Part shown: one piece after another, positions 1 to 64,000 of the stretch
Layout of the letters: every line of letters begins with the position of its first letter
Numbering within the stretch: position 1 is the stretch's first letter
Assembly: GCF_001010945.1 (NCBI RefSeq)
Contig: NZ_LBHB01000003.1
Location: forward strand, 1 to 64,000
DNA from: Aurantiacibacter luteus
GTDB taxonomy: Bacteria; Pseudomonadota; Alphaproteobacteria; Sphingomonadales; Sphingomonadaceae
Length of the DNA stretch: 64,000 bases
Direction: 5' to 3'
Notes under the pieces: model-generated
What the model saw: only the letters and a program-made list of their open reading frames with translations
Told to the model about the DNA's origin: nothing
Databases searched by the model: none
Made by a program: the position numbers and the translations under genes

Positions 1-791
1 CTGCTTACGATAACGGGCAATTCGAGGAATCGCACGGCAAGACACTGGTCGTGCGCTCTCTCATCGGCGCGGGCATTCCGGCTGCGGGCGTTGGCTGTGC
101 CTTTGGCAGGGGCACGCTGGAAACGATGGCGCGACGTAGTGAGGATCTCGGTCCTTTCTCGCACGAAACGCTGACGGAGGATTACGAACTCGGAATCAAG
201 GTAGCCAGCATCGGTGGGCGATCGACCTTGCTGAGGGCCCGCGGGGAAGACGGCGAACTCGTCGCCACGAGGGCTTATTTTCCTTCTTCGCTTTCCCATG
301 CTGTCAGGCAAAAGGCGCGTTGGCTGCATGGAATCGCCTTCCAGGGCTGGGATCGTCTCGGCTGGAATGGCGGCCTTGGAGAGAGATGGATGCGCATGCG
401 CGATCGGCGCGGACCGCTGTCGGCTATCGTGCTTTTCGCCGGTTACATCCTGCTCATCCTCGTCGTCCTGCATATCCTTTTGAACTGGCTGGGATACGAC
501 ATTCCCTGGAAAAGCACTGCTGTCCTCAATCTCATTCTTATGGCGAACCTCGTCAGTCTGGCCTGGCGTGTCGTGATGCGCTTCGCCTTCACGGCTCGCG
601 AATACGGCGTGATCGAGGGGCTCTGGGGGGTGGTGCGGCTGCCGATCTCGAACATCATCGCCATGATGGCCGCACGCCGCGGGATCGTTTCCTACATTCG
701 CGCCCTTCGCGGCGAACCGGCGAAATGGGACAAGACGGAACATAACGATCATCCTGCCGCAATGGTTCTTCGTCCGGGAGCGGTGCAATGA
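1..791 (+). CDS. NfrB-like glycosyltransferase (GT2), 3' end only
   Basis: This is the C-terminal part of a processive family 2 glycosyltransferase; the reading frame is open to the left edge, so the true start lies outside the window. The visible part has the conserved TLTEDYELG acceptor-site motif and the RQKARW motif followed by LHGIAFQGWDRLGW, both as I remember them from NfrB, the inner-membrane partner of the phage N4 adsorption system. Two or three membrane helices follow (about positions 420-600). The protein stops shortly after a WDKTEH motif, where E. coli NfrB continues into a c-di-GMP-binding MshEN domain, so that domain is absent. The next gene overlaps the stop by 4 bp and encodes a possible outer-membrane partner. 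Family assignment is strong; the polysaccharide made is unknown. Confidence 0.8.
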   Translation, partial: AYDNGQFEESHGKTLVVRSLIGAGIPAAGVGCAFGRGTLETMARRSEDLGPFSHETLTEDYELGIKVASIGGRSTLLRARGEDGELVATRAYFPSSLSHAVRQKARWLHGIAFQGWDRLGWNGGLGERWMRMRDRRGPLSAIVLFAGYILLILVVLHILLNWLGYDIPWKSTAVLNLILMANLVSLAWRVVMRFAFTAREYGVIEGLWGVVRLPISNIIAMMAARRGIVSYIRALRGEPAKWDKTEHNDHPAAMVLRPGAVQ

Positions 792-1951
792 GGCGTGCGG
801 ACCATGCGCGTCGGGGCGCCCCTCTGATGATGCTGGCGACGGTAATCGGCGTATGGGTCACCTACCGTGTCATTGCTTGGGAAGCGACTGGGTTTGAAAG
901 TGCGCGGCCAGCGAGCGTCGGCCAGCCTCCGACACCTCCTCTGATCGTGGGAAGGGCAGCACCGCATGAGTCGGATATGCAGATTGCGATGCCGGACGTG
1001 GATCCGTCGATCTTCGGCGTGTATCCGGGCGTCTCGCTAGTGCGGACCGCTTCTAGCGCCGCTCCAATCGCGAATCGCGGCGCAAAGCCCCTCGGACGCA
1101 CTGGTTCGACGAATGCTATCCGAGGCCGTCCTTCGATGGAGGACAGCGGCGCTGGCGCAGAGGCAAATGCGCTCTATCCGACTGCGGGGTTTGGCATGTC
1201 AAATCCGGTATTGCCTTCAGCAGCGGGCGCGCCGCGAATTGCCAGTTCATCAGCGCAAGCACCTCCTCTGCAGAGTGCCGCAGAATTTCGGCAGTCAGCG
1301 CCAAGTCGCTGGTCGGGCGATTCCTGGGCGCTTTTCCGACAAGGATCGGATTCAGCGCTGTCGGCTCTCCGCCCAAGCTACGGACGCAGTCAGGCGGGCG
1401 CGGTGCTGCGATACGATCTTGGTCAGGGCTCTTCGCGGCGCCCACAGGCCTATGCGCGGGCCACGACCGCTCTGGCCGGCCCGAAACAGCGTGAACTGGC
1501 TGCGGGCCTTTCCACCCGTCCCTTCGGCTCGGTGCCAATGCGGGCGCACGTGGAAGGGCGGATATTCGATACGCAGTTCGGCACGGAAACGCGCGCTGCC
1601 GCCTTTGTCGTGACGGAACTGCCTATGGCCGAATTGCCCGGTGGCTTCAGTGCCGAGACCTACGCGCAGACAGGGTACGTGACAGGCGAATTCGCTACCC
1701 CCTTCGTCGATGGGCAAATGCGTGTCAGCCGCCCGTTCAAACAAGGTCGAGGGTATCGTCTCGAAGCGGGTGCAGGCGCGTGGGGCGGCGCGCAGGAGGG
1801 TACAGGACGGCTGGATATCGGCCCAACGGCATCGATTACCGTGCCCCTCGGCCGCGTCAACGCGCGCCTTTCCGCCGACTATCGCTTCCGCGTGGCGGGC
1901 GATGCCGAGCCCGCGAGTGGCCCCGCGCTCACACTGTCCGCCGGATTTTAG
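788..1951 (+). CDS. NfrA C-terminal-like outer-membrane protein, putative glycan export partner
   Basis: The 387-residue product starts in an ATGA overlap with the glycosyltransferase, so the two are translationally coupled. Residues about 13-30 form a hydrophobic signal or anchor. A low-complexity Ser/Ala/Pro-rich stretch follows to about residue 200. The last 190 residues alternate in a beta-strand-like way (YARATTALAGPKQRELAAG, the MRAHVEGR region) and end in a C-terminal Phe, as outer-membrane barrels do. This resembles the C-terminal barrel of bacteriophage N4 adsorption protein A (NfrA), but without its TPR-rich N-terminal part. I infer export of the polymer made by the upstream enzyme. 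A different barrel family cannot be excluded. Confidence 0.6.
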   Translation: MRRADHARRGAPLMMLATVIGVWVTYRVIAWEATGFESARPASVGQPPTPPLIVGRAAPHESDMQIAMPDVDPSIFGVYPGVSLVRTASSAAPIANRGAKPLGRTGSTNAIRGRPSMEDSGAGAEANALYPTAGFGMSNPVLPSAAGAPRIASSSAQAPPLQSAAEFRQSAPSRWSGDSWALFRQGSDSALSALRPSYGRSQAGAVLRYDLGQGSSRRPQAYARATTALAGPKQRELAAGLSTRPFGSVPMRAHVEGRIFDTQFGTETRAAAFVVTELPMAELPGGFSAETYAQTGYVTGEFATPFVDGQMRVSRPFKQGRGYRLEAGAGAWGGAQEGTGRLDIGPTASITVPLGRVNARLSADYRFRVAGDAEPASGPALTLSAGF

Positions 1952-2005
1952 GCACAGCCCGTCATTCACCTTCAATCCATCCGCGCGATGCACTAGGCGC
2001 GAGCC

Positions 2006-2914
2006 ATGGACGTCTACCTCCCCATCGCGAACCTTGCGGTCAACGGGCTGGTGATCGTCCTGCTCGGGCTGGTGACGGGCATCCTGTCGGGCATCTTCGG
2101 GGTCGGCGGCGGGTTTCTGACGACGCCGCTGCTGATCTTCTACGGCATCCCGCCCACCGTCGCCGCCGCATCCGCCGCCACGCAAGTGACCGGTGCCAGC
2201 GTGTCGGGCGTGATGGCGCACGGGCGCAACAAGGGGGTGGATTACCAGATCGGCCTCGTGATCGTGGCGGGCGGCATGCTGGGCGCATTGCTGGGCGCGG
2301 GGCTGTTCACCCTGCTGCGATCGGTCGGCCAGATCGATACCGTCATCAACATCCTCTATGTCATCCTGCTCGGCACCATCGGCTCGCTGATGCTGCGCGA
2401 GGCGCTGCAGTCGCTGGGGCTGGTGCCGAAGGCCTCCGGCCGCGCACTCAGGCGCCACCACCCGTGGATCGCCGCGCTGCCCTATCGCTGGCGCTTCTAT
2501 GCCTCGGGCCTCTACATCTCGCCCATCGCGCCGCTGATCCTGGGGATCGTGGTGGGCACGCTCACCATGCTGATGGGCGTGGGCGGCGGGTTCATCATGG
2601 TGCCGGCCATGCTCTACATCCTCGGCATGAGCGCCAAGGTCGTGGTGGGGACGAGCCTGTTCAACATCCTGTTCATCACGATGCTGGTGACGATGGTCCA
2701 TGCGCTGACCACGCGCGCGGTGGACATCGTGCTGGCGGGGCTTCTGCTGATCGGTTCGGTCACCGGCGCGCAGCTCGGCACGCGGGTGGCGCAGTTCGCC
2801 AAGCCCGAACACCTGCGTCTCTCGCTGGCGCTGGTCGTGCTCTCCATCGCTCTGGTGATGGTCTACGGCCTCGCCGTGCAGCCGAGTGAGGTCTATTCGG
2901 TGGTGCCCCTGTGA
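2006..2914 (+). CDS. sulfite exporter TauE/SafE (TSUP) family membrane protein
   Basis: This 302-residue polytopic membrane protein shows the two-fold TSUP repeat. Each half begins with a Gly-rich motif, GIFGVGGGFLTTPLL near residue 30 and LMGVGGGFIMVPAML near residue 195, within about eight hydrophobic helices. TSUP proteins export small anions such as sulfite, sulfoacetate or other organosulfur compounds; the substrate cannot be read from sequence. The stop overlaps the GTG start of the following TIGR02186 gene, a pairing that recurs in alphaproteobacteria and suggests the two act together. The length is normal for the family. Confidence 0.9.
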   Translation: MDVYLPIANLAVNGLVIVLLGLVTGILSGIFGVGGGFLTTPLLIFYGIPPTVAAASAATQVTGASVSGVMAHGRNKGVDYQIGLVIVAGGMLGALLGAGLFTLLRSVGQIDTVINILYVILLGTIGSLMLREALQSLGLVPKASGRALRRHHPWIAALPYRWRFYASGLYISPIAPLILGIVVGTLTMLMGVGGGFIMVPAMLYILGMSAKVVVGTSLFNILFITMLVTMVHALTTRAVDIVLAGLLLIGSVTGAQLGTRVAQFAKPEHLRLSLALVVLSIALVMVYGLAVQPSEVYSVVPL

Positions 2915-3693
2915 CCCGCCCTGTAATGCGTTCCGCTCTCGCCTTCTTGATGGCGCTGCTGGTGGCGGTGCCCTGCGCGGCGCAAGGGCGCGACCCGGTG
3001 CTGGTGCCCGACGTTTCCGAGCACCGGATCGTGCTGCGGCAGGGCTTTACCGGGGCGGACCTGCTGCTGTTCGGCGCGCTGCTCGACCCGGCGGGCGGAC
3101 GTGCGCGGGGCGACTACGACATCGTGGTGGTCCTCAAAGGTCCGGCCCAGCCCATTCGCCTGCGCGAAAAGGAACGCTGGTTCGGCATCTGGATCAATGC
3201 CGACAGCACCGCCTACCGCTCGGTCCCCTCGTTCTACGCCCTCGCCAGTTCGCGCCCCGTGGCCGACATCGTCGACGAGCGCACGGCGGCGATCTACGAG
3301 CTCGGGCTGCCTTGGCTGCAGCTTTCGCCCACCGGCTCGATCGAGCCGGAAGAGCAGGCGCGCTTCTCGGCAGGGCTCGTCGACCTGCGCGAGCGGCAGG
3401 GTCTCTATGCCCAGTACGAAGGCGGGGTCGAGGTGTCCGAGGGGGTGCTTTACCGCGCGCGCCTGCCGATTCCCTCGAACGTGATCCCGGGCCGCTACGT
3501 GGCGGAAACCTTTGCCATCATCGATGGCCGCGTGGTGACCAGCGCCACGTCCGAGGTCGAGGTGGTGAAGGAAGGCGTCTCCGGCCGCATCGCCACCGAG
3601 GCGGAGGATGCCTCGTTCTTCTACGGCCTGTTCGCCATCGGCCTCTCGCTGTTCATGGGCTGGGCCGCCAGCCGCCTGTTTACGCTGGTTTAA
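2911..3693 (+). CDS. TIGR02186 family periplasmic/membrane protein
   Basis: The 260-residue product begins with a signal peptide (hydrophobic residues about 7-22, ending near PCAAQG). A beta-rich extracytoplasmic domain starts with the VLVPDVSEHRIVL segment, and a single C-terminal helix is followed by a short tail. It matches the alphaproteobacterial family TIGR02186 (Alph_Pro_TM), which is usually encoded beside a TauE/SafE exporter, as here. No enzymatic motif is visible; an accessory role for the exporter is inference. The GTG start overlaps the exporter stop; an ATG five codons downstream (2926) is a possible alternative. Confidence 0.85.
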   Translation: MTRPVMRSALAFLMALLVAVPCAAQGRDPVLVPDVSEHRIVLRQGFTGADLLLFGALLDPAGGRARGDYDIVVVLKGPAQPIRLREKERWFGIWINADSTAYRSVPSFYALASSRPVADIVDERTAAIYELGLPWLQLSPTGSIEPEEQARFSAGLVDLRERQGLYAQYEGGVEVSEGVLYRARLPIPSNVIPGRYVAETFAIIDGRVVTSATSEVEVVKEGVSGRIATEAEDASFFYGLFAIGLSLFMGWAASRLFTLV

Positions 3694-3781
3694 ACCGCGC
3701 GCCGCCGGGCGGAATTGACGCGATCTTAACCTCGCGATCCTAGGCAGGGCGCGGATCGCAACAGCTTGGACACAATCGACG

Positions 3782-5473
3782 ATGACCGCCATGCCCGGTA
3801 ACCAGTTTGCCAACGCCACGCCCGTCGGCCCGACCGAGGCCGAGATCAGGGCCACGCGCAGCGCCGACAATGCCGGCCAGCCGATCGGCGTGGTGCTGGA
3901 AATCGCCGGCTCCGGCTCACAGATCGCGCTCGACCTCTTGCGCCTCAACGAGTGCATGGAGGATGCCGATCCCTCGATCGCGCTTGCCGGACAGGTCGGC
4001 AGCCAGATCAAGATCAAGACGCAGGACGGCTGGCTGCTCGCCAGCGTGCGCAACCAGCGGCAGGACCGGCGCGGCGACGGCAACGCGGTGGTCGCCAACA
4101 TCGATTTCATGGGCGAGGGCAAGGAAGAGCGGCTGACCGGCAAAATCCACGGTTTCCGCCGCGGCGTCACCCGCTATCCCATCCCCGGCGCGCTGTGTTA
4201 CCCGGCGACGACCGAGGACCTCAGGCAAATCTATTCCAGCGACGGGCGCAGCGCGATCCAGATCGGCACGGTCTATCCCACGAACGATATTCGCGCGGGC
4301 ATGTATATCGATGCCATGCTCGGCAAGCATTTCGCCCTGCTCGGCTCCACCGGCACCGGCAAGTCGACCAGCGCGGCGCTGATCCTGCACCGCATCTGCG
4401 AGGCTGCGCCGCAGGGCCATATCCTGATGATCGACCCGCACGGCGAATATTCCGCCGCTTTCCGCAACACGGGCCGCATCTTCGACGTCAGCAACCTGCA
4501 AATGCCCTACTGGCTGATGAACTTCGAGGAGCACTGCGAGGTCATCATCAAGTCCACCGGCAACGACCTGCAGAACGACCGAGACATCCTTGCCAAGTGC
4601 CTGCTGATGGCGCGGCAGAAGAACCGCCTGGCCGAGACGATGGGCAAGATCACCGTCGATTCGCCCATTCCCTACCTCCTCTCCGACCTCACCAACCTGG
4701 TGCAGGACGAGATGGGCAAGCTCGACAAGGCGACCAACACCGCTCCCTACATGCGCATCAAGACCAAGATCGACGAGCTGAAGCAGGATCCGCGCTACCA
4801 GTTCATGTTCTCGGGCATGCTGGTGGGCGACACCATGGGCGACTTCATCGGCAAGATCTTCCGCATGCCGTCCGACGGCAGCCCGATCGCCATCATCGAC
4901 GTCTCGGGCGTGCCCAGCGACATCACCAGCACCGTGGTCGCTGTGCTCAGCCGCCTGGTGTTCGACTTCGCCATCTGGAGCCGGAACGAGGCGACGAGCC
5001 CGATCCTGCTGGTGTGCGAAGAGGCCCACCGCTACGTCCCCAACGAGCGCAACGCCGACGGCAACTCGGTCGGCCGCGTGCTCAGCCGCATCGCCAAGGA
5101 AGGCCGCAAGTACGGAATTTCGCTCGGCCTCATCACCCAGCGCCCGTCCGACCTTGCCGAAGGCGTGCTGTCGCAATGCGGCACGATCATTTCGATGCGC
5201 CTCAACAACGACCGCGACCAGGCCTTCGTGAAGGCCGCCATGCCCGAGGGCGCGCGCGGCTTCCTCGATTCCATCCCGGCGCTGCGCAACCGCGAGTGCA
5301 TCATCTGCGGCGAGGGCGTGTCGATCCCGATCCGCGTCAGCTTCGACAACCTCGACGAGGCCAAGCGACCCGCGTCCGAGGACCCGAGCTTCGTCGAGCT
5401 GTGGAACAAGGGCGGCGGCGAGGAGGACATGGTCCACCGCACCGTGCAACGCTGGCGCGCGCAGGGGGCGTAA
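3782..5473 (+). CDS. HerA-like ATPase (DUF87/HAS-barrel)
   Basis: The 563-residue product has an N-terminal HAS-barrel-like region and a HerA/FtsK-type P-loop ATPase core. Walker A is GSTGTGKS near residue 187, Walker B is LLVCEEAH near residue 409, and the RKYGISLGLITQRPSDL segment carries the usual sensor region. The C-terminal segment after about residue 470 is typical of HerA. HerA proteins are hexameric DNA translocases that in archaea act with the nuclease NurA; no nurA-like gene is nearby. An 88-bp gap separates it from the upstream pair, so it may have its own promoter. The family is clear; the cellular role is not known from this sequence. Confidence 0.88.
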   Translation: MTAMPGNQFANATPVGPTEAEIRATRSADNAGQPIGVVLEIAGSGSQIALDLLRLNECMEDADPSIALAGQVGSQIKIKTQDGWLLASVRNQRQDRRGDGNAVVANIDFMGEGKEERLTGKIHGFRRGVTRYPIPGALCYPATTEDLRQIYSSDGRSAIQIGTVYPTNDIRAGMYIDAMLGKHFALLGSTGTGKSTSAALILHRICEAAPQGHILMIDPHGEYSAAFRNTGRIFDVSNLQMPYWLMNFEEHCEVIIKSTGNDLQNDRDILAKCLLMARQKNRLAETMGKITVDSPIPYLLSDLTNLVQDEMGKLDKATNTAPYMRIKTKIDELKQDPRYQFMFSGMLVGDTMGDFIGKIFRMPSDGSPIAIIDVSGVPSDITSTVVAVLSRLVFDFAIWSRNEATSPILLVCEEAHRYVPNERNADGNSVGRVLSRIAKEGRKYGISLGLITQRPSDLAEGVLSQCGTIISMRLNNDRDQAFVKAAMPEGARGFLDSIPALRNRECIICGEGVSIPIRVSFDNLDEAKRPASEDPSFVELWNKGGGEEDMVHRTVQRWRAQGA

Positions 5474-5826
5474 CCTGTTTTGCGAAAGCGCCTCCGCGCC
5501 TTCGTCCTCGCTATACGCACTCCGCTGCGCTGCGTGCCCGCTGCGGGCGGCCAGTCGGCCTTGCGGGCCCTCGGCCCGGCGGAGGGAAGGGAACGCGCGT
5601 CATAGGCGGCGGTTGGACTGGCATGATTCCTGCCGGAGACTGCAATGCGTGACGCCCTCAAGATCGCCGGCGGTGCCGCCGTCCTGCTGACCGCGGGCTG
5701 AGGCGCCTATGTCTATAATGAGAAACGCATCGAGCAGACCGATTACCAGGTCATCCGCGCTGAAGGTAATTTTGCGGTGAGCGAGTACCCCTCGAGAGTT
5801 CCGCCCCATGCCTAGTCCGCATGTCA

Positions 5827-6135
5827 TCACGCCTCCAAAATCCGTTCACGCACGAAAGCGTCCCAATCCCGTGCAAAGCGCATCGCGGCACGATTGCTCG
5901 CCTGATAGCCATGCCTGTGGCTCGCATAGCGAATCTCCGCACTCTCGGCAAAGCGCGTCGGCAGGCTCTTGTAGAACCCATCTCGCGCGGGACTTGAGCA
6001 CGACCACTGGCGCGGGCGTTCACCCTCAGTGAAAATCGAGCGGGTGCGCCCACGATGCGGCAAGAGGAGGAGGTCGCGTGACCCCGCGAGCATTTGACAG
6101 GTATTTGCAAGGAACATACGAAATCCATGGCTCAA
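5827..6135 (-). CDS. hypothetical open frame or gene remnant inside the insertion
   Basis: This minus-strand frame encodes up to 102 residues. Its second half (FYKSLPTRFAESAEIRYA, later RFARDWDAFVRERILEA) looks like a normal protein C-terminus: balanced composition, alternating charged and hydrophobic residues, clean stop. The first 45 residues are arginine-rich and look less natural, and I see no good ribosome site at the first start, so it may be the 3' remnant of a larger gene. I do not recognise the family. Its 5' end overlaps the promoter of the divergent peptide gene. It could also be chance coding. Confidence 0.3.
   Translation of the reverse strand: MSHGFRMFLANTCQMLAGSRDLLLLPHRGRTRSIFTEGERPRQWSCSSPARDGFYKSLPTRFAESAEIRYASHRHGYQASNRAAMRFARDWDAFVRERILEA
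6094..6122 (+). promoter_or_regulatory. sigma-70-type promoter for the small peptide gene
   Basis: A perfect -35 hexamer TTGACA (6094-6099) is followed after exactly 17 bp by TACGAA (6117-6122), a moderate match to TATAAT. Transcription would start near 6130, about 20 nt before the peptide ribosome site. Such a clean -35 element is uncommon in this GC-rich window, and it sits directly upstream of an otherwise isolated small gene. Confidence 0.5.
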
Positions 6136-6152
6136 AAAGAAAAGGTGTTTTT

Positions 6153-6281
6153 ATGGATATTGAAAAGAAGGACTGGACCGCTCCGTGTGTGGTCGATTTG
6201 GATGGCGCTGATAGCGTTTGCTTGAATAATATTGGACCATTCAGTGATGCGCGAACTTCCGTTGCGACGGCGACCTCATAA
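6153..6281 (+). CDS. orphan 42-residue peptide, RiPP-precursor-like
   Basis: The ATG at 6153 was chosen because AAAGGTG (6141-6147) lies 5 bp upstream and a promoter-like site ends at 6122; a start further upstream (6078) would precede that promoter. The peptide begins MDIEKKDWTAPCVVDLDGA and ends in a Ser/Thr-rich tail (NNIGPFSDARTSVATATS). Cysteines are at residues 12 and 23. The Trp-x2-Pro-x-Val-x2-Leu pattern in the first half recalls leader peptides bound by PqqD-like recognition domains (lasso and related RiPPs). The C-terminal part does not fit a lasso core, because Gly28 has Asp only five positions on. No modification or export genes adjoin it. Its function is unknown and a non-RiPP small protein is possible. 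Confidence 0.5.
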   Translation: MDIEKKDWTAPCVVDLDGADSVCLNNIGPFSDARTSVATATS

Positions 6282-6419
6282 GGCAGCCTTCGCGAGCGAA
6301 GTCACACGCCACGGGGCTGAAATCGACCCTGTAGAAACCATACCGCACCGGGTCGGGGGAAGGGTCGGGTTCCAACCCATCCTCGCCAAAATCCATCTCT
6401 AGGGTGCGCGAGCAACGCG

Positions 6420-6460
6420 GCACCGGGGCGAGCAATCCTCCCTCCTGACCGCCCCGGTGC
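6420..6460. repeat. perfect 11-bp inverted repeat
   Basis: GCACCGGGGCG (6420-6430) and CGCCCCGGTGC (6450-6460) can pair with a 19-nt loop. The right arm overlaps the right copy of the 7-bp direct repeat that bounds the insertion. It lies about 90 bp beyond the stop of the MATE gene but has no T-run on either strand, so it is not a convincing intrinsic terminator. It may be a structural part of the inserted DNA. Confidence 0.55.
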
Positions 6461-6547
6461 GGGTTACGCGGGGGCCGTGACAGCGCGCTGCAAAGCGGGT
6501 TTCGCCAGCTCGCCGACTACATCTTCGCCAAGTCCCGCGGCGGCGCC

Positions 6548-8020
6548 TTAGATCTCCGGCGTCATCCTGCCCGCAGCCATTCCGTCCGCCTGCACCTGCT
6601 CGTCGGCCATGCGCGGGCGTTCTGCCTGCGCCTTCGTGCGCCAGCCGGAGTAGTGGTAGAACCAGTAGGCCAGCACCACGCCCGCCACCGATCCGACCGG
6701 GAACGACCACCAGATGGCGTCCGATCCCAGCCAGTCGTAGGTGGCGTAGTAGAACCCAAGCCGCACCGGGTAGAGCGCCACCGCCACGATCAGCAGCGGC
6801 ACCATCACCGCGCCGCCGGCGCGCATGGTGGCGGAATAGATCATCGTCACGCCGAACAGCATGAAGCTCCATACCGAGATGAACTGGATGTGCCGGGCGA
6901 GCGGGACGGCGGGGCTGTCCGGCCCGAGGAACAGGCCGAGCACCGGCCGGTCGAACAGCAGCAGCAGCGCCGTCAGCAAGCCGGTCATGGCGAGGTTGAC
7001 GATCACGCCCGCGCGGCTGATTTCGTCGATCCGGTCCCATCGCCGCGCGCCGATGTACTGCGCCGCCATCGCGGAAACCGCACCGCCGATCGCCATCGCC
7101 GGCATCTGCAGGTAGGTGAACAGCTGCATCGCCGCGCCATATGCCGCGGTCATCAGCAGCCCTTCGCGGTTGACGAGGCCGACGGCGATGATGCCCGCCG
7201 CGCTCATCACCAGCATCTGCGCGCCCATCGGCAGGCCCTTCTTCACGATGAAGTCGAGCTCTACGCGCCGGGGTTTCAGGTAGGCGAGCTCGGGCCCGCG
7301 CAGTCGCAAGGGCAGGTCCTTCGCATAGACGTAGGCGATGGTGCCGAAGAACGAGGCGAGACTGGCGATGATCGTCGAGATCGCCGATCCCGCAATTCCG
7401 AGCGCGGGGAAGGGGCCGTAGCCCGCGATCAACAGCGGGTTCAGCACCACGTCGATTGCGACCATCATCCCCATGAAGATCAGCGGCGTCCGCGAATCGC
7501 CGGTGCCGCGCAGGCCCATGGCGAGGATCACCGAGGCCATGCCGAAGGGCATCGAGACGAACATCAGGCGGATGTAGGTGAGGGCGAGATCAAAGGCGCT
7601 TCCCGGCGTCGCCATCAGCGAAAGCAGCTCGGGCGCGAGCCAGAAGCCCAGCGCGGCGATGGCGATCATCAGCGTGGCGGCAAACCCGACCGCGCTGCCG
7701 AATGCGCGGCGGGCTCCGTCCACGTCGCGCGCGCCGAAGCGCTGGCCGATCAGCACCGTGCCCGCCATGCCGAAGCCGAAGGCGGCACTGGCGACGAGGA
7801 ACATCACGATGTTGGCGTTTGCCGTGGCCGCCAGCGCCTGCTCCCCGATCAGCCGCCCGACCCAGATCGAGTTGATCGTGCCGTTCAGCGACTGGAGGAT
7901 GTTGGAGGCGAGCGTGGGCACGGCAAACATCAGCAGCGTCCGCATGACCGGCCCCTCGGTCAGGTCGCCGCGCATCCGGGCTTGCGGAGGGTTGGCCGCC
8001 GGGGCCGAATCGTCGTTCAT
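6548..8020 (-). CDS. MATE family efflux transporter
   Basis: This 490-residue polytopic protein has about twelve membrane helices in two halves, typical of MATE antiporters, which expel cationic drugs or metabolites using Na+ or H+ gradients. Characteristic segments are GPVMRTLLMFAVPTLASNIL at the first helix, ALAATANANIVMFLVASAAF, and GLRGTGDSRTPLIFMGM. I chose the ATG at 8020, which overlaps the queE stop as ATGA; the frame continues further upstream only into queE. The 3' end abuts the SOUL gene remnant, so a past deletion may have ended here, but the protein has normal length. The substrate is unknown. Confidence 0.9.
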   Translation of the reverse strand: MNDDSAPAANPPQARMRGDLTEGPVMRTLLMFAVPTLASNILQSLNGTINSIWVGRLIGEQALAATANANIVMFLVASAAFGFGMAGTVLIGQRFGARDVDGARRAFGSAVGFAATLMIAIAALGFWLAPELLSLMATPGSAFDLALTYIRLMFVSMPFGMASVILAMGLRGTGDSRTPLIFMGMMVAIDVVLNPLLIAGYGPFPALGIAGSAISTIIASLASFFGTIAYVYAKDLPLRLRGPELAYLKPRRVELDFIVKKGLPMGAQMLVMSAAGIIAVGLVNREGLLMTAAYGAAMQLFTYLQMPAMAIGGAVSAMAAQYIGARRWDRIDEISRAGVIVNLAMTGLLTALLLLFDRPVLGLFLGPDSPAVPLARHIQFISVWSFMLFGVTMIYSATMRAGGAVMVPLLIVAVALYPVRLGFYYATYDWLGSDAIWWSFPVGSVAGVVLAYWFYHYSGWRTKAQAERPRMADEQVQADGMAAGRMTPEI

Positions 8021-8763
8021 GTCCCGCGTGTATCGCCGAACAGGTGGATGTGCAGCCTGTCCGTGATGCGCCAGCCCTCCGCCTTCGCCAGCGGGGCAAG
8101 CCAATCGAGCCGGTCGCGCAGGGTCTCGCTGTCGGTGCCTTCGGGCATGAGGTAGACGCGGTCGGGAGGAATTTGGTGCGCGGAGACGAGGGCGCGGACC
8201 TCGTCCACGTCCCCGGGCCGGGCGATTACGAACTTGAAGAACGCCCGCTCGTCCGTCGCCCAGCGTGCCAGCATGTGAGGCTTCAGCGCCAGTTCCGCCG
8301 CGTTACCCGAATGCGCGAGCTTGGGGCTGACGTTGTACTGCGTCACCCGCGCATCGAGCGCAGGCTGCGGAGCGACGGTGCCGTTGGTCTCGATCTCGAC
8401 CGCCATGCCCGGCAGGTGTTCGAGCATCCGCGCCAGCTGCGCCCCCTGCATCAAGGGTTCGCCCCCGGTGATGACGAGCCGGTCGCGCCCGAATGCGGCC
8501 ACCCGCGCGGCGACCTCTGCCTCATCGAGCGCGATCTGGTTGGGGTGGCGGGGGAAAGTCTCCCCTGAGCGGTGCGGTCGCGCGTCGCCGTCGAAATGCC
8601 AGGTGTAGGGGGTATCGCACCACAGGCAGGCGAGGTTACACCGCGACAAGCGCACGAAGGCGACCGGGATTCCGGCGGAAGGGCCTTCGCCTTGCGGGGA
8701 GGCAAAAATCTCCGGCTCGCCCGGAGCTTGCGTGGCCAAGACCAGTGTCACAATCCCGCTCAC
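8017..8763 (-). CDS. queE: 7-carboxy-7-deazaguanine synthase QueE
   Basis: The 248-residue radical SAM enzyme converts 6-carboxytetrahydropterin to 7-carboxy-7-deazaguanine in the queuosine/preQ0 pathway. The iron-sulfur cluster cysteines are C42, C46 and C49 in CNLACLWCDTPY, a Cx3Cx2C motif, and GEP in the ITGGEPLMQ segment is the usual SAM-contact motif. The FASPQGEGPSAG segment before the cluster is a QueE hallmark. No other queuosine genes lie nearby. The downstream MATE gene overlaps its stop, so the two are co-transcribed; a functional link is not evident. Confidence 0.92.
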   Translation of the reverse strand: MSGIVTLVLATQAPGEPEIFASPQGEGPSAGIPVAFVRLSRCNLACLWCDTPYTWHFDGDARPHRSGETFPRHPNQIALDEAEVAARVAAFGRDRLVITGGEPLMQGAQLARMLEHLPGMAVEIETNGTVAPQPALDARVTQYNVSPKLAHSGNAAELALKPHMLARWATDERAFFKFVIARPGDVDEVRALVSAHQIPPDRVYLMPEGTDSETLRDRLDWLAPLAKAEGWRITDRLHIHLFGDTRGT

Positions 8764-8848
8764 CCAGAGCTTGTCGAAGGGTCGTCTTCGACTTCAGGCG
8801 CTGCGCTAGGCGGAAAAGCAATGCTTCGACAAGCTCAGCATGAGCGGA
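8755..8848. repeat. REP-like inverted repeat pair
   Basis: Two imperfect 25-bp arms in inverted orientation, 8755-8779 and 8824-8848, share the core CTTCGACAAGCTC (right arm; reverse complement GAGCTTGTCGAAG in the left). This core followed by AGxATGAGCGG is, from memory, a frequent intergenic palindromic repeat in sphingomonad genomes. The pair lies between the 5' end of queE and the 3' end of valS and would form a long hairpin in the transcript that runs from valS into queE. It may end or stabilise transcripts. Confidence 0.7.
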
Positions 8849-8863
8849 GCAGAGACGAATTGC

Positions 8864-11572
8864 TTATCCCAACCTTGCCAGAGCCGCTGTCAGCCGTTCC
8901 GCCTCTGCCGCGTGGTGGGCATGGTCGGCCCGGGCCTTTTCGACGGCTTCGGGCTTGGCCTTTTCCACGAACGCGGGATTGCCCAGCCGCCCTTCGAGCG
9001 ATTTTGCTTCCTTCTGCGAGGCCGCCAGTGCCTTTTCCAGCCGCGCGCGTTCGGCGGCGACGTCGATCACGCCTTCGAGCGGGATGACGAAGACGTCCTC
9101 GCCCGCGGTCACCTGCATGGCCGCGCCCGCCGGGGCCTCGCCCACGGTGACGGGGGCGAGGCGCGCCAGCCGCTCGATGGCCGCCGCACTGCGATCCAGC
9201 ACGGCCGCGCCGGTGGCCGACGGGCTGGCGATGAAGGCGGGCAGCTTCTCACCGGGCGAGATGCCGAGCTCGTTACGCGCCGCGCGGGTGGCGGTGGTGA
9301 GCGCGATGGTCCAGTCGATGGCGTCGGTCGCGCGGCTGCTGACCTCGGCCTCGGGCGCGGCCCACTTCGCGAGGATGAGTTCGTAAGGCCGCTCGCCCTG
9401 CGCGTGCCACAGCTCCTCGGTAACGAAGGGCATGAAGGGGTGCAGCATGACAAGGATCTGGTCGAGCGCCCAGCCGGCCACCGCGCGCGTCTCGGCGGCG
9501 GCTTCGGCGCTGGCGCCCTCGGCGAACACAGGTTTAATCAACTCGAGATACCAGTCGCAGAAGCGGTCCCAGGCGAAGTGGTAGACGGTGTTGGCCGCCG
9601 CGTCGAAGCGCAAGTCGGCCATTGCCTCGTCGAGCCTGGCGACGGTCTGCTGGACCTCGCCGATGATCCACTGGTTCGCCGCAAGCCGCGCGGGCGGTGC
9701 CTTGATGGTGTCGGAGGCTCCGATGCCGTTCGCTTGGCAAAAACGGGTGGCGTTCCACAGCTTAGTGGCGAAGTTGCGGTATCCCTCGACTCGCTTCTCG
9801 TCCATCTTGATGTCCCGGCCCTGGCTCTCCATCGCCGCCATGAAGAAGCGCAGCGCATCCGCGCCGTACCGGTCGATAAGGCCGAGCGGATCGACGACGT
9901 TGCCCTTGGACTTGGACATCTTCGCGCCGTCCGCCGCGCGCACGAGGCCGTGGAGGTAGAGCTTGTCCCACGGGCGCTCGCCCATGTTGTAATACCCCGC
10001 CATCATCATCCGCGCGTCCCAGAAGAACAGGATGTCGAAGCCGGAGATCAGCAGGTCGTTCGGGTAGTGCTTCTCGACGAGATCGGTCCGCTCGGGCCAG
10101 CCGAGGGTGGCGAAGGGCCAGAGCGCGCTGGAGAACCAGGTATCGAGGACGTCCTCGTCCTGTGTCAGGGCCACGCCTTCGCCCGCCTGCGCCTGCGCTT
10201 CGGTCTCGGTCAGCGCGACGTAGGGCTTGCCCTCGGCATCGTACCACGCCGGTATCCGGTGCCCCCACCACAGCTGCCGGGAAACACACCACGGCTGAAT
10301 GTTCTCCATCCAGTTGAAGAAAGTCTTTTCCCAGGTCTTCGGGACGATCTCGATCTCGCCCTCACGCACGGCCTGGATCGGCTTTTCGGCGAGCTTTGCG
10401 GCATCGACGTACCACTGGTCGGTCAGCCAGGGTTCGATCACCACACCGCCGCGGTCGCCGAAGGGGGTGGGGATGGTGCGCGGCTCGGCGTCGTGCTCGG
10501 TGACCTCGCCATCCTTTTCGACGACGTGCGGCACGAGGTGGCCGCTCGCCTTCAGCATCTCGACCACGCGGGCGCGGGCGTCGAAGCGGTCCATGCCGAC
10601 GAGCTCGGCCGGGATCAGTCCGTCGGCGGTTTGGCAGACGCGGCCCTCGGCATCGAGCATGTTGAGCATGTCGGCAGCCGCGATGCCGGCGCGCTTGCCC
10701 ACCTCGAAGTCGTTGAAGTCGTGCCCCGGCGTGATCTTCACCGCGCCGCTGCCCAGCTCGGGATCGGCGTGCTCGTCGGCGACGATGGAAATGCTGCGCC
10801 CGGTGATCGGCAGCTCGACGTGCTTGCCCACAAGCGCGGCATAGCGCTCGTCGGTGGGGTGCACAGCGACGGCCATGTCGGCGAGCATGGTCTCGGGCCG
10901 GGTGGTCGCGACCTCTATGTAGGCGCTGCCATCGGGCATCGTCGCGCCGTCGGCCAGCGGATAGCGCAGGCGCCAGAAACTGCCCTTCACGTCGCGGGTC
11001 TCCACCTCGAGATCGGAGATGGCGGTCTTCAGCTTGGGGTCCCAGTTTACCAGCCGCTTGTCGCGGTAGATGAGGCCGTCGTTGTAGAGGTCGACGAAGA
11101 CCTTGAGCACGGCCTTGGTGAAATGCTCGTCCATGGTGAACTGCTCGCGGCCCCAGTCCATCGAGCAGCCGAGGCGGCGCAGCTGGCGCGTGATTGTGCC
11201 GCCGCTCTCCTCCTTCCACTCCCACACCTTTTGCACGAAATCCTCGCGCGTATGGTTGGTGCGCTTGTCGCCCGCGGCCTCGAGCTGCCGCTCGACCACC
11301 ATCTGCGTGGCGATGCCGGCATGGTCGGTGCCCACGACCCACAGCGCATCCTTGCCGCGCATGCGCTCGTAACGGATCACGATGTCCTGCAACGTATTGT
11401 CGAGCGCGTGGCCGATGTGGAGGCTGCCCGTCACGTTGGGCGGCGGGTTGACGATGGTGAAGGGCTCGGCGTCCGGGCGATCGGGCCGGAACAGGCCGTT
11501 CGCCTCCCAGTGGGCATACCATTTCGCCTCGATTGCGGCGGGGTCGAAGGTCTTGGACAGTTCGCTCGTCAT
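8864..11572 (-). CDS. valS: valyl-tRNA synthetase
   Basis: This 902-residue class I synthetase charges tRNA-Val. The HIGH signature is in [13 protein letters not shown] near residue 52 and the KMSKS loop (KMSKSKGN) near residue 551. The insert between them is the CP1 editing domain, and the C-terminus from about residue 830 is the coiled-coil tRNA-binding arm typical of ValS. I chose the ATG at 11572 ([11 protein letters not shown]); the frame is open 13 codons further but without similarity to the family start. It is divergent from the Mla operon, with 86 bp between the starts. Confidence 0.97.
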
Positions 11573-11658
11573 GGCTTGGCCCCTGCCATCGCATTTGCCC
11601 CAGTTCAACACGCGAAACGGTTGCTAGGCCGCGGATTTGGACGCATAGGCCTGAAACG

Positions 11659-12768
11659 ATGAGGGAATGGGCAGAGTACAGCCTGGAGGAGAGCGGGGGA
11701 CGGGCGACCGTCACCATCACCGGGCCATTGACGGTCTCGGGCATCGGCCGGCTCGATCCCGAACTCCGCAAGATTACCGACAGCGTGCAGTTCGTCGATA
11801 TCTCGGGCGTGACCCGGGTCGATACCGTGGGCGCGTGGGTCGTCCATCGCTTCGCCGAGGACAAGGGCGCCGACATAACCGGCGCTGACGAGACGGCGGA
11901 AGTCCTGCTCGAGACGGTAGAGCGCAGCACCAGCGACGCGCCGGTCGTTCCGCCGCGCAGCAAGATCTTCGGCCGCGTGACCGAGCACGTGGGCGCCAAG
12001 GTCTATGAATTCGGAAACGGCGTGCGCCACAACATCGGCTTCCTCGGTGCGATCATCGCGTCGATGGGCGCCCTGCTGCTCCACCCGCGACGGTTCCGCA
12101 CCAAGGCGCTGGTCCGCCAGATGGAGCAGGTGGGCGTATCCAGCCTGCCCATCGTCGGCCTGATGAGCTTCCTCATCGGCATCGTCATCGCCCAGCAGGG
12201 CGCGGTGCAGTTGCAACAGTTCGGGGCGGAGACGCTGACGGTCAACCTCGTCGGCCGCATCACCCTGCGCGAACTGGGCGTGCTGATGACCGCGATCATG
12301 GTCGCGGGCCGGTCGGGCAGCGCCTTTGCCGCGCAGCTGGGCACCATGAAGCTGACCGAGGAAATCGACGCCATGCGCACGATCGGCGTCAGCCCGATGG
12401 AAGCGCTGGTCATTCCACGCATCCTCGCCGCCGTCATCATGATGCCACTGCTGGGCTTCTACGCCTGCGTGTGCGCGGTGATCGGCGGCGCGGTGATCGG
12501 CGACGTGCTGCTCGACATCCCCTTCCTCACCTTCCTCGCGCGCATCCAGGAAGTCGTCCCCGCGACGGACTTCTGGGTTGGCGTGGTCAAGGCGCCCGTC
12601 TTTGGACTGATCATCGCGCTCGCCGGCTGCTATCAGGGCATGCAGGTGGAGGGTAACGCCGAGGAGGTGGGCCTCAGGACTACCGCCGCGGTGGTGCAGG
12701 CGATCTTCATGGTGATCGTGCTCGACGCCTTCTTCGCCGTATTCTTCTCCAGCATCGGGTGGATCTGA
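11659..12768 (+). CDS. MlaE-family ABC permease with N-terminal STAS domain
   Basis: The 369-residue product combines an MlaB-like STAS domain (residues about 1-95, including DISGVTRVDTVGAWVV, the STAS anchor segment) with an MlaE permease domain of about five helices (from residue 125; GVMLMTAIMVAGR-type core is visible as ELGVLMTAIMVAGRSGSAFA). In E. coli the STAS protein MlaB is separate, so this is a natural fusion. The complex moves phospholipids between inner and outer membranes. The start ATG at 11659 was chosen because the family sequence begins there. Its stop overlaps the start of the ATPase gene (TGATG). Confidence 0.93.
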   Translation: MREWAEYSLEESGGRATVTITGPLTVSGIGRLDPELRKITDSVQFVDISGVTRVDTVGAWVVHRFAEDKGADITGADETAEVLLETVERSTSDAPVVPPRSKIFGRVTEHVGAKVYEFGNGVRHNIGFLGAIIASMGALLLHPRRFRTKALVRQMEQVGVSSLPIVGLMSFLIGIVIAQQGAVQLQQFGAETLTVNLVGRITLRELGVLMTAIMVAGRSGSAFAAQLGTMKLTEEIDAMRTIGVSPMEALVIPRILAAVIMMPLLGFYACVCAVIGGAVIGDVLLDIPFLTFLARIQEVVPATDFWVGVVKAPVFGLIIALAGCYQGMQVEGNAEEVGLRTTAAVVQAIFMVIVLDAFFAVFFSSIGWI

Positions 12769-13682
12769 TGGCCGAGGACGATCCGCAAAACGACAGCGAC
12801 GAGGCCCTGCTGGACGAGGCGCACGACGACATCCCGGAACGCTTCACCGGCGACCACCCCATCAGCATCCGCGGGCTGAAGAATTGCTTCGGCGAGCAGA
12901 CCATCCACGAGGACCTCGATCTCGACGTGAACCGCGGCGAGATCCTGGGCGTGGTGGGCGGATCGGGCACTGGCAAGAGCGTGCTGATGCGCTCCATCAT
13001 CGGCCTGCAGATCCCCGATGACGGCACCATCGAGGTGTTCGGCAACGATATCACCGCGGCCGAACCCGACGAGGTCATCGGCGTGCGCAACCGCTGGGGC
13101 GTGCTGTTCCAGGGCGGCGCGCTTTTCTCCACGCTGACCGTGGGCGAGAACGTGCAGGTGCCGCTCAAGCAGTACTACCCGGAACTCAGCCAGAAACTGC
13201 TGAACGAGATCAGCCGCTACAAGGTGGTGATGACCGGCCTGCCGGAAGAGGCCGCAGCCAAGTTCCCCAACGAGCTGTCGGGCGGCATGAGGAAGCGTGC
13301 CGGCCTTGCCCGCGCGCTGGCACTCGATCCCGAGCTGCTGTTCCTGGACGAGCCGACGGCTGGTCTCGATCCCATCGGCGCGGCCAAGTTCGACGAGCTG
13401 CTGCGCGAGCTGACCGATACGCTGGGCCTCACCGTCTTCCTCATCACCCACGATCTCGACACGCTCTACGCCATCTGCGACCGGGTCGCCGTGCTGGCTG
13501 ACAAGCATGTTGTAGCCGTGGGCACGATCCCCGAATTGCTCGAGACCGAGCATCCGTGGATACAGGAATATTTCAACGGCCCGCGCAGCCGCGCGGCAGC
13601 CGCCACCAACGAACGCCAGTCAGATGCCGCCGCCGAGGGGAGCGGGAAAGCATTGGACAAGCCGCAGGGCGCACAGGCATAG
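12768..13682 (+). CDS. MlaF-family ABC transporter ATP-binding protein
   Basis: The 304-residue ATPase powers the Mla/MCE lipid transporter. Walker A is VGGSGTGKSVLM, the ABC signature is ELSGGMRKRAGLARA, and Walker B is ELLFLDEPTAGLDP, followed by the switch His in LITHDLDTL. The first 35 residues are an acidic extension and the last 35 a polar tail. The start at ATG 12768 overlaps the permease stop; an earlier in-frame ATG at 12759 lies inside the permease gene. The order permease-ATPase-MCE-lipoprotein is that of Mla/Pqi-type systems. Confidence 0.94.
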   Translation: MAEDDPQNDSDEALLDEAHDDIPERFTGDHPISIRGLKNCFGEQTIHEDLDLDVNRGEILGVVGGSGTGKSVLMRSIIGLQIPDDGTIEVFGNDITAAEPDEVIGVRNRWGVLFQGGALFSTLTVGENVQVPLKQYYPELSQKLLNEISRYKVVMTGLPEEAAAKFPNELSGGMRKRAGLARALALDPELLFLDEPTAGLDPIGAAKFDELLRELTDTLGLTVFLITHDLDTLYAICDRVAVLADKHVVAVGTIPELLETEHPWIQEYFNGPRSRAAAATNERQSDAAAEGSGKALDKPQGAQA

Positions 13683-13692
13683 GGACAAGCGC

Positions 13693-14643
13693 ATGGAAAC
13701 TCGTGCCAATCACGTCTGGGTCGGAACGATCACGCTGCTGCTGCTGGCCGGCGCGGCGGTCTTTTTCGTATGGCTCGCGGGCCTGTCGAACCGCGACAAC
13801 AAGGAATACGACATCTTCTTCGAGCAGTCGGTCGGCGGCGTCGCGGAAGGATCGGGCGTCACCTACAACGGCGTACCCGTGGGCAAGGTGACGGACATCT
13901 CGATCTGGGACAAGGATCCCGAGTTCGTGAAAGTTCGCATCGAGCTCAAGAACTCGACTCCGATCCTGATCGGGACCGAGGCGAGCGTATCCTCCAGCTT
14001 TACCGGATCGTCCAACATCTCGCTGACCGGCGGGCAGAGCAACCAGCCGCCCATAAGCTGCGAGACCACCGATTGCCCCGAGGGCGTGCCGGTCATCCCG
14101 CCCGCGCCCGGCGCGCTCGGCGAAATCCTCGCCAGCGCCCCGCTGCTGCTCGAACGGCTGGCGACGCTGACCGAGCGGCTGACCCGCGTGCTCGACGACG
14201 ACAACCAGAATTCCATCGCCGGCATCCTGCGCAACACCGACGCCATGAGCGCCGAGTTCCGCGCCGCCTCGCCCGAGGTGCAGCGCACGCTCGTCGAATT
14301 GCAAGGCACCTTGGCGCAATCGACCGAGACGCTGGCGAGCTTCGACCGCACGCTGGGCTCGGTGAACACGCTGGTCGAGCGTGACGGTCAGGCGATCAGC
14401 GCCGACATGCGCCAGACGCTCGCCTCCGCGCGCGACGCCGCCGCAGCGCTCGAGCAGGCGATGGCCAACGTCGAGCCGCTGACCCGCCAGCTTTCGCAGG
14501 ACACGCTGCCCGCCGCCAATGCCGCCTTGCGCGACATTCGCGCGACCAGCTCCAGCCTGCGCCAGATCACCGAGCGCATCGAGAACGAGGGCGCGGGCGG
14601 CCTGATCGGCGGCCCCGCGCTGCCGGATTACGAGCCCAACTGA
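13693..14643 (+). CDS. MlaD-family MCE domain protein
   Basis: The 316-residue product has a short cytoplasmic N-terminus, one membrane helix (residues about 9-30) and a periplasmic MCE domain (residues about 38-120, with the GSGVTYNGVPVGKVTDI core). A long alpha-helical, coiled-coil-like C-terminal region of Leu/Ala/Glu repeats follows to the end. MCE proteins form rings that bind lipids for transport across the periplasm. The ATG at 13693 lies 10 bp after the ATPase stop. The acidic-polar helical tail is longer than in E. coli MlaD and closer to actinobacterial and Mla-like proteins of sphingomonads. Confidence 0.92.
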   Translation: METRANHVWVGTITLLLLAGAAVFFVWLAGLSNRDNKEYDIFFEQSVGGVAEGSGVTYNGVPVGKVTDISIWDKDPEFVKVRIELKNSTPILIGTEASVSSSFTGSSNISLTGGQSNQPPISCETTDCPEGVPVIPPAPGALGEILASAPLLLERLATLTERLTRVLDDDNQNSIAGILRNTDAMSAEFRAASPEVQRTLVELQGTLAQSTETLASFDRTLGSVNTLVERDGQAISADMRQTLASARDAAAALEQAMANVEPLTRQLSQDTLPAANAALRDIRATSSSLRQITERIENEGAGGLIGGPALPDYEPN

Positions 14644-14671
14644 CATGAGCGACAGCGCGAGAGGGTATCGC

Positions 14672-15262
14672 ATGACCACGTTGAAATCCGCCTTTGCCGC
14701 CGCCGCGCTGGCCAGCCTCGCGCTGTCGGGCTGCATCAGCTTCGGGCCCGACGCGCCCGAGCAGCTGCTGACGCTGACGCCTGCCTCCACCGTGCCCGCC
14801 GGCTATTCGTCGGAAGGGCAGGCGGCGAACGCGCTGTCGGTGGAAACCCCCACCGTCGCCCAGCGGCTCAACGTGCCGCGCATTCCGGTGACCACGTCGG
14901 ACAGCACGCTCGCCTATCTCGCCGACGCGGTGTGGGTGGAAAAGCCCGCCGAGCTTTTCCGCAACGTCTTGTCCGAAACCATCCGCGCCAAGGGCAACCG
15001 GCTGGTCGTGGCGGACGACGAGCTGGCCTTTGCCGCCAGCACCCGCCTGTCGGGCACGCTGGTGGCGATGGACTACGATGCCGTCACCTCGAGCGTGGTG
15101 GTGCGTTACGACGCCGTGCTCGAACGGCAGGGCGGGCAGGTGACGACCCAGCGCTTTGAGGAGCGCGTCTCCGGCGTCCTGCCCGAGGCGACCGCCGTCG
15201 GTGCGGCGCTGAACCAGGCGGCGAACACCGTGGCCGACCGCGTGGCGGAGTGGGTGGGCTAG
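14672..15262 (+). CDS. ABC-type transport auxiliary lipoprotein (PqiC/DUF330-like)
   Basis: The 196-residue product has a lipoprotein signal with lipobox LALSGC near residue 24, then the mature domain of the ABC-transport auxiliary lipoprotein family (motifs YLADAVWVEKPAELF, LSGTLVAMDYDA). Such outer-membrane lipoproteins complete Mla/Pqi-type lipid transporters. I favour ATG 14672, which has GAGAGGG about 7 bp upstream and places the signal peptide at the N-terminus; ATG 14645 would add nine polar residues. It is the last gene of the Mla operon and its stop overlaps the convergent ATP12 stop by 4 bp. Confidence 0.88.
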   Translation: MTTLKSAFAAAALASLALSGCISFGPDAPEQLLTLTPASTVPAGYSSEGQAANALSVETPTVAQRLNVPRIPVTTSDSTLAYLADAVWVEKPAELFRNVLSETIRAKGNRLVVADDELAFAASTRLSGTLVAMDYDAVTSSVVVRYDAVLERQGGQVTTQRFEERVSGVLPEATAVGAALNQAANTVADRVAEWVG

Positions 15263-15954
15263 CCGCGCACCGCCGCGGCAAACTCCGCCGCCTTTTCGAA
15301 CGCCGCCAGCCTGATCGCCCGCGCGGCTTCGGCCTCGTGGTCCCAGCCCCACAGCTCGGCCTGCCAGTCTTCCTCGGCATTGGCGGCGGCATAGAGCGCG
15401 GCAGGATCCGCTTGCGGCTCGAGGGCCGCAAGCCCCACCACCAGCGATGCCGCCAGCGAGGTCAGCGTCAGCAGCGCGGCGAGGGTGAAGTCGTCCTCTC
15501 CCTCCAGCCGCGCGCGCAGGGTGGCCATGCTGGCCTCGCCATGCGCCTTGTGCACGATCCCGCTGGTACGCTCGAACCGCACGCCGTGGCGCGCCTCGCA
15601 GGCGGTCAAGAGCGGCTCCCACAGCGCCTGCTGGCGGTGCCACAGCGGTTCGTCGGGCTCGGCGCGGTAGCACAGGGTGTCGGTCTCGGCGTAGCCCAGC
15701 AGCTTGGCGATAGTCGCCTCGCGATCGGGCCGGATCACGTCGATGGCTAGGTCTGCCATGTCGCGGAACACGAAGCCGCGCGGATCGATGGTTTCGCCCT
15801 GCGCGCGCCATTCGGCCGCCAGCAGTTCCGCCACCGCGCGCGTGGGCACGACCTGCGCGCCGCCACGCTGCGTGCGGATGGGCCGCCCGTCGAGGGAGAT
15901 GCGCCAGCCGCCCTCGGCCTCCTCGACGGCGACGTCCGCGTAAAAGCGTTTCAT
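15259..15954 (-). CDS. ATP12 family F1-ATPase assembly chaperone
   Basis: The 231-residue protein belongs to the ATP12 family, which binds the F1 ATP synthase alpha subunit during assembly in mitochondria and alphaproteobacteria. Visible hallmarks are MKRFYADV at the start, ISLDGRPIRT near residue 22, the IDPRGFVFRDMADLAID region, and ETDTLCYRA near residue 110. ATG 15954 was chosen since it matches the family start and overlaps the stop of the preceding gene. It is distal in a minus-strand group with a HAD phosphatase, a pseudouridine synthase and crcB. Confidence 0.92.
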   Translation of the reverse strand: MKRFYADVAVEEAEGGWRISLDGRPIRTQRGGAQVVPTRAVAELLAAEWRAQGETIDPRGFVFRDMADLAIDVIRPDREATIAKLLGYAETDTLCYRAEPDEPLWHRQQALWEPLLTACEARHGVRFERTSGIVHKAHGEASMATLRARLEGEDDFTLAALLTLTSLAASLVVGLAALEPQADPAALYAAANAEEDWQAELWGWDHEAEAARAIRLAAFEKAAEFAAAVRG

Positions 15955-16196
15955 TCGGGCGACTTCCATCGCCGGGCCAGCACCAGGGGTAGCCAGAAGA
16001 ATTCGAACAGGCCGAATGCCAGCAGGCCATAGCCCAGCAGGTCCGGCCCCGGCACCGTGCCCGACAGGATCAGCACCGCGCCCACCACCAGCAGCACGCC
16101 GCCCAGCCGCATCAGTTGCAGCATCCAGAACCGCGCCGCGGCGGGATCCTTCGGACCGACATCCTTCGGACCGACATCCTTCGGTTGTTCAGTCAC
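15951..16196 (-). CDS. small two-helix membrane protein, function unknown
   Basis: The 81-residue product starts at GTG 16196, 8 bp inside the end of the HAD gene, and ends overlapping the ATP12 start. The N-terminus carries a pentapeptide repeat (DVGPK, about two and a half copies). Two hydrophobic helices follow (about residues 32-50 and 53-70), then a basic tail (ARRWKSPE). I do not recognise a named family. Translation coupling on both sides suggests it is real. Confidence 0.7.
   Translation of the reverse strand: MTEQPKDVGPKDVGPKDPAAARFWMLQLMRLGGVLLVVGAVLILSGTVPGPDLLGYGLLAFGLFEFFWLPLVLARRWKSPE
16146..16184. repeat. 15-bp tandem repeat, 2.6 copies, within a coding region
   Basis: The unit ATCCTTCGGACCGAC repeats exactly at 16146-16160 and 16161-16175, with a partial third copy to 16184. 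On the minus strand it encodes the DVGPK repeat at the N-terminus of the small membrane protein. Its length keeps the frame, so copy number could vary between strains without loss of the gene. Confidence 0.85.
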
Positions 16197-16839
16197 CCAG
16201 CAACTCCTGCAATTGCCCCGCATCGCGCGCCACCGCCTCGGCCCCGGCGGCGAGCAGTTCCTCGCCCTTGTGATAGCCCCAGGCGACGCCCAGCGCACGC
16301 GTGCCCGCGGCGACCGCCATCGCGATATCGTAGATGGTATCGCCGATCATCACCGTGTCCTCGGGCGCGGCCAGCGCCTCATCCATCGCAGCCTGCAACA
16401 TCGCGGGATGCGGCTTGGACGGGTGGCGGTCGGCGGTCTGGAGCGTGGCGAAGAGGTCGCCCAGGTCGTTGGCGGCTAGCGTCGCGGCAAGGCCCCGGTC
16501 GGACTTGCCCGTGGCAACGCCCAGCGTCCAGCCATTGCCGTGCAGGCGGCGCAGCAGGTCCGCCATGCCCTCGAACAGTGGTTCGCGCAGCCGACCTTCC
16601 TCGCGGGCGGCACGGAATTCGCGCTTGTAGGCTTCGACCACCTGCAGGCGCTGCGCTTCCTCGCCGTCCATCATCAGCTGGCGCACCGCGGCGGGCAGGC
16701 TCAGGCCGACAATGCGGCGGATGGCGGCGGGGTCGGGCGGAGGCTCGCCGATGGCGGCGAAGGCGCGTTGCATAGCCGAGACCACGCCCGCCTGACCGTC
16801 GCTCAGCGTCCCGTCGCAATCGAATACCGCAAGCTTCAT
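16189..16839 (-). CDS. HAD-superfamily phosphatase (phosphoglycolate phosphatase-like)
   Basis: The 216-residue hydrolase has the HAD motif I VFDCDGTLSDGQ near residue 5, motif II in GVATGKSDRG, the conserved Lys in HPSKPHP, and motif IV MIGDTIYDIAMA. A helical cap domain lies between motifs I and II. The set suggests a Gph/PpaX-like phosphatase acting on a small phosphoester, but substrate cannot be fixed. The ATG at 16839 is 5 bp after the stop of the pseudouridine synthase, so the genes are probably co-transcribed and the phosphatase may use coupled translation. Confidence 0.9.
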   Translation of the reverse strand: MKLAVFDCDGTLSDGQAGVVSAMQRAFAAIGEPPPDPAAIRRIVGLSLPAAVRQLMMDGEEAQRLQVVEAYKREFRAAREEGRLREPLFEGMADLLRRLHGNGWTLGVATGKSDRGLAATLAANDLGDLFATLQTADRHPSKPHPAMLQAAMDEALAAPEDTVMIGDTIYDIAMAVAAGTRALGVAWGYHKGEELLAAGAEAVARDAGQLQELLGD

Positions 16840-16844
16840 GGGGG

Positions 16845-18044
16845 TCAGCGGCCTTTCGGCTTGCCCGGGCGGCCAGCGGGTTTCGCGCCGGGCTTCGTAT
16901 TGCCGCCCTTCCCGGAAGGCTTGCGTCCGACAGGCTTCATGCCCGCATCGCCCGACCGGCGAGAGCCGCGCTCGCCGCGGCGGGCCTTGCGGTACTGCTT
17001 GGCGTGGGCCTTGGCCGCCTGCTTCTTCTCCTCGCGGCTGCGCTCGGGCGGCGGGGCGGCGACGGGGCCTGCATCGCTTAGCCCCTCGTCGAAGCCCAGC
17101 TGCTCCATGCTCGCCGCGAAGTGTTCGGGCAGCGAAGCGACGGCATCGATCTCTTCGCCACCGGGCCCGTCGATGATGAGGCGGCGGGCGTGGAGGTGCA
17201 TCTTGCGGCTGATCGAGCCGGTCAGGTAGGCATCTTGCCCGCCGTATTTGCCGTCGCCCACGATGGGATGGCCGATGGCGGCCATGTGGACGCGCAGCTG
17301 GTGGGTGCGGCCGGTGAAGGGTTGCAGCTCGACCCACGCGGCGCGGGTGCCGGCGCGGTCGACCACGCGGTAGGCGGTGCGCGCGGGCTGACCGTTTTCC
17401 TCGTCGATGTGCATCTTTTCGCCGCCGGTGCCGGGCTGCTTGGCGAGCGCGGCCTCGACCGTGCCCTCGCGCACCTCGGGCACGCCGACCACCAGCGCCC
17501 AGTAGATCTTTTTCGCGCTGCGGCTGGAGAACCGCTTGGAATAGGATGCCGCGCTGCCCGGCGTGCGGGCGACGAGCAGGACGCCCGAGGTATCCTTGTC
17601 GAGCCGGTGGACGAGGCGCGGGCGCGGTTCGTCCTCGCCCGCGTAGGCATCAAGCAGGCCGTCGACGTGGCGCGTGGTTTTGGTGCCGCCCTGCGTGGCG
17701 AGGCCAGGCGGCTTGTTCAGCACCAGCGCGGTCTTCGTGCGAGTGATGAGCATGGCCTCGGCCTCCGCCTCCTCCTCGGCGCTGAGGGCGCGGCGCTGGC
17801 GCTTGGCCGCATCCTTGTCCTCGCCGCCCGGCGGCACGCGCAGCATTTGTCCTGCGACAAGGCGGTCCTCCGGCTTCACCCGCTTGCCGTCCACCCTGAG
17901 CTGCCCGGTGCGCGCCCAGCGGCTGACGGTGCCGAAGCCGACCTGTGGCAGATGGCGCTTGAACCAGCGGTCGAGCCGCATGCCGTCGTCGTCCGCGCCG
18001 ACGGTGAACTGCCGCACCTCGGCCTGCGTGTCGCGCCCGGCCAT
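16845..18044 (-). CDS. RluA-family pseudouridine synthase
   Basis: The 399-residue enzyme isomerises uridines in 23S rRNA (RluC/RluD type). An S4 RNA-binding domain occupies residues about 15-75 and the catalytic Asp is in HRLDKDTSGVLL near residue 145. The C-terminal 80 residues are a long basic, Lys/Arg/Gly/Pro-rich tail that is not part of the catalytic fold and may bind RNA. ATG 18044 overlaps the crcB stop. The exact target site cannot be assigned; RluC is the nearest guess. Confidence 0.92.
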   Translation of the reverse strand: MAGRDTQAEVRQFTVGADDDGMRLDRWFKRHLPQVGFGTVSRWARTGQLRVDGKRVKPEDRLVAGQMLRVPPGGEDKDAAKRQRRALSAEEEAEAEAMLITRTKTALVLNKPPGLATQGGTKTTRHVDGLLDAYAGEDEPRPRLVHRLDKDTSGVLLVARTPGSAASYSKRFSSRSAKKIYWALVVGVPEVREGTVEAALAKQPGTGGEKMHIDEENGQPARTAYRVVDRAGTRAAWVELQPFTGRTHQLRVHMAAIGHPIVGDGKYGGQDAYLTGSISRKMHLHARRLIIDGPGGEEIDAVASLPEHFAASMEQLGFDEGLSDAGPVAAPPPERSREEKKQAAKAHAKQYRKARRGERGSRRSGDAGMKPVGRKPSGKGGNTKPGAKPAGRPGKPKGR

Positions 18045-18457
18045 CAGGCGAGCAGCCGCGTGAGGAAGAGGCCGAAGACGAACCCGGTCACGCCGAGCCC
18101 GACCGAGAGCATCAGGTAGATCGCCGCGAGGCCCACCTGCTGGCGCTCGATCAGCAGGGCGAGTTCCAGGCTGAAGGCCGAGAAGGTCGTGAAACCGCCG
18201 AGCAGTCCGACGCCGAGCAGCAGGCGCAGCTGTTCGGAATTTTCGGGGCTGCTCTTCACCAGCCAGCCGGCGAGCAGGCCCATCAGCAGGCTGCCGATGG
18301 TGTTGACGGCGAGGGTCGGGAAGGGAAACAGGCCGACGGCCGGCGGGCCGAGCCACCAGGTCATCGCCCGGCCGAGCTGGTAGCGGGCGAGCGCGCCGAT
18401 ACCGCCGCCGAGCGCGACCATGAGCGAGGCCCAGATCTGGGGGAGGGGGGTGGACAT
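18044..18457 (-). CDS. crcB: fluoride ion channel CrcB/Fluc
   Basis: The 137-residue four-helix membrane protein matches CrcB, which forms dual-topology dimers that export fluoride. The diagnostic motif GGFTTFSAFSLE is at about residues 74-85, and the GIGALARYQLGRA segment and the VNTIGSLLMG (helix 2 Asn) are typical. It is the first gene of the minus-strand group ending at the ATP12 gene. I found no fluoride riboswitch upstream in 18458-18540. Confidence 0.95.
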   Translation of the reverse strand: MSTPLPQIWASLMVALGGGIGALARYQLGRAMTWWLGPPAVGLFPFPTLAVNTIGSLLMGLLAGWLVKSSPENSEQLRLLLGVGLLGGFTTFSAFSLELALLIERQQVGLAAIYLMLSVGLGVTGFVFGLFLTRLLA

Positions 18458-18666
18458 GGCACACCCCTTAGCCAGCCCACGGCAATGGGGGAAGCGCGGA
18501 GGCTGAGAAAGCTTGCTTTCGCGCGAAGGCTCGCCTAATGGCCCGGCACGTATCGCCGATCCGGAACGGAATCGGTCCGATGCTCATTGGTTATGCAAAT
18601 GGTGCAACCCGCGCCGATCGCTCGCGGGCTCTCCCGGTATCGGTTTTGAAAGGTGGCTTAGGTTTT

Positions 18667-18873
18667 ATGCAGATCGTCGTCCGCGATAACAACGTCGAAC
18701 AGGCTCTCCGTGCGCTCAAGAAGAAGCTGCAGCGCGAGGGGGTGTATCGCGAGATGAAGCTGCGCCGCCACTACGAGAAGCCAAGTGAGAAGCGCGCCCG
18801 CGAAAAGGCCGCCGCCGTGCGCCGCGCCCGCAAGCTGGAGCGCAAGCGTATGGAGCGTGACGGCATCAAGTAA
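18667..18873 (+). CDS. rpsU: 30S ribosomal protein S21
   Basis: The 68-residue basic protein is S21: [20 protein letters not shown] at the N-terminus and an Arg/Lys-rich helical C-terminus. S21 helps the 30S subunit select mRNA. ATG 18667 was chosen from family length; AAAGGTGG lies about 9 bp upstream. The 209 bp before it contain no other gene that I can see and must hold its promoter. It is followed by an intrinsic terminator, so it is probably monocistronic. Confidence 0.97.
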
Positions 18874-18899
18874 GCTTGATTGCTTTTACCAGCTAAGCC

Positions 18900-18937
18900 A
18901 AAAGGGCGTGGAACTCATCTTCCGCGCCCTTTTCGTT
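18900..18937 (+). terminator. intrinsic terminator after rpsU
   Basis: AAAGGGCG (18901-18908) pairs with CGCCCTTT (18925-18932), with further GGA/TCC pairing inside the loop, and the stem is followed by a T-rich stretch (TTTTCGTTT). It lies 27 bp after the rpsU stop. Confidence 0.8.
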
Positions 18938-18966
18938 TGCGCCCTCCCTGACAGGACGACATTCCC

Positions 18967-19569
18967 ATGACCGAAGTCACCCGCGTGCCCTTGCAGCCGA
19001 TCGCCAAGGGATCGCTTGCCAAGCTCTGGCTCGGTGTCCTCGCCGCGATCGTGCTGGCCGCGGGGGTCGCCTGGCTCGCCATGCCCCCGGGCGTGAGCGT
19101 CGATACAGTGCGCGCGGGCGAGGGGCCCAACCCCACCGCCGAGGACGTGGTCTTCGTCAACTACACCGGCCGCCTGGCCGACGGCACCGTGTTCGACCGC
19201 TCGCAGCCGACCAACCTGCCGGTGCCGGGCATCTTCCCCGAGGGCACACCGCTGCCGCTCAGCGACATGGTTCCCGGCTTCACCCAGGCCATGGTGCAGA
19301 CGCAGAAGGGCGGGCAGTACACCATCTTCATTCCGTCCGACCTCGCCTTCGGTGCCGACGTGCCGCCGGGCGGCCCGATCCCGCCGAATTCCGACCTGAC
19401 CTTCGATGTCGAGGTGGTGGATTTCATGACCCGCGCCGATTTCGACCAGCGCCTGCAGACGCTGCAGCAAATGATGATGCAGCAGCAGATGCAGGGCGGC
19501 GAAGGCGGCCAGGGCGGCGCACCCGCGGCTCCCGTTCCCCCCGCCGGCGAGGACGGCCCGCCGCAATAA
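18967..19569 (+). CDS. membrane-anchored FKBP-type peptidyl-prolyl isomerase
   Basis: The 200-residue product has a membrane anchor (residues about 18-38), then an FKBP domain (residues about 55-158) with the VFVNYTGRLADGTVFDRS and MVPGFTQAMVQTQKGGQY motifs and the FGADVPPGGPIPPNSDLTFD loop. The C-terminal 40 residues are Gln/Met- and Gly/Pro-rich. It would catalyse prolyl isomerisation of periplasmic proteins. It is transcribed alone between the rpsU terminator and the DUF4153 gene. Confidence 0.92.
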   Translation: MTEVTRVPLQPIAKGSLAKLWLGVLAAIVLAAGVAWLAMPPGVSVDTVRAGEGPNPTAEDVVFVNYTGRLADGTVFDRSQPTNLPVPGIFPEGTPLPLSDMVPGFTQAMVQTQKGGQYTIFIPSDLAFGADVPPGGPIPPNSDLTFDVEVVDFMTRADFDQRLQTLQQMMMQQQMQGGEGGQGGAPAAPVPPAGEDGPPQ

Positions 19570-19659
19570 GGGGCAGGGGCGCATTGCTCATCTTTCGCTC
19601 ATGACAGGCGTTCCCTTCCCGGACAGGTCTGTCGCGATCCGAGCGAAAGGACGTACAGC

Positions 19660-21327
19660 GTGAACGACATCCCCGCACCCCCGGCCGATACGTCCGGCGC
19701 GGACTGGCCCGCGCGGCCATGGCTGCTGGCGGCCATCGGCGGAGTGGCCGGACTGGCGCTGCAACTGATCGGCTCGTTCGACGACGAATCGGCCGCAGCC
19801 GCCGCAGCCGCCTCCTTCGTGTTCTTCGCCGCCTTCGCGCTCGGTTTCACCCTGCGGCGCGAGCGGCTGGCCGAGGTGCTGGTCTTCGCGCTCGGCCTCG
19901 GCACGGTCATGGCATCGATCGCATGGCTCGCCGTCGCCGCCGACGATAGCCGCGCCGGCCAGGGCTATGCCTTTGCCGCCGGCGTGTTCTTCAGCCTGCT
20001 GGCGATCCCGTTGTTCCAGTCGGATTTCCATCGTCGCCGCTGGGCGACCCCCTATGCCGAGACGCACTTCTTCGTCTGGACCGACGCGGTCAGCGCGGGC
20101 GGGGCCTTCGCCTTCACGCTGCTCGCCTATGCGCTGCTGTGGCTGCTCGACGCCCTGCTCGGCCTCGTCGGGCTGAACTTCGTCGAGAGCCTGCTGCGCA
20201 CCGACTGGTTTGCGGGGCTGTTCGTGGGTGCCAGCTTCGGCGCGGCGCTCGGCGTGCTGCGCAACCAGCTCGCCATCCTTGGCACCCTGCAACGCACGGT
20301 CATGCTGGTACTGTCGCTGCTCGCCGTGCCCTTTGCCCTCGGCATTCTCGCCTTCCTCGCCATGCTGGTGGTAACCGGCGGGCAGGCGCTGTGGCAGGCA
20401 ACCGACAGCGCCACGCCGGTGCTGCTCGCCTGCGCCATCGGCTGCTTCGTTCTCGCCAACTTGGTCGTGCGCGACGACGATGCGAGCCGTAGCGGCAACC
20501 GGGTGATGCAGGCCGCCGCGCTGGTGTTGGCGCTGGCCATCCTGCCGCTGACGGTGTTCGCCGCTATCAGCATGGGCGTGCGGATCGGCCAGCACGGCCT
20601 CAGCCCGGAGCGAATGTGGGCGCTCGTCGCCATCGCCGTCGCCTGCGCCTATGGCGTGGCCTATTGGGTGGCGCTCGCGCGGGGACGGCGCGCCGGATGG
20701 GCCGAGCATTTGCGCCGCGCCAACCTCCACCTCGCCGTGGGCAGCTGCGTGGTGGCGCTGGTGCTGGCCTTTCCGCTGCTCGATTTCGGCGGCATCAGCG
20801 CCGCCAACCAGGTCGCCCGGCTGGAGCGCGGCAAGGTGGCGCTCGCCGATTTCGATTTCGAGGCGCTGCGCTGGGACTTCGGCGATGCCGGACGCCGCGC
20901 GCTGGACCGACTTGCCGCGGGGGAGGGCGAGGTGGCGGAGCTTGCCGCCGATGCCCTCAAGCGCTCGGAGCGCTATCCCGACGTGCGCCGACCCCGCGAC
21001 AGCGGCACGCTGCGTTTCGCCTTCGAGGACGAGCGCCTGCACGGATGGGTGCGCGGTTATGTCGGCGACAATCCGTGGACCTGCGCTCCGGCCTGCGTCG
21101 CGCTCGACCTCGGCCGGGACGGCGACCGCCGCCGCGTGGCGATCGTAACCGGCGGCTCGCGCGAGATCGTGGCCTTCCGCGAAGACGGCGTTCCCGATCC
21201 GCCCGTACCAGTCCCGGCACCGCCCGTTCCCGACGCGGACATCGCTCCCAGCGATGTCGAGGTTCGCCCCTACGCGGGCCGACAGATCTACGTGGGCGGC
21301 GTGCCGGTGGGCGAGCCCTTCGAATAG
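19660..21327 (+). CDS. DUF4153 domain membrane protein
   Basis: The 555-residue product has about ten predicted hydrophobic helices up to residue 375, with the [19 protein letters not shown] segment as a family landmark. A soluble C-terminal domain follows. It matches the DUF4153 family as I recall it; no function is known. GTG 19660 was chosen because GAAAGGA lies about 9 bp upstream and the protein start [10 protein letters not shown] is conserved-looking. Confidence 0.82.
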
Positions 21328-21364
21328 CTTGAAGCCCGCCCCCGCCCTCGCTAGGGCGCGGGGC

Positions 21365-21666
21365 ATGTCCGTGACCCGTGAAGAAGTGGCGAAAATCGCC
21401 TCGCTTGCGCGCATCCGCATGGCCGAGGGCGACCTCGACAAGCTGGTGCCGGAATTCAACAAGATCCTCGAATGGGTCGAACAACTGGGCGAGGTCGATA
21501 CCAGCGGCGTAGAGCCGATGACCGCCGTCATCCCCCAGAAGCTGCGCCTGCGCGACGACGTGGTCGATGCCGATCCGCTGACCGCCGGCGGCCGCCGCGA
21601 CGACGTTCTGGCAAATGCACCCGTGGCCGAACACGGCTTCTACGGCGTGCCCAAGGTGATCGAATA

Positions 21667-21667
<1 letters not shown>
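21365..21667 (+). CDS. gatC: Asp-tRNA(Asn)/Glu-tRNA(Gln) amidotransferase subunit C
   Basis: The 100-residue GatC stabilises GatA and tethers GatA to GatB in the complex that converts Glu-tRNA(Gln) to Gln-tRNA(Gln). The family start [17 protein letters not shown] and the [15 protein letters not shown] loop are clear. The stop overlaps the gatA start by one base (TAATG). Confidence 0.95.
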
Positions 21668-23153
<1,486 letters not shown>

Positions 23154-23160
<7 letters not shown>

Positions 23161-23864
23161 GAGCGCGGGAGCCGGTCGCAACCCGATCGGCTCCGCTGCA
23201 CCGTCTCCGGCGGCAAGTGCGTGCGTGGCTGGGGCGGTATCCGCGAATCTTTCTGGCCGTGCAGAAATGGCGCGGCAGCGGCCGGCAAAAGCGCAGCCTG
23301 CTGGCCGCGGATACCGACATCGTGATCGAGGGCTTTCCTCGCTCGGCCAACAGCTGGTCGGTGCGTGTGTTCGCGCATTGGCAGAGGCCGCGCAGGTTGC
23401 GGATCGCCCACCACCAGCATTCGGAGGCGCAGGTTCTGGCGGGCGTCGCACGCGGCATGCCCGTCATCCTGCTGCTGCGCGATCCCGCCGACGCCGTGCG
23501 CAGCCTGAATGAACTGGACGGGACGAACCTTGACTGGGGCCTGCGCCGCTGGATCGCCTTCTACCGCGCGGCGGAGCAGGTAATCGACAAGGTCGTGGTG
23601 GCGACATTTGCCCAGGCGACCGGCGATTTCGGCAGCGTCGTTAAGCGGGTCAACGAACGGTTCGGCACGGAATTCGCCTTCGGACCGACCGATGACGCCC
23701 TGTTCGCCCGGATCACCGCGAGGATGTACGATACCGGTTTTCCCCATGCCGCGCGAGAGCCGCGAGGCGCCGGTGGATTGCCTGCTATGGACCCGGCATT
23801 GCTCGCCGCGGCACAGGCACTCTACCGCCGGCTTGCCGCGCGGGCGGGCGCTGGTCCGACGTGA
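23154..23864 (+). CDS. sulfotransferase-like P-loop protein between gatA and gatB
   Basis: The 236-residue product carries a plausible 5'-phosphosulfate-binding loop [11 protein letters not shown] near residue 60 and a 3'-phosphate motif in [19 protein letters not shown] near residue 105, the two landmarks of PAPS-dependent sulfotransferases and related P-loop proteins. An Arg-rich N-terminus precedes them. The GTG start (23154) overlaps the end of gatA. It is smaller than most sulfotransferases (about 270-300 residues), and no PAPS synthesis genes are nearby. The acceptor is unknown; a P-loop kinase-like function is an alternative. Confidence 0.65.
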
Positions 23865-24139
23865 GTCCGTGGCGGTCGGCACCGCTCAGCCATTTCGCGG
23901 GCAGGGGCACGGGCCTTTTGCCAACCCAGAAAATTGCCTATCGATAAGCCATGTCGATGACTTGCCAGCCCGAACCTGTCGCCCCGTCTGCGGAGGCTTG
24001 ACCACGCGCGCCGATAGTACAACGCCAGCACGGGGCGCGCTGGAAGCCAGATCGCAGTGCGTCCGCATTATCGCGATCGTCACCTCACGACCATCTGACA
24101 CCCTTGCGCACGTCGCCGCAGGCTTTATCGGGAACAGAC

Positions 24140-25636
24140 ATGAGCACCTATCGCATCCACGGCGCCACTGGCGAATGGGAGGTCGTGATCGGCCTCGAGG
24201 TCCACGCGCAGGTTTCCACCAACGCCAAGCTGTTCAGCGGCGCCAGCACCGCCTTCGGGGCGGAACCCAACAGCCAGGTCAGCCTCGTCGACGCGGCCAT
24301 GCCGGGAATGCTGCCCGTGCCCAACCGCGAGTGCATCCGCCAGGCCGTGCGCACCGGCATGGCGATCGAGGCCGAGATCAACGCCTGGAGCCGTTTCGAC
24401 CGCAAGAACTACTTCTACGCCGACCTGCCGCAGGGCTACCAGATTAGCCAGCTCTACCACCCTATCGTGGGCGAGGGCTCGCTGACCATCGAGGCGGACG
24501 AGAAGGCCGGCATCCCCGAGGACAAGGTCATCGGCATCGAGCGCATCCACGTCGAGCAGGACGCGGGCAAGCTGATGCACGACCAGCACCCGACGATGAG
24601 CTACGTCGACCTCAACCGCACAGGCGTGGCGCTGATGGAGATCGTCAGCCGCCCGGACATGCGCTCGCCCGCCGAGGCGGGGGCCTATGTCCGCAAGCTG
24701 CGGAGCATCCTGCGCTATGTCGGCAGCTGCGACGGCAACATGGAGGAAGGCTCCATGCGCGCCGACGTCAACGTCTCCGTGCGCAAGCCGGGTGAGGAGT
24801 TCGGCACGCGGACCGAGACCAAGAACGTCAATTCCGTGCGCTTCGTCATGCAGGCGATCGAGCACGAGGCGCGGCGGCAGGTCGACCTGATCGAGGACGG
24901 CGGCACGGTGGTGCAGGAAACGCGGCTGTTCGACCCGAACACCGGCACCACCCGCTCGATGCGGTCGAAGGAGGACGCGCACGATTATCGCTACTTCCCC
25001 GATCCCGACCTGCTGCCGCTGGAGCTGGACGAGGCCTTCCTCGCCGAATGCCGCGCGTCCTTGCCCGAGCTGCCCGACGCCAAGCGCGCGCGGTACGAGG
25101 GCGAGCTTGGCCTCACCCCCTACAACGCGCGCGAGCTGACCGCAGAGGTCGAGACATTCGCCCGGTTCGAGACGCTGCTCGCGGAAACGGCCAAGGCGCT
25201 GGACAAGAACGAAGCCGATGTCGCCACGCAGGTCGCCAACTGGTCGCTCTCGGTCGCGCCCGGGGTGATGAAGTCGCTCGGCGACGAGGGCGATGCCGCC
25301 CATGCCACGGCCGCGCGTCAGGCCGCCATCCTCAAGATGCAGGACGCGGGCGAGATCAGCGGCGGACAGGCGAAGGAAATCTTCGAGCGCGTGCTGCGCG
25401 AAGGCCGCGAACCCGAGGAGATCGCCGCCACCGAAGGCCTCAAGCAGGTCAGCGACACCGGCGCGATCGAGGCCGAGATCGACAAGATCATCGCAGCCAA
25501 TCAGGACAAGGTCGAGGAATACCGCGGCGGCAAGGACAAGCTGTTCGGCTTCTTCGTCGGCCAGACGATGAAGGCTATGCAGGGCAAGGCCAACCCGGCG
25601 GTCGTGAACCAGTTGCTGAAGGACAAGCTGGGATAG
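24140..25636 (+). CDS. gatB: Asp/Glu-tRNA amidotransferase subunit B
   Basis: The 498-residue GatB activates the mischarged tRNA and transfers ammonia. Landmarks are [20 protein letters not shown] at the start, [12 protein letters not shown], the [14 protein letters not shown] motif near residue 285, and the C-terminal YqeY-like helical domain. ATG 24140 matches the family start ([11 protein letters not shown]). It is separated from gatA by the sulfotransferase-like gene and a 275-bp gap (23865-24139) in which I see no gene, RNA or convincing promoter, so gatB probably has its own control. Confidence 0.96.
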
Positions 25637-25647
25637 GCGCAAAGGCC

Positions 25648-26103
25648 TTGTCCTCGATTGTCCTCGTCCATCCCGAAATCGCCGGGAATACCGGTGCCGT
25701 CGGGCGGACCTGCGTGGCGCTGGACATGGAACTGGTGCTGATCCGCCCTTACGGCTTCACCATCACCGACGCGCGGCTGAAGCGCGCCGGGCTCGATTAC
25801 TGGCAACACGTGCGGCTGGCGGAGTTCGAAAGCTGGGAGACGTTTCTGGCCGAGCGTAGCCCGCGCGCCGACCAGCTTTTCCTGTTCGAGGAATATGCCG
25901 AGACCTCGTTCTACGACATTGCTTACCCGGAGGACGCCCTGCTGGTGTTCGGGCAGGAGACCAAGGGCCTGCCGTCAGCGATAGTCGAGGCGCACCGCGA
26001 CGCTTTGGTCAAACTGCCGATGCGCAGCGAGCACATCCGCTCGCTCAACCTCGCCAACACGGTGACGGCAGCCGCCTACCAGGCGCTGCGCGGCCGGATC
26101 TGA
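25648..26103 (+). CDS. trmL: tRNA (cytidine(34)-2'-O)-methyltransferase TrmL
   Basis: The 151-residue SPOUT methyltransferase adds 2'-O-methyl to the wobble position of tRNA-Leu. Family motifs are HPEIAGNTGAVGRTCVALD near residue 9, VFGQETKGLP (motif 2) and MRSEHIRSLNLANTVT (motif 3, knot). I chose TTG 25648, the only start codon near the conserved N-terminus; it has an AAAGG sequence only 2 bp away, so the true initiation site is uncertain. It follows gatB by 11 bp and is probably co-transcribed. Confidence 0.88.
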   Translation: MSSIVLVHPEIAGNTGAVGRTCVALDMELVLIRPYGFTITDARLKRAGLDYWQHVRLAEFESWETFLAERSPRADQLFLFEEYAETSFYDIAYPEDALLVFGQETKGLPSAIVEAHRDALVKLPMRSEHIRSLNLANTVTAAAYQALRGRI

Positions 26104-26110
26104 CCGCGTC

Positions 26111-26425
26111 CTAGTTCGCGGCGCGCTTCGTCGCGCGGAAGGGCATCTTGCCGAACAGGCCGGCGTCGACCGTGCCGGTCGCCTCGCCGCCTTCGTCCAC
26201 CGTGGCCTCGCAGTCGAGCTTCATGGGCATGGGGCTCGTCATCTTCATGGTCCAGCGCAGCGTTTCGCCGTCGATGCTGCCATTGTCGATGTCCATGCTG
26301 CCGAGCGAGCCGGAGAGCGATCCGGAAAAGCCGCCGGCACCGTCGGGCACGACGGTCATCGTGCCCGACTGCTGGCCCATCGGGCTGTCGACGGTAAAGT
26401 CGTAGGTTCCGGACAAGTCGCTCAC
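26111..26425 (-). CDS. small beta-rich hypothetical protein
   Basis: The 104-residue product begins at GTG 26425, overlapping the stop of the M16 protease gene, so it is co-translated with it. The sequence is built of short beta-like strands (YDFTVDSPMGQQSGTMTV, LRWTMKMTSPMPMKLDCEA) with Gly/Ser turns and no signal peptide. It resembles lipocalin-like or DUF-type proteins that sphingomonads often encode next to proteases. I do not recognise a function. Confidence 0.7.
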   Translation of the reverse strand: MSDLSGTYDFTVDSPMGQQSGTMTVVPDGAGGFSGSLSGSLGSMDIDNGSIDGETLRWTMKMTSPMPMKLDCEATVDEGGEATGTVDAGLFGKMPFRATKRAAN

Positions 26426-29298
26426 AGTTCGCTCGCCTCCAGGTACTGGATATCCATGCCCAGCGTCTCCAGCTGGGGGTCGATCACGCTGCGGTCGCCG
26501 ACCACCACGATGACGAGGTCGTCGGGCTGCAGGTACTGCGCCGCCGCCCGGTCGATCGCAGCGGCATCGATCGCGCCGTAGAGCGAGGGCAGGGTCGCAT
26601 CGTAACGCAGGTCGCGGCCGAGCAACTGGTTGGTAAGGAGCGCGCCCAGCACCTGTCCGTTGGTCTCGTAGCGGTTGGGCAGGTTGCGCACGTTGCCCTC
26701 GGTCACGCGCTGCAGCTCGCCCGCGTCGATCGGGCGATCGGCGGAGAAAGCGGCCATCTGGTCGAGGATGACGCGGATCGAATCGGCGGTGCGGTCCGCC
26801 TGCACCTGCGTCGCCACGCGCAGCACGCGCTGGCCCTGTGCAGCGGGGATGCCCGAGCCGATGCCGTAGGTCCATCCGCGCGTTTCGCGCAGGTCCTGGT
26901 TCAGCCGCGAGAGGAAGCCGCCGCCCAGCACCTCGTTGGCGAGGTCGAGCGGCTCCATGCCCGGCTGCCAGCCCGCAAACGGCACGAGGCGGCCGATGGT
27001 GAGGAAGCTGGAAGGCGAGTTCGGCCGGTCCACCACCACCAGCCGCGCTGCGGGAGCGGGCGAGGCGGCGGTGACGGTGTTGACCGGGGCGGGCGTGGCG
27101 GGCGCGCGCCAGTCGCCGAAGGCCTGCTCCAGCGCCGCGGTCAGCTCCGCCATCGTCACGTCGCCGACCACGGTGATGGTGGCAAGATCGGGCCGGAACC
27201 ACTTGTCGTGTTCGGCTTGCAGAGCCGCGGGATCGAGGCTGGCGACGACCTCGGCATCGCCCCCGGAGGAAGCGTAGGCATAGGGGTTGGCCTCGCCGTA
27301 GACGACGGTGTTGAAGGCCCGGCTGGCAAGGCCGCCGGGGTTGGCGAGCTGCTGGGCGATGCCCGCGACGCGCTGCTGCTTCACCCGCTCGACGGCATCA
27401 GGCGCGAAGGCCGGGTTGCGGACCACGTCGGCCATCAGGTCGAGCGAGGGTTCGAGATTGGCGGTCAACGCGGTCATCGAGACGACCGAACGTTCGGCCC
27501 CGGCACCCGCGCTGAGCGAGGCACCCAGCGATTCCTCCTCGATGGCGATCTCTTCCGCGCTGCGGGTGGTCGTGCCCTCGGTCAAGAGGCTCACCATCGT
27601 CTGGTGCACGCCCGCGCGGCCCACGGGATCGACGATCGAGCCGGCGGCAAAGCTCATGGCGAGCGTAACCTGCGGCACCACGGTGCGCCGGGCGAGGGTC
27701 ACGCGCATGCCGTTCGACAGCGTTGCCTGCTCGACGGTGGGGAAGGTCAGCGCGCCGACCGGGGCGACCGGGGGATAGGCGCGTTCCGGCCCGGTGCGGG
27801 TGACTTCGACCTGCGCCCCGGTATCCGCGGCGGGGGCGGGCATCGTGTCCTCGTCACCCCAGCCGCCCATCGTGCCGCCATCGAGCGTGCGCTCGCCGGG
27901 CTCGACGGTGAGGGTGAAGGCGGGGCGGCCCAGCCAGCGCTGCATCGCGCCCTGTACCTCTGCGGGGGTGAGCGAGGCCATGCGATCGAGCTCGGTGCGG
28001 TAGAACCCGGCATCGCCGGTGTAGAGCAGCCCTTCGGCGAGGATCATGCCCTTGCCGCCGAAGTTGCCCACGCTCTGCAACCCGCTGATCTGCGCGGAAG
28101 CGATCTGCGTCACGGCGCGGTTGATTTCGTCCTGTGTCGGCCCGTCGGCCAGCATCCGGGCGATTTCGCTTTCGAGCAGCGCGAGCGCGGTGGACTGGTC
28201 GACGCCGTCCTTCACGTTCACCGTCGCCTCGATCTGGCTGAGCTGTTCGAACTGCTGCGCCGAGGCGGATACGCTGGTCGCCAGTTCGTCGCCGCGGACC
28301 ATGGCGTTGTCGAGCCGCGAGGAGGCGAGGCCGCCGAGGATGTACATGCCCACCTGCAGCGGCACGGCGTCGGGGTGTTCCATGCCCGGCCCCGTCCAGG
28401 CGCGGGTGATGCGCACCTGCGGCACCTGGTCGGTGATCGTGCGGCTGACGGGGGCGGCGAGGGTGACGGGGCCGGCCTCCTGCTGCACCACGTCGGGGCC
28501 GCGCGGAATGTCGCCGAACCAGCGTTCGACCATCGGGCGCACGGTGGCGGCGTCGATGTCGCCGGTCAGCGCGAGGACGACGTTGTTGGGGCCGTAATTG
28601 TCGCGGAACCAGCTCTGCACGTCGGCGAGGCTGGCGGCCTGCAGGTCGGCCATCGAGCCGATGGTGGAGTGGCGATAGGGGTGGCCCACCGGGAGCAACC
28701 CTTCCGCCATCACGTATTCCGTAAGGCCGTAGGGCTGGTTGTCGCCCTGCCGCTTCTCGTTCTGTACCACCATGCGCTGGTTATCGAGCTTTTCCTGGCT
28801 CACCGCGCCGAGCAGGTAGCCCATGCGATCCGATTCCATCATCAGCGCCAGGTCCAGCGCGCCGGTCGGCACCACCTCAACGTAATTGGTGCGGTCGTAC
28901 CAGGTGGAGCCGTTGGTGCCGGTGGAGCCCGCGGCCTCGAGCGGGACGTCGAAATTCTCAACGTTCTCGCTGCCGCCGAACATCAGGTGCTCGAACAGGT
29001 GGGCAAAGCCGGTGCGGCCGCGCGGTTCGCTCTTGCTGCCGACGCGGTAGTAGGTGGTGACGCCGACCAGCGGGCTCTTGCGGTCGGTGTGGACGACGAC
29101 CTGCAACCCGTTGTCGAGGGTGAAGGTTTCGTAGGGAATCTCGACCGCGGAAACGATTTCCTGCAGCGATGCCGTCTGCGTGGCGGTGTTGGCCGCGACG
29201 GCCTGTTCGGTCGTGGCGGCGGGCACGGTGGCGCACCCGGCCAGCGCGAAGGCGGCGAGCGCGGGGAAGAGCGGGCGAAGCATGAAGGCTGATTTCAT
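26422..29298 (-). CDS. M16 family zinc metalloprotease, lipoprotein, two tandem domains
   Basis: The 958-residue product has a lipoprotein signal with lipobox LAGC at residue 22. The first M16 domain carries the inverted zinc motif HLFEH near residue 100 with ENFDVPLEAAGSTGTNG after it. The second (from about residue 515) has an M16 fold but no HxxEH (HQTMVSL replaces it), so it is the usual non-catalytic half. The enzyme is thus a two-half clamshell, like pitrilysin-type proteins, acting at the periplasmic side. ATG 29298 precedes the signal peptide. Confidence 0.92.
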   Translation of the reverse strand: MKSAFMLRPLFPALAAFALAGCATVPAATTEQAVAANTATQTASLQEIVSAVEIPYETFTLDNGLQVVVHTDRKSPLVGVTTYYRVGSKSEPRGRTGFAHLFEHLMFGGSENVENFDVPLEAAGSTGTNGSTWYDRTNYVEVVPTGALDLALMMESDRMGYLLGAVSQEKLDNQRMVVQNEKRQGDNQPYGLTEYVMAEGLLPVGHPYRHSTIGSMADLQAASLADVQSWFRDNYGPNNVVLALTGDIDAATVRPMVERWFGDIPRGPDVVQQEAGPVTLAAPVSRTITDQVPQVRITRAWTGPGMEHPDAVPLQVGMYILGGLASSRLDNAMVRGDELATSVSASAQQFEQLSQIEATVNVKDGVDQSTALALLESEIARMLADGPTQDEINRAVTQIASAQISGLQSVGNFGGKGMILAEGLLYTGDAGFYRTELDRMASLTPAEVQGAMQRWLGRPAFTLTVEPGERTLDGGTMGGWGDEDTMPAPAADTGAQVEVTRTGPERAYPPVAPVGALTFPTVEQATLSNGMRVTLARRTVVPQVTLAMSFAAGSIVDPVGRAGVHQTMVSLLTEGTTTRSAEEIAIEEESLGASLSAGAGAERSVVSMTALTANLEPSLDLMADVVRNPAFAPDAVERVKQQRVAGIAQQLANPGGLASRAFNTVVYGEANPYAYASSGGDAEVVASLDPAALQAEHDKWFRPDLATITVVGDVTMAELTAALEQAFGDWRAPATPAPVNTVTAASPAPAARLVVVDRPNSPSSFLTIGRLVPFAGWQPGMEPLDLANEVLGGGFLSRLNQDLRETRGWTYGIGSGIPAAQGQRVLRVATQVQADRTADSIRVILDQMAAFSADRPIDAGELQRVTEGNVRNLPNRYETNGQVLGALLTNQLLGRDLRYDATLPSLYGAIDAAAIDRAAAQYLQPDDLVIVVVGDRSVIDPQLETLGMDIQYLEASEL

Positions 29299-29348
29299 GC
29301 GCAACCTGTTAGCACGCCGCGCGCGCGATGGAAGGTGCTAAACGCGGG

Positions 29349-31490
29349 TCAGGGCGCGGGCGAGAAAACCTGCCTGCGGCTGCTCGCATGGGCCATCACC
29401 GCCTCGCGCCAGAAATGGACGGGCTTCAGACGATGCGCTGCGTAGAGGCGCATCTGGTCGGTATAGTGCGGGCTGTCGGGGCGCGTGGTGGCGGAGCCGA
29501 ACGGCTGGATCGATTGCGAACGCACCTGCATCCCCGGCTCCCACTCCACGAACATGATGAAGCTGTCGCCGTGGCGCAGCGAGAGGCGGCCGTCCTCATC
29601 GACGTCCCACAGGGTGCTGGCGCGCAGCGTGTCCGACCCACCGTCGAGCGGCAGGTCGACATCGCCCTGGCGCAGGCGCAGGAGGTCGCTCATCGGCACG
29701 TCGAGGCGGCCGAAGGTGTCCATCAGGTGATTGGCCGAGCGTTCCAGCTCTTCGCGCGGATCGGGCATGGCCTCGCGGTTGTAGTCGGAGCCCATGAAGG
29801 GCCGCACCATCAGCAGCGCCAGCGCATCGGCGGGACCGCGGTTGTCGGCGGTGAGATCCCAGCGCGCGAGCAGGGCCTGCGCGCGTTCGAGCAGCGGATC
29901 GTCCGAGACATCGAGCGCGGCGACGCTGTCCAGCATGGTGGCGATGTAGCCTTCGCGCAGGTACCCGGTGTCGTACTTGATCGCCTCCAGCCGGGCGCGG
30001 TCGATGGGGCCGGACTCGCCAAGCAGTTGCGCGGCACGGCGGGCGCGGTTGGTCATCCGCGTCTCGATGCCAAGCACGGGGCTGAAATCGGCAGGATCGA
30101 GGTCGCTGCCCGGCCCGGCGGCGCTGAAGGGCGTGTTGTTGGCGTTGAACAGCCATCCGCTCGCGGGGTTGACCACCCACGGCAGTTCGTCCGCCTCGAC
30201 CGGCCCGCTCCAGATCAGGCGGCTGTCGTCGCCGGGCAGGATCCCGCGCCAGTCGGGCCCTTCCACCCGGTCGGGGATGGCGGCGTTGTAGAAATAGGCG
30301 ATGGTCCCGGCCTCGTCGGCGTAGATGAAGTTCGTCGACGGCACATCCAGCCGCGAGACGATCTGTCGCCACTCGTCGAAGGAGGTCGCCTTATTGAGAC
30401 GATAGTACTCGTCGAGGTTGCCGAGATTGTCGATCCCGCCGTAGCGCACGGCAAACCAGCCATCGTCGTTGTGGATCACCGGGCCGTGGACGCTGCGATA
30501 GATCGTGCGCGGGATGGCCAGTGTAAGCGGGCCCAGCTTCACCGGCAGCCAGACCTGCCGGCTTTCCAGGTCGTGCCACTGCCCGTCGAGCCGGTACTGC
30601 ATCGTGTCCTCGTTCACCACGAGGCGGTAGATGTCGGTCATGTCGGGCTGGTTGACCGTGTTGGTCCAGCCCAGGTGCTCGTTGTGGCCGAGGAAGGGGA
30701 AGGGGCTGCCGGGGAAGTTGGCCCCGGCGAAGTGCCAGCCCTCGCCGCTCTCGACGACCAGCTCGTACCAGGCCACCCCGCCGCGGAACGGCTGGTGCGC
30801 GTTGCTGACGAGGCGGGTGACGCCGTCGCCTGATTTCTCCGGAGCGATGGCGAAGGCGTTGGAGCCCGACATGGCCGCTTCCTGCCCCTGCGGCAGCACC
30901 AGCGGCGGGCCGGGCTCCGGGTCCAGCGGCTCGCCCGAGACCAGCGCGGCGACGGTGTTGCCGAGGCCGAAGAAGAACGGCTGGCGCAGCGCGAACCCGG
31001 CGGCGACATCGGTGCCGTTGACCGGGAACAGCTTGGAGAGCTTCAGCTCCTCGGGATGCTCCTGCGCATACGCGTTGAGGCCGCTGGCATAGGCATCGAA
31101 CAGGGCGCGGGTGTCGGCGGGCAGGGCGGGGAACTGCCGCTCCGCTGTGCCGCGCGCATCGAGCAGGTGGTAGGCGAAATCGACGGCCGCGCCGTCCTCT
31201 CCCGCGATCGCGCCGTAGCGGCCCCGGGCCATCGCCATAACGTCCTGCAGGGTGGAGAAATCGTCCTCGGCATGGGCCACGGCGACGCCGAATGCGACGT
31301 CCGGGTCGGTGGCGCCGTAGATGTGCGGAACACCGTACTCGTCGCGCACGATCTCGGCCTGGTACTGGCGATCCGCCACCGGTGCCTGCCCCTCGCGCGC
31401 GGCCATCGGTTCCCACACCAGCAGGAAGACGAGGGCGGCGACCAGCAGGACGATCAGGAGGATGCCGAGACGTTTGAACCACTTGCGCAT
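29349..31490 (-). CDS. penicillin acylase family protein (Ntn hydrolase)
   Basis: The 713-residue precursor has an N-terminal membrane anchor or signal (residues about 8-28) and the S45 architecture. An alpha chain with VRDEYGVPHIYGATD is followed by the autocatalytic nucleophile Ser in MSGSNAFAIAPEKSG near residue 207. HQPFRGGVAWYELVV and FPFLGHNEHLGWTNTVN continue the family pattern. Members hydrolyse beta-lactam side chains or acyl-homoserine lactones; which one is not visible. It lies 50 bp upstream of the M16 gene on the same strand. Confidence 0.9.
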   Translation of the reverse strand: MRKWFKRLGILLIVLLVAALVFLLVWEPMAAREGQAPVADRQYQAEIVRDEYGVPHIYGATDPDVAFGVAVAHAEDDFSTLQDVMAMARGRYGAIAGEDGAAVDFAYHLLDARGTAERQFPALPADTRALFDAYASGLNAYAQEHPEELKLSKLFPVNGTDVAAGFALRQPFFFGLGNTVAALVSGEPLDPEPGPPLVLPQGQEAAMSGSNAFAIAPEKSGDGVTRLVSNAHQPFRGGVAWYELVVESGEGWHFAGANFPGSPFPFLGHNEHLGWTNTVNQPDMTDIYRLVVNEDTMQYRLDGQWHDLESRQVWLPVKLGPLTLAIPRTIYRSVHGPVIHNDDGWFAVRYGGIDNLGNLDEYYRLNKATSFDEWRQIVSRLDVPSTNFIYADEAGTIAYFYNAAIPDRVEGPDWRGILPGDDSRLIWSGPVEADELPWVVNPASGWLFNANNTPFSAAGPGSDLDPADFSPVLGIETRMTNRARRAAQLLGESGPIDRARLEAIKYDTGYLREGYIATMLDSVAALDVSDDPLLERAQALLARWDLTADNRGPADALALLMVRPFMGSDYNREAMPDPREELERSANHLMDTFGRLDVPMSDLLRLRQGDVDLPLDGGSDTLRASTLWDVDEDGRLSLRHGDSFIMFVEWEPGMQVRSQSIQPFGSATTRPDSPHYTDQMRLYAAHRLKPVHFWREAVMAHASSRRQVFSPAP

Positions 31491-31564
31491 CGTGCCCCTG
31501 TGGCAGTGCGGTGCGCCCGGCACAAGTTGGCTCGACCGGCGTATGACAATTGCCGTCCGGTGCA

Positions 31565-31592
31565 CTTGTGTGGCGCATTTGTCACACTATCT
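31565..31592 (+). promoter_or_regulatory. RpoH-like heat-shock promoter for clpB
   Basis: CTTG (31565-31568) is followed after 17 bp by ACTATCT (31586-31592), close to the alphaproteobacterial heat-shock sigma-32 pattern CTTG-N17/18-CYTATNT. It lies 32 bp before the clpB ATG, the right place for a heat-shock promoter. Confidence 0.45.
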
Positions 31593-31623
31593 TGCGCTTA
31601 CGACCAGTGGGGAAAGCACACCG

Positions 31624-34209
<2,586 letters not shown>

Positions 34210-34424
34210 ATGTTGAAACTTAACGCCAGTCCCTGTGTGATTTGCGCCACAGGCTGGCAAAAGGTTACCAACGCCCTTTGACAAGGGGCCCGTTACTGTT
34301 GCAACCATCCGTCTCCGCGTGGGACCGGGCTATCGCAGGGGTTCAGCATCGACGGGGCTTCCAAGCGCTTCGTAAGCTGTTGTGATTTCGCCGGTTCCTC
34401 CGAGACTTATGGGCTGGAGTAACC

Positions 34425-37400
34425 ATGACAAAGCTTAACAAGACTTACCTGACGGGCCTCGCCGTGTCCGTTTCCGCCGCGGCCATCCTGGCCGGCGCGC
34501 CTGCCTATGCGCAGCAGACCACGGGCCAAGCTGGCGATGCGTGCCAGATCGGCGGCGTGGCCGGTGTGCTCAATGGCGCCGGTACCTGTGTGGCCAACCA
34601 GCCCGCGAGCGGCGTGACGACTGACGCCCAGGTCGACCAGCCGGTCAATGTGAACGATGCCGACGCGACCGATTCGGACGCGGCCATCGTCGTTACCGGT
34701 TCGCGTATCCGCCAGGACACCTACACCAGCATCTCGCCGCTGCAGGTCCTCTCCACCGAGGCCTCGCGCGACGTGGGTGAATTCGATGCCGCGCAGATCC
34801 TGCAGCGCTCGGAAGCCGCTTCCGGCCAGCAGATCGACGCGACCTTCCAGGGCTTCGTGCTGAACAACGGCCCGGGTTCGCAAACGCTGAACCTGCGCGG
34901 CTTGGGTGCCGACCGCACCCTGCTTCTGATCAACGGCCGCCGCCTGGCGCCCGCCGGTGTGGAAGGCGCGCCGACCAGCCCCTCGATCAACCTGCTGCCG
35001 ACTTCGCTGATCGCGCGTTACGACCTGCTGCTCGACGGTGCCTCCTCGGTCTACGGCTCTGACGCCGTCGCGGGCGTGGGCAACATCGTCCTGCGCAACG
35101 ACATCGACGGTTTCGAACTCTTCGCTTCGGGCAACATCAATCCGATGGGTCGTGGCGAGGATTATACCGTCAGCGGCGCCTGGGGCACCACCTTCGATCG
35201 CGGCTTCTTCGGCATCGGTGCCGAATACGCCTTCCGCGACGAGGTCCGCCTGCGCGATCGCGACTTCCTGGCCGGCTGCGACACCAACTACGAGGTCGAC
35301 CAGAACGGCAACATCCTGACCGTCGGTCTCGTCGACAATGCGTTGGTTCGTCAGGCGAGCGGCGGCAGGATCACTGTGTCGGAGAACGCCTGTAAGCAGG
35401 GCGGTCTCTCGGGCCGTATCTTCAACCCCTACAACTTCGGCGGTTCCGTCTACTTCGTGGGCGAGGGCAACGGCAACTTCCCGGGTTTCCCGCGTTTCCC
35501 CTTCGCCGATTCGTCGAACGCCTTCGGTGACAACATCGACAGCAACGGCGACGGCGTGCGTGACGTCGATTTCCAGAACTTCAACACCAACGGCAAGAAC
35601 CTCGACCAGACGTTCATCTCGCAGCAGAAGCTGTACAACGTCATGGCCTACGGCGAATATTCGCTGGGCGGTGCGATGAACATCACGCCGTTCTTCGAAG
35701 CGCTGTACAGCCGGGCCGAGATCACCTCGGAAAACACCGGCGTGCCGCAGCTCTTCCCCTCGGTGCCGAACCTCAATCCGTTCAACCCCTGCAACATCTC
35801 GGGTAACAATCCGAACGGAACCGACTGCCGCCTGACCGACAACGCGCTGGCCGGCGGGTTCCCGGTCTATCAGGCTCCGGGTGTGGCTTTCAGCCGCGGC
35901 AATTTCGGCATCTCGCTTCCGGTGCAGCCGATCGTCGCCATCCGCGGCGATCGCAACAACTCCGACGTGACGCAGGAACAGTATCGAGGCGTGCTCGGTG
36001 TGCGCGGCGACCTGCCCTTCATCAACGACACCTGGACCTTCGAGGCATCGGGCGTCTACTCGCGCTCGGAAGGTCTCTCGATCCGCCGTGGTATCCGCGA
36101 GGATCGGCTGGCCTACGCCCTCGGTATCGACCCGACTCGTGACTTCAACAACGACGGCGTGATCGACAACAACGGCGACGGCATCGCCGACGACTACAAC
36201 AACAACGTCGATATCTTTGCCGGCCCGATCGTGAACATCGGCGACAGCCGTCCGGGTCGCGGCACCTTCGTCGGCGGCGACACGCGCTACATCGGCCCGT
36301 GCGGTACGCTGGCGAACCCGAACCTGGCCGCGCCCGACCTGGTGCAGGGCTGCGTTCCGGTGAACCTGTTCGCGCCCAGCGTTCTGGGTGCGACGATCGG
36401 TGATTTCGCCACGCAGGCGGAGCGCGACTACCTGTTCGACGAGCGCGTGGTCGACACGACCTACGAGCAGGTCGTGGTCTCGGCCTACGCCACCGGCGAT
36501 GTGGTCGAGCTCCCCGCCGGTCCGCTGTCGATCGTGGTCGGCGCCGAGTTCCGCGAGGACAGCATCGACACGACGCCGAACTTCCAGGCTTCCAACGGCC
36601 TGTTCTTCGGCTTCTTCCGCGATCTGGGCACGCGTGGCTCGAAGTACCTCCTTGAGGGCTTCGGCGAGGTGAACATCCCGGTTTTCCGCGACACCTATTT
36701 CGGCGACCTCGAGCTCAATGCCTCTGGCCGCGTCACGGAAGAGGAGTTCTACGGCACCGCCTTCACCTACTCCATCAAGGGTGGCTGGCGTCCCGTCGAG
36801 CAGGTTCTGCTGAAGGCGAGCTACGGCACGTCGTTCCGCGCGCCGAACCTGCGCGAGAACTTCCTGGGCGGTATCACCGGCTTCACCACGATCTCCGATC
36901 CATGCGCCGTGCCGCTGGCAGCCTTCCAGGCTCTTGCCAGCCCGACCCGTCCGGCCGGCTACCAGGCCGACCTCGACACCCGTGATCCCAACGTGATTGC
37001 CAACTGCCAGCGCGAAGGTCGTAATCCCTTCACCGTGGGTATCAACCCGGGCGGCACGAACACGATCACCACGGCCAGCATCGAGGTGGCGAACCAGGGT
37101 ACGCTGCTGCTCGATCCCGAGACCTCGCGTTCGTTCACCACGGGCATCGCGGTATCGGAGAGCTACGGCAACTTCGACCTCTCGTTCAACTTCAACTACT
37201 ACTCGATCATTCTCGAGGACTCGATCTCGGAACTCTCGGCGCAGTTCGCGATCAACGAGTGTTTCCTCGACGAAGACAACGTGCGTAGCGTGTTCTGCGA
37301 CCAGATCGGTTTTGCCCGGGGCGATCGCTTCCTGATCAACCAGGCCTTCCCGACCTTCCTCAACCAAGACAAGGAAACGGTTCGCGGTATCGATCTGAAC

Positions 37401-38030
37401 GCGACCATGGGCTACGATTTCCTCGTTGGCGGCGATACGCTGTCGCTGGGTCTCTACCTGCAGGCCAACCACCTGCTGGAGCGTAGCACCCTCTTCATCG
37501 TGGAAGACGAGGAAGTCGATTTCGACGACGATACCGGCGAGTTCGGTTTCCCCGAATGGACGGGCCGCGCCCGTGCGACCATCGCCTATGGCCCGGTGAC
37601 CTTCACCTGGCAGACGCGCTGGATCGGTGAGACCGAGCAGCAGGCCGACGGCATCGACCTTCTGAGCGACGCCTTCGGTCGTGGCCCGGACGGTCGTCCG
37701 ACCGGCTTCGTCGGCGACACCTGCCTCGGCAACGGTTCGGGTACCTTCAATGCTGCCACGGGTGTCTTCACCCCGAACGGCATCGTCCCGGGTGACGGCG
37801 TGTTCTGCCGCGACATCGGTTACGCGGACGATTACTTCGTCCACACCGCGTCGCTGCGGTATGACTTCAACGACCGCATCGTTCTGCGCGCCGGCGTGAA
37901 CAACGTGTTTGACGAAGCTCCGCCGCTGATCGACACCAACGAGGTGTTCGGTGTGTCGAACGTTCCGATCGGTAACGGCTACGACCTCGACGGCCGCGAG
38001 TTCTTCGGCTCGATCAGCGTCCGCTTCTAA
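34425..38030 (+). CDS. TonB-dependent outer-membrane receptor
   Basis: The 1201-residue product has a signal peptide ending near AYAQQ, a TonB-box-like segment DAAIVVTGSRI (about residue 86), a plug domain with LRGLGADRTLLLINGRRLAP and a C-terminal beta barrel ending in ISVRF. Two extracellular-type regions carry DxNxDG-like calcium-binding loops (near residues 372 and 572). The codon choice is richer in T-ending codons (GGT, CGT) than its neighbours, which suggests high expression. GGAGT 5 bp before ATG is a good ribosome site; the 215 bp upstream contain a TTGACA at 34278 without a clear -10 partner. The substrate is unknown. Confidence 0.95.
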   Translation: MTKLNKTYLTGLAVSVSAAAILAGAPAYAQQTTGQAGDACQIGGVAGVLNGAGTCVANQPASGVTTDAQVDQPVNVNDADATDSDAAIVVTGSRIRQDTYTSISPLQVLSTEASRDVGEFDAAQILQRSEAASGQQIDATFQGFVLNNGPGSQTLNLRGLGADRTLLLINGRRLAPAGVEGAPTSPSINLLPTSLIARYDLLLDGASSVYGSDAVAGVGNIVLRNDIDGFELFASGNINPMGRGEDYTVSGAWGTTFDRGFFGIGAEYAFRDEVRLRDRDFLAGCDTNYEVDQNGNILTVGLVDNALVRQASGGRITVSENACKQGGLSGRIFNPYNFGGSVYFVGEGNGNFPGFPRFPFADSSNAFGDNIDSNGDGVRDVDFQNFNTNGKNLDQTFISQQKLYNVMAYGEYSLGGAMNITPFFEALYSRAEITSENTGVPQLFPSVPNLNPFNPCNISGNNPNGTDCRLTDNALAGGFPVYQAPGVAFSRGNFGISLPVQPIVAIRGDRNNSDVTQEQYRGVLGVRGDLPFINDTWTFEASGVYSRSEGLSIRRGIREDRLAYALGIDPTRDFNNDGVIDNNGDGIADDYNNNVDIFAGPIVNIGDSRPGRGTFVGGDTRYIGPCGTLANPNLAAPDLVQGCVPVNLFAPSVLGATIGDFATQAERDYLFDERVVDTTYEQVVVSAYATGDVVELPAGPLSIVVGAEFREDSIDTTPNFQASNGLFFGFFRDLGTRGSKYLLEGFGEVNIPVFRDTYFGDLELNASGRVTEEEFYGTAFTYSIKGGWRPVEQVLLKASYGTSFRAPNLRENFLGGITGFTTISDPCAVPLAAFQALASPTRPAGYQADLDTRDPNVIANCQREGRNPFTVGINPGGTNTITTASIEVANQGTLLLDPETSRSFTTGIAVSESYGNFDLSFNFNYYSIILEDSISELSAQFAINECFLDEDNVRSVFCDQIGFARGDRFLINQAFPTFLNQDKETVRGIDLNATMGYDFLVGGDTLSLGLYLQANHLLERSTLFIVEDEEVDFDDDTGEFGFPEWTGRARATIAYGPVTFTWQTRWIGETEQQADGIDLLSDAFGRGPDGRPTGFVGDTCLGNGSGTFNAATGVFTPNGIVPGDGVFCRDIGYADDYFVHTASLRYDFNDRIVLRAGVNNVFDEAPPLIDTNEVFGVSNVPIGNGYDLDGREFFGSISVRF

Positions 38031-38061
38031 GCGCGCCTGACCGTCCGAAAGGGCAATTGAG

Positions 38062-38100
38062 GGGCCCCGCGATCGCTGCGATCGCGGGGCCCTTCGCTTT
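38062..38100 (+). terminator. strong intrinsic terminator after the TonB receptor
   Basis: GGGCCCCGCGATCG (38062-38075) pairs perfectly with CGATCGCGGGGCCC (38079-38092) around a 3-nt loop and is followed by TTCGCTTT. It lies 32 bp after the receptor stop, so the receptor is probably transcribed alone. Confidence 0.88.
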
Positions 38101-38207
38101 GCGGGGCGCTGCAATTCTCGAAGGCCGCCTTTACCCGCCCGGTAAGCGCATCTAGGACCGTGTACAGTCAGCGCGCCTCGCCGCGCACGAGAGGAGCAGC
38201 GTCCACC

Positions 38208-38993
38208 ATGCAGATCGACACCACCCTTGCCGCCGTCGTTACCGGCGGTGCCTCCGGCCTCGGCGAAGCTACGGCGCGCGCACTGGCGGCAAAGGGCGCG
38301 AAGGTGGCGATCTTCGACATGAATGCGGACGCCGGCGAGGCAGTCGCCGCAGACATCGAAGGGGTCTTCTGCAAGGTCGATGTCTCCGACGAGGCTTCCG
38401 TCGATGCAGGCTTCGCCCGCGCGCGCGCGGCGCACGGGCAGGAGCGCGTACTGGTCAACTGTGCAGGGATCGGCACGGTGGGCAAGCTGGTGAAGCGCGA
38501 CCGCGAAACCGGCGCCATCAGCCACCACCCGGTCGACCTCTACCGCAAGACCATCGAAATTAATCTCGTTGGCACCTTCATCTGCATGGCCAAAGCGGCG
38601 AGCGGCATGATGACGCTGGACCCGGTCGGCGAACACGGCGAACGCGGCGCCATCGTGAACACCGCCTCGGTCGCGGCCGAGGACGGGCAGATCGGTCAGG
38701 TCGCCTACGCCAGCAGCAAGGCGGCCGTGAAGGGCATGACCCTGCCCGTCGCACGCGACCTGATGGGCGAGGGCATCCGCGTCAATGCCATCCTCCCCGG
38801 CATCTTCCGCACGCCCATGCTTGCGGGCCTGCCCGAAAAGGCGCAGGCCGCGCTGGCCGAGGCGGTGCCCTTCCCCAAGCGGCTCGGCGATCCGGCGGAA
38901 TATGCCAGCCTCGTGTGCTTCATGGTAGAGACCGGCTATTTCAACGGCGAGTGCGTGCGCCTCGACGGCGCGATCCGGATGCCGCCGAAGTAG
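38208..38993 (+). CDS. SDR-family oxidoreductase (3-hydroxyacyl-CoA dehydrogenase type 2-like)
   Basis: The 261-residue short-chain dehydrogenase has the cofactor motif TGGASGLGEATA near residue 12, the NCAG element and the catalytic YASSK with the upstream Ser in NTASVAAEDGQIGQ. The DMNADAGEAVAADI stretch suggests NAD(H) preference. The insert with FICMAKAASGMM and overall layout resemble HSD17B10-type 3-hydroxyacyl-CoA dehydrogenases, but this is inference. ATG 38208 has GAGGAG about 11 bp upstream. mtnP follows 10 bp after its stop. Confidence 0.88.
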   Translation: MQIDTTLAAVVTGGASGLGEATARALAAKGAKVAIFDMNADAGEAVAADIEGVFCKVDVSDEASVDAGFARARAAHGQERVLVNCAGIGTVGKLVKRDRETGAISHHPVDLYRKTIEINLVGTFICMAKAASGMMTLDPVGEHGERGAIVNTASVAAEDGQIGQVAYASSKAAVKGMTLPVARDLMGEGIRVNAILPGIFRTPMLAGLPEKAQAALAEAVPFPKRLGDPAEYASLVCFMVETGYFNGECVRLDGAIRMPPK

Positions 38994-39003
38994 GGCGCGA
39001 ACG

Positions 39004-39906
<903 letters not shown>

Positions 39907-39973
39907 ATCGCCCGAAACGGCGCGCTTTCGTGCGCGCTTGCATTGGGGCGCAAAATTGCCTTTGTAGTTGCGT

Positions 39974-40453
39974 ATGCAACCGAACAGCGCGCTCGCCCGA
40001 TTCCTGCCCTATCAGCTCTCGCTGGCATCCAACGCCGTGAGCGGGCGGATCGCGATGGAGTATCGCCAGCGCTGGGGTCTCTCGATCCCGGAATGGCGGG
40101 TGATGGCGGTGCTCGGCGATGCCGGCGCGCTGACCCAGCGCGACCTCACCCGGCGCACGCTGATGGACAAGGTGGCGGTCAACCGCGCCTGCAAGGTGCT
40201 GGAGGAACGCGGCCTGGCGGCGCGCACGCCGAACGAGCAGGACGGTCGCTCGCACCTGCTCGACTTGACGGCGGAAGGTCACGCCATGCATTCGGAGATC
40301 ATGCCCCTCGCGCTGGAGATGGAGCGGCAGCTTTTCGAGGGTTTCAGCGGCGACGAGCTCGACCTCTTTCGCGCCCTGCTCGACCGCGCGCGCCACCAGG
40401 CGGACGGACTGTTGGACGATGATCTCTCGGGCGGCGGTTACGGCATCAAGTAG
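39974..40453 (+). CDS. MarR-family transcriptional regulator
   Basis: The 159-residue protein has the winged helix-turn-helix of MarR, with ALTQRDLTRRTLMDKVAVNR as the recognition region and the GLAARTPNEQDGRSHLLDLT wing. MarR proteins repress genes for detoxification or aromatic compound use. ATG 39974 has no strong ribosome site; a TTG two codons upstream is the alternative. Its target is not evident, and it is convergent with the small membrane protein gene at 40547. Confidence 0.92.
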   Translation: MQPNSALARFLPYQLSLASNAVSGRIAMEYRQRWGLSIPEWRVMAVLGDAGALTQRDLTRRTLMDKVAVNRACKVLEERGLAARTPNEQDGRSHLLDLTAEGHAMHSEIMPLALEMERQLFEGFSGDELDLFRALLDRARHQADGLLDDDLSGGGYGIK

Positions 40454-40546
40454 CTACGATCGCTTGGCACGCCCCGGCCAGCCCGTGTGCTCCATGAGCG
40501 CAGAGGGCTGACCGAGGCAACCGGACAAGTTCGTCGCAGGTGTTGG

Positions 40547-40828
40547 CTACAAGGCGAGTAGTAACAGGGCGCCAACGATACCGACGATCGCCGCGAGCAA
40601 CGCGTAATCCTTGGGCTTGAACCCGTCGATATCGCTCCGGAACTGCTCATAGCCCCTCGGGTGCCGGCTTGCCAGGCTGGCGACATCGAAGGCGCTCGCT
40701 TCCCGTACGAACCAGTGCTTGAGTTTGCCAAGCTCCGTATCGTCGACATCTGGATAGCGATTGAGCAGACGCTCGATCTCGTCGTAACGCGCGGAAGAGT
40801 TGGCAGAATCTGCCTGGATATTGGTCAT
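40547..40828 (-). CDS. C-tail-anchored small hypothetical protein
   Basis: The 93-residue product is soluble and charged up to about residue 72, then ends in one hydrophobic helix (YALLAAIVGIVGALLLLAL), so it is probably tail-anchored in the inner membrane. ATG 40828 was preferred over the GTG nine bases upstream because AGGTG lies about 6 bp before it. I do not recognise the family, but similar small proteins occur in sphingomonads. Confidence 0.65.
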   Translation of the reverse strand: MTNIQADSANSSARYDEIERLLNRYPDVDDTELGKLKHWFVREASAFDVASLASRHPRGYEQFRSDIDGFKPKDYALLAAIVGIVGALLLLAL

Positions 40829-40879
40829 TTGGTTCACCTGAATTGATAGGAAAATCGGCCCGCGGCGCGGGCCTCATGT

Positions 40880-41224
40880 TCAGGTGTTTTTCGGGGGCGC
40901 CCGTGATGGAGGGGTAAGGTCGCGCGGACTCGCGGGAGGCGGTCCGGTTTGCCGCGGAGGGGCCTCGAAACTGCCGGCTACGGCGGCAAGGGCTGTCGGC
41001 GGCAGCAGAGCGGGCGTGGGAGGATCGAAGGGCTGCACGGGCAGACCGTGATCCGTGGATAATCGCGGGGCGAGCACTGCCACTTCGATCGTCGTCGCAT
41101 CGAAGGCGGAGCCGCGGCGATCATCGTCGATAAAAGGCCGACTGGGCGTGGCCTGAAGCAGCGCTGCACAGATCAGGGTCAGCAGGCAGAAGCGAAAAAG
41201 GACGAGGCGCAAAAGCGAGAGCAC
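40880..41224 (-). CDS. proline-rich secreted hypothetical protein
   Basis: The 114-residue product begins with a membrane-targeting stretch (LLRLVLFRFCLLTLICAALL), then a mature part rich in Pro, Ala and Asp/Arg, largely disordered-looking, with no motif. GTG 41224 is the start; no strong ribosome site is visible. It lies 52 bp upstream of the tail-anchored protein on the same strand, so the two may share a transcript. Function unknown; it might be a non-expressed frame. Confidence 0.45.
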   Translation of the reverse strand: MLSLLRLVLFRFCLLTLICAALLQATPSRPFIDDDRRGSAFDATTIEVAVLAPRLSTDHGLPVQPFDPPTPALLPPTALAAVAGSFEAPPRQTGPPPASPRDLTPPSRAPPKNT

Positions 41225-41276
41225 CGGCGTCAGTTAGGGGGCGACTGCGGCGGCAACAAGGGCGGAACACTTGAAT

Positions 41277-41314
41277 TGAAAAGGCCCCGCGCGGTGCGCA
41301 CCGGCGGGGCCTTT
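41277..41314 (-). terminator. intrinsic terminator of the Tad/Cpa cluster
   Basis: On the minus strand, AAAGGCCCCGC (41314-41304) pairs with GCGGGGCCTTT (41290-41280), followed by a T-run. It lies 19 bp after the tadC stop and ends the cluster. The stem is flanked by A- and T-runs on both sides, so it could also work for the opposite strand. Confidence 0.88.
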
Positions 41315-41332
41315 CGATTGCTCGGTTCCGGC

Positions 41333-42361
41333 TCAGCCGCCGCTGTTGCTGCCCGGACCGTCGCCCGAAAAGGCATCCGAAATCGAGCAGGCCGCAGGGC
41401 CGAGAATGACGATGAACAGCACCGGTAGGATGAACAGGATCAGCGGCACGGTCATGATGGCGGGCAGGCGCGCAGCCTTTTCCTCGGCGCGCATCATGCG
41501 CTCGTTGCGGAATTCCGCGGAGAGCACGCGCAGGGCGGAGGCCAGCGGCGTGCCGTAACGCTCGGTCTGGATCATAGTCGTCACCACCCCACGCACGGCA
41601 TCGAGATCCACGCGGTAAGCGAGATTCTCGAAGGCCTGGCGACGTTCGGTCAGGAACGACAGTTCGATAGCCGTCAGCGCGAACTCGTCACCCAGCTCAG
41701 GGTAAGCACGGCCCAGCTCGCGGGCGACGCGGTTGAAGGCGGCGTCCACGGTCAGGCCGGCCTCGGCGCAGATCACCAGCAGGTCGAGTGCGTCGGGCAG
41801 GCCTTTCTGGATCGCCTTGGTGCGCTTGTTGGCGATGTTCTTGAGGTAGGTTTCCGGGCCTTTGTACCCGGCGATAACCAGTGCAGCAAAACCCATGAAA
41901 CGCTTGGTGCTGCCCCAGTCGGGGAACGTGTCGGTCCAATAGAACAGCACGACGCCGATAAGGCCGAAAACGACGGGCAGCACCATGCGCGCGAAGATGA
42001 TGACGACCGCCATCTCCTTGTTGCGATATCCGGCCTGCGCCAGCTTCTGCTGCACGTCCTTGACCTGGCTTTCCTGCAGGACCTTCATGCCCTGCAGCGT
42101 GTCCTTCATCTTTTCGGTCGTGTCGGTCTTGCGCACCAAGCTCTGGCGCTTCCTGGCCGAACTGGTGATCATGCCGGTCTTGAGTTCGGCGCGGCGGGCG
42201 TTCAGAGCCTTTACGCGCTTGGCCATCGGGTCCTTCACGGTTACCGCGGCATAGATGGCAAATACCATCGCCAGCGCCGCGATCCCGGCCAGGATCGAGC
42301 CCACGAGCAGGACATCGACGCCGAGCAGCGTGGGTCCGGTGGAGGGAGTCATAAGCAACAT
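41333..42361 (-). CDS. tadC: TadC, type II secretion system F family (Tad pilus platform)
   Basis: The 342-residue inner-membrane platform protein of the Tad/Flp pilus has a cytoplasmic T2SSF domain with the GLPDALDLLVICAEAGLTVD motif near residue 187 and membrane helices at both ends. TadB and TadC together form the platform on which the CpaF ATPase acts. I kept ATG 42361, which has a GGGGGA-like ribosome site; ATG 42352 is an alternative. It is the last gene of the cluster. Confidence 0.93.
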   Translation of the reverse strand: MLLMTPSTGPTLLGVDVLLVGSILAGIAALAMVFAIYAAVTVKDPMAKRVKALNARRAELKTGMITSSARKRQSLVRKTDTTEKMKDTLQGMKVLQESQVKDVQQKLAQAGYRNKEMAVVIIFARMVLPVVFGLIGVVLFYWTDTFPDWGSTKRFMGFAALVIAGYKGPETYLKNIANKRTKAIQKGLPDALDLLVICAEAGLTVDAAFNRVARELGRAYPELGDEFALTAIELSFLTERRQAFENLAYRVDLDAVRGVVTTMIQTERYGTPLASALRVLSAEFRNERMMRAEEKAARLPAIMTVPLILFILPVLFIVILGPAACSISDAFSGDGPGSNSGG

Positions 42362-42377
42362 TTCGTCCAGTCCCCCG

Positions 42378-43349
42378 TCAGATCTCGAAGCTGACCATCT
42401 TGGCCATGATGAAGGCGCCGATGCTCATCCACACCAGGCCGCCCAGCCCCGTCACGATCAGGCGATCGTCGGTAAAGAAGCCGCCGACGTATTCCGGATT
42501 GATCCAGTAGATCATGCCGAAGACGATGAAGGGCAGGGCGCCCACGATGTAGGCCGAAGCCTTGGATTCCGAGCTCATGGCGCGGATCTTCAACTTCATC
42601 TGCGCGCGCTTGCGCAGCACGTCGGCGAGGTTGGAAAGGGTTTCGGCCAGGTTGCCGCCCGTCTCGCGCTGGATGGCGAGCGTGATGACGAAGAATTGAA
42701 ACTCCGGTGTGCCGAGTTTGTCGGCGGTTTCCTGCAGCGATTCCTCCATCGTGCGGCCGATACGGATGCGTTCGACCGCGGCGCGGAATTCCTGGCCGAC
42801 CGGGCCGGGCAATTCCTGCCCGACGACGCTCAGCGTCTCGGCGACCGGCAGGCCGGAGCGCAGACCGCGCACGAGCAGCTCGATGGCATCGGGAAACTTG
42901 GCGTTGAACTGCGCGGTGCGGCGCTTGATGAAATTGCTCACCACCATGTGCGGCAGTCCGGCACCCACCAGTATGCCAATGCCCAGCGCCAGCGCGGGGG
43001 CGCCGGTCTTGAGGTAGAGCAGCAGCGTAACCACGACCGCGAGACCCGTCGACGCGTAGATATACTGCGACAGCGTCCACTTCTTGCCCGTGCGATTCAA
43101 CCGAACCTGCAGCGCTTCCAGCCGCGAGCCGGAGCCCGCCGCCCTGAACTGCTTGGGCTTGCGCGACGCGATGGCCTTTTTCAGCTGGCTTTCGACTCTG
43201 TCGGTGGTGCTTTCGGAATGGCGGTAGCGAACCGATTGCAAGCGCCGCTGACCTTCCTTGGTCGGGCTTTTCCCCGTCATTGCCAGATAGCCGAGGATCA
43301 TCAATCCCATCAGGCCACCGGCCACTAGGAGGAGTTGGATGATTGTCAT
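42378..43349 (-). CDS. tadB: TadB, type II secretion system F family
   Basis: The 323-residue protein is the second platform subunit. An N-terminal helix, a linker with KSPTKEGQRRLQSVRYR, two central helices and the T2SSF domain with FPDAIELLVRGLRSGLPVAE near residue 165 support this. It precedes tadC by 16 bp and follows cpaE by 83 bp. In the usual order, cpaF stands between cpaE and tadB; here that space is too small for it. Confidence 0.93.
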   Translation of the reverse strand: MTIIQLLLVAGGLMGLMILGYLAMTGKSPTKEGQRRLQSVRYRHSESTTDRVESQLKKAIASRKPKQFRAAGSGSRLEALQVRLNRTGKKWTLSQYIYASTGLAVVVTLLLYLKTGAPALALGIGILVGAGLPHMVVSNFIKRRTAQFNAKFPDAIELLVRGLRSGLPVAETLSVVGQELPGPVGQEFRAAVERIRIGRTMEESLQETADKLGTPEFQFFVITLAIQRETGGNLAETLSNLADVLRKRAQMKLKIRAMSSESKASAYIVGALPFIVFGMIYWINPEYVGGFFTDDRLIVTGLGGLVWMSIGAFIMAKMVSFEI

Positions 43350-43432
43350 GATCCGCCTTTTCTAACTACCTGGGTTCAATCGCGAGAGGTGGGGAAGTGG
43401 CGCGCGGCAAAGGGCCGCGCGCGCTGCCGCCC

Positions 43433-44737
43433 TTACTCGGCGGGTTCGGGGGCCGTCTCGGGGGTCGACTTCTTGACCGCGCCGCTCAGCAGCGACTTCA
43501 GGTCGAATTTGCCGAGGCCGCCGCCCTTCTTGCCGCTGTCCGCGAGGGAGGCTCCGCCGTCGTCGCTAACGCCCACGATGGTCTTTCCGATCTCGCGGAT
43601 CGGAGCGACCGTCTTCGAACCTTTGTTGGCCTCGATGAAGGTCTGGCCCAGCTTGGCGGCATTGGCCGCGGCCTTCTGGTCGAGCGCGATCTGGAAGTTG
43701 ATCTTGCGCTCGATCGAGGCTTCGAAGTCCGCCTTGCTGATCTCGGCCGCACCCGCCTGCATCTTGTTGCACACGATCATCGGGTGCGCGCCGGGGGCAT
43801 TGGCCTTGAGCCAGGAAAGAATGCGGATCGTGTCGCGCGCCGAGGCCAGCGTGAGCTCGGTGACCAGCGTCACCACGTTCACGTCCGTCAAGAGGTGCGG
43901 GAAGTTGATCAGCATGTTGCGCGGCAGGTCGATCACCGTCATGTCGAAGGCCTGCCGGAACTCCTCCTCCAGCTGAAGGAAGGCGGTGCCATCCGTCATC
44001 AGCGGGGAGTTGATCGGCGCCTCGGCCGACATGATCGCCAGGTTGTCGTTGGCGCGGATCATGGCGCGTTCGATGAACAGGCCGTCGATGCGGCTCGGGT
44101 TCTCGATGGCATCGGTCAGGCCGCGGCCGGGCTCGAGGTCGAGGCTGAGCGCGCCGGTGCCGAAGTGCACGTCGAGGTCGAGCAGCGCGGTAGACCGCTC
44201 GTGCTCGATCGAGAACAGCCATGCCAGCGAGGTCGCCAGCGTGGAGGCGCCGACGCCCCCGCGGGTGCCGACCACGGCCGTGGCGATGTGCTCGTGCTCG
44301 TGGTCGCCGCCGTCACCGCCGCGCGGGTTGGCGAACACCGCCTGCGCGTTGGTCAGCGCATCGCGCAGCTGGCTCGCCGACAGGGGCTTGAGCAGGTAGT
44401 CGTGGATGCCGCTCGAGAGCAGGTCGCGGTAGAGGCGGACGTCGTTCACTTGGCCGACCGCGATCACCACCGTGCCGGGTTCGCAGACCTCGGCAAGGGC
44501 GTTGATGTCGTTCAGCGGGTCGCCGCTTTCCGACAGGTCGACCATCAGGATCGCCGGGCTGGCCGAGATCGAGAGCGACTGGATGGCATTGCGCAGGCCG
44601 CCCTTGTTGCACTTCTCCGGCTGCCAGCCCATCTCGATCACGACCGGGCGCAGCACGTCCAGCGCGCTGTCGTCGCAGATGAAGGCGCTGAACGGCTCGC
44701 GATTGCCGAGCGGGCCGGGTTTCCACTGTGCGTTCAT
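43433..44737 (-). CDS. cpaE: CpaE/TadZ pilus localisation ATPase
   Basis: The 434-residue protein has an N-terminal receiver-like domain (residues about 15-130, MVDLSESGDPLNDIN region) and a ParA/MinD-type ATPase domain with the deviant Walker A VVGTRGGVGASTLA near residue 155 that is typical of CpaE/TadZ. It positions the pilus machine at the pole. Its tail (after about residue 390) is Lys/Gly/Glu-rich and disordered-looking. It follows cpaD by 3 bp. Confidence 0.92.
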   Translation of the reverse strand: MNAQWKPGPLGNREPFSAFICDDSALDVLRPVVIEMGWQPEKCNKGGLRNAIQSLSISASPAILMVDLSESGDPLNDINALAEVCEPGTVVIAVGQVNDVRLYRDLLSSGIHDYLLKPLSASQLRDALTNAQAVFANPRGGDGGDHEHEHIATAVVGTRGGVGASTLATSLAWLFSIEHERSTALLDLDVHFGTGALSLDLEPGRGLTDAIENPSRIDGLFIERAMIRANDNLAIMSAEAPINSPLMTDGTAFLQLEEEFRQAFDMTVIDLPRNMLINFPHLLTDVNVVTLVTELTLASARDTIRILSWLKANAPGAHPMIVCNKMQAGAAEISKADFEASIERKINFQIALDQKAAANAAKLGQTFIEANKGSKTVAPIREIGKTIVGVSDDGGASLADSGKKGGGLGKFDLKSLLSGAVKKSTPETAPEPAE

Positions 44738-44740
44738 GAC

Positions 44741-45406
44741 TTAGCTACCTCCTTCGGTGGATGCGACTTCGGGCAGCGCGCCGCCGCCGTTGCCGGTGGG
44801 GGTGGCGTTGCGATAGGCGTTGATCGCGCGGTTGGACGTCATGATGACCGTCTCGCCCGTGCCGTGCTGGCCTTCCAGCAGGTCTTCCGGATTGGCGATC
44901 ATCGCCGCCACGTTGGTGTTGACCGCGCAGCCGTAGCCGGTGGAGGTCTGGTTGCCGCGTTCGAAGCCGTACTCGTCGTCCCAGATCGGGCAGCCGGGCA
45001 CGTAGGCGATGGAGCGGGTCACCACGACGCGCACGTTGCCGGGGCTGACGTAGCCCTCGGTGACGGGGGCGGAATCGGCCAGCAGGAGGCCGAAGCGGCT
45101 GGCGACGGCGGCCACGGCGTTGCGGGTCGCCGGGTTGCCGACCGGATCGTCGATCGACACGCGGTCGCCGTAGCGCAGGTCCAGCGTCTCGAACCAGTCC
45201 GCCAGACGGGCCTGCTCGGGCACGCTGAGGCCGGCATCGCTGGTGGCGAGGTCGAGCGCGTAGTTGGCGCGCTCCACCACCGGTTGGTTGGTGCTGTCGA
45301 GCGACATGTTGTTGTCACCGGCGGTCATCGTGCCGCAGGCGGAGAGGGCAAGGCCGAGCGCGAGCGCAAGGGCCGATGCACAGGTGCGTTTGGTGCGGTA
45401 GGTCAT
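44741..45406 (-). CDS. cpaD: CpaD family pilus assembly lipoprotein
   Basis: The 221-residue product has a lipoprotein signal with lipobox LSAC and a CpaD domain (LADWFETLDLRYGDRVSID, VRVVVTRSIAYVPGCP, GCAVNTNVAAMIANPEDLL). CpaD is an outer-membrane lipoprotein that helps the CpaC secretin. It lies 5 bp after the cpaC stop and 3 bp before cpaE. Confidence 0.93.
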   Translation of the reverse strand: MTYRTKRTCASALALALGLALSACGTMTAGDNNMSLDSTNQPVVERANYALDLATSDAGLSVPEQARLADWFETLDLRYGDRVSIDDPVGNPATRNAVAAVASRFGLLLADSAPVTEGYVSPGNVRVVVTRSIAYVPGCPIWDDEYGFERGNQTSTGYGCAVNTNVAAMIANPEDLLEGQHGTGETVIMTSNRAINAYRNATPTGNGGGALPEVASTEGGS

Positions 45407-45411
45407 GTGCT

Positions 45412-47031
45412 TTACTCTCCGTTGTCGAAGCTGAAGCCGGGCAGCGCGGCGGCGCTGGCTGAGCGGGCGGGGGCGCCTTCCGGCGTCTGGCCCGCGGCGA
45501 GCGCCTGGGCGCTCTGGTCGGCGGCGCTGACGGCGGGACCGGCAGGCGCTTCGCCGGCGGCGCGCGGCATCGGGCGGCGGCCGCCCGTCTGGCCCGCGGT
45601 CTCGCGGCCGAGCAGGTACTGCTCGCCCGAGGCCGCAACGCCGAAGCCGTCGGTCGGCAGCATGATGTCGCGATCGTTCACCGGGCGCACCAGGTACGGG
45701 GTGACGACGATCACCAGTTCGGTCTCACCGCGGCGGAACTCGCTGGAGCGGAACAGGCTGCCCACGATGGGCAGGTCGCCCACGCCGGGAAGCTGGTCGA
45801 CGACCTGCTGCGAGTTGTTCTGCAGCAGGCCGGCGATCATGAAGCTCTCGCCCGAGCCGAGCTCGATCGAGGTTTCCGCGCGGCGGATGGTCAGCGCCGG
45901 GATCTGGAAGCCGTTGAGCACGACCGATCCTTGCGTCGAGAGTTCCGACACCTCCGGGCGAACCCGCAGCGAGATGCGGCCGTTCGACAGCACCACCGGC
46001 GAATATGCGAGGCTGACGCCGTAGTTCTTGTACTGCACCGTGGTGGTACCAAGGCCCTGGCTGAGCGGGATCGGGAATTCGCCGCCGGCGAGGAACTCCG
46101 CGGTCTCGCCCGAGAGCGCCACCAGCGTCGGTTCGGACAGCGTCGTGACCAGGCCGCGGCGTTCGCCAAGGTCGAGCGCAGCGCCGATGTCGAGGCCGAG
46201 AAACTCGCCGAACAGGCCGAGCGTGCTGCCCAGATTGGCGCCGGTGATGGCCGAGCCTTCCGCCGGGATACGCGGCGGGTTGGCGTCGGAGATCGGGAAG
46301 GCCGGGTTGAAGTTGGGGTTCGGGATCGTCGTCATGAGCGAATCCGGACCCGTGGCGAGCGGGCGCCCTGGGCTGAACACGCTGGGCGGACGGCCCTGCG
46401 CCAGTCCGAACTGGAACCCGTCCGTGGTGTCGATGGTGGCAAAGTTCGAGCTGATGTTGCGCACCAGCGAACGACTGACCTCGGCAAAACGCACCCGCAG
46501 CATCACCTGCAGCGGTGTCGCCATGCGCAGGCGCGAGATCACGTTCGCTTCGGGGCCGACGAAGGCCTGCACCAGCCGCTCGGCTTCCGAGGCATCCTCG
46601 GGGGCGCCCACGGTGCCGGTCAGCAGCACGGTGTTCGATCCCATCGTGGCGACCGAGATGTTTGCCTCGGGCATCGCCAGCGAAAGCATCTGGTCGACGC
46701 TGTCGATGTTCGATCCCACGCGCACGTTGGCCGACCAGATGATGTCGCCCGCCGCGTTGCTGGCGTAGATGGTGGTCTCGCCGCCCGAGAGGCCGAAGAC
46801 GTAAAGCTGGCGCTGCGACTTCACCTGGACGTCGGCGACGGATTCGTTGGCGACGAAGATGTCGGCCATGTTGCCGGGCACGGTCACCAGCTCGCCGCGG
46901 CCGATCGAGATCACGAGATCCTGGGCGGGAGCGATGGACTGGGCCTGCGCCGGGGTGGCGGCCGGCAGCACGGCGAGCGGCGCGAGGGCCACGGCGGCGC
47001 TGAGGACGGTCTTGACGAGACGGCTGGTCAT
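45412..47031 (-). CDS. cpaC: CpaC/RcpA Tad pilus secretin
   Basis: The 539-residue product begins with a signal peptide ending near AQAQS, an N-terminal pilus domain (residues about 35-110) and a BON-like segment, then the secretin domain (from about residue 260) with the VSLAYSPVVLSNGRISLRVRP strand and VDQLPGVGDLPIVGSLFRS, the secretin signature, near residue 425. It forms the outer-membrane channel. ATG 47031 has AAAGG 7 bp upstream; an open extension upstream lacks a signal peptide. The C-terminal 70 residues are Ala/Gly/Pro-rich. Confidence 0.94.
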   Translation of the reverse strand: MTSRLVKTVLSAAVALAPLAVLPAATPAQAQSIAPAQDLVISIGRGELVTVPGNMADIFVANESVADVQVKSQRQLYVFGLSGGETTIYASNAAGDIIWSANVRVGSNIDSVDQMLSLAMPEANISVATMGSNTVLLTGTVGAPEDASEAERLVQAFVGPEANVISRLRMATPLQVMLRVRFAEVSRSLVRNISSNFATIDTTDGFQFGLAQGRPPSVFSPGRPLATGPDSLMTTIPNPNFNPAFPISDANPPRIPAEGSAITGANLGSTLGLFGEFLGLDIGAALDLGERRGLVTTLSEPTLVALSGETAEFLAGGEFPIPLSQGLGTTTVQYKNYGVSLAYSPVVLSNGRISLRVRPEVSELSTQGSVVLNGFQIPALTIRRAETSIELGSGESFMIAGLLQNNSQQVVDQLPGVGDLPIVGSLFRSSEFRRGETELVIVVTPYLVRPVNDRDIMLPTDGFGVAASGEQYLLGRETAGQTGGRRPMPRAAGEAPAGPAVSAADQSAQALAAGQTPEGAPARSASAAALPGFSFDNGE

Positions 47032-47099
47032 TGTCTTGCCTTTCGGAGCGGTTCCGTTGGGAATGCGGGCGGGTGTGCGGTCAGCGATGGTCATGGCGA

Positions 47100-48197
47100 T
47101 CACTGCCCGCCCACGGTGCGGGCCATGCGGTTCATGCCGCCGGCCTGCCGGTCGAGCATGGCGCCGGCGCCGCGGTCGACGGTTTCCACCGTCACGTTCT
47201 GGCGGCGGCTGACGCGCACCGTCGGTCCCGAGGGAGCGGCGGGAGCGGAGGGCCCGCTGTAGATCACTTGCGGCGCGCCCTGGACCTGCGGCTGGGGAGC
47301 GGCGGGCGGCGGAGCGGCACGGGGCACCGAGCTGCGCTGGAAGCGCGACACGTCGCCGCCGGTGGTGAAGGTGGTGGCACCGTCCTGCGGACGCGACACG
47401 GCGCGGCGCAGCAGGGCTTCCTCTTCCTCCGCCGAGGCGTTGTCGGGCAGGTCCACCGACCCGGCGGCAATGGCCCGCTCCAGCTCGGTCTGGTTGTCGG
47501 CGATGGAGCGCAGCACCAGGCTGATCGTGCCGATGGTCTGGGCAACGGCGATCTTCTCGGCGATGCGCGGGGTGACTTCCATCGTCACCGTGCGGAAGGC
47601 GCGGACCACGGTGCGGCCGTCCTCGGTGGTGGAGGTCTCGGTCGACTGGTCGGTCGCCAGCACGCGCAGGTTGGTAAGGATGGTCTCGGAGGTACGCAGG
47701 TCCTCGCCGCCGTCCTCGGCGCCGAGGGTCTGGGTCAGCACCATGTCGACACGGTCGCCGGGGAAGACGAAGCCACCCACACCGGTCCGCGCGGAAACGG
47801 GAACGGTAACGGCACGCATGCCCGGGCCGAGCGCCGCGGCGAGGAAGCCGCGATCGCCGGGCGAGACGAGCGAACCCTGGGTGACCGGCTCGCCGGCGGT
47901 GATCGGATGGCGCACCACGGTGCCGAGCAGCTGCTCCATGTCGGCCTCGCCGTCGATGAAGTAGGCATCCTGCACCAGTTCCTGCGGCCACAGCTGGTAG
48001 GCCACGGCGTCGGCGGTGATGATCGTGCCGACCGGCAGGCTGCGCTTGGCCACGAGGACCTTGGGTCCCTGCGGCTCGACCGGCGCGGCCTCGGCCTGGG
48101 GAGCCGCGGCTCCGGCGAACATGCTCCGGGCGGCAAGCGCGGTGCCGATCGCGATGATCAGCGCGCCTACCAGCAGGATGAGCTTCTTCTTGTCCAT
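47100..48197 (-). CDS. cpaB: CpaB/RcpC pilus assembly protein
   Basis: The 365-residue periplasmic protein has one N-terminal helix (KKLILLVGALIIAIGTALAA) and a SAF domain (VLVAKRSLPVGTIITADAVAY, residues about 50-115) with the FVFPGDRVDMVLTQ motif of the RcpC/CpaB family. It binds peptidoglycan and helps the secretin. The C-terminal third is Pro/Ala/Arg-rich. ATG 48197 was chosen over an in-frame TTG three codons upstream. Confidence 0.93.
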   Translation of the reverse strand: MDKKKLILLVGALIIAIGTALAARSMFAGAAAPQAEAAPVEPQGPKVLVAKRSLPVGTIITADAVAYQLWPQELVQDAYFIDGEADMEQLLGTVVRHPITAGEPVTQGSLVSPGDRGFLAAALGPGMRAVTVPVSARTGVGGFVFPGDRVDMVLTQTLGAEDGGEDLRTSETILTNLRVLATDQSTETSTTEDGRTVVRAFRTVTMEVTPRIAEKIAVAQTIGTISLVLRSIADNQTELERAIAAGSVDLPDNASAEEEEALLRRAVSRPQDGATTFTTGGDVSRFQRSSVPRAAPPPAAPQPQVQGAPQVIYSGPSAPAAPSGPTVRVSRRQNVTVETVDRGAGAMLDRQAGGMNRMARTVGGQ

Positions 48198-48272
48198 GGT
48201 GCTCAAAGCCCCCTCAAAAGTGTCTTGGCTTAATGTTTCTGCCGGATACGGCGGAAATGGTTAAAATCGGGT

Positions 48273-48776
48273 TCACCCCGCGTAGTGCGTGATCGAGGCG
48301 GCGTTCGCCGGGTCGGGGAAATAGAAGCTGACGATGACCCACAGGCCCGCCATCGCGATGGCGACGCCGTAGGGAATGGCGAGCCTGTCCTTCTGCCGCC
48401 GCATCACGTGCCAGGCGGCGAAGACCAGCGTCAGCACGCCGCCCAAGAGCGCCATCATCACGACGAGCTTGAGGAACAGCGCGGGCTGGATCCACAGGGC
48501 GAGCGCGGTAAGCAGTTTCACGTCCCCGCCGCCCATCGCGCGCAGGGCAAACAGCACGGACAGCACGGCGAAGGTGGCCACGGCCACGCCCAGTTGCATG
48601 GCGACATCGGGCCACAGCGACAGGTCGCTCGCCCACCAGAACAGCGGAGCGCCCAGCGCGATGGCGCCGTTCAGCCAGTTGGCGATGCGGCGAGAGCGCA
48701 GGTCGGTGAAGGCCGCCACCAGCAGCGCGATTGCAAGCGCGGCAAGCAGACCGTATCTGATCGGATCGTCCAGCAT
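48273..48776 (-). CDS. cpaA: CpaA/TadV prepilin peptidase (A24 family)
   Basis: The 167-residue membrane protease has the two catalytic Asp motifs of the family: TDLRSRRIANW near residue 25 and GGGDVKLLTA near residue 82. It cleaves the leader of type IVb prepilins. It is the first visible gene of the minus-strand Tad cluster; no flp pilin gene precedes it in the intergenic DNA up to 48854. Confidence 0.93.
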   Translation of the reverse strand: MLDDPIRYGLLAALAIALLVAAFTDLRSRRIANWLNGAIALGAPLFWWASDLSLWPDVAMQLGVAVATFAVLSVLFALRAMGGGDVKLLTALALWIQPALFLKLVVMMALLGGVLTLVFAAWHVMRRQKDRLAIPYGVAIAMAGLWVIVSFYFPDPANAASITHYAG

Positions 48777-48854
48777 GTAGCCCCCAAATTCCCTTTGAGG
48801 CTCCGTGCTAGCGCGGATGGCTTACCAAAAAGTAACCACTGGCAGGAGGTTGAA

Positions 48855-49832
48855 ATTAGCCAACACACCGAAGCCGGGCAGGCCTCTTTCGACCGGCGTG
48901 CCATCCCGGCGGATGCCGTGGAGGGTAAATGGATCGCCGCCGACGGGCACGCGGTTCGCCGTATCGACTGGCCCGGGCCGACCGCAGGCACGCCCGTGCG
49001 CGGTTCGCTGCTGTTCATGGCCGGGCGCGGCGATGCCTACGAGAAGTACCTGGAGACGCTGGAGCACTGGCGACAGCAGGGCTGGCGGGTCAGCGCGGCG
49101 GACTGGCGCGGACAGGGCGGATCCGGCCGTTTCGGCACGGACGACACGACGGGTCATATCGGCAATTTTGCCGAATGGATCGCCGACCTTGCCGGTTTCT
49201 GGTCGGAATGGGCCGAGCAGGGCGAAGGGCCGCTGGTGCTGGTGGGCCACTCGATGGGCGGCCACCTGGTCATGCGCGCGGCGATCGAAAAGGTGCTGAC
49301 GCCCCGGCCCGATGCGCTGGTGCTTTCCGCCCCCATGCTCGACACCTTTCCCGAGATGCTGCCGCTGCCGCTCAAGCGGGGCTTCTCGTGGCTGATGACG
49401 CGGCTCGGCGATCCGCGGCGTCCGGCATGGAAGATCTCCGAGCGCCCCGGCACCCGCGCCGGGATGCGTCGTACGCTGCTCACCCACGACGACGCGCGTT
49501 ACGAGGACGAGCTGTGGTGGCGCGAGGCGCGGCCGGAATTAAGGCTCGGCCCCGGTAGCTGGGGCTGGGTGCGGAGTGCGGCGACCAGCAGCAGCGCGAT
49601 GTTCCGGCGCGGGGCGCTGGAATCGGTCGACCTGCCCGTCTTCATCGTCGCCACCGATGCCGACCGGCTGGTCAGCCCGTCTGCCATTCGCGCGGCGCTT
49701 GCGCGCCTGCCCGATGCCGAGGCGCTGATCTTCGGCGCCGAGGCGCGGCACGAGGTGCTGCGCGAGGTCGACCCCGTGCGCGACCGGGCGCTGGCGGCGA
49801 TTGACGCTTTCCTGACCGCGCGGCTGGGTTGA
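48855..49832 (+). CDS. alpha/beta hydrolase (monoacylglycerol lipase-like)
   Basis: The 325-residue product has the GHSMGG nucleophile elbow near residue 132, an oxyanion region and late Asp (VIFVATDADRLVSP) and His (EARHEVLREVD) positions fitting a Ser-Asp-His triad, in the lysophospholipase/Hydrolase_4 family. The start is uncertain. GGCAGGAGG (48841-48849) is an excellent ribosome site, but the codon 5 bp after it in this frame is ATT (48855); the TTG adjoining it is out of frame, TTG 48795 lies upstream and GTG 48918 downstream. I chose 48855 because FDRRAIPAD, which precedes the GTG, looks conserved. Confidence 0.82.
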   Translation: MSQHTEAGQASFDRRAIPADAVEGKWIAADGHAVRRIDWPGPTAGTPVRGSLLFMAGRGDAYEKYLETLEHWRQQGWRVSAADWRGQGGSGRFGTDDTTGHIGNFAEWIADLAGFWSEWAEQGEGPLVLVGHSMGGHLVMRAAIEKVLTPRPDALVLSAPMLDTFPEMLPLPLKRGFSWLMTRLGDPRRPAWKISERPGTRAGMRRTLLTHDDARYEDELWWREARPELRLGPGSWGWVRSAATSSSAMFRRGALESVDLPVFIVATDADRLVSPSAIRAALARLPDAEALIFGAEARHEVLREVDPVRDRALAAIDAFLTARLG

Positions 49833-50932
49833 TGGCGGAGCGCTTCGACGTGGTGATCGTGGGCGCCGGGATGGCGGGCGCGAGCTTGGCCGCCGAGCTC
49901 GCGCCCCATGCCGGCGTGCTGATCGTCGAGGCGGAGAGCCAGCCGGGTTATCACACCACCGGCCGCTCGGCGGCGTTCTACGAGGAATGCTACGGCGGCC
50001 CCGACGTGGTGCCGCTGACGCTGGCGAGCGGGCCGTACCTGCGCGAGCACGGCTTCCTCTCGCCTCGCGCCGGGCTCTATGTCGCGCGTGCCGGGCAGGG
50101 ACAGGCGGTCGACGACTTCCTCGCCCGCTTCGCCGACGCCGGCGTTACCCTCGAGCGGCTTGACCGCGACGCGCTCGAGGCCAGGCTTCCCGGCGTGCGG
50201 GCCGACTGGACACAGGGCCTGCTCCAGCCGCATTGCGCCGATATCGACGTGGGCGGCCTGCACCAGCACTACCTCGCCGCCGCGCGCAGGGGCGGAGCAA
50301 TGCTGCGCACCAATCACCGGCTCGCGGCAGCGGAGCGCGAGGGCGACGGGTGGCGGCTGGATTTCGGTCCTGCGGGAGAGGTGCGCGCGGCCGTACTCGT
50401 CGATGCTGCGGGAGCTTGGGCGGATCACGTGGCGCAAATGGCGGGCGCGCAGGCGCTCGGCGTGCAGCCCTATCGCCGCACGGTGATGCAACTGCGCACC
50501 GATCCCCTGCCCCCCGCCGACCTGCCCCTGGTTCTCGACCTCGGCGGCGAATTCTATTTCCGACCCGAGAATGGCCGCCTGTGGCTGAGCCCGCACGACG
50601 AGATACCCTCCGACCCATGCGATGCCGCGCCCGAGGAGATCGACGTGGCGCTGGCCATCGACCGCTTCGAGCAGGTGGTCGACTGGCGGATCGCGGCGCT
50701 CGAGCACAAGTGGGCCGGCCTGCGCAGCTTCGCGCCCGACCGCCTGCCGGTCTACGGCTTCGACGCGGCGGTGCCGGACTTCTTCTGGTTTGCCGGGCAG
50801 GGCGGCTACGGCATCCAGACCGCGCCCGCCGCAGCCCGGCTGGGCGCGCAATTGCTGCTCGGCCTGCCGCGCGACGCGATGACCGAGCGTCTCGACCCGC
50901 GCCTTTATACGCCGCAGCGCTTTGCGGGTTAG
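49832..50932 (+). CDS. FAD-dependent oxidoreductase (DAO family)
   Basis: The 366-residue protein has the dinucleotide motif [17 protein letters not shown] at the N-terminus, [14 protein letters not shown] near residue 45 and the C-terminal [20 protein letters not shown] segment of D-amino-acid oxidase-type enzymes. It most resembles D-arginine dehydrogenase or glycine oxidase-like proteins; the substrate is not decided. ATG 49832 overlaps the hydrolase stop (TGATG). The stop overlaps the convergent rnhA stop by 4 bp. Confidence 0.9.
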
Positions 50933-51363
50933 GCCGCAGCCTCCGCCGCGTCGCTCGCCAGCCGGTCGACGCGCTCGTTCTCGGGATGGCCGGAATGGCC
51001 CTTCACCCAGTGCCAGTGCACGGTGTGCGGGCGTGCGACCTCGATCAGGTCGTGCCAGAGATCGGCATTGCGGACCGGCTTCTTGCTGGCGTTGATCCAG
51101 CCCTTCTTCTGCCAGCCGTGGATCCACTTGGTCATGCCGTCGATAAGGTATCGGCTGTCGGTGTAGAGCGCGACCTCGCAGGGCTCGATCAGCGCGCCCA
51201 GCGCGCGGATCGCCGCGGTCATTTCCATGCGGTTGTTGGTCGTCTCGCCCTCGCCGCCCGACAGCTCCTTCTCGTGCCGACCCATGCGCAGCAGCGCGCC
51301 CCAGCCGCCGGGGCCGGGATTGCCCTTGCAGGCGCCGTCGGTGAAGATCTCCACCTGCTTCAT
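50929..51363 (-). CDS. rnhA: ribonuclease HI
   Basis: The 144-residue RNase HI degrades RNA in RNA-DNA hybrids. The DEDD residues are visible: Asp in [16 protein letters not shown], Glu in NNRMEMTA, Asp in YTDSRYL and Asp in [10 protein letters not shown] near the end; HSGHPENE carries the catalytic His loop. ATG 51363 overlaps the thrB stop by 4 bp. The ispH-thrB-rnhA order is common in alphaproteobacteria. Confidence 0.96.
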
Positions 51364-52328
51364 GCGAATAGCCCCGCGCCGCCGCTGCGATAGGTTTCGA
51401 ACCGGCGCACGAAATCCATCGGATCCTTGCGGGTGACGAGGGCGTCCGCCGGAGTGTCGAGCCAGTCGTGCGCGCGGCTGGAGACGAAGCGCAGGCACGC
51501 ACCCTCGGCCAGCAGCGGCAGGGCCGCTCGCTCGGCGGGTTCGAGCGGGCGCACGCTCTCGTACCCGGCCATGAGGGCATCGCCCACCTCGGCGCGGTAG
51601 GTCGCCCCCTCGTCGGCAAAGCTCCAGGCGGCGTGTGTAACGGCAAGATCGTAGGCCATCGCGTCCTCGCAGGCGAAGTAGAAGTCGATCAGCCCGCTCA
51701 CCTCGTCGCCGAGCATCAGGACGTTGTCGGGAAACAGATCGGAATGGATCACGCCGCGCGGCAGCCCCTGCGGCCACTCGGCGGCGACCCGAGCCGCCTC
51801 GTCCATCATTGCGGGCAGGCCTTCGCCGATCCCCCCGAGCGAGCCCTCACTGTGGCCCGAAAGCACCCGGGCGGAGGCGTCCGGGCCGAGATCGTTGGCG
51901 CGGCTCTGTCCGTAGGAGCGCGTGGCAAGGTGCATCCGCGCCAGCACCGCCCCGATCGCACGGGCCTGCGCCGGGGTCGGGCTGCCGACCGAGACGCCGG
52001 GCAGGAACTCGATCAGCGCCACCGCCTTGCCATCGATCTCGCGCGAGGCAGCGCCCGCGCGGTCGTGGATGGTGCGCGGCACGGGCAGGCCGGCGGCGGA
52101 CAGGTGGTCGAGCAGGCCGAGAAAAAACGGCAGTTCGCCCACGTCGATCCGCCGTTCGTACATGGTCAGGATGAAGCGGTTGCCCTCGGCCCCGCCGGTG
52201 GTCTCGACCAGCCAGTTGGAATTGGACACGCCCTCGGCGATGCCCTTGGCGCTGACGAGGTCGCCGACATCGTACTGCGCGACGAGCGCGGCCAGCGTTT
52301 CCGCCGAGAGCCGGGTATAGACCGCCAC
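51360..52328 (-). CDS. thrB: homoserine kinase, ThrB2/APH type
   Basis: The 322-residue kinase is of the aminoglycoside-phosphotransferase fold rather than the GHMP fold. Landmarks are [14 protein letters not shown] near residue 32, the Brenner motif [13 protein letters not shown] near residue 195 and [10 protein letters not shown]. It phosphorylates homoserine in threonine synthesis. It lies 9 bp after ispH and overlaps rnhA. Confidence 0.93.
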
Positions 52329-52337
52329 CGGCGCTGC

Positions 52338-53312
52338 CTATTCGGTCAGCTGGCGGGGCAGCTTAAAAACCATCTTTTCCTCGGTGGTGACCACCGTTTG
52401 CTCGTCGATGGCGCGCCATTCGGCGAGCCGGTCGATCACCTCGCGCACCAGTACCTCGGGCGCGGAGGCTCCGGCGGTGACGCCCACCGTGCCCAGGCCA
52501 TCGAGCCAAGCCGGGTCGATCTCGCTGGCACGCTGGATGAGCCTGGCATCGGTGCCCATGCGCTCGGCCACCTCGACCAGTCGCAGCGAATTCGACGAGT
52601 TGGGCGCGCCGATCACCAGCAGCAGGTCGCAGCTTCCCGCCATCGCCTTGACGGCGGCCTGGCGGTTGGACGTCGCGTAGCAGATGTCCTCGGCCTTGGG
52701 CGCGACGATCTGCGGATAACGCGCCATCAGCGCGGCAACGATCTCGGCGGTATCGTCGACCGAGAGGGTGGTCTGGGTAAGGAACGAGAGTTCGTCGTCC
52801 TGCGTGAATGGCAGCCGGGCCACGTCCTCGACCGTCTCGACCAGCGTGATGTGCCCCTCGGGCACCTGGCCCATCGTGCCGATGACCTCGGGATGGCCAT
52901 CGTGGCCAATGAACAGGATGTGCTGCCCCTTCTCGATCTGGCGTTCGGCCTGGCGGTGGACCTTGCTGACGAGCGGGCAGGTGGCATCGAGATAGATCAT
53001 CTCGCGCCGCTCCGCCTCGGCCGGCACGGACTTGGGCACGCCGTGTGCGCTGAACACGACCGGCGCGTCGGCGGGCACCTCGTCGAGCTCCTCGACGAAG
53101 ATTGCACCCTTGGCCCGCAATCCGTCGACCACGAAGCGGTTGTGCACGATTTCGTGCCGCACGTAGACCGGCGCGCCGTAGCGTTCGAGCGCGCGCTCGA
53201 CGATCTCGATGGCACGGTCCACTCCCGCGCAGAAACCGCGCGGCGCGGCGATCAGCACGGTCAGCGGCAGCTTGCGCTGGCCTGCGGCAGGGTCCTGAAA
53301 GGGGGCGTTCAT
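52338..53312 (-). CDS. ispH: 4-hydroxy-3-methylbut-2-enyl diphosphate reductase
   Basis: The 324-residue iron-sulfur enzyme makes isopentenyl and dimethylallyl diphosphate, the last step of the MEP pathway. The cluster cysteines sit in [29 protein letters not shown] and [11 protein letters not shown]. The QTTLSVDDT motif and the SSNSLRL region are also typical. It heads the minus-strand ispH-thrB-rnhA group and is divergent from the lipoprotein gene at 53389. Confidence 0.97.
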
Positions 53313-53388
53313 GCGGGCCTCTCTAGCTGTTGTGGCCGCTGGGCGAAAGGGCTAGGGGCTGCTCTTCCATGTGGATCAAGGAATGGGA

Positions 53389-54039
53389 ATGAACGCGCGG
53401 ATTGCAATGATGGCTGCCCTCGGCAGTGCCGCTCTTCTGGCCGGATGCAAGAAGGACGGCGATATCGTGGTCGACCAGGGCGTGGGCATCACCGCGCTGC
53501 GTTCGGTCTGCCCGGCGGTCGGCATTGCCGATTACACCGGCGACGTGACCACCTTCTCCCCCGCCGACGCGCGCACGGCCGATGCGCTGGACGTGACCGC
53601 CGCGATCACCAACGTGCGCTCCACCTGCAACGACCAGGGCGCGCTGGTCTATACCGACGCCACGTTCGACGTCGTCGGCGTGCGCCGCAACACCGCGGGC
53701 GCGCGCACCGTGCAGCTGCCCTATTTCTCGACCGTGATGCGGGGCGGGAACACCGTGGTCGCCAAGCGGGTGGGCACCGTCACGCTGAACTTCGCCGACG
53801 GCCAGGCGCGCGCGCAGGCGAGCGGCCGCGCGGGATCCTACGTCGACCGGGCCGAGGCGACGATCCCCGAGGATATCCGCCAGCGCATCACCGCGCGCCG
53901 CCGCGCGGGTGACGAGACGGCGGCGATCGATCCGCTGACCCAGCCCGACGTGCGCGCCGCCGTGGCGCGAGCGACCTTCGACCTGCTGATCGGCTTCCAG
54001 CTGACCGAGGACCAGCTGCGCTACAACGCGACGCGGTAG
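53389..54039 (+). CDS. conserved lipoprotein, function unknown
   Basis: The 216-residue product has a lipoprotein signal with lipobox LLAGCK near residue 18. Its mature part contains one beta-rich domain (LDVTAAITNVRSTCNDQGAL, VGTVTLNFADGQARA) and a charged helical end. ATG 53389 has AAGGA 6 bp upstream; an ATG two codons earlier is possible. I do not recognise a named family. Similar lipoproteins in this position are common in sphingomonads. It stands 56 bp before argS. Confidence 0.8.
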   Translation: MNARIAMMAALGSAALLAGCKKDGDIVVDQGVGITALRSVCPAVGIADYTGDVTTFSPADARTADALDVTAAITNVRSTCNDQGALVYTDATFDVVGVRRNTAGARTVQLPYFSTVMRGGNTVVAKRVGTVTLNFADGQARAQASGRAGSYVDRAEATIPEDIRQRITARRRAGDETAAIDPLTQPDVRAAVARATFDLLIGFQLTEDQLRYNATR

Positions 54040-54095
54040 GCCGGGCCAGCCAAGGGCGCTTTCGCAACGGCGGCAAACGCGCTAACCGCGCGCCC

Positions 54096-55844
54096 ATGCC
54101 TCAGCACCACACCCTCTACGCCGCCTTTGCCGACCGGATCGACGCCGTCCTGACCGCCCTCGAGCACGAGGGCGTGCTGCCGCCCGGTACGCCGCGCGGC
54201 AACGTCAGCGTGGAGCCGCCGCGCGACCCGGCCCACGGCGATCTCGCCACCAACGCCGCCATGGTGCTGGCCAAGCCCGCCGCCACCAATCCGCGCGCAC
54301 TGGCGGGAAAGATCGTCGGCCACCTCGAAAAGGACCCGCTGATCGCCGGCGCCGAGATCGCCGGCCCCGGCTTCATCAACCTGCGTCTCGCACCGGGCAA
54401 CTGGACGAACGAACTGCACGCCATCGCCGAGATGGGCGCGGATTACGGCAAATCCGGCATGGGCGAGGGCCGGCGCGTGAACATCGAGTACGTCTCCGCC
54501 AACCCCACCGGCCCGATGCACATGGGTCACTGCCGCGGCGCCGTGGTGGGCGACGCGCTGGCCAGCCTGCTCGAATACGCGGGCCACGAGGTGGTGCGCG
54601 AATACTACGTCAACGATGCCGGCGGACAGGTCGACACGCTCGCCCGCTCGGCGCACCTGCGCTACCGCGAGGCGCTGGGCGAGGACGTGGGCGCCATCCC
54701 CGAGGGCTATTATCCCGGCGACTACCTCGTGCCCGTGGGCAAGGCGGCGGCGGAAGAATTCGGCGACCGCTTCCAGGCCGCGCCCGAGGCCGAATGGCTG
54801 CCGATCTTCCGCGCCTTTGCCGTCGAGCGCATGATGGACATGATCCGCGCCGACCTGAAGCTGCTCGGCATCGAGCACGACGTCTTCTCCTCCGAGGCCG
54901 CTTTGCAGGCGGCGGGCAAGCCCGAGGCCGCCGAGGCCTGGCTGCGCGCGCACGACCTCGTCTACGACGGCGTGCTCGAAGCGCCCAAGGGCAAGGAGCC
55001 GCCGGAGGACTGGGAGCCGACCCAGCTGCCGCTGTTCCGCAGCACGAGATTCGGCGACGACCAGGATCGCCCGATCCGCAAGTCTGACGGCAAGTGGACC
55101 TATTTCGGTGCCGACCTTGCCTACCACATGCAAAAGGCCGAAGGCGCGGACGAGCTGATCGACATCTGGGGCGCGGACCATGCCGGCACGGTCAAGCGCA
55201 TCAAGGCCGCCGTCGCCGCGCTTTCCGAGGGGGAAGGCAAGGCAATCCCGTTCGACGTGAAGCTGGTGCAGATGGTGCAACTGCTGCGCGACGGCGAGCC
55301 GGCCAAGATGTCCAAGCGCAGCGGCAACTTCGTCACCATCGCCGACATGGTGGAGGAAGTGGGCAAGGACGTCGTCCGCTTCTCCATGCTGACCCGCAAG
55401 CCGGAAGCGCAGATGGACTTCGACTTCGCCAAGGTGGTGGAGGAGAGCAAGGACAACCCGGTCTTCTACGTCCAGTATGCCCACGCGCGGATCAGCTCGA
55501 TCCTGCGCAAGGGCGCGGAAGAAGGCTTCGCGCCGTCGGCCGACAACCTGGGCCTGCTGGGCGAGGACGACATGGCGCTGGTCAAGCGCGCGGCGCAGTT
55601 CCCGCGCGAGGTGGAGATGGCCGCCCGCACGCGCGAGCCGCATCGCATCGCCTTCTACCTCGCCGACCTCGCGGGCGACCTCCACGCCTTCTGGAACCTC
55701 GGTAACGCCGACACGCAAAAGCGGTTCATCGTGGCACAGGACGCCGCCCTGACCGGGGCGAGACTTTTCCTCGCGGCCCGGATCGGGCAGGTAATTCGTA
55801 ACGGCCTCGCGCTATTGGGGGTCGAGGCGGTCGAGGAACTGTAG
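54096..55844 (+). CDS. argS: arginyl-tRNA synthetase
   Basis: The 582-residue class I enzyme charges tRNA-Arg. The HIGH signature is in GPMHMGHCRGAV near residue 143 and the KMSKS equivalent is KMSKRSGNFV near residue 405; the N-terminal additional domain and C-terminal DALR anticodon-binding domain (from about residue 460) fit the family. It begins a plus-strand run, argS-SPOR-nagZ-scpA-scpB-tatABC, that is characteristic of this bacterial group. Confidence 0.97.
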   Translation: MPQHHTLYAAFADRIDAVLTALEHEGVLPPGTPRGNVSVEPPRDPAHGDLATNAAMVLAKPAATNPRALAGKIVGHLEKDPLIAGAEIAGPGFINLRLAPGNWTNELHAIAEMGADYGKSGMGEGRRVNIEYVSANPTGPMHMGHCRGAVVGDALASLLEYAGHEVVREYYVNDAGGQVDTLARSAHLRYREALGEDVGAIPEGYYPGDYLVPVGKAAAEEFGDRFQAAPEAEWLPIFRAFAVERMMDMIRADLKLLGIEHDVFSSEAALQAAGKPEAAEAWLRAHDLVYDGVLEAPKGKEPPEDWEPTQLPLFRSTRFGDDQDRPIRKSDGKWTYFGADLAYHMQKAEGADELIDIWGADHAGTVKRIKAAVAALSEGEGKAIPFDVKLVQMVQLLRDGEPAKMSKRSGNFVTIADMVEEVGKDVVRFSMLTRKPEAQMDFDFAKVVEESKDNPVFYVQYAHARISSILRKGAEEGFAPSADNLGLLGEDDMALVKRAAQFPREVEMAARTREPHRIAFYLADLAGDLHAFWNLGNADTQKRFIVAQDAALTGARLFLAARIGQVIRNGLALLGVEAVEEL

Positions 55845-55848
55845 AGCT

Positions 55849-56598
55849 ATGACGAACCCGGGCGACAAGGACGACTTTCCGCCGCTGGACCACGACGAGG
55901 GGTCCCTCGGGGAAGGCGACTTCGCCGATGCCGGGACCGAGTGGGACGACGACGGCCAGCTCGCGCTCGCCGACGATGACGAACAGCTCCCCTGGCTCGA
56001 AGCCGACGATTACGAGGACGAGGGCGGCTTCGACTGGCGCATCGTCGTCTATGCGCTGTTCGGCCTCGCCGTGGTGGCCCTCTTGCTGGGCGCGGTGTGG
56101 TACTTCACCCGCGACAAGGCCGATCCCGAGCTGATGCCCGACGGCAGCACCATCGAGGCGCCCGAGGAGGCGTACAAGGAACGGCCCGAGAATCCCGGTG
56201 GGGCCGAGGTGGCCGGCACCGGCGACCAAGCCTTCGAGGTGGCCGAGGGCCAGTCGACCCGCGGCATCATCGGCGACGAGGGCGAGGTTCGCCCCTCGAT
56301 CGACCGCGACCAGGGGGAGGATGCCCCGGCACCCGACGCCAGTGCCACGGCGACTGCTTCCGGCAGCGAGGTCTACGTGCAGATCGGCGCCTTCGGCAGC
56401 CGCGCCGATGCCGATGCAGCATGGGCCACGGCCACCTCGCGCTATCCCGCGCTGTCGGGCATGCGCCACCGTGTGCTCGAGGGCGAGGTCAACGGCGCGA
56501 CGGTGTTCCGCCTGCAGGCCGTGGCCGCCAGCCGCGACGCGGGCGAAGCGACCTGTCGCTCGATCCGCAACGCGGGCGGAGACTGCTACATCCGCTAG
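55849..56598 (+). CDS. SPOR domain protein
   Basis: The 249-residue product has an acidic cytoplasmic N-terminus (about 60 residues), one membrane helix (IVVYALFGLAVVALLLGAVW), a disordered acidic linker and a C-terminal SPOR domain (residues about 170-248, VYVQIGAFGSRADADAAW). SPOR domains bind denuded glycan strands at the division site. It lies 4 bp after argS and upstream of nagZ, a peptidoglycan recycling gene. Confidence 0.9.
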   Translation: MTNPGDKDDFPPLDHDEGSLGEGDFADAGTEWDDDGQLALADDDEQLPWLEADDYEDEGGFDWRIVVYALFGLAVVALLLGAVWYFTRDKADPELMPDGSTIEAPEEAYKERPENPGGAEVAGTGDQAFEVAEGQSTRGIIGDEGEVRPSIDRDQGEDAPAPDASATATASGSEVYVQIGAFGSRADADAAWATATSRYPALSGMRHRVLEGEVNGATVFRLQAVAASRDAGEATCRSIRNAGGDCYIR

Positions 56599-56706
56599 TC
56601 CGGGTGCGGGCGACTCGGCTCGCCGCGTGGCCGGGGCGTTTTCCCCCGCGGGCAGGGCGCAAACCCTTGCCCGCGGCTCGGGACTTGTGCGAATCCTCTC
56701 AGTCCG

Positions 56707-57726
56707 ATGACGCCCGCGATCTTCAGCCTTTCCGGACCCAAGCTGACCGCGAAGGAGCGTGCGCTGTTCCGGCGCGCCGACCCGGCGGGCTACATCCTGT
56801 TCGGCCGCAATATCGAGGACCGCGAGCAGCTGCGCGCGCTGACCGATTCCCTGCGCGACCTGCACGGGCGCAGCGACCTGCTCATCTCGATCGACCAGGA
56901 GGGCGGGCGCGTCTCGCGCATGAAGCCGCCCGTGTGGGACAGCTATCCGCCGCAGGGCCAGTTCGCCGCGCTCTACGACATCGCCCCCGCCAGTGCCATC
57001 GAGGCGGCGCGCTGCAACGCACAGGCCATCGCCCTCGACCTCGCCGAGGTCGGCATCACCGTCGACTATCTGCCGTTGCTCGACCTGCCGGTGGAGGGCG
57101 CGCACGACGTGATCGGCGACCGCGCGCTGGGCCGCGAGCCGATGCAGGTGGCCGCGCTGGGGCGCGCGGTGCTCGATGGCCTCGCGCGCGGCGGCGTGGT
57201 CGGCTGCATCAAGCACATGCCGGGCCACGGCCGCGCGACGGTCGACAGCCACAAGAGCCTGCCGCTGGTCGAGGCGAGCGACGATGAGCTGGCCGCGGAC
57301 ATCGCGCCCTTCCAGCGCCTGGCCGATGCCCCGATGGCGATGAGCGCGCACATCCGCTTCACCGCCTGGGATGCCGACAACCCCGCCACGCTGTCCGAAA
57401 AGGTCATCGGCGAGATCATCCGCAAGCGCATCGGGTTCGGCGGCCTTCTACTCACCGACGATATCGACATGGAAGCGCTCGACGGCAGCATCGCCGAGCG
57501 TTCGGAGCGGGCGATTGCCGCGGGCTGCGACCTGGTGCTAAACTGCTGGGCCCGGATTGACGACATGGCGGCGACCGCCGAACGCCTGCCCGTCATCACC
57601 GGGGCGGCCGCCATGCGGCTCGACCGGGCGATGCAGGGGGCGGGCAAGGTCGCCGATGGCCCGCCGCGCGCCGAGCTAGTGGCGAAGCGCGATGCCCTGC
57701 TCGAAGCCGCCAGGGCAGCGGCGTGA
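56707..57726 (+). CDS. nagZ: beta-N-acetylhexosaminidase NagZ
   Basis: The 339-residue GH3 enzyme removes N-acetylglucosamine from muropeptides in peptidoglycan recycling. The family motif KHMPGHGRATVDSHKSLP near residue 170 includes the catalytic His/Asp dyad, and SIDQEGGRVSRMKPP is near residue 62. The putative nucleophile Asp sits in LLTDDIDMEAL near residue 250. The stop overlaps the scpA start by 4 bp (GTGA). Confidence 0.95.
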   Translation: MTPAIFSLSGPKLTAKERALFRRADPAGYILFGRNIEDREQLRALTDSLRDLHGRSDLLISIDQEGGRVSRMKPPVWDSYPPQGQFAALYDIAPASAIEAARCNAQAIALDLAEVGITVDYLPLLDLPVEGAHDVIGDRALGREPMQVAALGRAVLDGLARGGVVGCIKHMPGHGRATVDSHKSLPLVEASDDELAADIAPFQRLADAPMAMSAHIRFTAWDADNPATLSEKVIGEIIRKRIGFGGLLLTDDIDMEALDGSIAERSERAIAAGCDLVLNCWARIDDMAATAERLPVITGAAAMRLDRAMQGAGKVADGPPRAELVAKRDALLEAARAAA

Positions 57727-58523
57727 ACGAGGCTGACCTCGTCGGTGCCGCCGGGGCCGATGGCGACGAATGGACCGGCCCTGCCGGCGCGCCGCCCGAC
57801 GATGCCGCCCTCTACCTCGAACTCGACGGATGGGAGGGGCCGCTCGACCTGCTGCTCGACCTCGCGCGGCGGCAGAAGGTGGACCTGCGCGAGATCTCCA
57901 TCCTCGCGCTGGTCGACCAGTATATCGCCTATATAGAGCGAGCCGAAGCGCTTCGGCTGGAGGTTGCCGCCGATTACCTGGTGATGGCGGCCTGGCTCGC
58001 CTACCTCAAGTCCGCGCTGCTGCTCCCGCGCGAGGAGCAGGAGGATCCGAGCCCCGAGGAACTGGCCCTGCGCCTGCAACTGCGGCTGCAACGCCTCGGC
58101 GCCATGCGCGAGGCGGGTGCCCGGCTGATGGGCCGCGACCGGCTGGGCCGCGACGTCTTTTCGCGCGGCGCGCCCGAGGGGCTGAAGGTGCTGCGCAAGA
58201 ACCAGTGGCAGTGCGACTGGTACCAGCTCGTGCGCGCCTACGGGCAGGTCAAGCTGCGGACCGAGCCGGTGGTTCACATGGTCGCCGACCGGCCGGTGAT
58301 GACGCTCGATTCAGCAATCCAGCGCGTCTCCGCCATGCTCGGCGTGACGGTGGAATGGCTGGACATTCGCCGCTTCCTGCCCGCCGATGCCGACCCGCGC
58401 CTCAGGAAGAGCGCACTCGCCTCCAGCTTCCTCGCCGCGCTCGAACTGGCGCGGCTGGGCAAGGCGGAGATACGCCAGGACGAGGTGTTCGGCCCGCTCG
58501 AACTGCGGCGGGTGGCGGCTTGA
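57723..58523 (+). CDS. scpA: segregation and condensation protein A
   Basis: The 266-residue kleisin ScpA connects the SMC dimer with ScpB. The WEGPLDLLLDLARRQKVDL region near residue 38 and the YLVMAAWLAYLKSALLLPRE helix are the N-terminal landmarks, and the C-terminal winged-helix region follows. The GTG start overlaps the nagZ stop and its stop overlaps scpB, so the three genes are coupled. Confidence 0.93.
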   Translation: MNEADLVGAAGADGDEWTGPAGAPPDDAALYLELDGWEGPLDLLLDLARRQKVDLREISILALVDQYIAYIERAEALRLEVAADYLVMAAWLAYLKSALLLPREEQEDPSPEELALRLQLRLQRLGAMREAGARLMGRDRLGRDVFSRGAPEGLKVLRKNQWQCDWYQLVRAYGQVKLRTEPVVHMVADRPVMTLDSAIQRVSAMLGVTVEWLDIRRFLPADADPRLRKSALASSFLAALELARLGKAEIRQDEVFGPLELRRVAA

Positions 58524-59206
58524 CGAGCCGCGTCTCCGATCTCGCGCGGGCGGTGGAGGCCTGCCTTTTCGCCGCCGAGGAGCCGATGACGCGCGAGCAG
58601 ATATCCGCGCATCTCGGCGATGCCGACGTTGCCGAGGCGCTGGCCGAGCTGCGCGCCGCCTATGCCGGGCGCGGCATCGAACTGATCGAGCACGGCAAGC
58701 GCTGGCATTTCCGCACCGCGCCCGATCTCGCCCACCTGCTGCGGCGCGAGAAGGAACAGGCCCGCCGCCTGTCGCGCGCGGCGACGGAAGTGCTCGCGAT
58801 CATCGCCTATCACGAACCCGTCAGCCGCGCCGAGATCGAGGCGATCCGCGGCGTGCAGACCAGCGCGGGCACGCTCGACGTGCTGATGGAGGCGGGCTGG
58901 GTGCGCGCCGCGGGCCGCCGCGAGGTGCCCGGCCGCCCCGTGATCTACGCCACCACGCCCGATTTCCTCGTCCACTTCGGCCTCGAATCGCGCAAGGACC
59001 TGCCGGGGCTCGACGAACTCAAGGCCGCCGGCCTGCTCGATCCCGTCGACGATGCCTACGACGAGATGGTGGCGCAAAAGGAAGATCAGCTCGCCGCCGC
59101 CGCCGCTGCCGAGGCCGATGCAGCGGCGGACGTAGCCGAGGCGGAGGAACGACTGTATGAGTCCGCTGGCGTACAAGCGCTGGAAAATCCCGACAACAGC
59201 GCCTAG
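58520..59206 (+). CDS. scpB: segregation and condensation protein B
   Basis: The 228-residue ScpB consists of two winged-helix domains; EACLFAAEEPMTREQISAHL and ATEVLAIIAYHEPVSRAEIE are family landmarks, as is VIYATTPDFLVHFGL. The C-terminal 45 residues are Ala/Glu-rich. TTG 58520 was chosen because it overlaps the scpA stop and no better start exists near the conserved N-terminus. Confidence 0.92.
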   Translation: MTSRVSDLARAVEACLFAAEEPMTREQISAHLGDADVAEALAELRAAYAGRGIELIEHGKRWHFRTAPDLAHLLRREKEQARRLSRAATEVLAIIAYHEPVSRAEIEAIRGVQTSAGTLDVLMEAGWVRAAGRREVPGRPVIYATTPDFLVHFGLESRKDLPGLDELKAAGLLDPVDDAYDEMVAQKEDQLAAAAAAEADAAADVAEAEERLYESAGVQALENPDNSA

Positions 59207-59239
59207 ATCGGTCCATCAAGGCAATTCGAGGAACATCCC

Positions 59240-59497
59240 ATGCAGCCCGGTATCTGGCAGATCCTGATCGTCGCCATCGTCGTCCTCGTCCTGTTCGGGC
59301 GCGGGCGCATCTCCGAGATGATGGGAGACTTCGGCAAGGGCATCAGCAGCTTCAAGCAGGGCATGAACGAGGAGACGCGCAAGCCCTCCGAGAGCAGCGC
59401 CCGGATCGAGCCGCCGGCCTCGGCGCCAGCCTCGTCGGCTGCGCCCGCCTCGACCGAAAGCGGCGAAGTCTCGCCGGTCGACCGTACCGCCAATTGA
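59240..59497 (+). CDS. tatA: Sec-independent translocase TatA
   Basis: The 85-residue protein has one N-terminal helix ([17 protein letters not shown]), the [21 protein letters not shown] amphipathic region and a disordered tail. TatA oligomers form the pore for folded proteins with twin-arginine signals. tatA, tatB and tatC are consecutive. Confidence 0.96.
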
Positions 59498-59518
59498 TCC
59501 CGCCTCGGGGGCCCAGCA

Positions 59519-59983
59519 ATGTTCGACATCGGCTGGACCGAGATCCTCCTCGTGGCGGTGGTCGCGGTCCTGGTGATCGGGCCCAAGGACATGCCGCTGG
59601 CGCTGCGGACCGCGGGCCGCTGGATCGGCAAGATGCGCAAGCTCTCCGGTCACTTCCGCTCCGGTCTCGACGCGATGGTGCGCGAGGCCGAGCTGGAGGA
59701 CATGGAGAAGAAGTGGAAGGCGCAGAACGAGAAGATCATGCGCGAACATCCCGATGGCGCCCCTGCCGAAGCCGCGGCCATGGAGCCGACCGGCGCCTAT
59801 CCTCCCGCACGCGCCGCCGCGCTGCAGGAGATGAGCGAGCGCGACGCGGAGATTATCGCGGCAAAGAAGGCGGCTGCCGCCGAGGATGAGGCGCGGATGG
59901 CGGCCATGGTTGAGGCGCCGGGCCTGTCGCCAGCCAATTCGACCGCCACACCGCCTGCCGAGGCATCGGACAAGCCCGACTGA
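59519..59983 (+). CDS. tatB: Sec-independent translocase TatB
   Basis: The 154-residue protein begins MFDIGWTEILLVAVVAVLVI, with the conserved GPKDMPLALRTAGRWI segment after the helix and a long charged amphipathic helix. TatB with TatC forms the signal-binding receptor. Its stop overlaps the tatC start by one base (TGATG). Confidence 0.96.
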   Translation: MFDIGWTEILLVAVVAVLVIGPKDMPLALRTAGRWIGKMRKLSGHFRSGLDAMVREAELEDMEKKWKAQNEKIMREHPDGAPAEAAAMEPTGAYPPARAAALQEMSERDAEIIAAKKAAAAEDEARMAAMVEAPGLSPANSTATPPAEASDKPD

Positions 59984-60816
59984 TGGCGTTCAAGATTTCC
60001 GACCTCGACGACACACAGTCGCCGCTGCTCGATCACCTGATCGAGCTGCGCGGAAGGCTGGTGAAGGCCGTGCTCGCCTTCCTCGTCGCCTTCGCCATCT
60101 GCTTCTATTTTGCCGACATCATCTTCGGCTGGCTGGTGCGCCCGCTGACGCAGGCGTTTCCTGCGGGACAGGGCCAGCTGATCTACACGCGGCTTTACGA
60201 GGCGTTTTTCGTCGAGGTGAAGGTGGCACTGTTCGCGGCCTTCTTCCTCGCCTTTCCGATCATCGCCAACCAGCTTTGGGCCTTCGTCGCGCCGGGCCTC
60301 TATGCCAAGGAAAAGCGCGCCTTCCTGCCATTCCTGATCGCGACGCCGGTGCTGTTTACGATGGGCGGGGCGCTGGCCTATTTCGTGGTCATGCCGCTGG
60401 CCTTTACCTGGTTCCTCGGCTTCCAGGGCGAGGCGGGCGGGTTGCAGGCGCAGGCGCTGCCGGCGATGGGCGATTACCTCGACCTGGTGATGCGCTTCAT
60501 TCTCGCCTTCGGGGTGAGTTTCCTGCTCCCTGTGCTGCTGTTGCTGCTCAACCGCGCGGGGCTGGTCAGCCGGGAGCAGCTCGTGTCCGCGCGGCGCTAT
60601 GTCATCGTAGCGATCTTCGCCGTGGCGGCCGTCATCACCCCGCCAGACGTCATCTCCCAGATCATGCTCGCAGTGCCGCTGCTCGTCCTGTTCGAGGGAT
60701 CGCTGCTGCTGATGAAACGCGAGGAAAAGCGCGCGGCGGACGGACGCGCGGAGCAAGAGAACGGGACTGGCGGTGAAACGTCGGCCGTCGTTTCCGCGTC
60801 GGAACCGACCGAATAA
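59983..60816 (+). CDS. tatC: Sec-independent translocase TatC
   Basis: The 277-residue protein has six membrane helices and the family motifs LLDHLIELRGRLVKAV near residue 12, the FAAFFLAFPIIANQLWAFVAPGLY region and ITPPDVISQIMLAVPLL near residue 220. It binds twin-arginine signal peptides. The C-terminal 35 residues are polar. A nested hairpin lies just after the gene. Confidence 0.97.
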   Translation: MAFKISDLDDTQSPLLDHLIELRGRLVKAVLAFLVAFAICFYFADIIFGWLVRPLTQAFPAGQGQLIYTRLYEAFFVEVKVALFAAFFLAFPIIANQLWAFVAPGLYAKEKRAFLPFLIATPVLFTMGGALAYFVVMPLAFTWFLGFQGEAGGLQAQALPAMGDYLDLVMRFILAFGVSFLLPVLLLLLNRAGLVSREQLVSARRYVIVAIFAVAAVITPPDVISQIMLAVPLLVLFEGSLLLMKREEKRAADGRAEQENGTGGETSAVVSASEPTE

Positions 60817-60828
60817 CTTCGAAGCCCC

Positions 60829-60888
60829 GCGACAAGCCAAAAAAAAACGGGGACCCGAAGGACCCCGTTTTCAAATTCGGCTTGTCGC
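60829..60888. terminator. nested hairpin between tatC and the convergent small gene
   Basis: An outer pair, GCGACAAGCC (60829-60838) with GGCTTGTCGC (60879-60888), encloses an inner stem ACGGGG/CCCCGT flanked by an A-run on the left and a T-run on the right (about 60840-60872). This fits a bidirectional intrinsic terminator for tatC and for the minus-strand gene ending at 60896. Confidence 0.85.
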
Positions 60889-60895
60889 CAACCTG

Positions 60896-61135
60896 TTACG
60901 GGCTGGTCGGCAGATCCTCATTGTCGTCACCGCCGACAGCGATGATGATACCGGCGATGATCGCGGCCAGCGCAAGCAGGCCGATGAGCACACCGCCGCC
61001 ATTGCCGCCACGCATCTGCTCGGCATTCTGTTCGACCTGGGCCGGAGCGCGCGTAGCGTCGACCGATTGCGCCAGGACGGGCGTCGCCACCAGCGCGCTG
61101 GCTGCGGCAAGCGCGGTCATCGTCTTCTTCATCAT
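60896..61135 (-). CDS. small secreted/membrane protein, function unknown
   Basis: The 79-residue product starts with a signal peptide (MMKKTMTALAAASALVATPV, cut near LAQS). A short polar segment is followed by one hydrophobic helix (GVLIGLLALAAIIAGIIIAV) and an acidic tail. ATG 61135 is the first of two adjacent ATGs. It is a small single-helix envelope protein of a type frequent in this group; no function can be given. Confidence 0.75.
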   Translation of the reverse strand: MMKKTMTALAAASALVATPVLAQSVDATRAPAQVEQNAEQMRGGNGGGVLIGLLALAAIIAGIIIAVGGDDNEDLPTSP

Positions 61136-61211
61136 CTGCACCTTCCCATTTGAATCGTAATCGTCGGTTAGCCCTATCGCAGGCCAATGACAATTGCGAA
61201 CTAAAAATTCG

Positions 61212-62903
61212 TTAGCGACCGACAGGTCTATCCACCAGTGGACTGGCGATTTCAGAGTCATAGACCCTTTGACCGGCAATCCAAGTCTCCAGAACACGGA
61301 TCTGGCGCAGTTGTTCCGGGCTGCCGTTCAGCGGGTCGGCGGAAAGCAGCACGAAGTCCGCGCGCTCACCCGGGACAAGGCGACCGAAGCGCCCGTCCGC
61401 GAAGCCCGCCCATGCGGCACCGGCGGTATAGGCGGCCAGCGCCTGTTCGCGGGTGACGGTCTGTTCCGGGTGCCAGCCGCCGAAGGGCTCGCCCGCGGCA
61501 TCGGTACGGCTGATCGCGGCTGCGAGCCCGGCGAGCGGATCGACAGGCTCTACCGGCGAATCGGTGCCGAAGGCGAGATGCGCGCCGTTCTGCAGCATGG
61601 TGCGCCAGGCATAGGCGCCCGCCAGGCGCTCCTCGCCCAGCCGCGCCTCGGCCATCGTGCGGTCGGAGGTCTGGTGGACGGGCTGCATCGAGGCGACGAT
61701 GTCGTGGCGGCCGAACCGCGGCAGGTCCGCCGGATCGACGACCTGCGCGTGCTCGATGCGCCAGCGCCGGTCGCCGCCGTAGTCGCCCGACAGCTCCTCG
61801 ATGGCGTCGAGCGCCTCGGCATTGGCGGCATCGCCGATGGCGTGGATGGCGACCTGGAAATCGTCGAGCGCAGCGCGGCTGATGAGGTTGCGCAGTTGCG
61901 TGCCGTTCATCAGCGCGAGGCCGCGATTGCCGCGCGCGTCGGCATAGTCGGCCTTCAGCAGCGCCCCGCGCGAGCCGAGCGCGCCGTCGAGATAGAGTTT
62001 GACCCCGTTCAGTCGCAGCCGGTCGTCGTAGAGCCACTGGGTCGGCCCCGGCCCGCCGATGGTGAGCATCGAGGGCACCGAATCGGCGTAGGACATGATC
62101 CGCATCCTGAGCCACCCGGCATCGCCCGCGCGGCGGAAGCTCATCCAGTCGTCGATGGTGGTGCCCATGTCGGCCACCGCGGTCACGCCGTTTTCCAGCA
62201 GGATGGCCTGAGCGTTGTAGAGCGCGAGGTCGCGGTCTTCGGGCAGCGGCGGCGGCACGGCATCGGCGACGAGGCTCATCGCCCCGTCGACCAGCACGCC
62301 CGCGGGCGCGCGGCCCCCGGCACGGCGTTCGATGCGGCCGCCTGCCGGGTCGGGCGTGGCGGCGACGACATTTCCCGCCGTAAGAGCGAGCGAGTTGGCC
62401 CAGCCCGCGTGGCCGTCCACCCGTTCCAGCCAGACCGGCCGGTCGGAGACGACGGCGTCGAGCTCGGCGGCGGTGGGGAAGCGGTCGAGACCCCAGCGCT
62501 CCTGGTTCCAGCCGCGCCCGATGATCCAAGGCCGCTCCGGGTTGGCGGCGGCATAGGTGGCGATGCGCACCAGCGCGTCTTCGAGAGTGTTGGTCTCGGA
62601 CAGGTCGAGCGTCAGCGTGCCGAGGCCGAGGCCCATGACGTGCATGTGCGCGTCGATGAAGCCCGGCACCATGACGCGGCCCTCGCCATCGACGCGGTAG
62701 TCGATCTCGCGCGTGGGCCGGTCGCCACGGTCAAGCAGTTCCGAGATGCGCCCCTGCTCGTCCACCACAAGCCCGGCAAAGCGGTCGACGCGGCCCTCGG
62801 CGTCTATGGAGATGCCCTCGACGTTGTCGATCCAGGTATCGGCCAGCGCGGCACCGGGGAGGGCGAGCAGCGCTGCGGCGCCGGCGAACAGGGCGAATTT
62901 CAC
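61212..62903 (-). CDS. amidohydrolase family protein (YtcJ-like)
   Basis: The 563-residue metal-dependent hydrolase starts with a signal peptide (residues about 1-21, LPGAALADT). The metal-binding FIDAHMHVMG is near residue 80, IHAIGDAANAEALDAI and IEHAQVVDPADLPRF supply further ligands, and AFGTDSPVEP carries the late Asp. It matches YtcJ/AepA-type amidohydrolases. GTG 62903 overlaps the stop of the preceding dehydrogenase gene by 4 bp. Substrate unknown. Confidence 0.9.
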   Translation of the reverse strand: MKFALFAGAAALLALPGAALADTWIDNVEGISIDAEGRVDRFAGLVVDEQGRISELLDRGDRPTREIDYRVDGEGRVMVPGFIDAHMHVMGLGLGTLTLDLSETNTLEDALVRIATYAAANPERPWIIGRGWNQERWGLDRFPTAAELDAVVSDRPVWLERVDGHAGWANSLALTAGNVVAATPDPAGGRIERRAGGRAPAGVLVDGAMSLVADAVPPPLPEDRDLALYNAQAILLENGVTAVADMGTTIDDWMSFRRAGDAGWLRMRIMSYADSVPSMLTIGGPGPTQWLYDDRLRLNGVKLYLDGALGSRGALLKADYADARGNRGLALMNGTQLRNLISRAALDDFQVAIHAIGDAANAEALDAIEELSGDYGGDRRWRIEHAQVVDPADLPRFGRHDIVASMQPVHQTSDRTMAEARLGEERLAGAYAWRTMLQNGAHLAFGTDSPVEPVDPLAGLAAAISRTDAAGEPFGGWHPEQTVTREQALAAYTAGAAWAGFADGRFGRLVPGERADFVLLSADPLNGSPEQLRQIRVLETWIAGQRVYDSEIASPLVDRPVGR

Positions 62904-63793
62904 TGCGATTTTCCTTCCGGGAGATGTCGGATCAGCGCGCTGGTATCCTGCCGCGCTCCGCCCATGGCCTGCACCTGGGCATAGAACTGGTCGACGAGCG
63001 CCGCGGTCGGCAGCGAGAGGCCGAGGTCGCGCCCCTCGGCGAGCGCGATGGCGAGGTCCTTGCGCATCCAGTCGATGGCGAAGCCGAAATCGAATTCGCC
63101 CCTCACCATCGTCTGCCACCGGTTCTCCATCTGCCAGCTCTGCGCCGCGCCGCCCGAGATCGCCTCGAGCACCTTGTCGGTATCGACGCCGCTCGCCTGC
63201 GCCAGCCGCACGCCTTCCGAAAGCCCTGCAAGCACGCCCGCGATGCACAGCTGGTTAACCGCCTTGCAGGTCTGCCCCGCGCCCGCCTCGCCGATGTGCA
63301 CGATCCGCGCGGCGTAGGCCTGCAGGATCGGGGTCGCGGTCTCCATCGCCTGCTTGGAGCCGCCGCACATGATGGCGAGCTTGCCATTTTCCGCGCCCGC
63401 CTGCCCGCCGCTGACCGGGGCATCGACGAAATCGACATTCTGCTGGATCGCGGCATCGTGCAATTCGCGGGCGAGGGCGGGGGAGACGGTGGTGTGGTCG
63501 ATGAACAGCGCGGGATCGCCCATCGCCATCAGCGCGCCGTTCTCGCCCAGCATGACCTCCGCCACATCGTCGTCGTTGCCGAGACAGGCCATCACCACGT
63601 CGCATCCGGCGACCGCCTTTCGCACAGTGGGGGCGATGGCGACGTCCAATCCCTCGTCCGCCAGCCTGGCCTGCCAGGCTTCGGCCCGGCAGGCGGTGCG
63701 GTTGTAACCGGTGACTTCGTGACCCGCTCTGGCGAGGTGGCCGGCCATCGGCGCACCCATTACGCCCAAGCCAAGAAATGCGATCTTGCTCAT
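62900..63793 (-). CDS. 3-hydroxyisobutyrate dehydrogenase family oxidoreductase
   Basis: The 297-residue beta-hydroxyacid dehydrogenase has the Rossmann motif FLGLGVMGAPMAGHL at the N-terminus, the substrate-binding FVDAPVSGGQAGAENGKL near residue 117 and the catalytic Lys in GAGQTCKAVNQLC near residue 170. It could act on 3-hydroxyisobutyrate or a related acid such as tartronate semialdehyde. ATG 63793 is the family start. The downstream amidohydrolase overlaps its stop. Confidence 0.92.
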   Translation of the reverse strand: MSKIAFLGLGVMGAPMAGHLARAGHEVTGYNRTACRAEAWQARLADEGLDVAIAPTVRKAVAGCDVVMACLGNDDDVAEVMLGENGALMAMGDPALFIDHTTVSPALARELHDAAIQQNVDFVDAPVSGGQAGAENGKLAIMCGGSKQAMETATPILQAYAARIVHIGEAGAGQTCKAVNQLCIAGVLAGLSEGVRLAQASGVDTDKVLEAISGGAAQSWQMENRWQTMVRGEFDFGFAIDWMRKDLAIALAEGRDLGLSLPTAALVDQFYAQVQAMGGARQDTSALIRHLPEGKSQ

Positions 63794-63896
63794 AGGGCGG
63801 GTCGATGCCGACAAAGCGCGCCAAAGGCAATCTTTGCCGCGGCGTAGGCAATGGCTATTCCTATGCCCGGCCCCCCGCGCTAGGCCCCCGGGCGTT

Positions 63897-64000
63897 ATGG
63901 ACCAACCGACCAGCCTCGCCCCGCAGCTCGATCTCGCCACCATCCGCGCGGCGGCGGACCGCATTGCCGGCGCCGTTGTCCGCACGCCGACCATGCATTC
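63897..64000 (+). CDS. threonine dehydratase-like protein, 5' end only
   Basis: Only the first 34 codons are in the window. They read MDQPTSLAPQLDLATIRAAA followed by DRIAGAVVRTPTMHS, which matches the N-terminus of PLP-dependent threonine/serine dehydratases (IAxxRIxxxVxxTP pattern). The catalytic Lys region is outside the window, so the assignment is provisional. It is divergent from the dehydrogenase gene, with 103 bp between the starts. Confidence 0.6.
   Translation, partial: MDQPTSLAPQLDLATIRAAADRIAGAVVRTPTMH

Follow-up and report, generated by a model that had tools for sequence, protein, structure and literature searches.

Two pieces of a SOUL gene stand in one reading frame in Aurantiacibacter, flanked by genes for a HerA-type ATPase and a MATE transporter, and the locus raises the question of what separated them and what the intervening DNA carries. 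The DNA analysed, referred to here as the window, is a stretch of 64,000 nucleotides (C17:1-64000) of a 2.89-Mb genome, G000. The initial annotation had described a SOUL gene split by an insert bounded by short direct repeats. The split and the repeat are confirmed, but an in-frame TGA, a loss of C-terminal sequence and a small gene inside the insert had been missed. This payload, an intact lasso-type precursor gene, is the main interest of the locus, rather than the insertion itself. The gene probably encodes an orphan precursor for a lasso-like peptide of the kinase-associated Ile/Val(-2) type, which would be matured in trans by one distant enzyme cluster and would have been brought into the SOUL pseudogene on island-like DNA.

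Table 1. Features of the interrupted SOUL locus (window positions)
Feature	Position	Strand	Basis or remark
HerA-type ATPase gene, left flank	3782-5473	+	PF01935
N-terminal SOUL remnant	5645-5800	+	tblastn with SOUL protein L014, E 1.9e-6
In-frame TGA within SOUL remnant	5699-5701	+	
CCGCCCC, left copy	5801-5807	+	read directly
648-bp insert, including right CCGCCCC copy	5808-6455	.	direct reading and control comparison
Piece of coding frame 5827-6135	5872-6018	-	E 5.4e-7 to G153 protein; ArdC neighbour
Promoter-like TTGACA-17-TACGAA	6094-6122	+	direct reading; fails strict sigma-70 scan
Ribosome site AAGGTG	6142-6147	+	
42-aa lasso-type precursor gene	6153-6281	+	Trp8, Pro11, Asp32, C-terminal Ser42
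CCGCCCC, right copy	6449-6455	+	read directly
Second SOUL block, ends before MATE stop codon	6470-6544	+	E 4.0e-5
MATE transporter frame, right flank	6548-8104	-	PF01554

Sequence comparison indicates that the SOUL gene is truly broken and that its remnant is real. When an intact SOUL protein from a congener (L014) was compared by tblastn with the whole 64-kb window, its N-terminal part aligned with positions 5666-5902, an alignment that is meaningful only to about 5800, and the block next to the MATE gene was matched as well. The initial annotation had placed the two fragments in one frame and had allowed that they might fail to align to SOUL proteins; both align to L014. In Pfam searches the second block alone reached E 0.1 and the N-terminal piece had no match, and no part of the window matched residues 93-215 of L014 at E <= 1. 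Two further lesions are present, the in-frame TGA and the loss of more than half of the C-terminal part, and the remnant reads into the MATE stop codon at 6548. A complete SOUL domain was not found in the genome (no PF04832 match at E <= 0.001), only the two pieces; SOUL matches occur in five of 36 congeners and in one of 24 other relatives.

The heptamer CCGCCCC does stand at both break points, at an offset of 648 bp, and joining the gene across it leaves 19 residues between YP and GF (18 after YPS), counted by eye, as the initial annotation had stated. This spacing equals that of the intact SOUL proteins L010, L012 and L014. Some shared 7-mer was found in zones of equal size in 254 of 1700 control pairs, and a shared 7-mer at exactly offset 648 in five of the 1700. 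A 7-mer at the distance determined by homology supports an insertion; this support is suggestive, not proof.

The same data bear on a reading without any single insertion, in which several deletions and additions eroded the SOUL gene and the CCGCCCC pair is a chance occurrence in GC-rich DNA. The gene has three lesions in all, about seven residues at the joint (PPRCGLR) have no counterpart in SOUL homologues, and shared 7-mers as such are frequent in the control zones. The relatives also lend it something. Their 29 HerA loci yielded no SOUL within about 1.5 kb of HerA (0 of 29) and no empty site, and the HerA-side gap is variable in the genus: the next gene is one that we take to be QueE in 18 relatives and MATE in 10, with a weak MATE match only in one, the MATE matches indicating presence only because the query was translated out of frame. 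Stepwise decay nevertheless leaves the 7-mer at the distance required by homology, seen in so few controls, and a joint spacing identical to that of three intact proteins to coincidence, and we regard it as the less likely reading. A single insertion into the SOUL gene is likely, though not proven; we infer its mode and route. In the closest relative, G036, whose HerA is 94% identical, about 63 bp lie between flanks that stand 2.5 kb apart in the window genome. G036 is without MATE at this site too, and the insert therefore accounts for only part of the 2.5-kb difference.

The split alignment, the 7-bp repeat at the distance set by homology, the low GC content (0.475 at 6100-6299) and the absence of the region from G036 agree with the earlier idea that new DNA was delivered into the SOUL gene. 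As had also been stated, neither a transposase nor terminal inverted repeats were found; inverted repeats are present in the insert, not at its ends. The suggestion of a cassette-like element was not borne out. The frames of the insert have no Pfam or NCBIfam match, no second DNA copy was found in the genome, the nine precursor loci described below have no ends in common, and comparison with 397 genomes of the family gave short DNA matches only (20-62 bp, best E 7.4e-5). Searches for relatives in plasmids or phages gave no match, and an origin from either was set aside. Direct repeats at offset 360 within the insert were likewise rejected as element ends (30 of 200 shuffles and 86 of 108 control windows do as well), and the similarity of 6331-6353 to the MATE gene (23 bp, E 0.03) was taken as chance.

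The left part of the insert hints at island DNA. The piece of coding frame on its minus strand shows 53% identity across 49 residues with a protein that is present twice in a genome of another genus (G153), where an ArdC antirestriction gene adjoins one of the copies. Matches in 21 other genomes have E 8.8e-4 or weaker, and many contain stops.

The small gene to the right of this frame is intact, with 42 codons and a ribosome site, and its peptide has no Pfam or NCBIfam match. The promoter-like TTGACA-17-TACGAA ahead of it also occurs upstream of a second precursor, at C1:516670. When the window peptide alone was compared with the 397 family genomes, matches at E <= 0.1 were obtained in 19; some are short frames of equal pattern and others are not. 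In a 12-row alignment of the good matches W8 and D32 are invariant and P11 nearly so. Profile searches at E <= 0.01 placed members in 12 of the 397 genomes, nine of them in the window genome itself. A two-strand profile search collected 42 peptides and did not keep other single-peptide matches (such as L073, L074, L077, L078 and L080), which were dropped; the later collection, made with a profile built from 32 peptides, comprises 58 distinct peptides.

All 58 end in Ser. The 32 profile peptides all do so too, and the later members are therefore not independent for this residue. Ten non-self members from the single-peptide search, matched at most to residue 39 of the 42 in the query, also all end in Ser. 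The leader motif is WxxPx, the last position being mostly V, L or I, with Trp in place of the Tyr of YxxPxL. The spacing from Trp to Asp is 24 in 30 of the 58 peptides, 25 in nine, 23 in five and 21, 22 or 26 in six, while eight are without Asp in the expected place; if Trp is taken as -17, a spacing of 24 puts Asp at core position 8. With Asp set at position 8 in the 50 Asp-bearing peptides, residue -2 is Ile or Val in 34 and Thr in none, and core residue 1 is Asn in 16, Ser in 11, Ala in eight and Gly in two. The window peptide has Cys at -2 in this register and Val at -2 only with Asp at position 9. Lasso peptides usually have Gly at core position 1, and the predominance of Asn, Ser and Ala is unusual for a lasso peptide.

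Upstream signals were counted against shuffled sequences. A ribosome site precedes 38 of the 58 genes (shuffle mean 8.8, maximum 17), TTGAC occurs within 150 bp upstream in 20 (mean 8, maximum 16), and TTGAC followed at 16-19 bases by a -10-like TAnnnW in eight (mean 0.7, maximum 5). The ribosome-site count bears on the view that the precursor is a stranded leftover of island DNA, silent and unprocessed like the SOUL gene that surrounds it. The site has decayed, the gene lies next to a broken gene and a truncated frame, and a strict sigma-70 scan passes no promoter, all of which such a leftover would explain. Yet the window gene retains its frame, start, ribosome site, leader, Asp and C-terminal Ser, eight other copies are kept in the same genome, and the family as a whole shows an excess of ribosome sites; we rate a leftover as improbable.

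An orphan precursor calls for enzymes elsewhere, and the genome has a cluster of lasso type at about 194.6-201.1 kb of contig C1. Its one PqqD (B1) protein, encoded at C1:194623, matches TbiB1 (PDB 5v1u, E 5.6e-9), and its one PF13471 (B2) protein, at C1:198915, scores 56.3 bits against the NCBIfam model lasso_biosyn_B2 (NF033537, cut-off 33). Adjoining B1 and B2 are genes for a cyclase-like Asn synthetase, an HprK-like kinase, a sulfotransferase and an ABC transporter. The best NCBIfam model of the cyclase is the lasso cyclase, with 216.7 bits, below the cut-off of 525. The kinase scores below all its NCBIfam cut-offs; by eye, it shares with BsfK, at equal spacing, the eight residues of the motif (H, G, G, G, K, S, D, D).

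No precursor was found beside these enzymes. Between B2 and the cyclase, frames of 30-110 aa include only unconvincing candidates, and searches near the cluster found none under E 0.9 in G000, G012 and G025 (about 18-20 kb each) or in G036 and G024 (about 5 kb each). A 12-kb contig piece from Erythrobacter sp. UBA3075 (L232) gave no precursor either; equal scores suggest that this is the cluster of G024. The nearest precursor in the window genome lies about 42 kb from its cluster.

Elsewhere precursors and enzymes do lie together. Among 11 enlarged precursor loci from other genomes, five (in G287, G035, G002, G085 and G149) hold lasso-type genes with at least one precursor in or near them. The G287 cluster has no sulfotransferase match, the G002 cluster stretch has no B2 or ABC match, and in G085 three precursors lie about 2 kb from the enzyme cluster. 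The other six loci (in G012, G229 and G386) show no cluster, two of them being on contigs under 10 kb. On contig C1 of G002 two different cyclase genes were seen (L159, about 0.31 Mb; L241, about 1.41 Mb), each with a precursor beside it.

Precursors and close cyclases also co-occur. Seven of 40 genomes of the genus carry precursors (nine in G000, seven in G012, six in G024, four in G036, two each in G002 and G035, one in G025), and the same seven have the best cyclase matches, at E 3.2e-158 or better, the next being G028 at 4.3e-83; the cut between them was chosen after both lists had been seen, and the species are related rather than independent. In G028 a weak precursor-like frame (L242, 750-1070; local E 0.001) lies beside a PqqD gene with a proline-rich tail and ends in Ser. 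It is not counted among the seven.

The family might instead consist of small proteins, or of precursors for another maturation system, that merely travel with these genomes. Core residue 1 is rarely Gly, Thr at -2 is missing, and the cyclase lies below its family cut-off, as would be expected in that case. Such a system would have to account for the closeness, in five genomes, of precursors to genes for B1, B2, cyclase or kinase, for the co-occurrence with close cyclases in the genus and for the published Ile/Val(-2) register, and we consider it the least probable of the alternatives.

The nine precursor genes of the window genome are spread over contigs C1, C11, C17 and C18 and are unlinked. 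Their neighbours include genes that we take to be purL-ilvB, purC-M16 peptidase, murI-topA, virB genes (virB3) and a TonB receptor gene. Identity was tested for a VirB4-like gene, prophage lysis genes (phage lysozyme) and a tRNA-Arg among the neighbours, whose gene calls follow a crude rule of length and GC3. Some of the positions are old, and not every copy is recent, since G036 has a precursor at two of the same places, after purL and before virB. At the second of these an orphan precursor stands just upstream of virB-type genes in both species (L154, 5987-8841, about 426 kb of C1 in G000; L202/L205 in G036). At 141 kb of C11, the precursor segment measures about 310 bp, compared with 50 bp in G036. 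Immediately 3' of a tRNA-Arg, a segment of 1.55 kb (L157, 4913-6542; C17, about 172.7-174.3 kb) holds one orphan precursor; G036 has about 141 bp there. Integration directed by tRNA was rejected: the window contains no tRNA, and a single precursor locus adjoins one.

The precursor at C1:516670 lies between direct repeats of 188 bp and 91% identity (L095, 9314-9501 and 9906-10093; about 516.3-517.1 kb), the first 95 bp of which occur once in G036 by alignment. Direct repeats at E <= 0.003 were found at four of the nine loci compared with eight of 184 controls. One of these four repeats overlaps its precursor and only one, the 188-bp pair, is long; the window locus reached E 0.12, and repeats were rejected as a common mechanism. 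Local groups were seen in other genomes, with three precursors in G085:C2 (L162, 8744-9661) and five in G229:C2 (L160, 9149-11173), and suggest local duplication. The copies thus differ in age and were probably dispersed by more than one route.

For the window gene, the reading that we favour, an orphan precursor matured in trans, can be set out as a series of steps. About 648 bp of island-like DNA would have entered the SOUL gene or pseudogene between HerA and MATE. The one B1 (PqqD) protein encoded in the genome would bind the W..P leader of the peptide, the HprK-like kinase would phosphorylate the peptide, probably at Ser42, and B2 would cut before residue 24 or 25. The cyclase would then close a ring onto Asp32, at core position 9 or 8, and the ABC transporter would export the product. 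One cluster, in which no precursor was found, would in this way serve nine dispersed ones. More tentatively, one group of Aurantiacibacter may have a lasso-type trans system with up to nine free-standing precursors, of kept leaders and diverging cores, that come and go by small unrelated insertions, so that one machine, its cluster lacking a precursor of its own, would work on a changing repertoire; on this view the window catches one such gene within a pseudogene. Searches for precursors beside enzymes only would miss all nine genes of this genome, and the locus illustrates how a complete small gene can be carried by an insert that has no transposase.

The precursor type has been published already; its dispersal appears to be a new arrangement. 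Searches of openly accessible literature, judged by titles and abstract openings, gave no description of dispersed lasso precursors. In Duan 2023 (PMC10368454), precursors with Tyr(-17), Pro(-14), Leu(-12), Ile(-2), Gly1 and Asp8 occur together with a kinase, Ile/Val(-2) precursors are also listed, as putative, for Sphingomonadales, and the bsf system of Bradymonas has its precursor inside the cluster and is phosphorylated at Ser3. The system described here resembles these in its B1, B2, putative cyclase and HPr-like kinase, in an aromatic-xxP leader, in Ile or Val at -2 in most members, in Asp at core position 8 and in the spacing of the kinase motifs. Unlike bsf, it has free-standing precursors, nine of them in a single genome, with Trp instead of Tyr, mostly Asn, Ser or Ala as core residue 1, and the conserved Ser at the C-terminus (PMC10368454).

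According to a review (PMC9266682), PadeK, ThcoK and SyanK phosphorylate a C-terminal Ser, which fits the Ser end of all 58 peptides here. Paeninodin and SyanA/SyanK share with the present system a kinase beside the lasso genes and a conserved C-terminal Ser, which accepts the phosphate there; here, unlike there, residue -2 is mostly Ile or Val, a sulfotransferase is in the cluster and the precursors are unlinked (PMC9266682). In its arrangement the proposed system resembles the prochlorosins and synechococsins, where one maturation system (of ProcM type) acts on many scattered precursors with a kept leader and a varied core (PMC10783134). Prochlorosins differ in their lanthipeptide chemistry, their unrelated enzymes, their cyanobacterial hosts and their many more precursors, 29 to 83 (PMC10783134). 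If the proposed trans system is real, it would be a natural test bed for enzyme tolerance and a lasso-side counterpart of the prochlorosin case.
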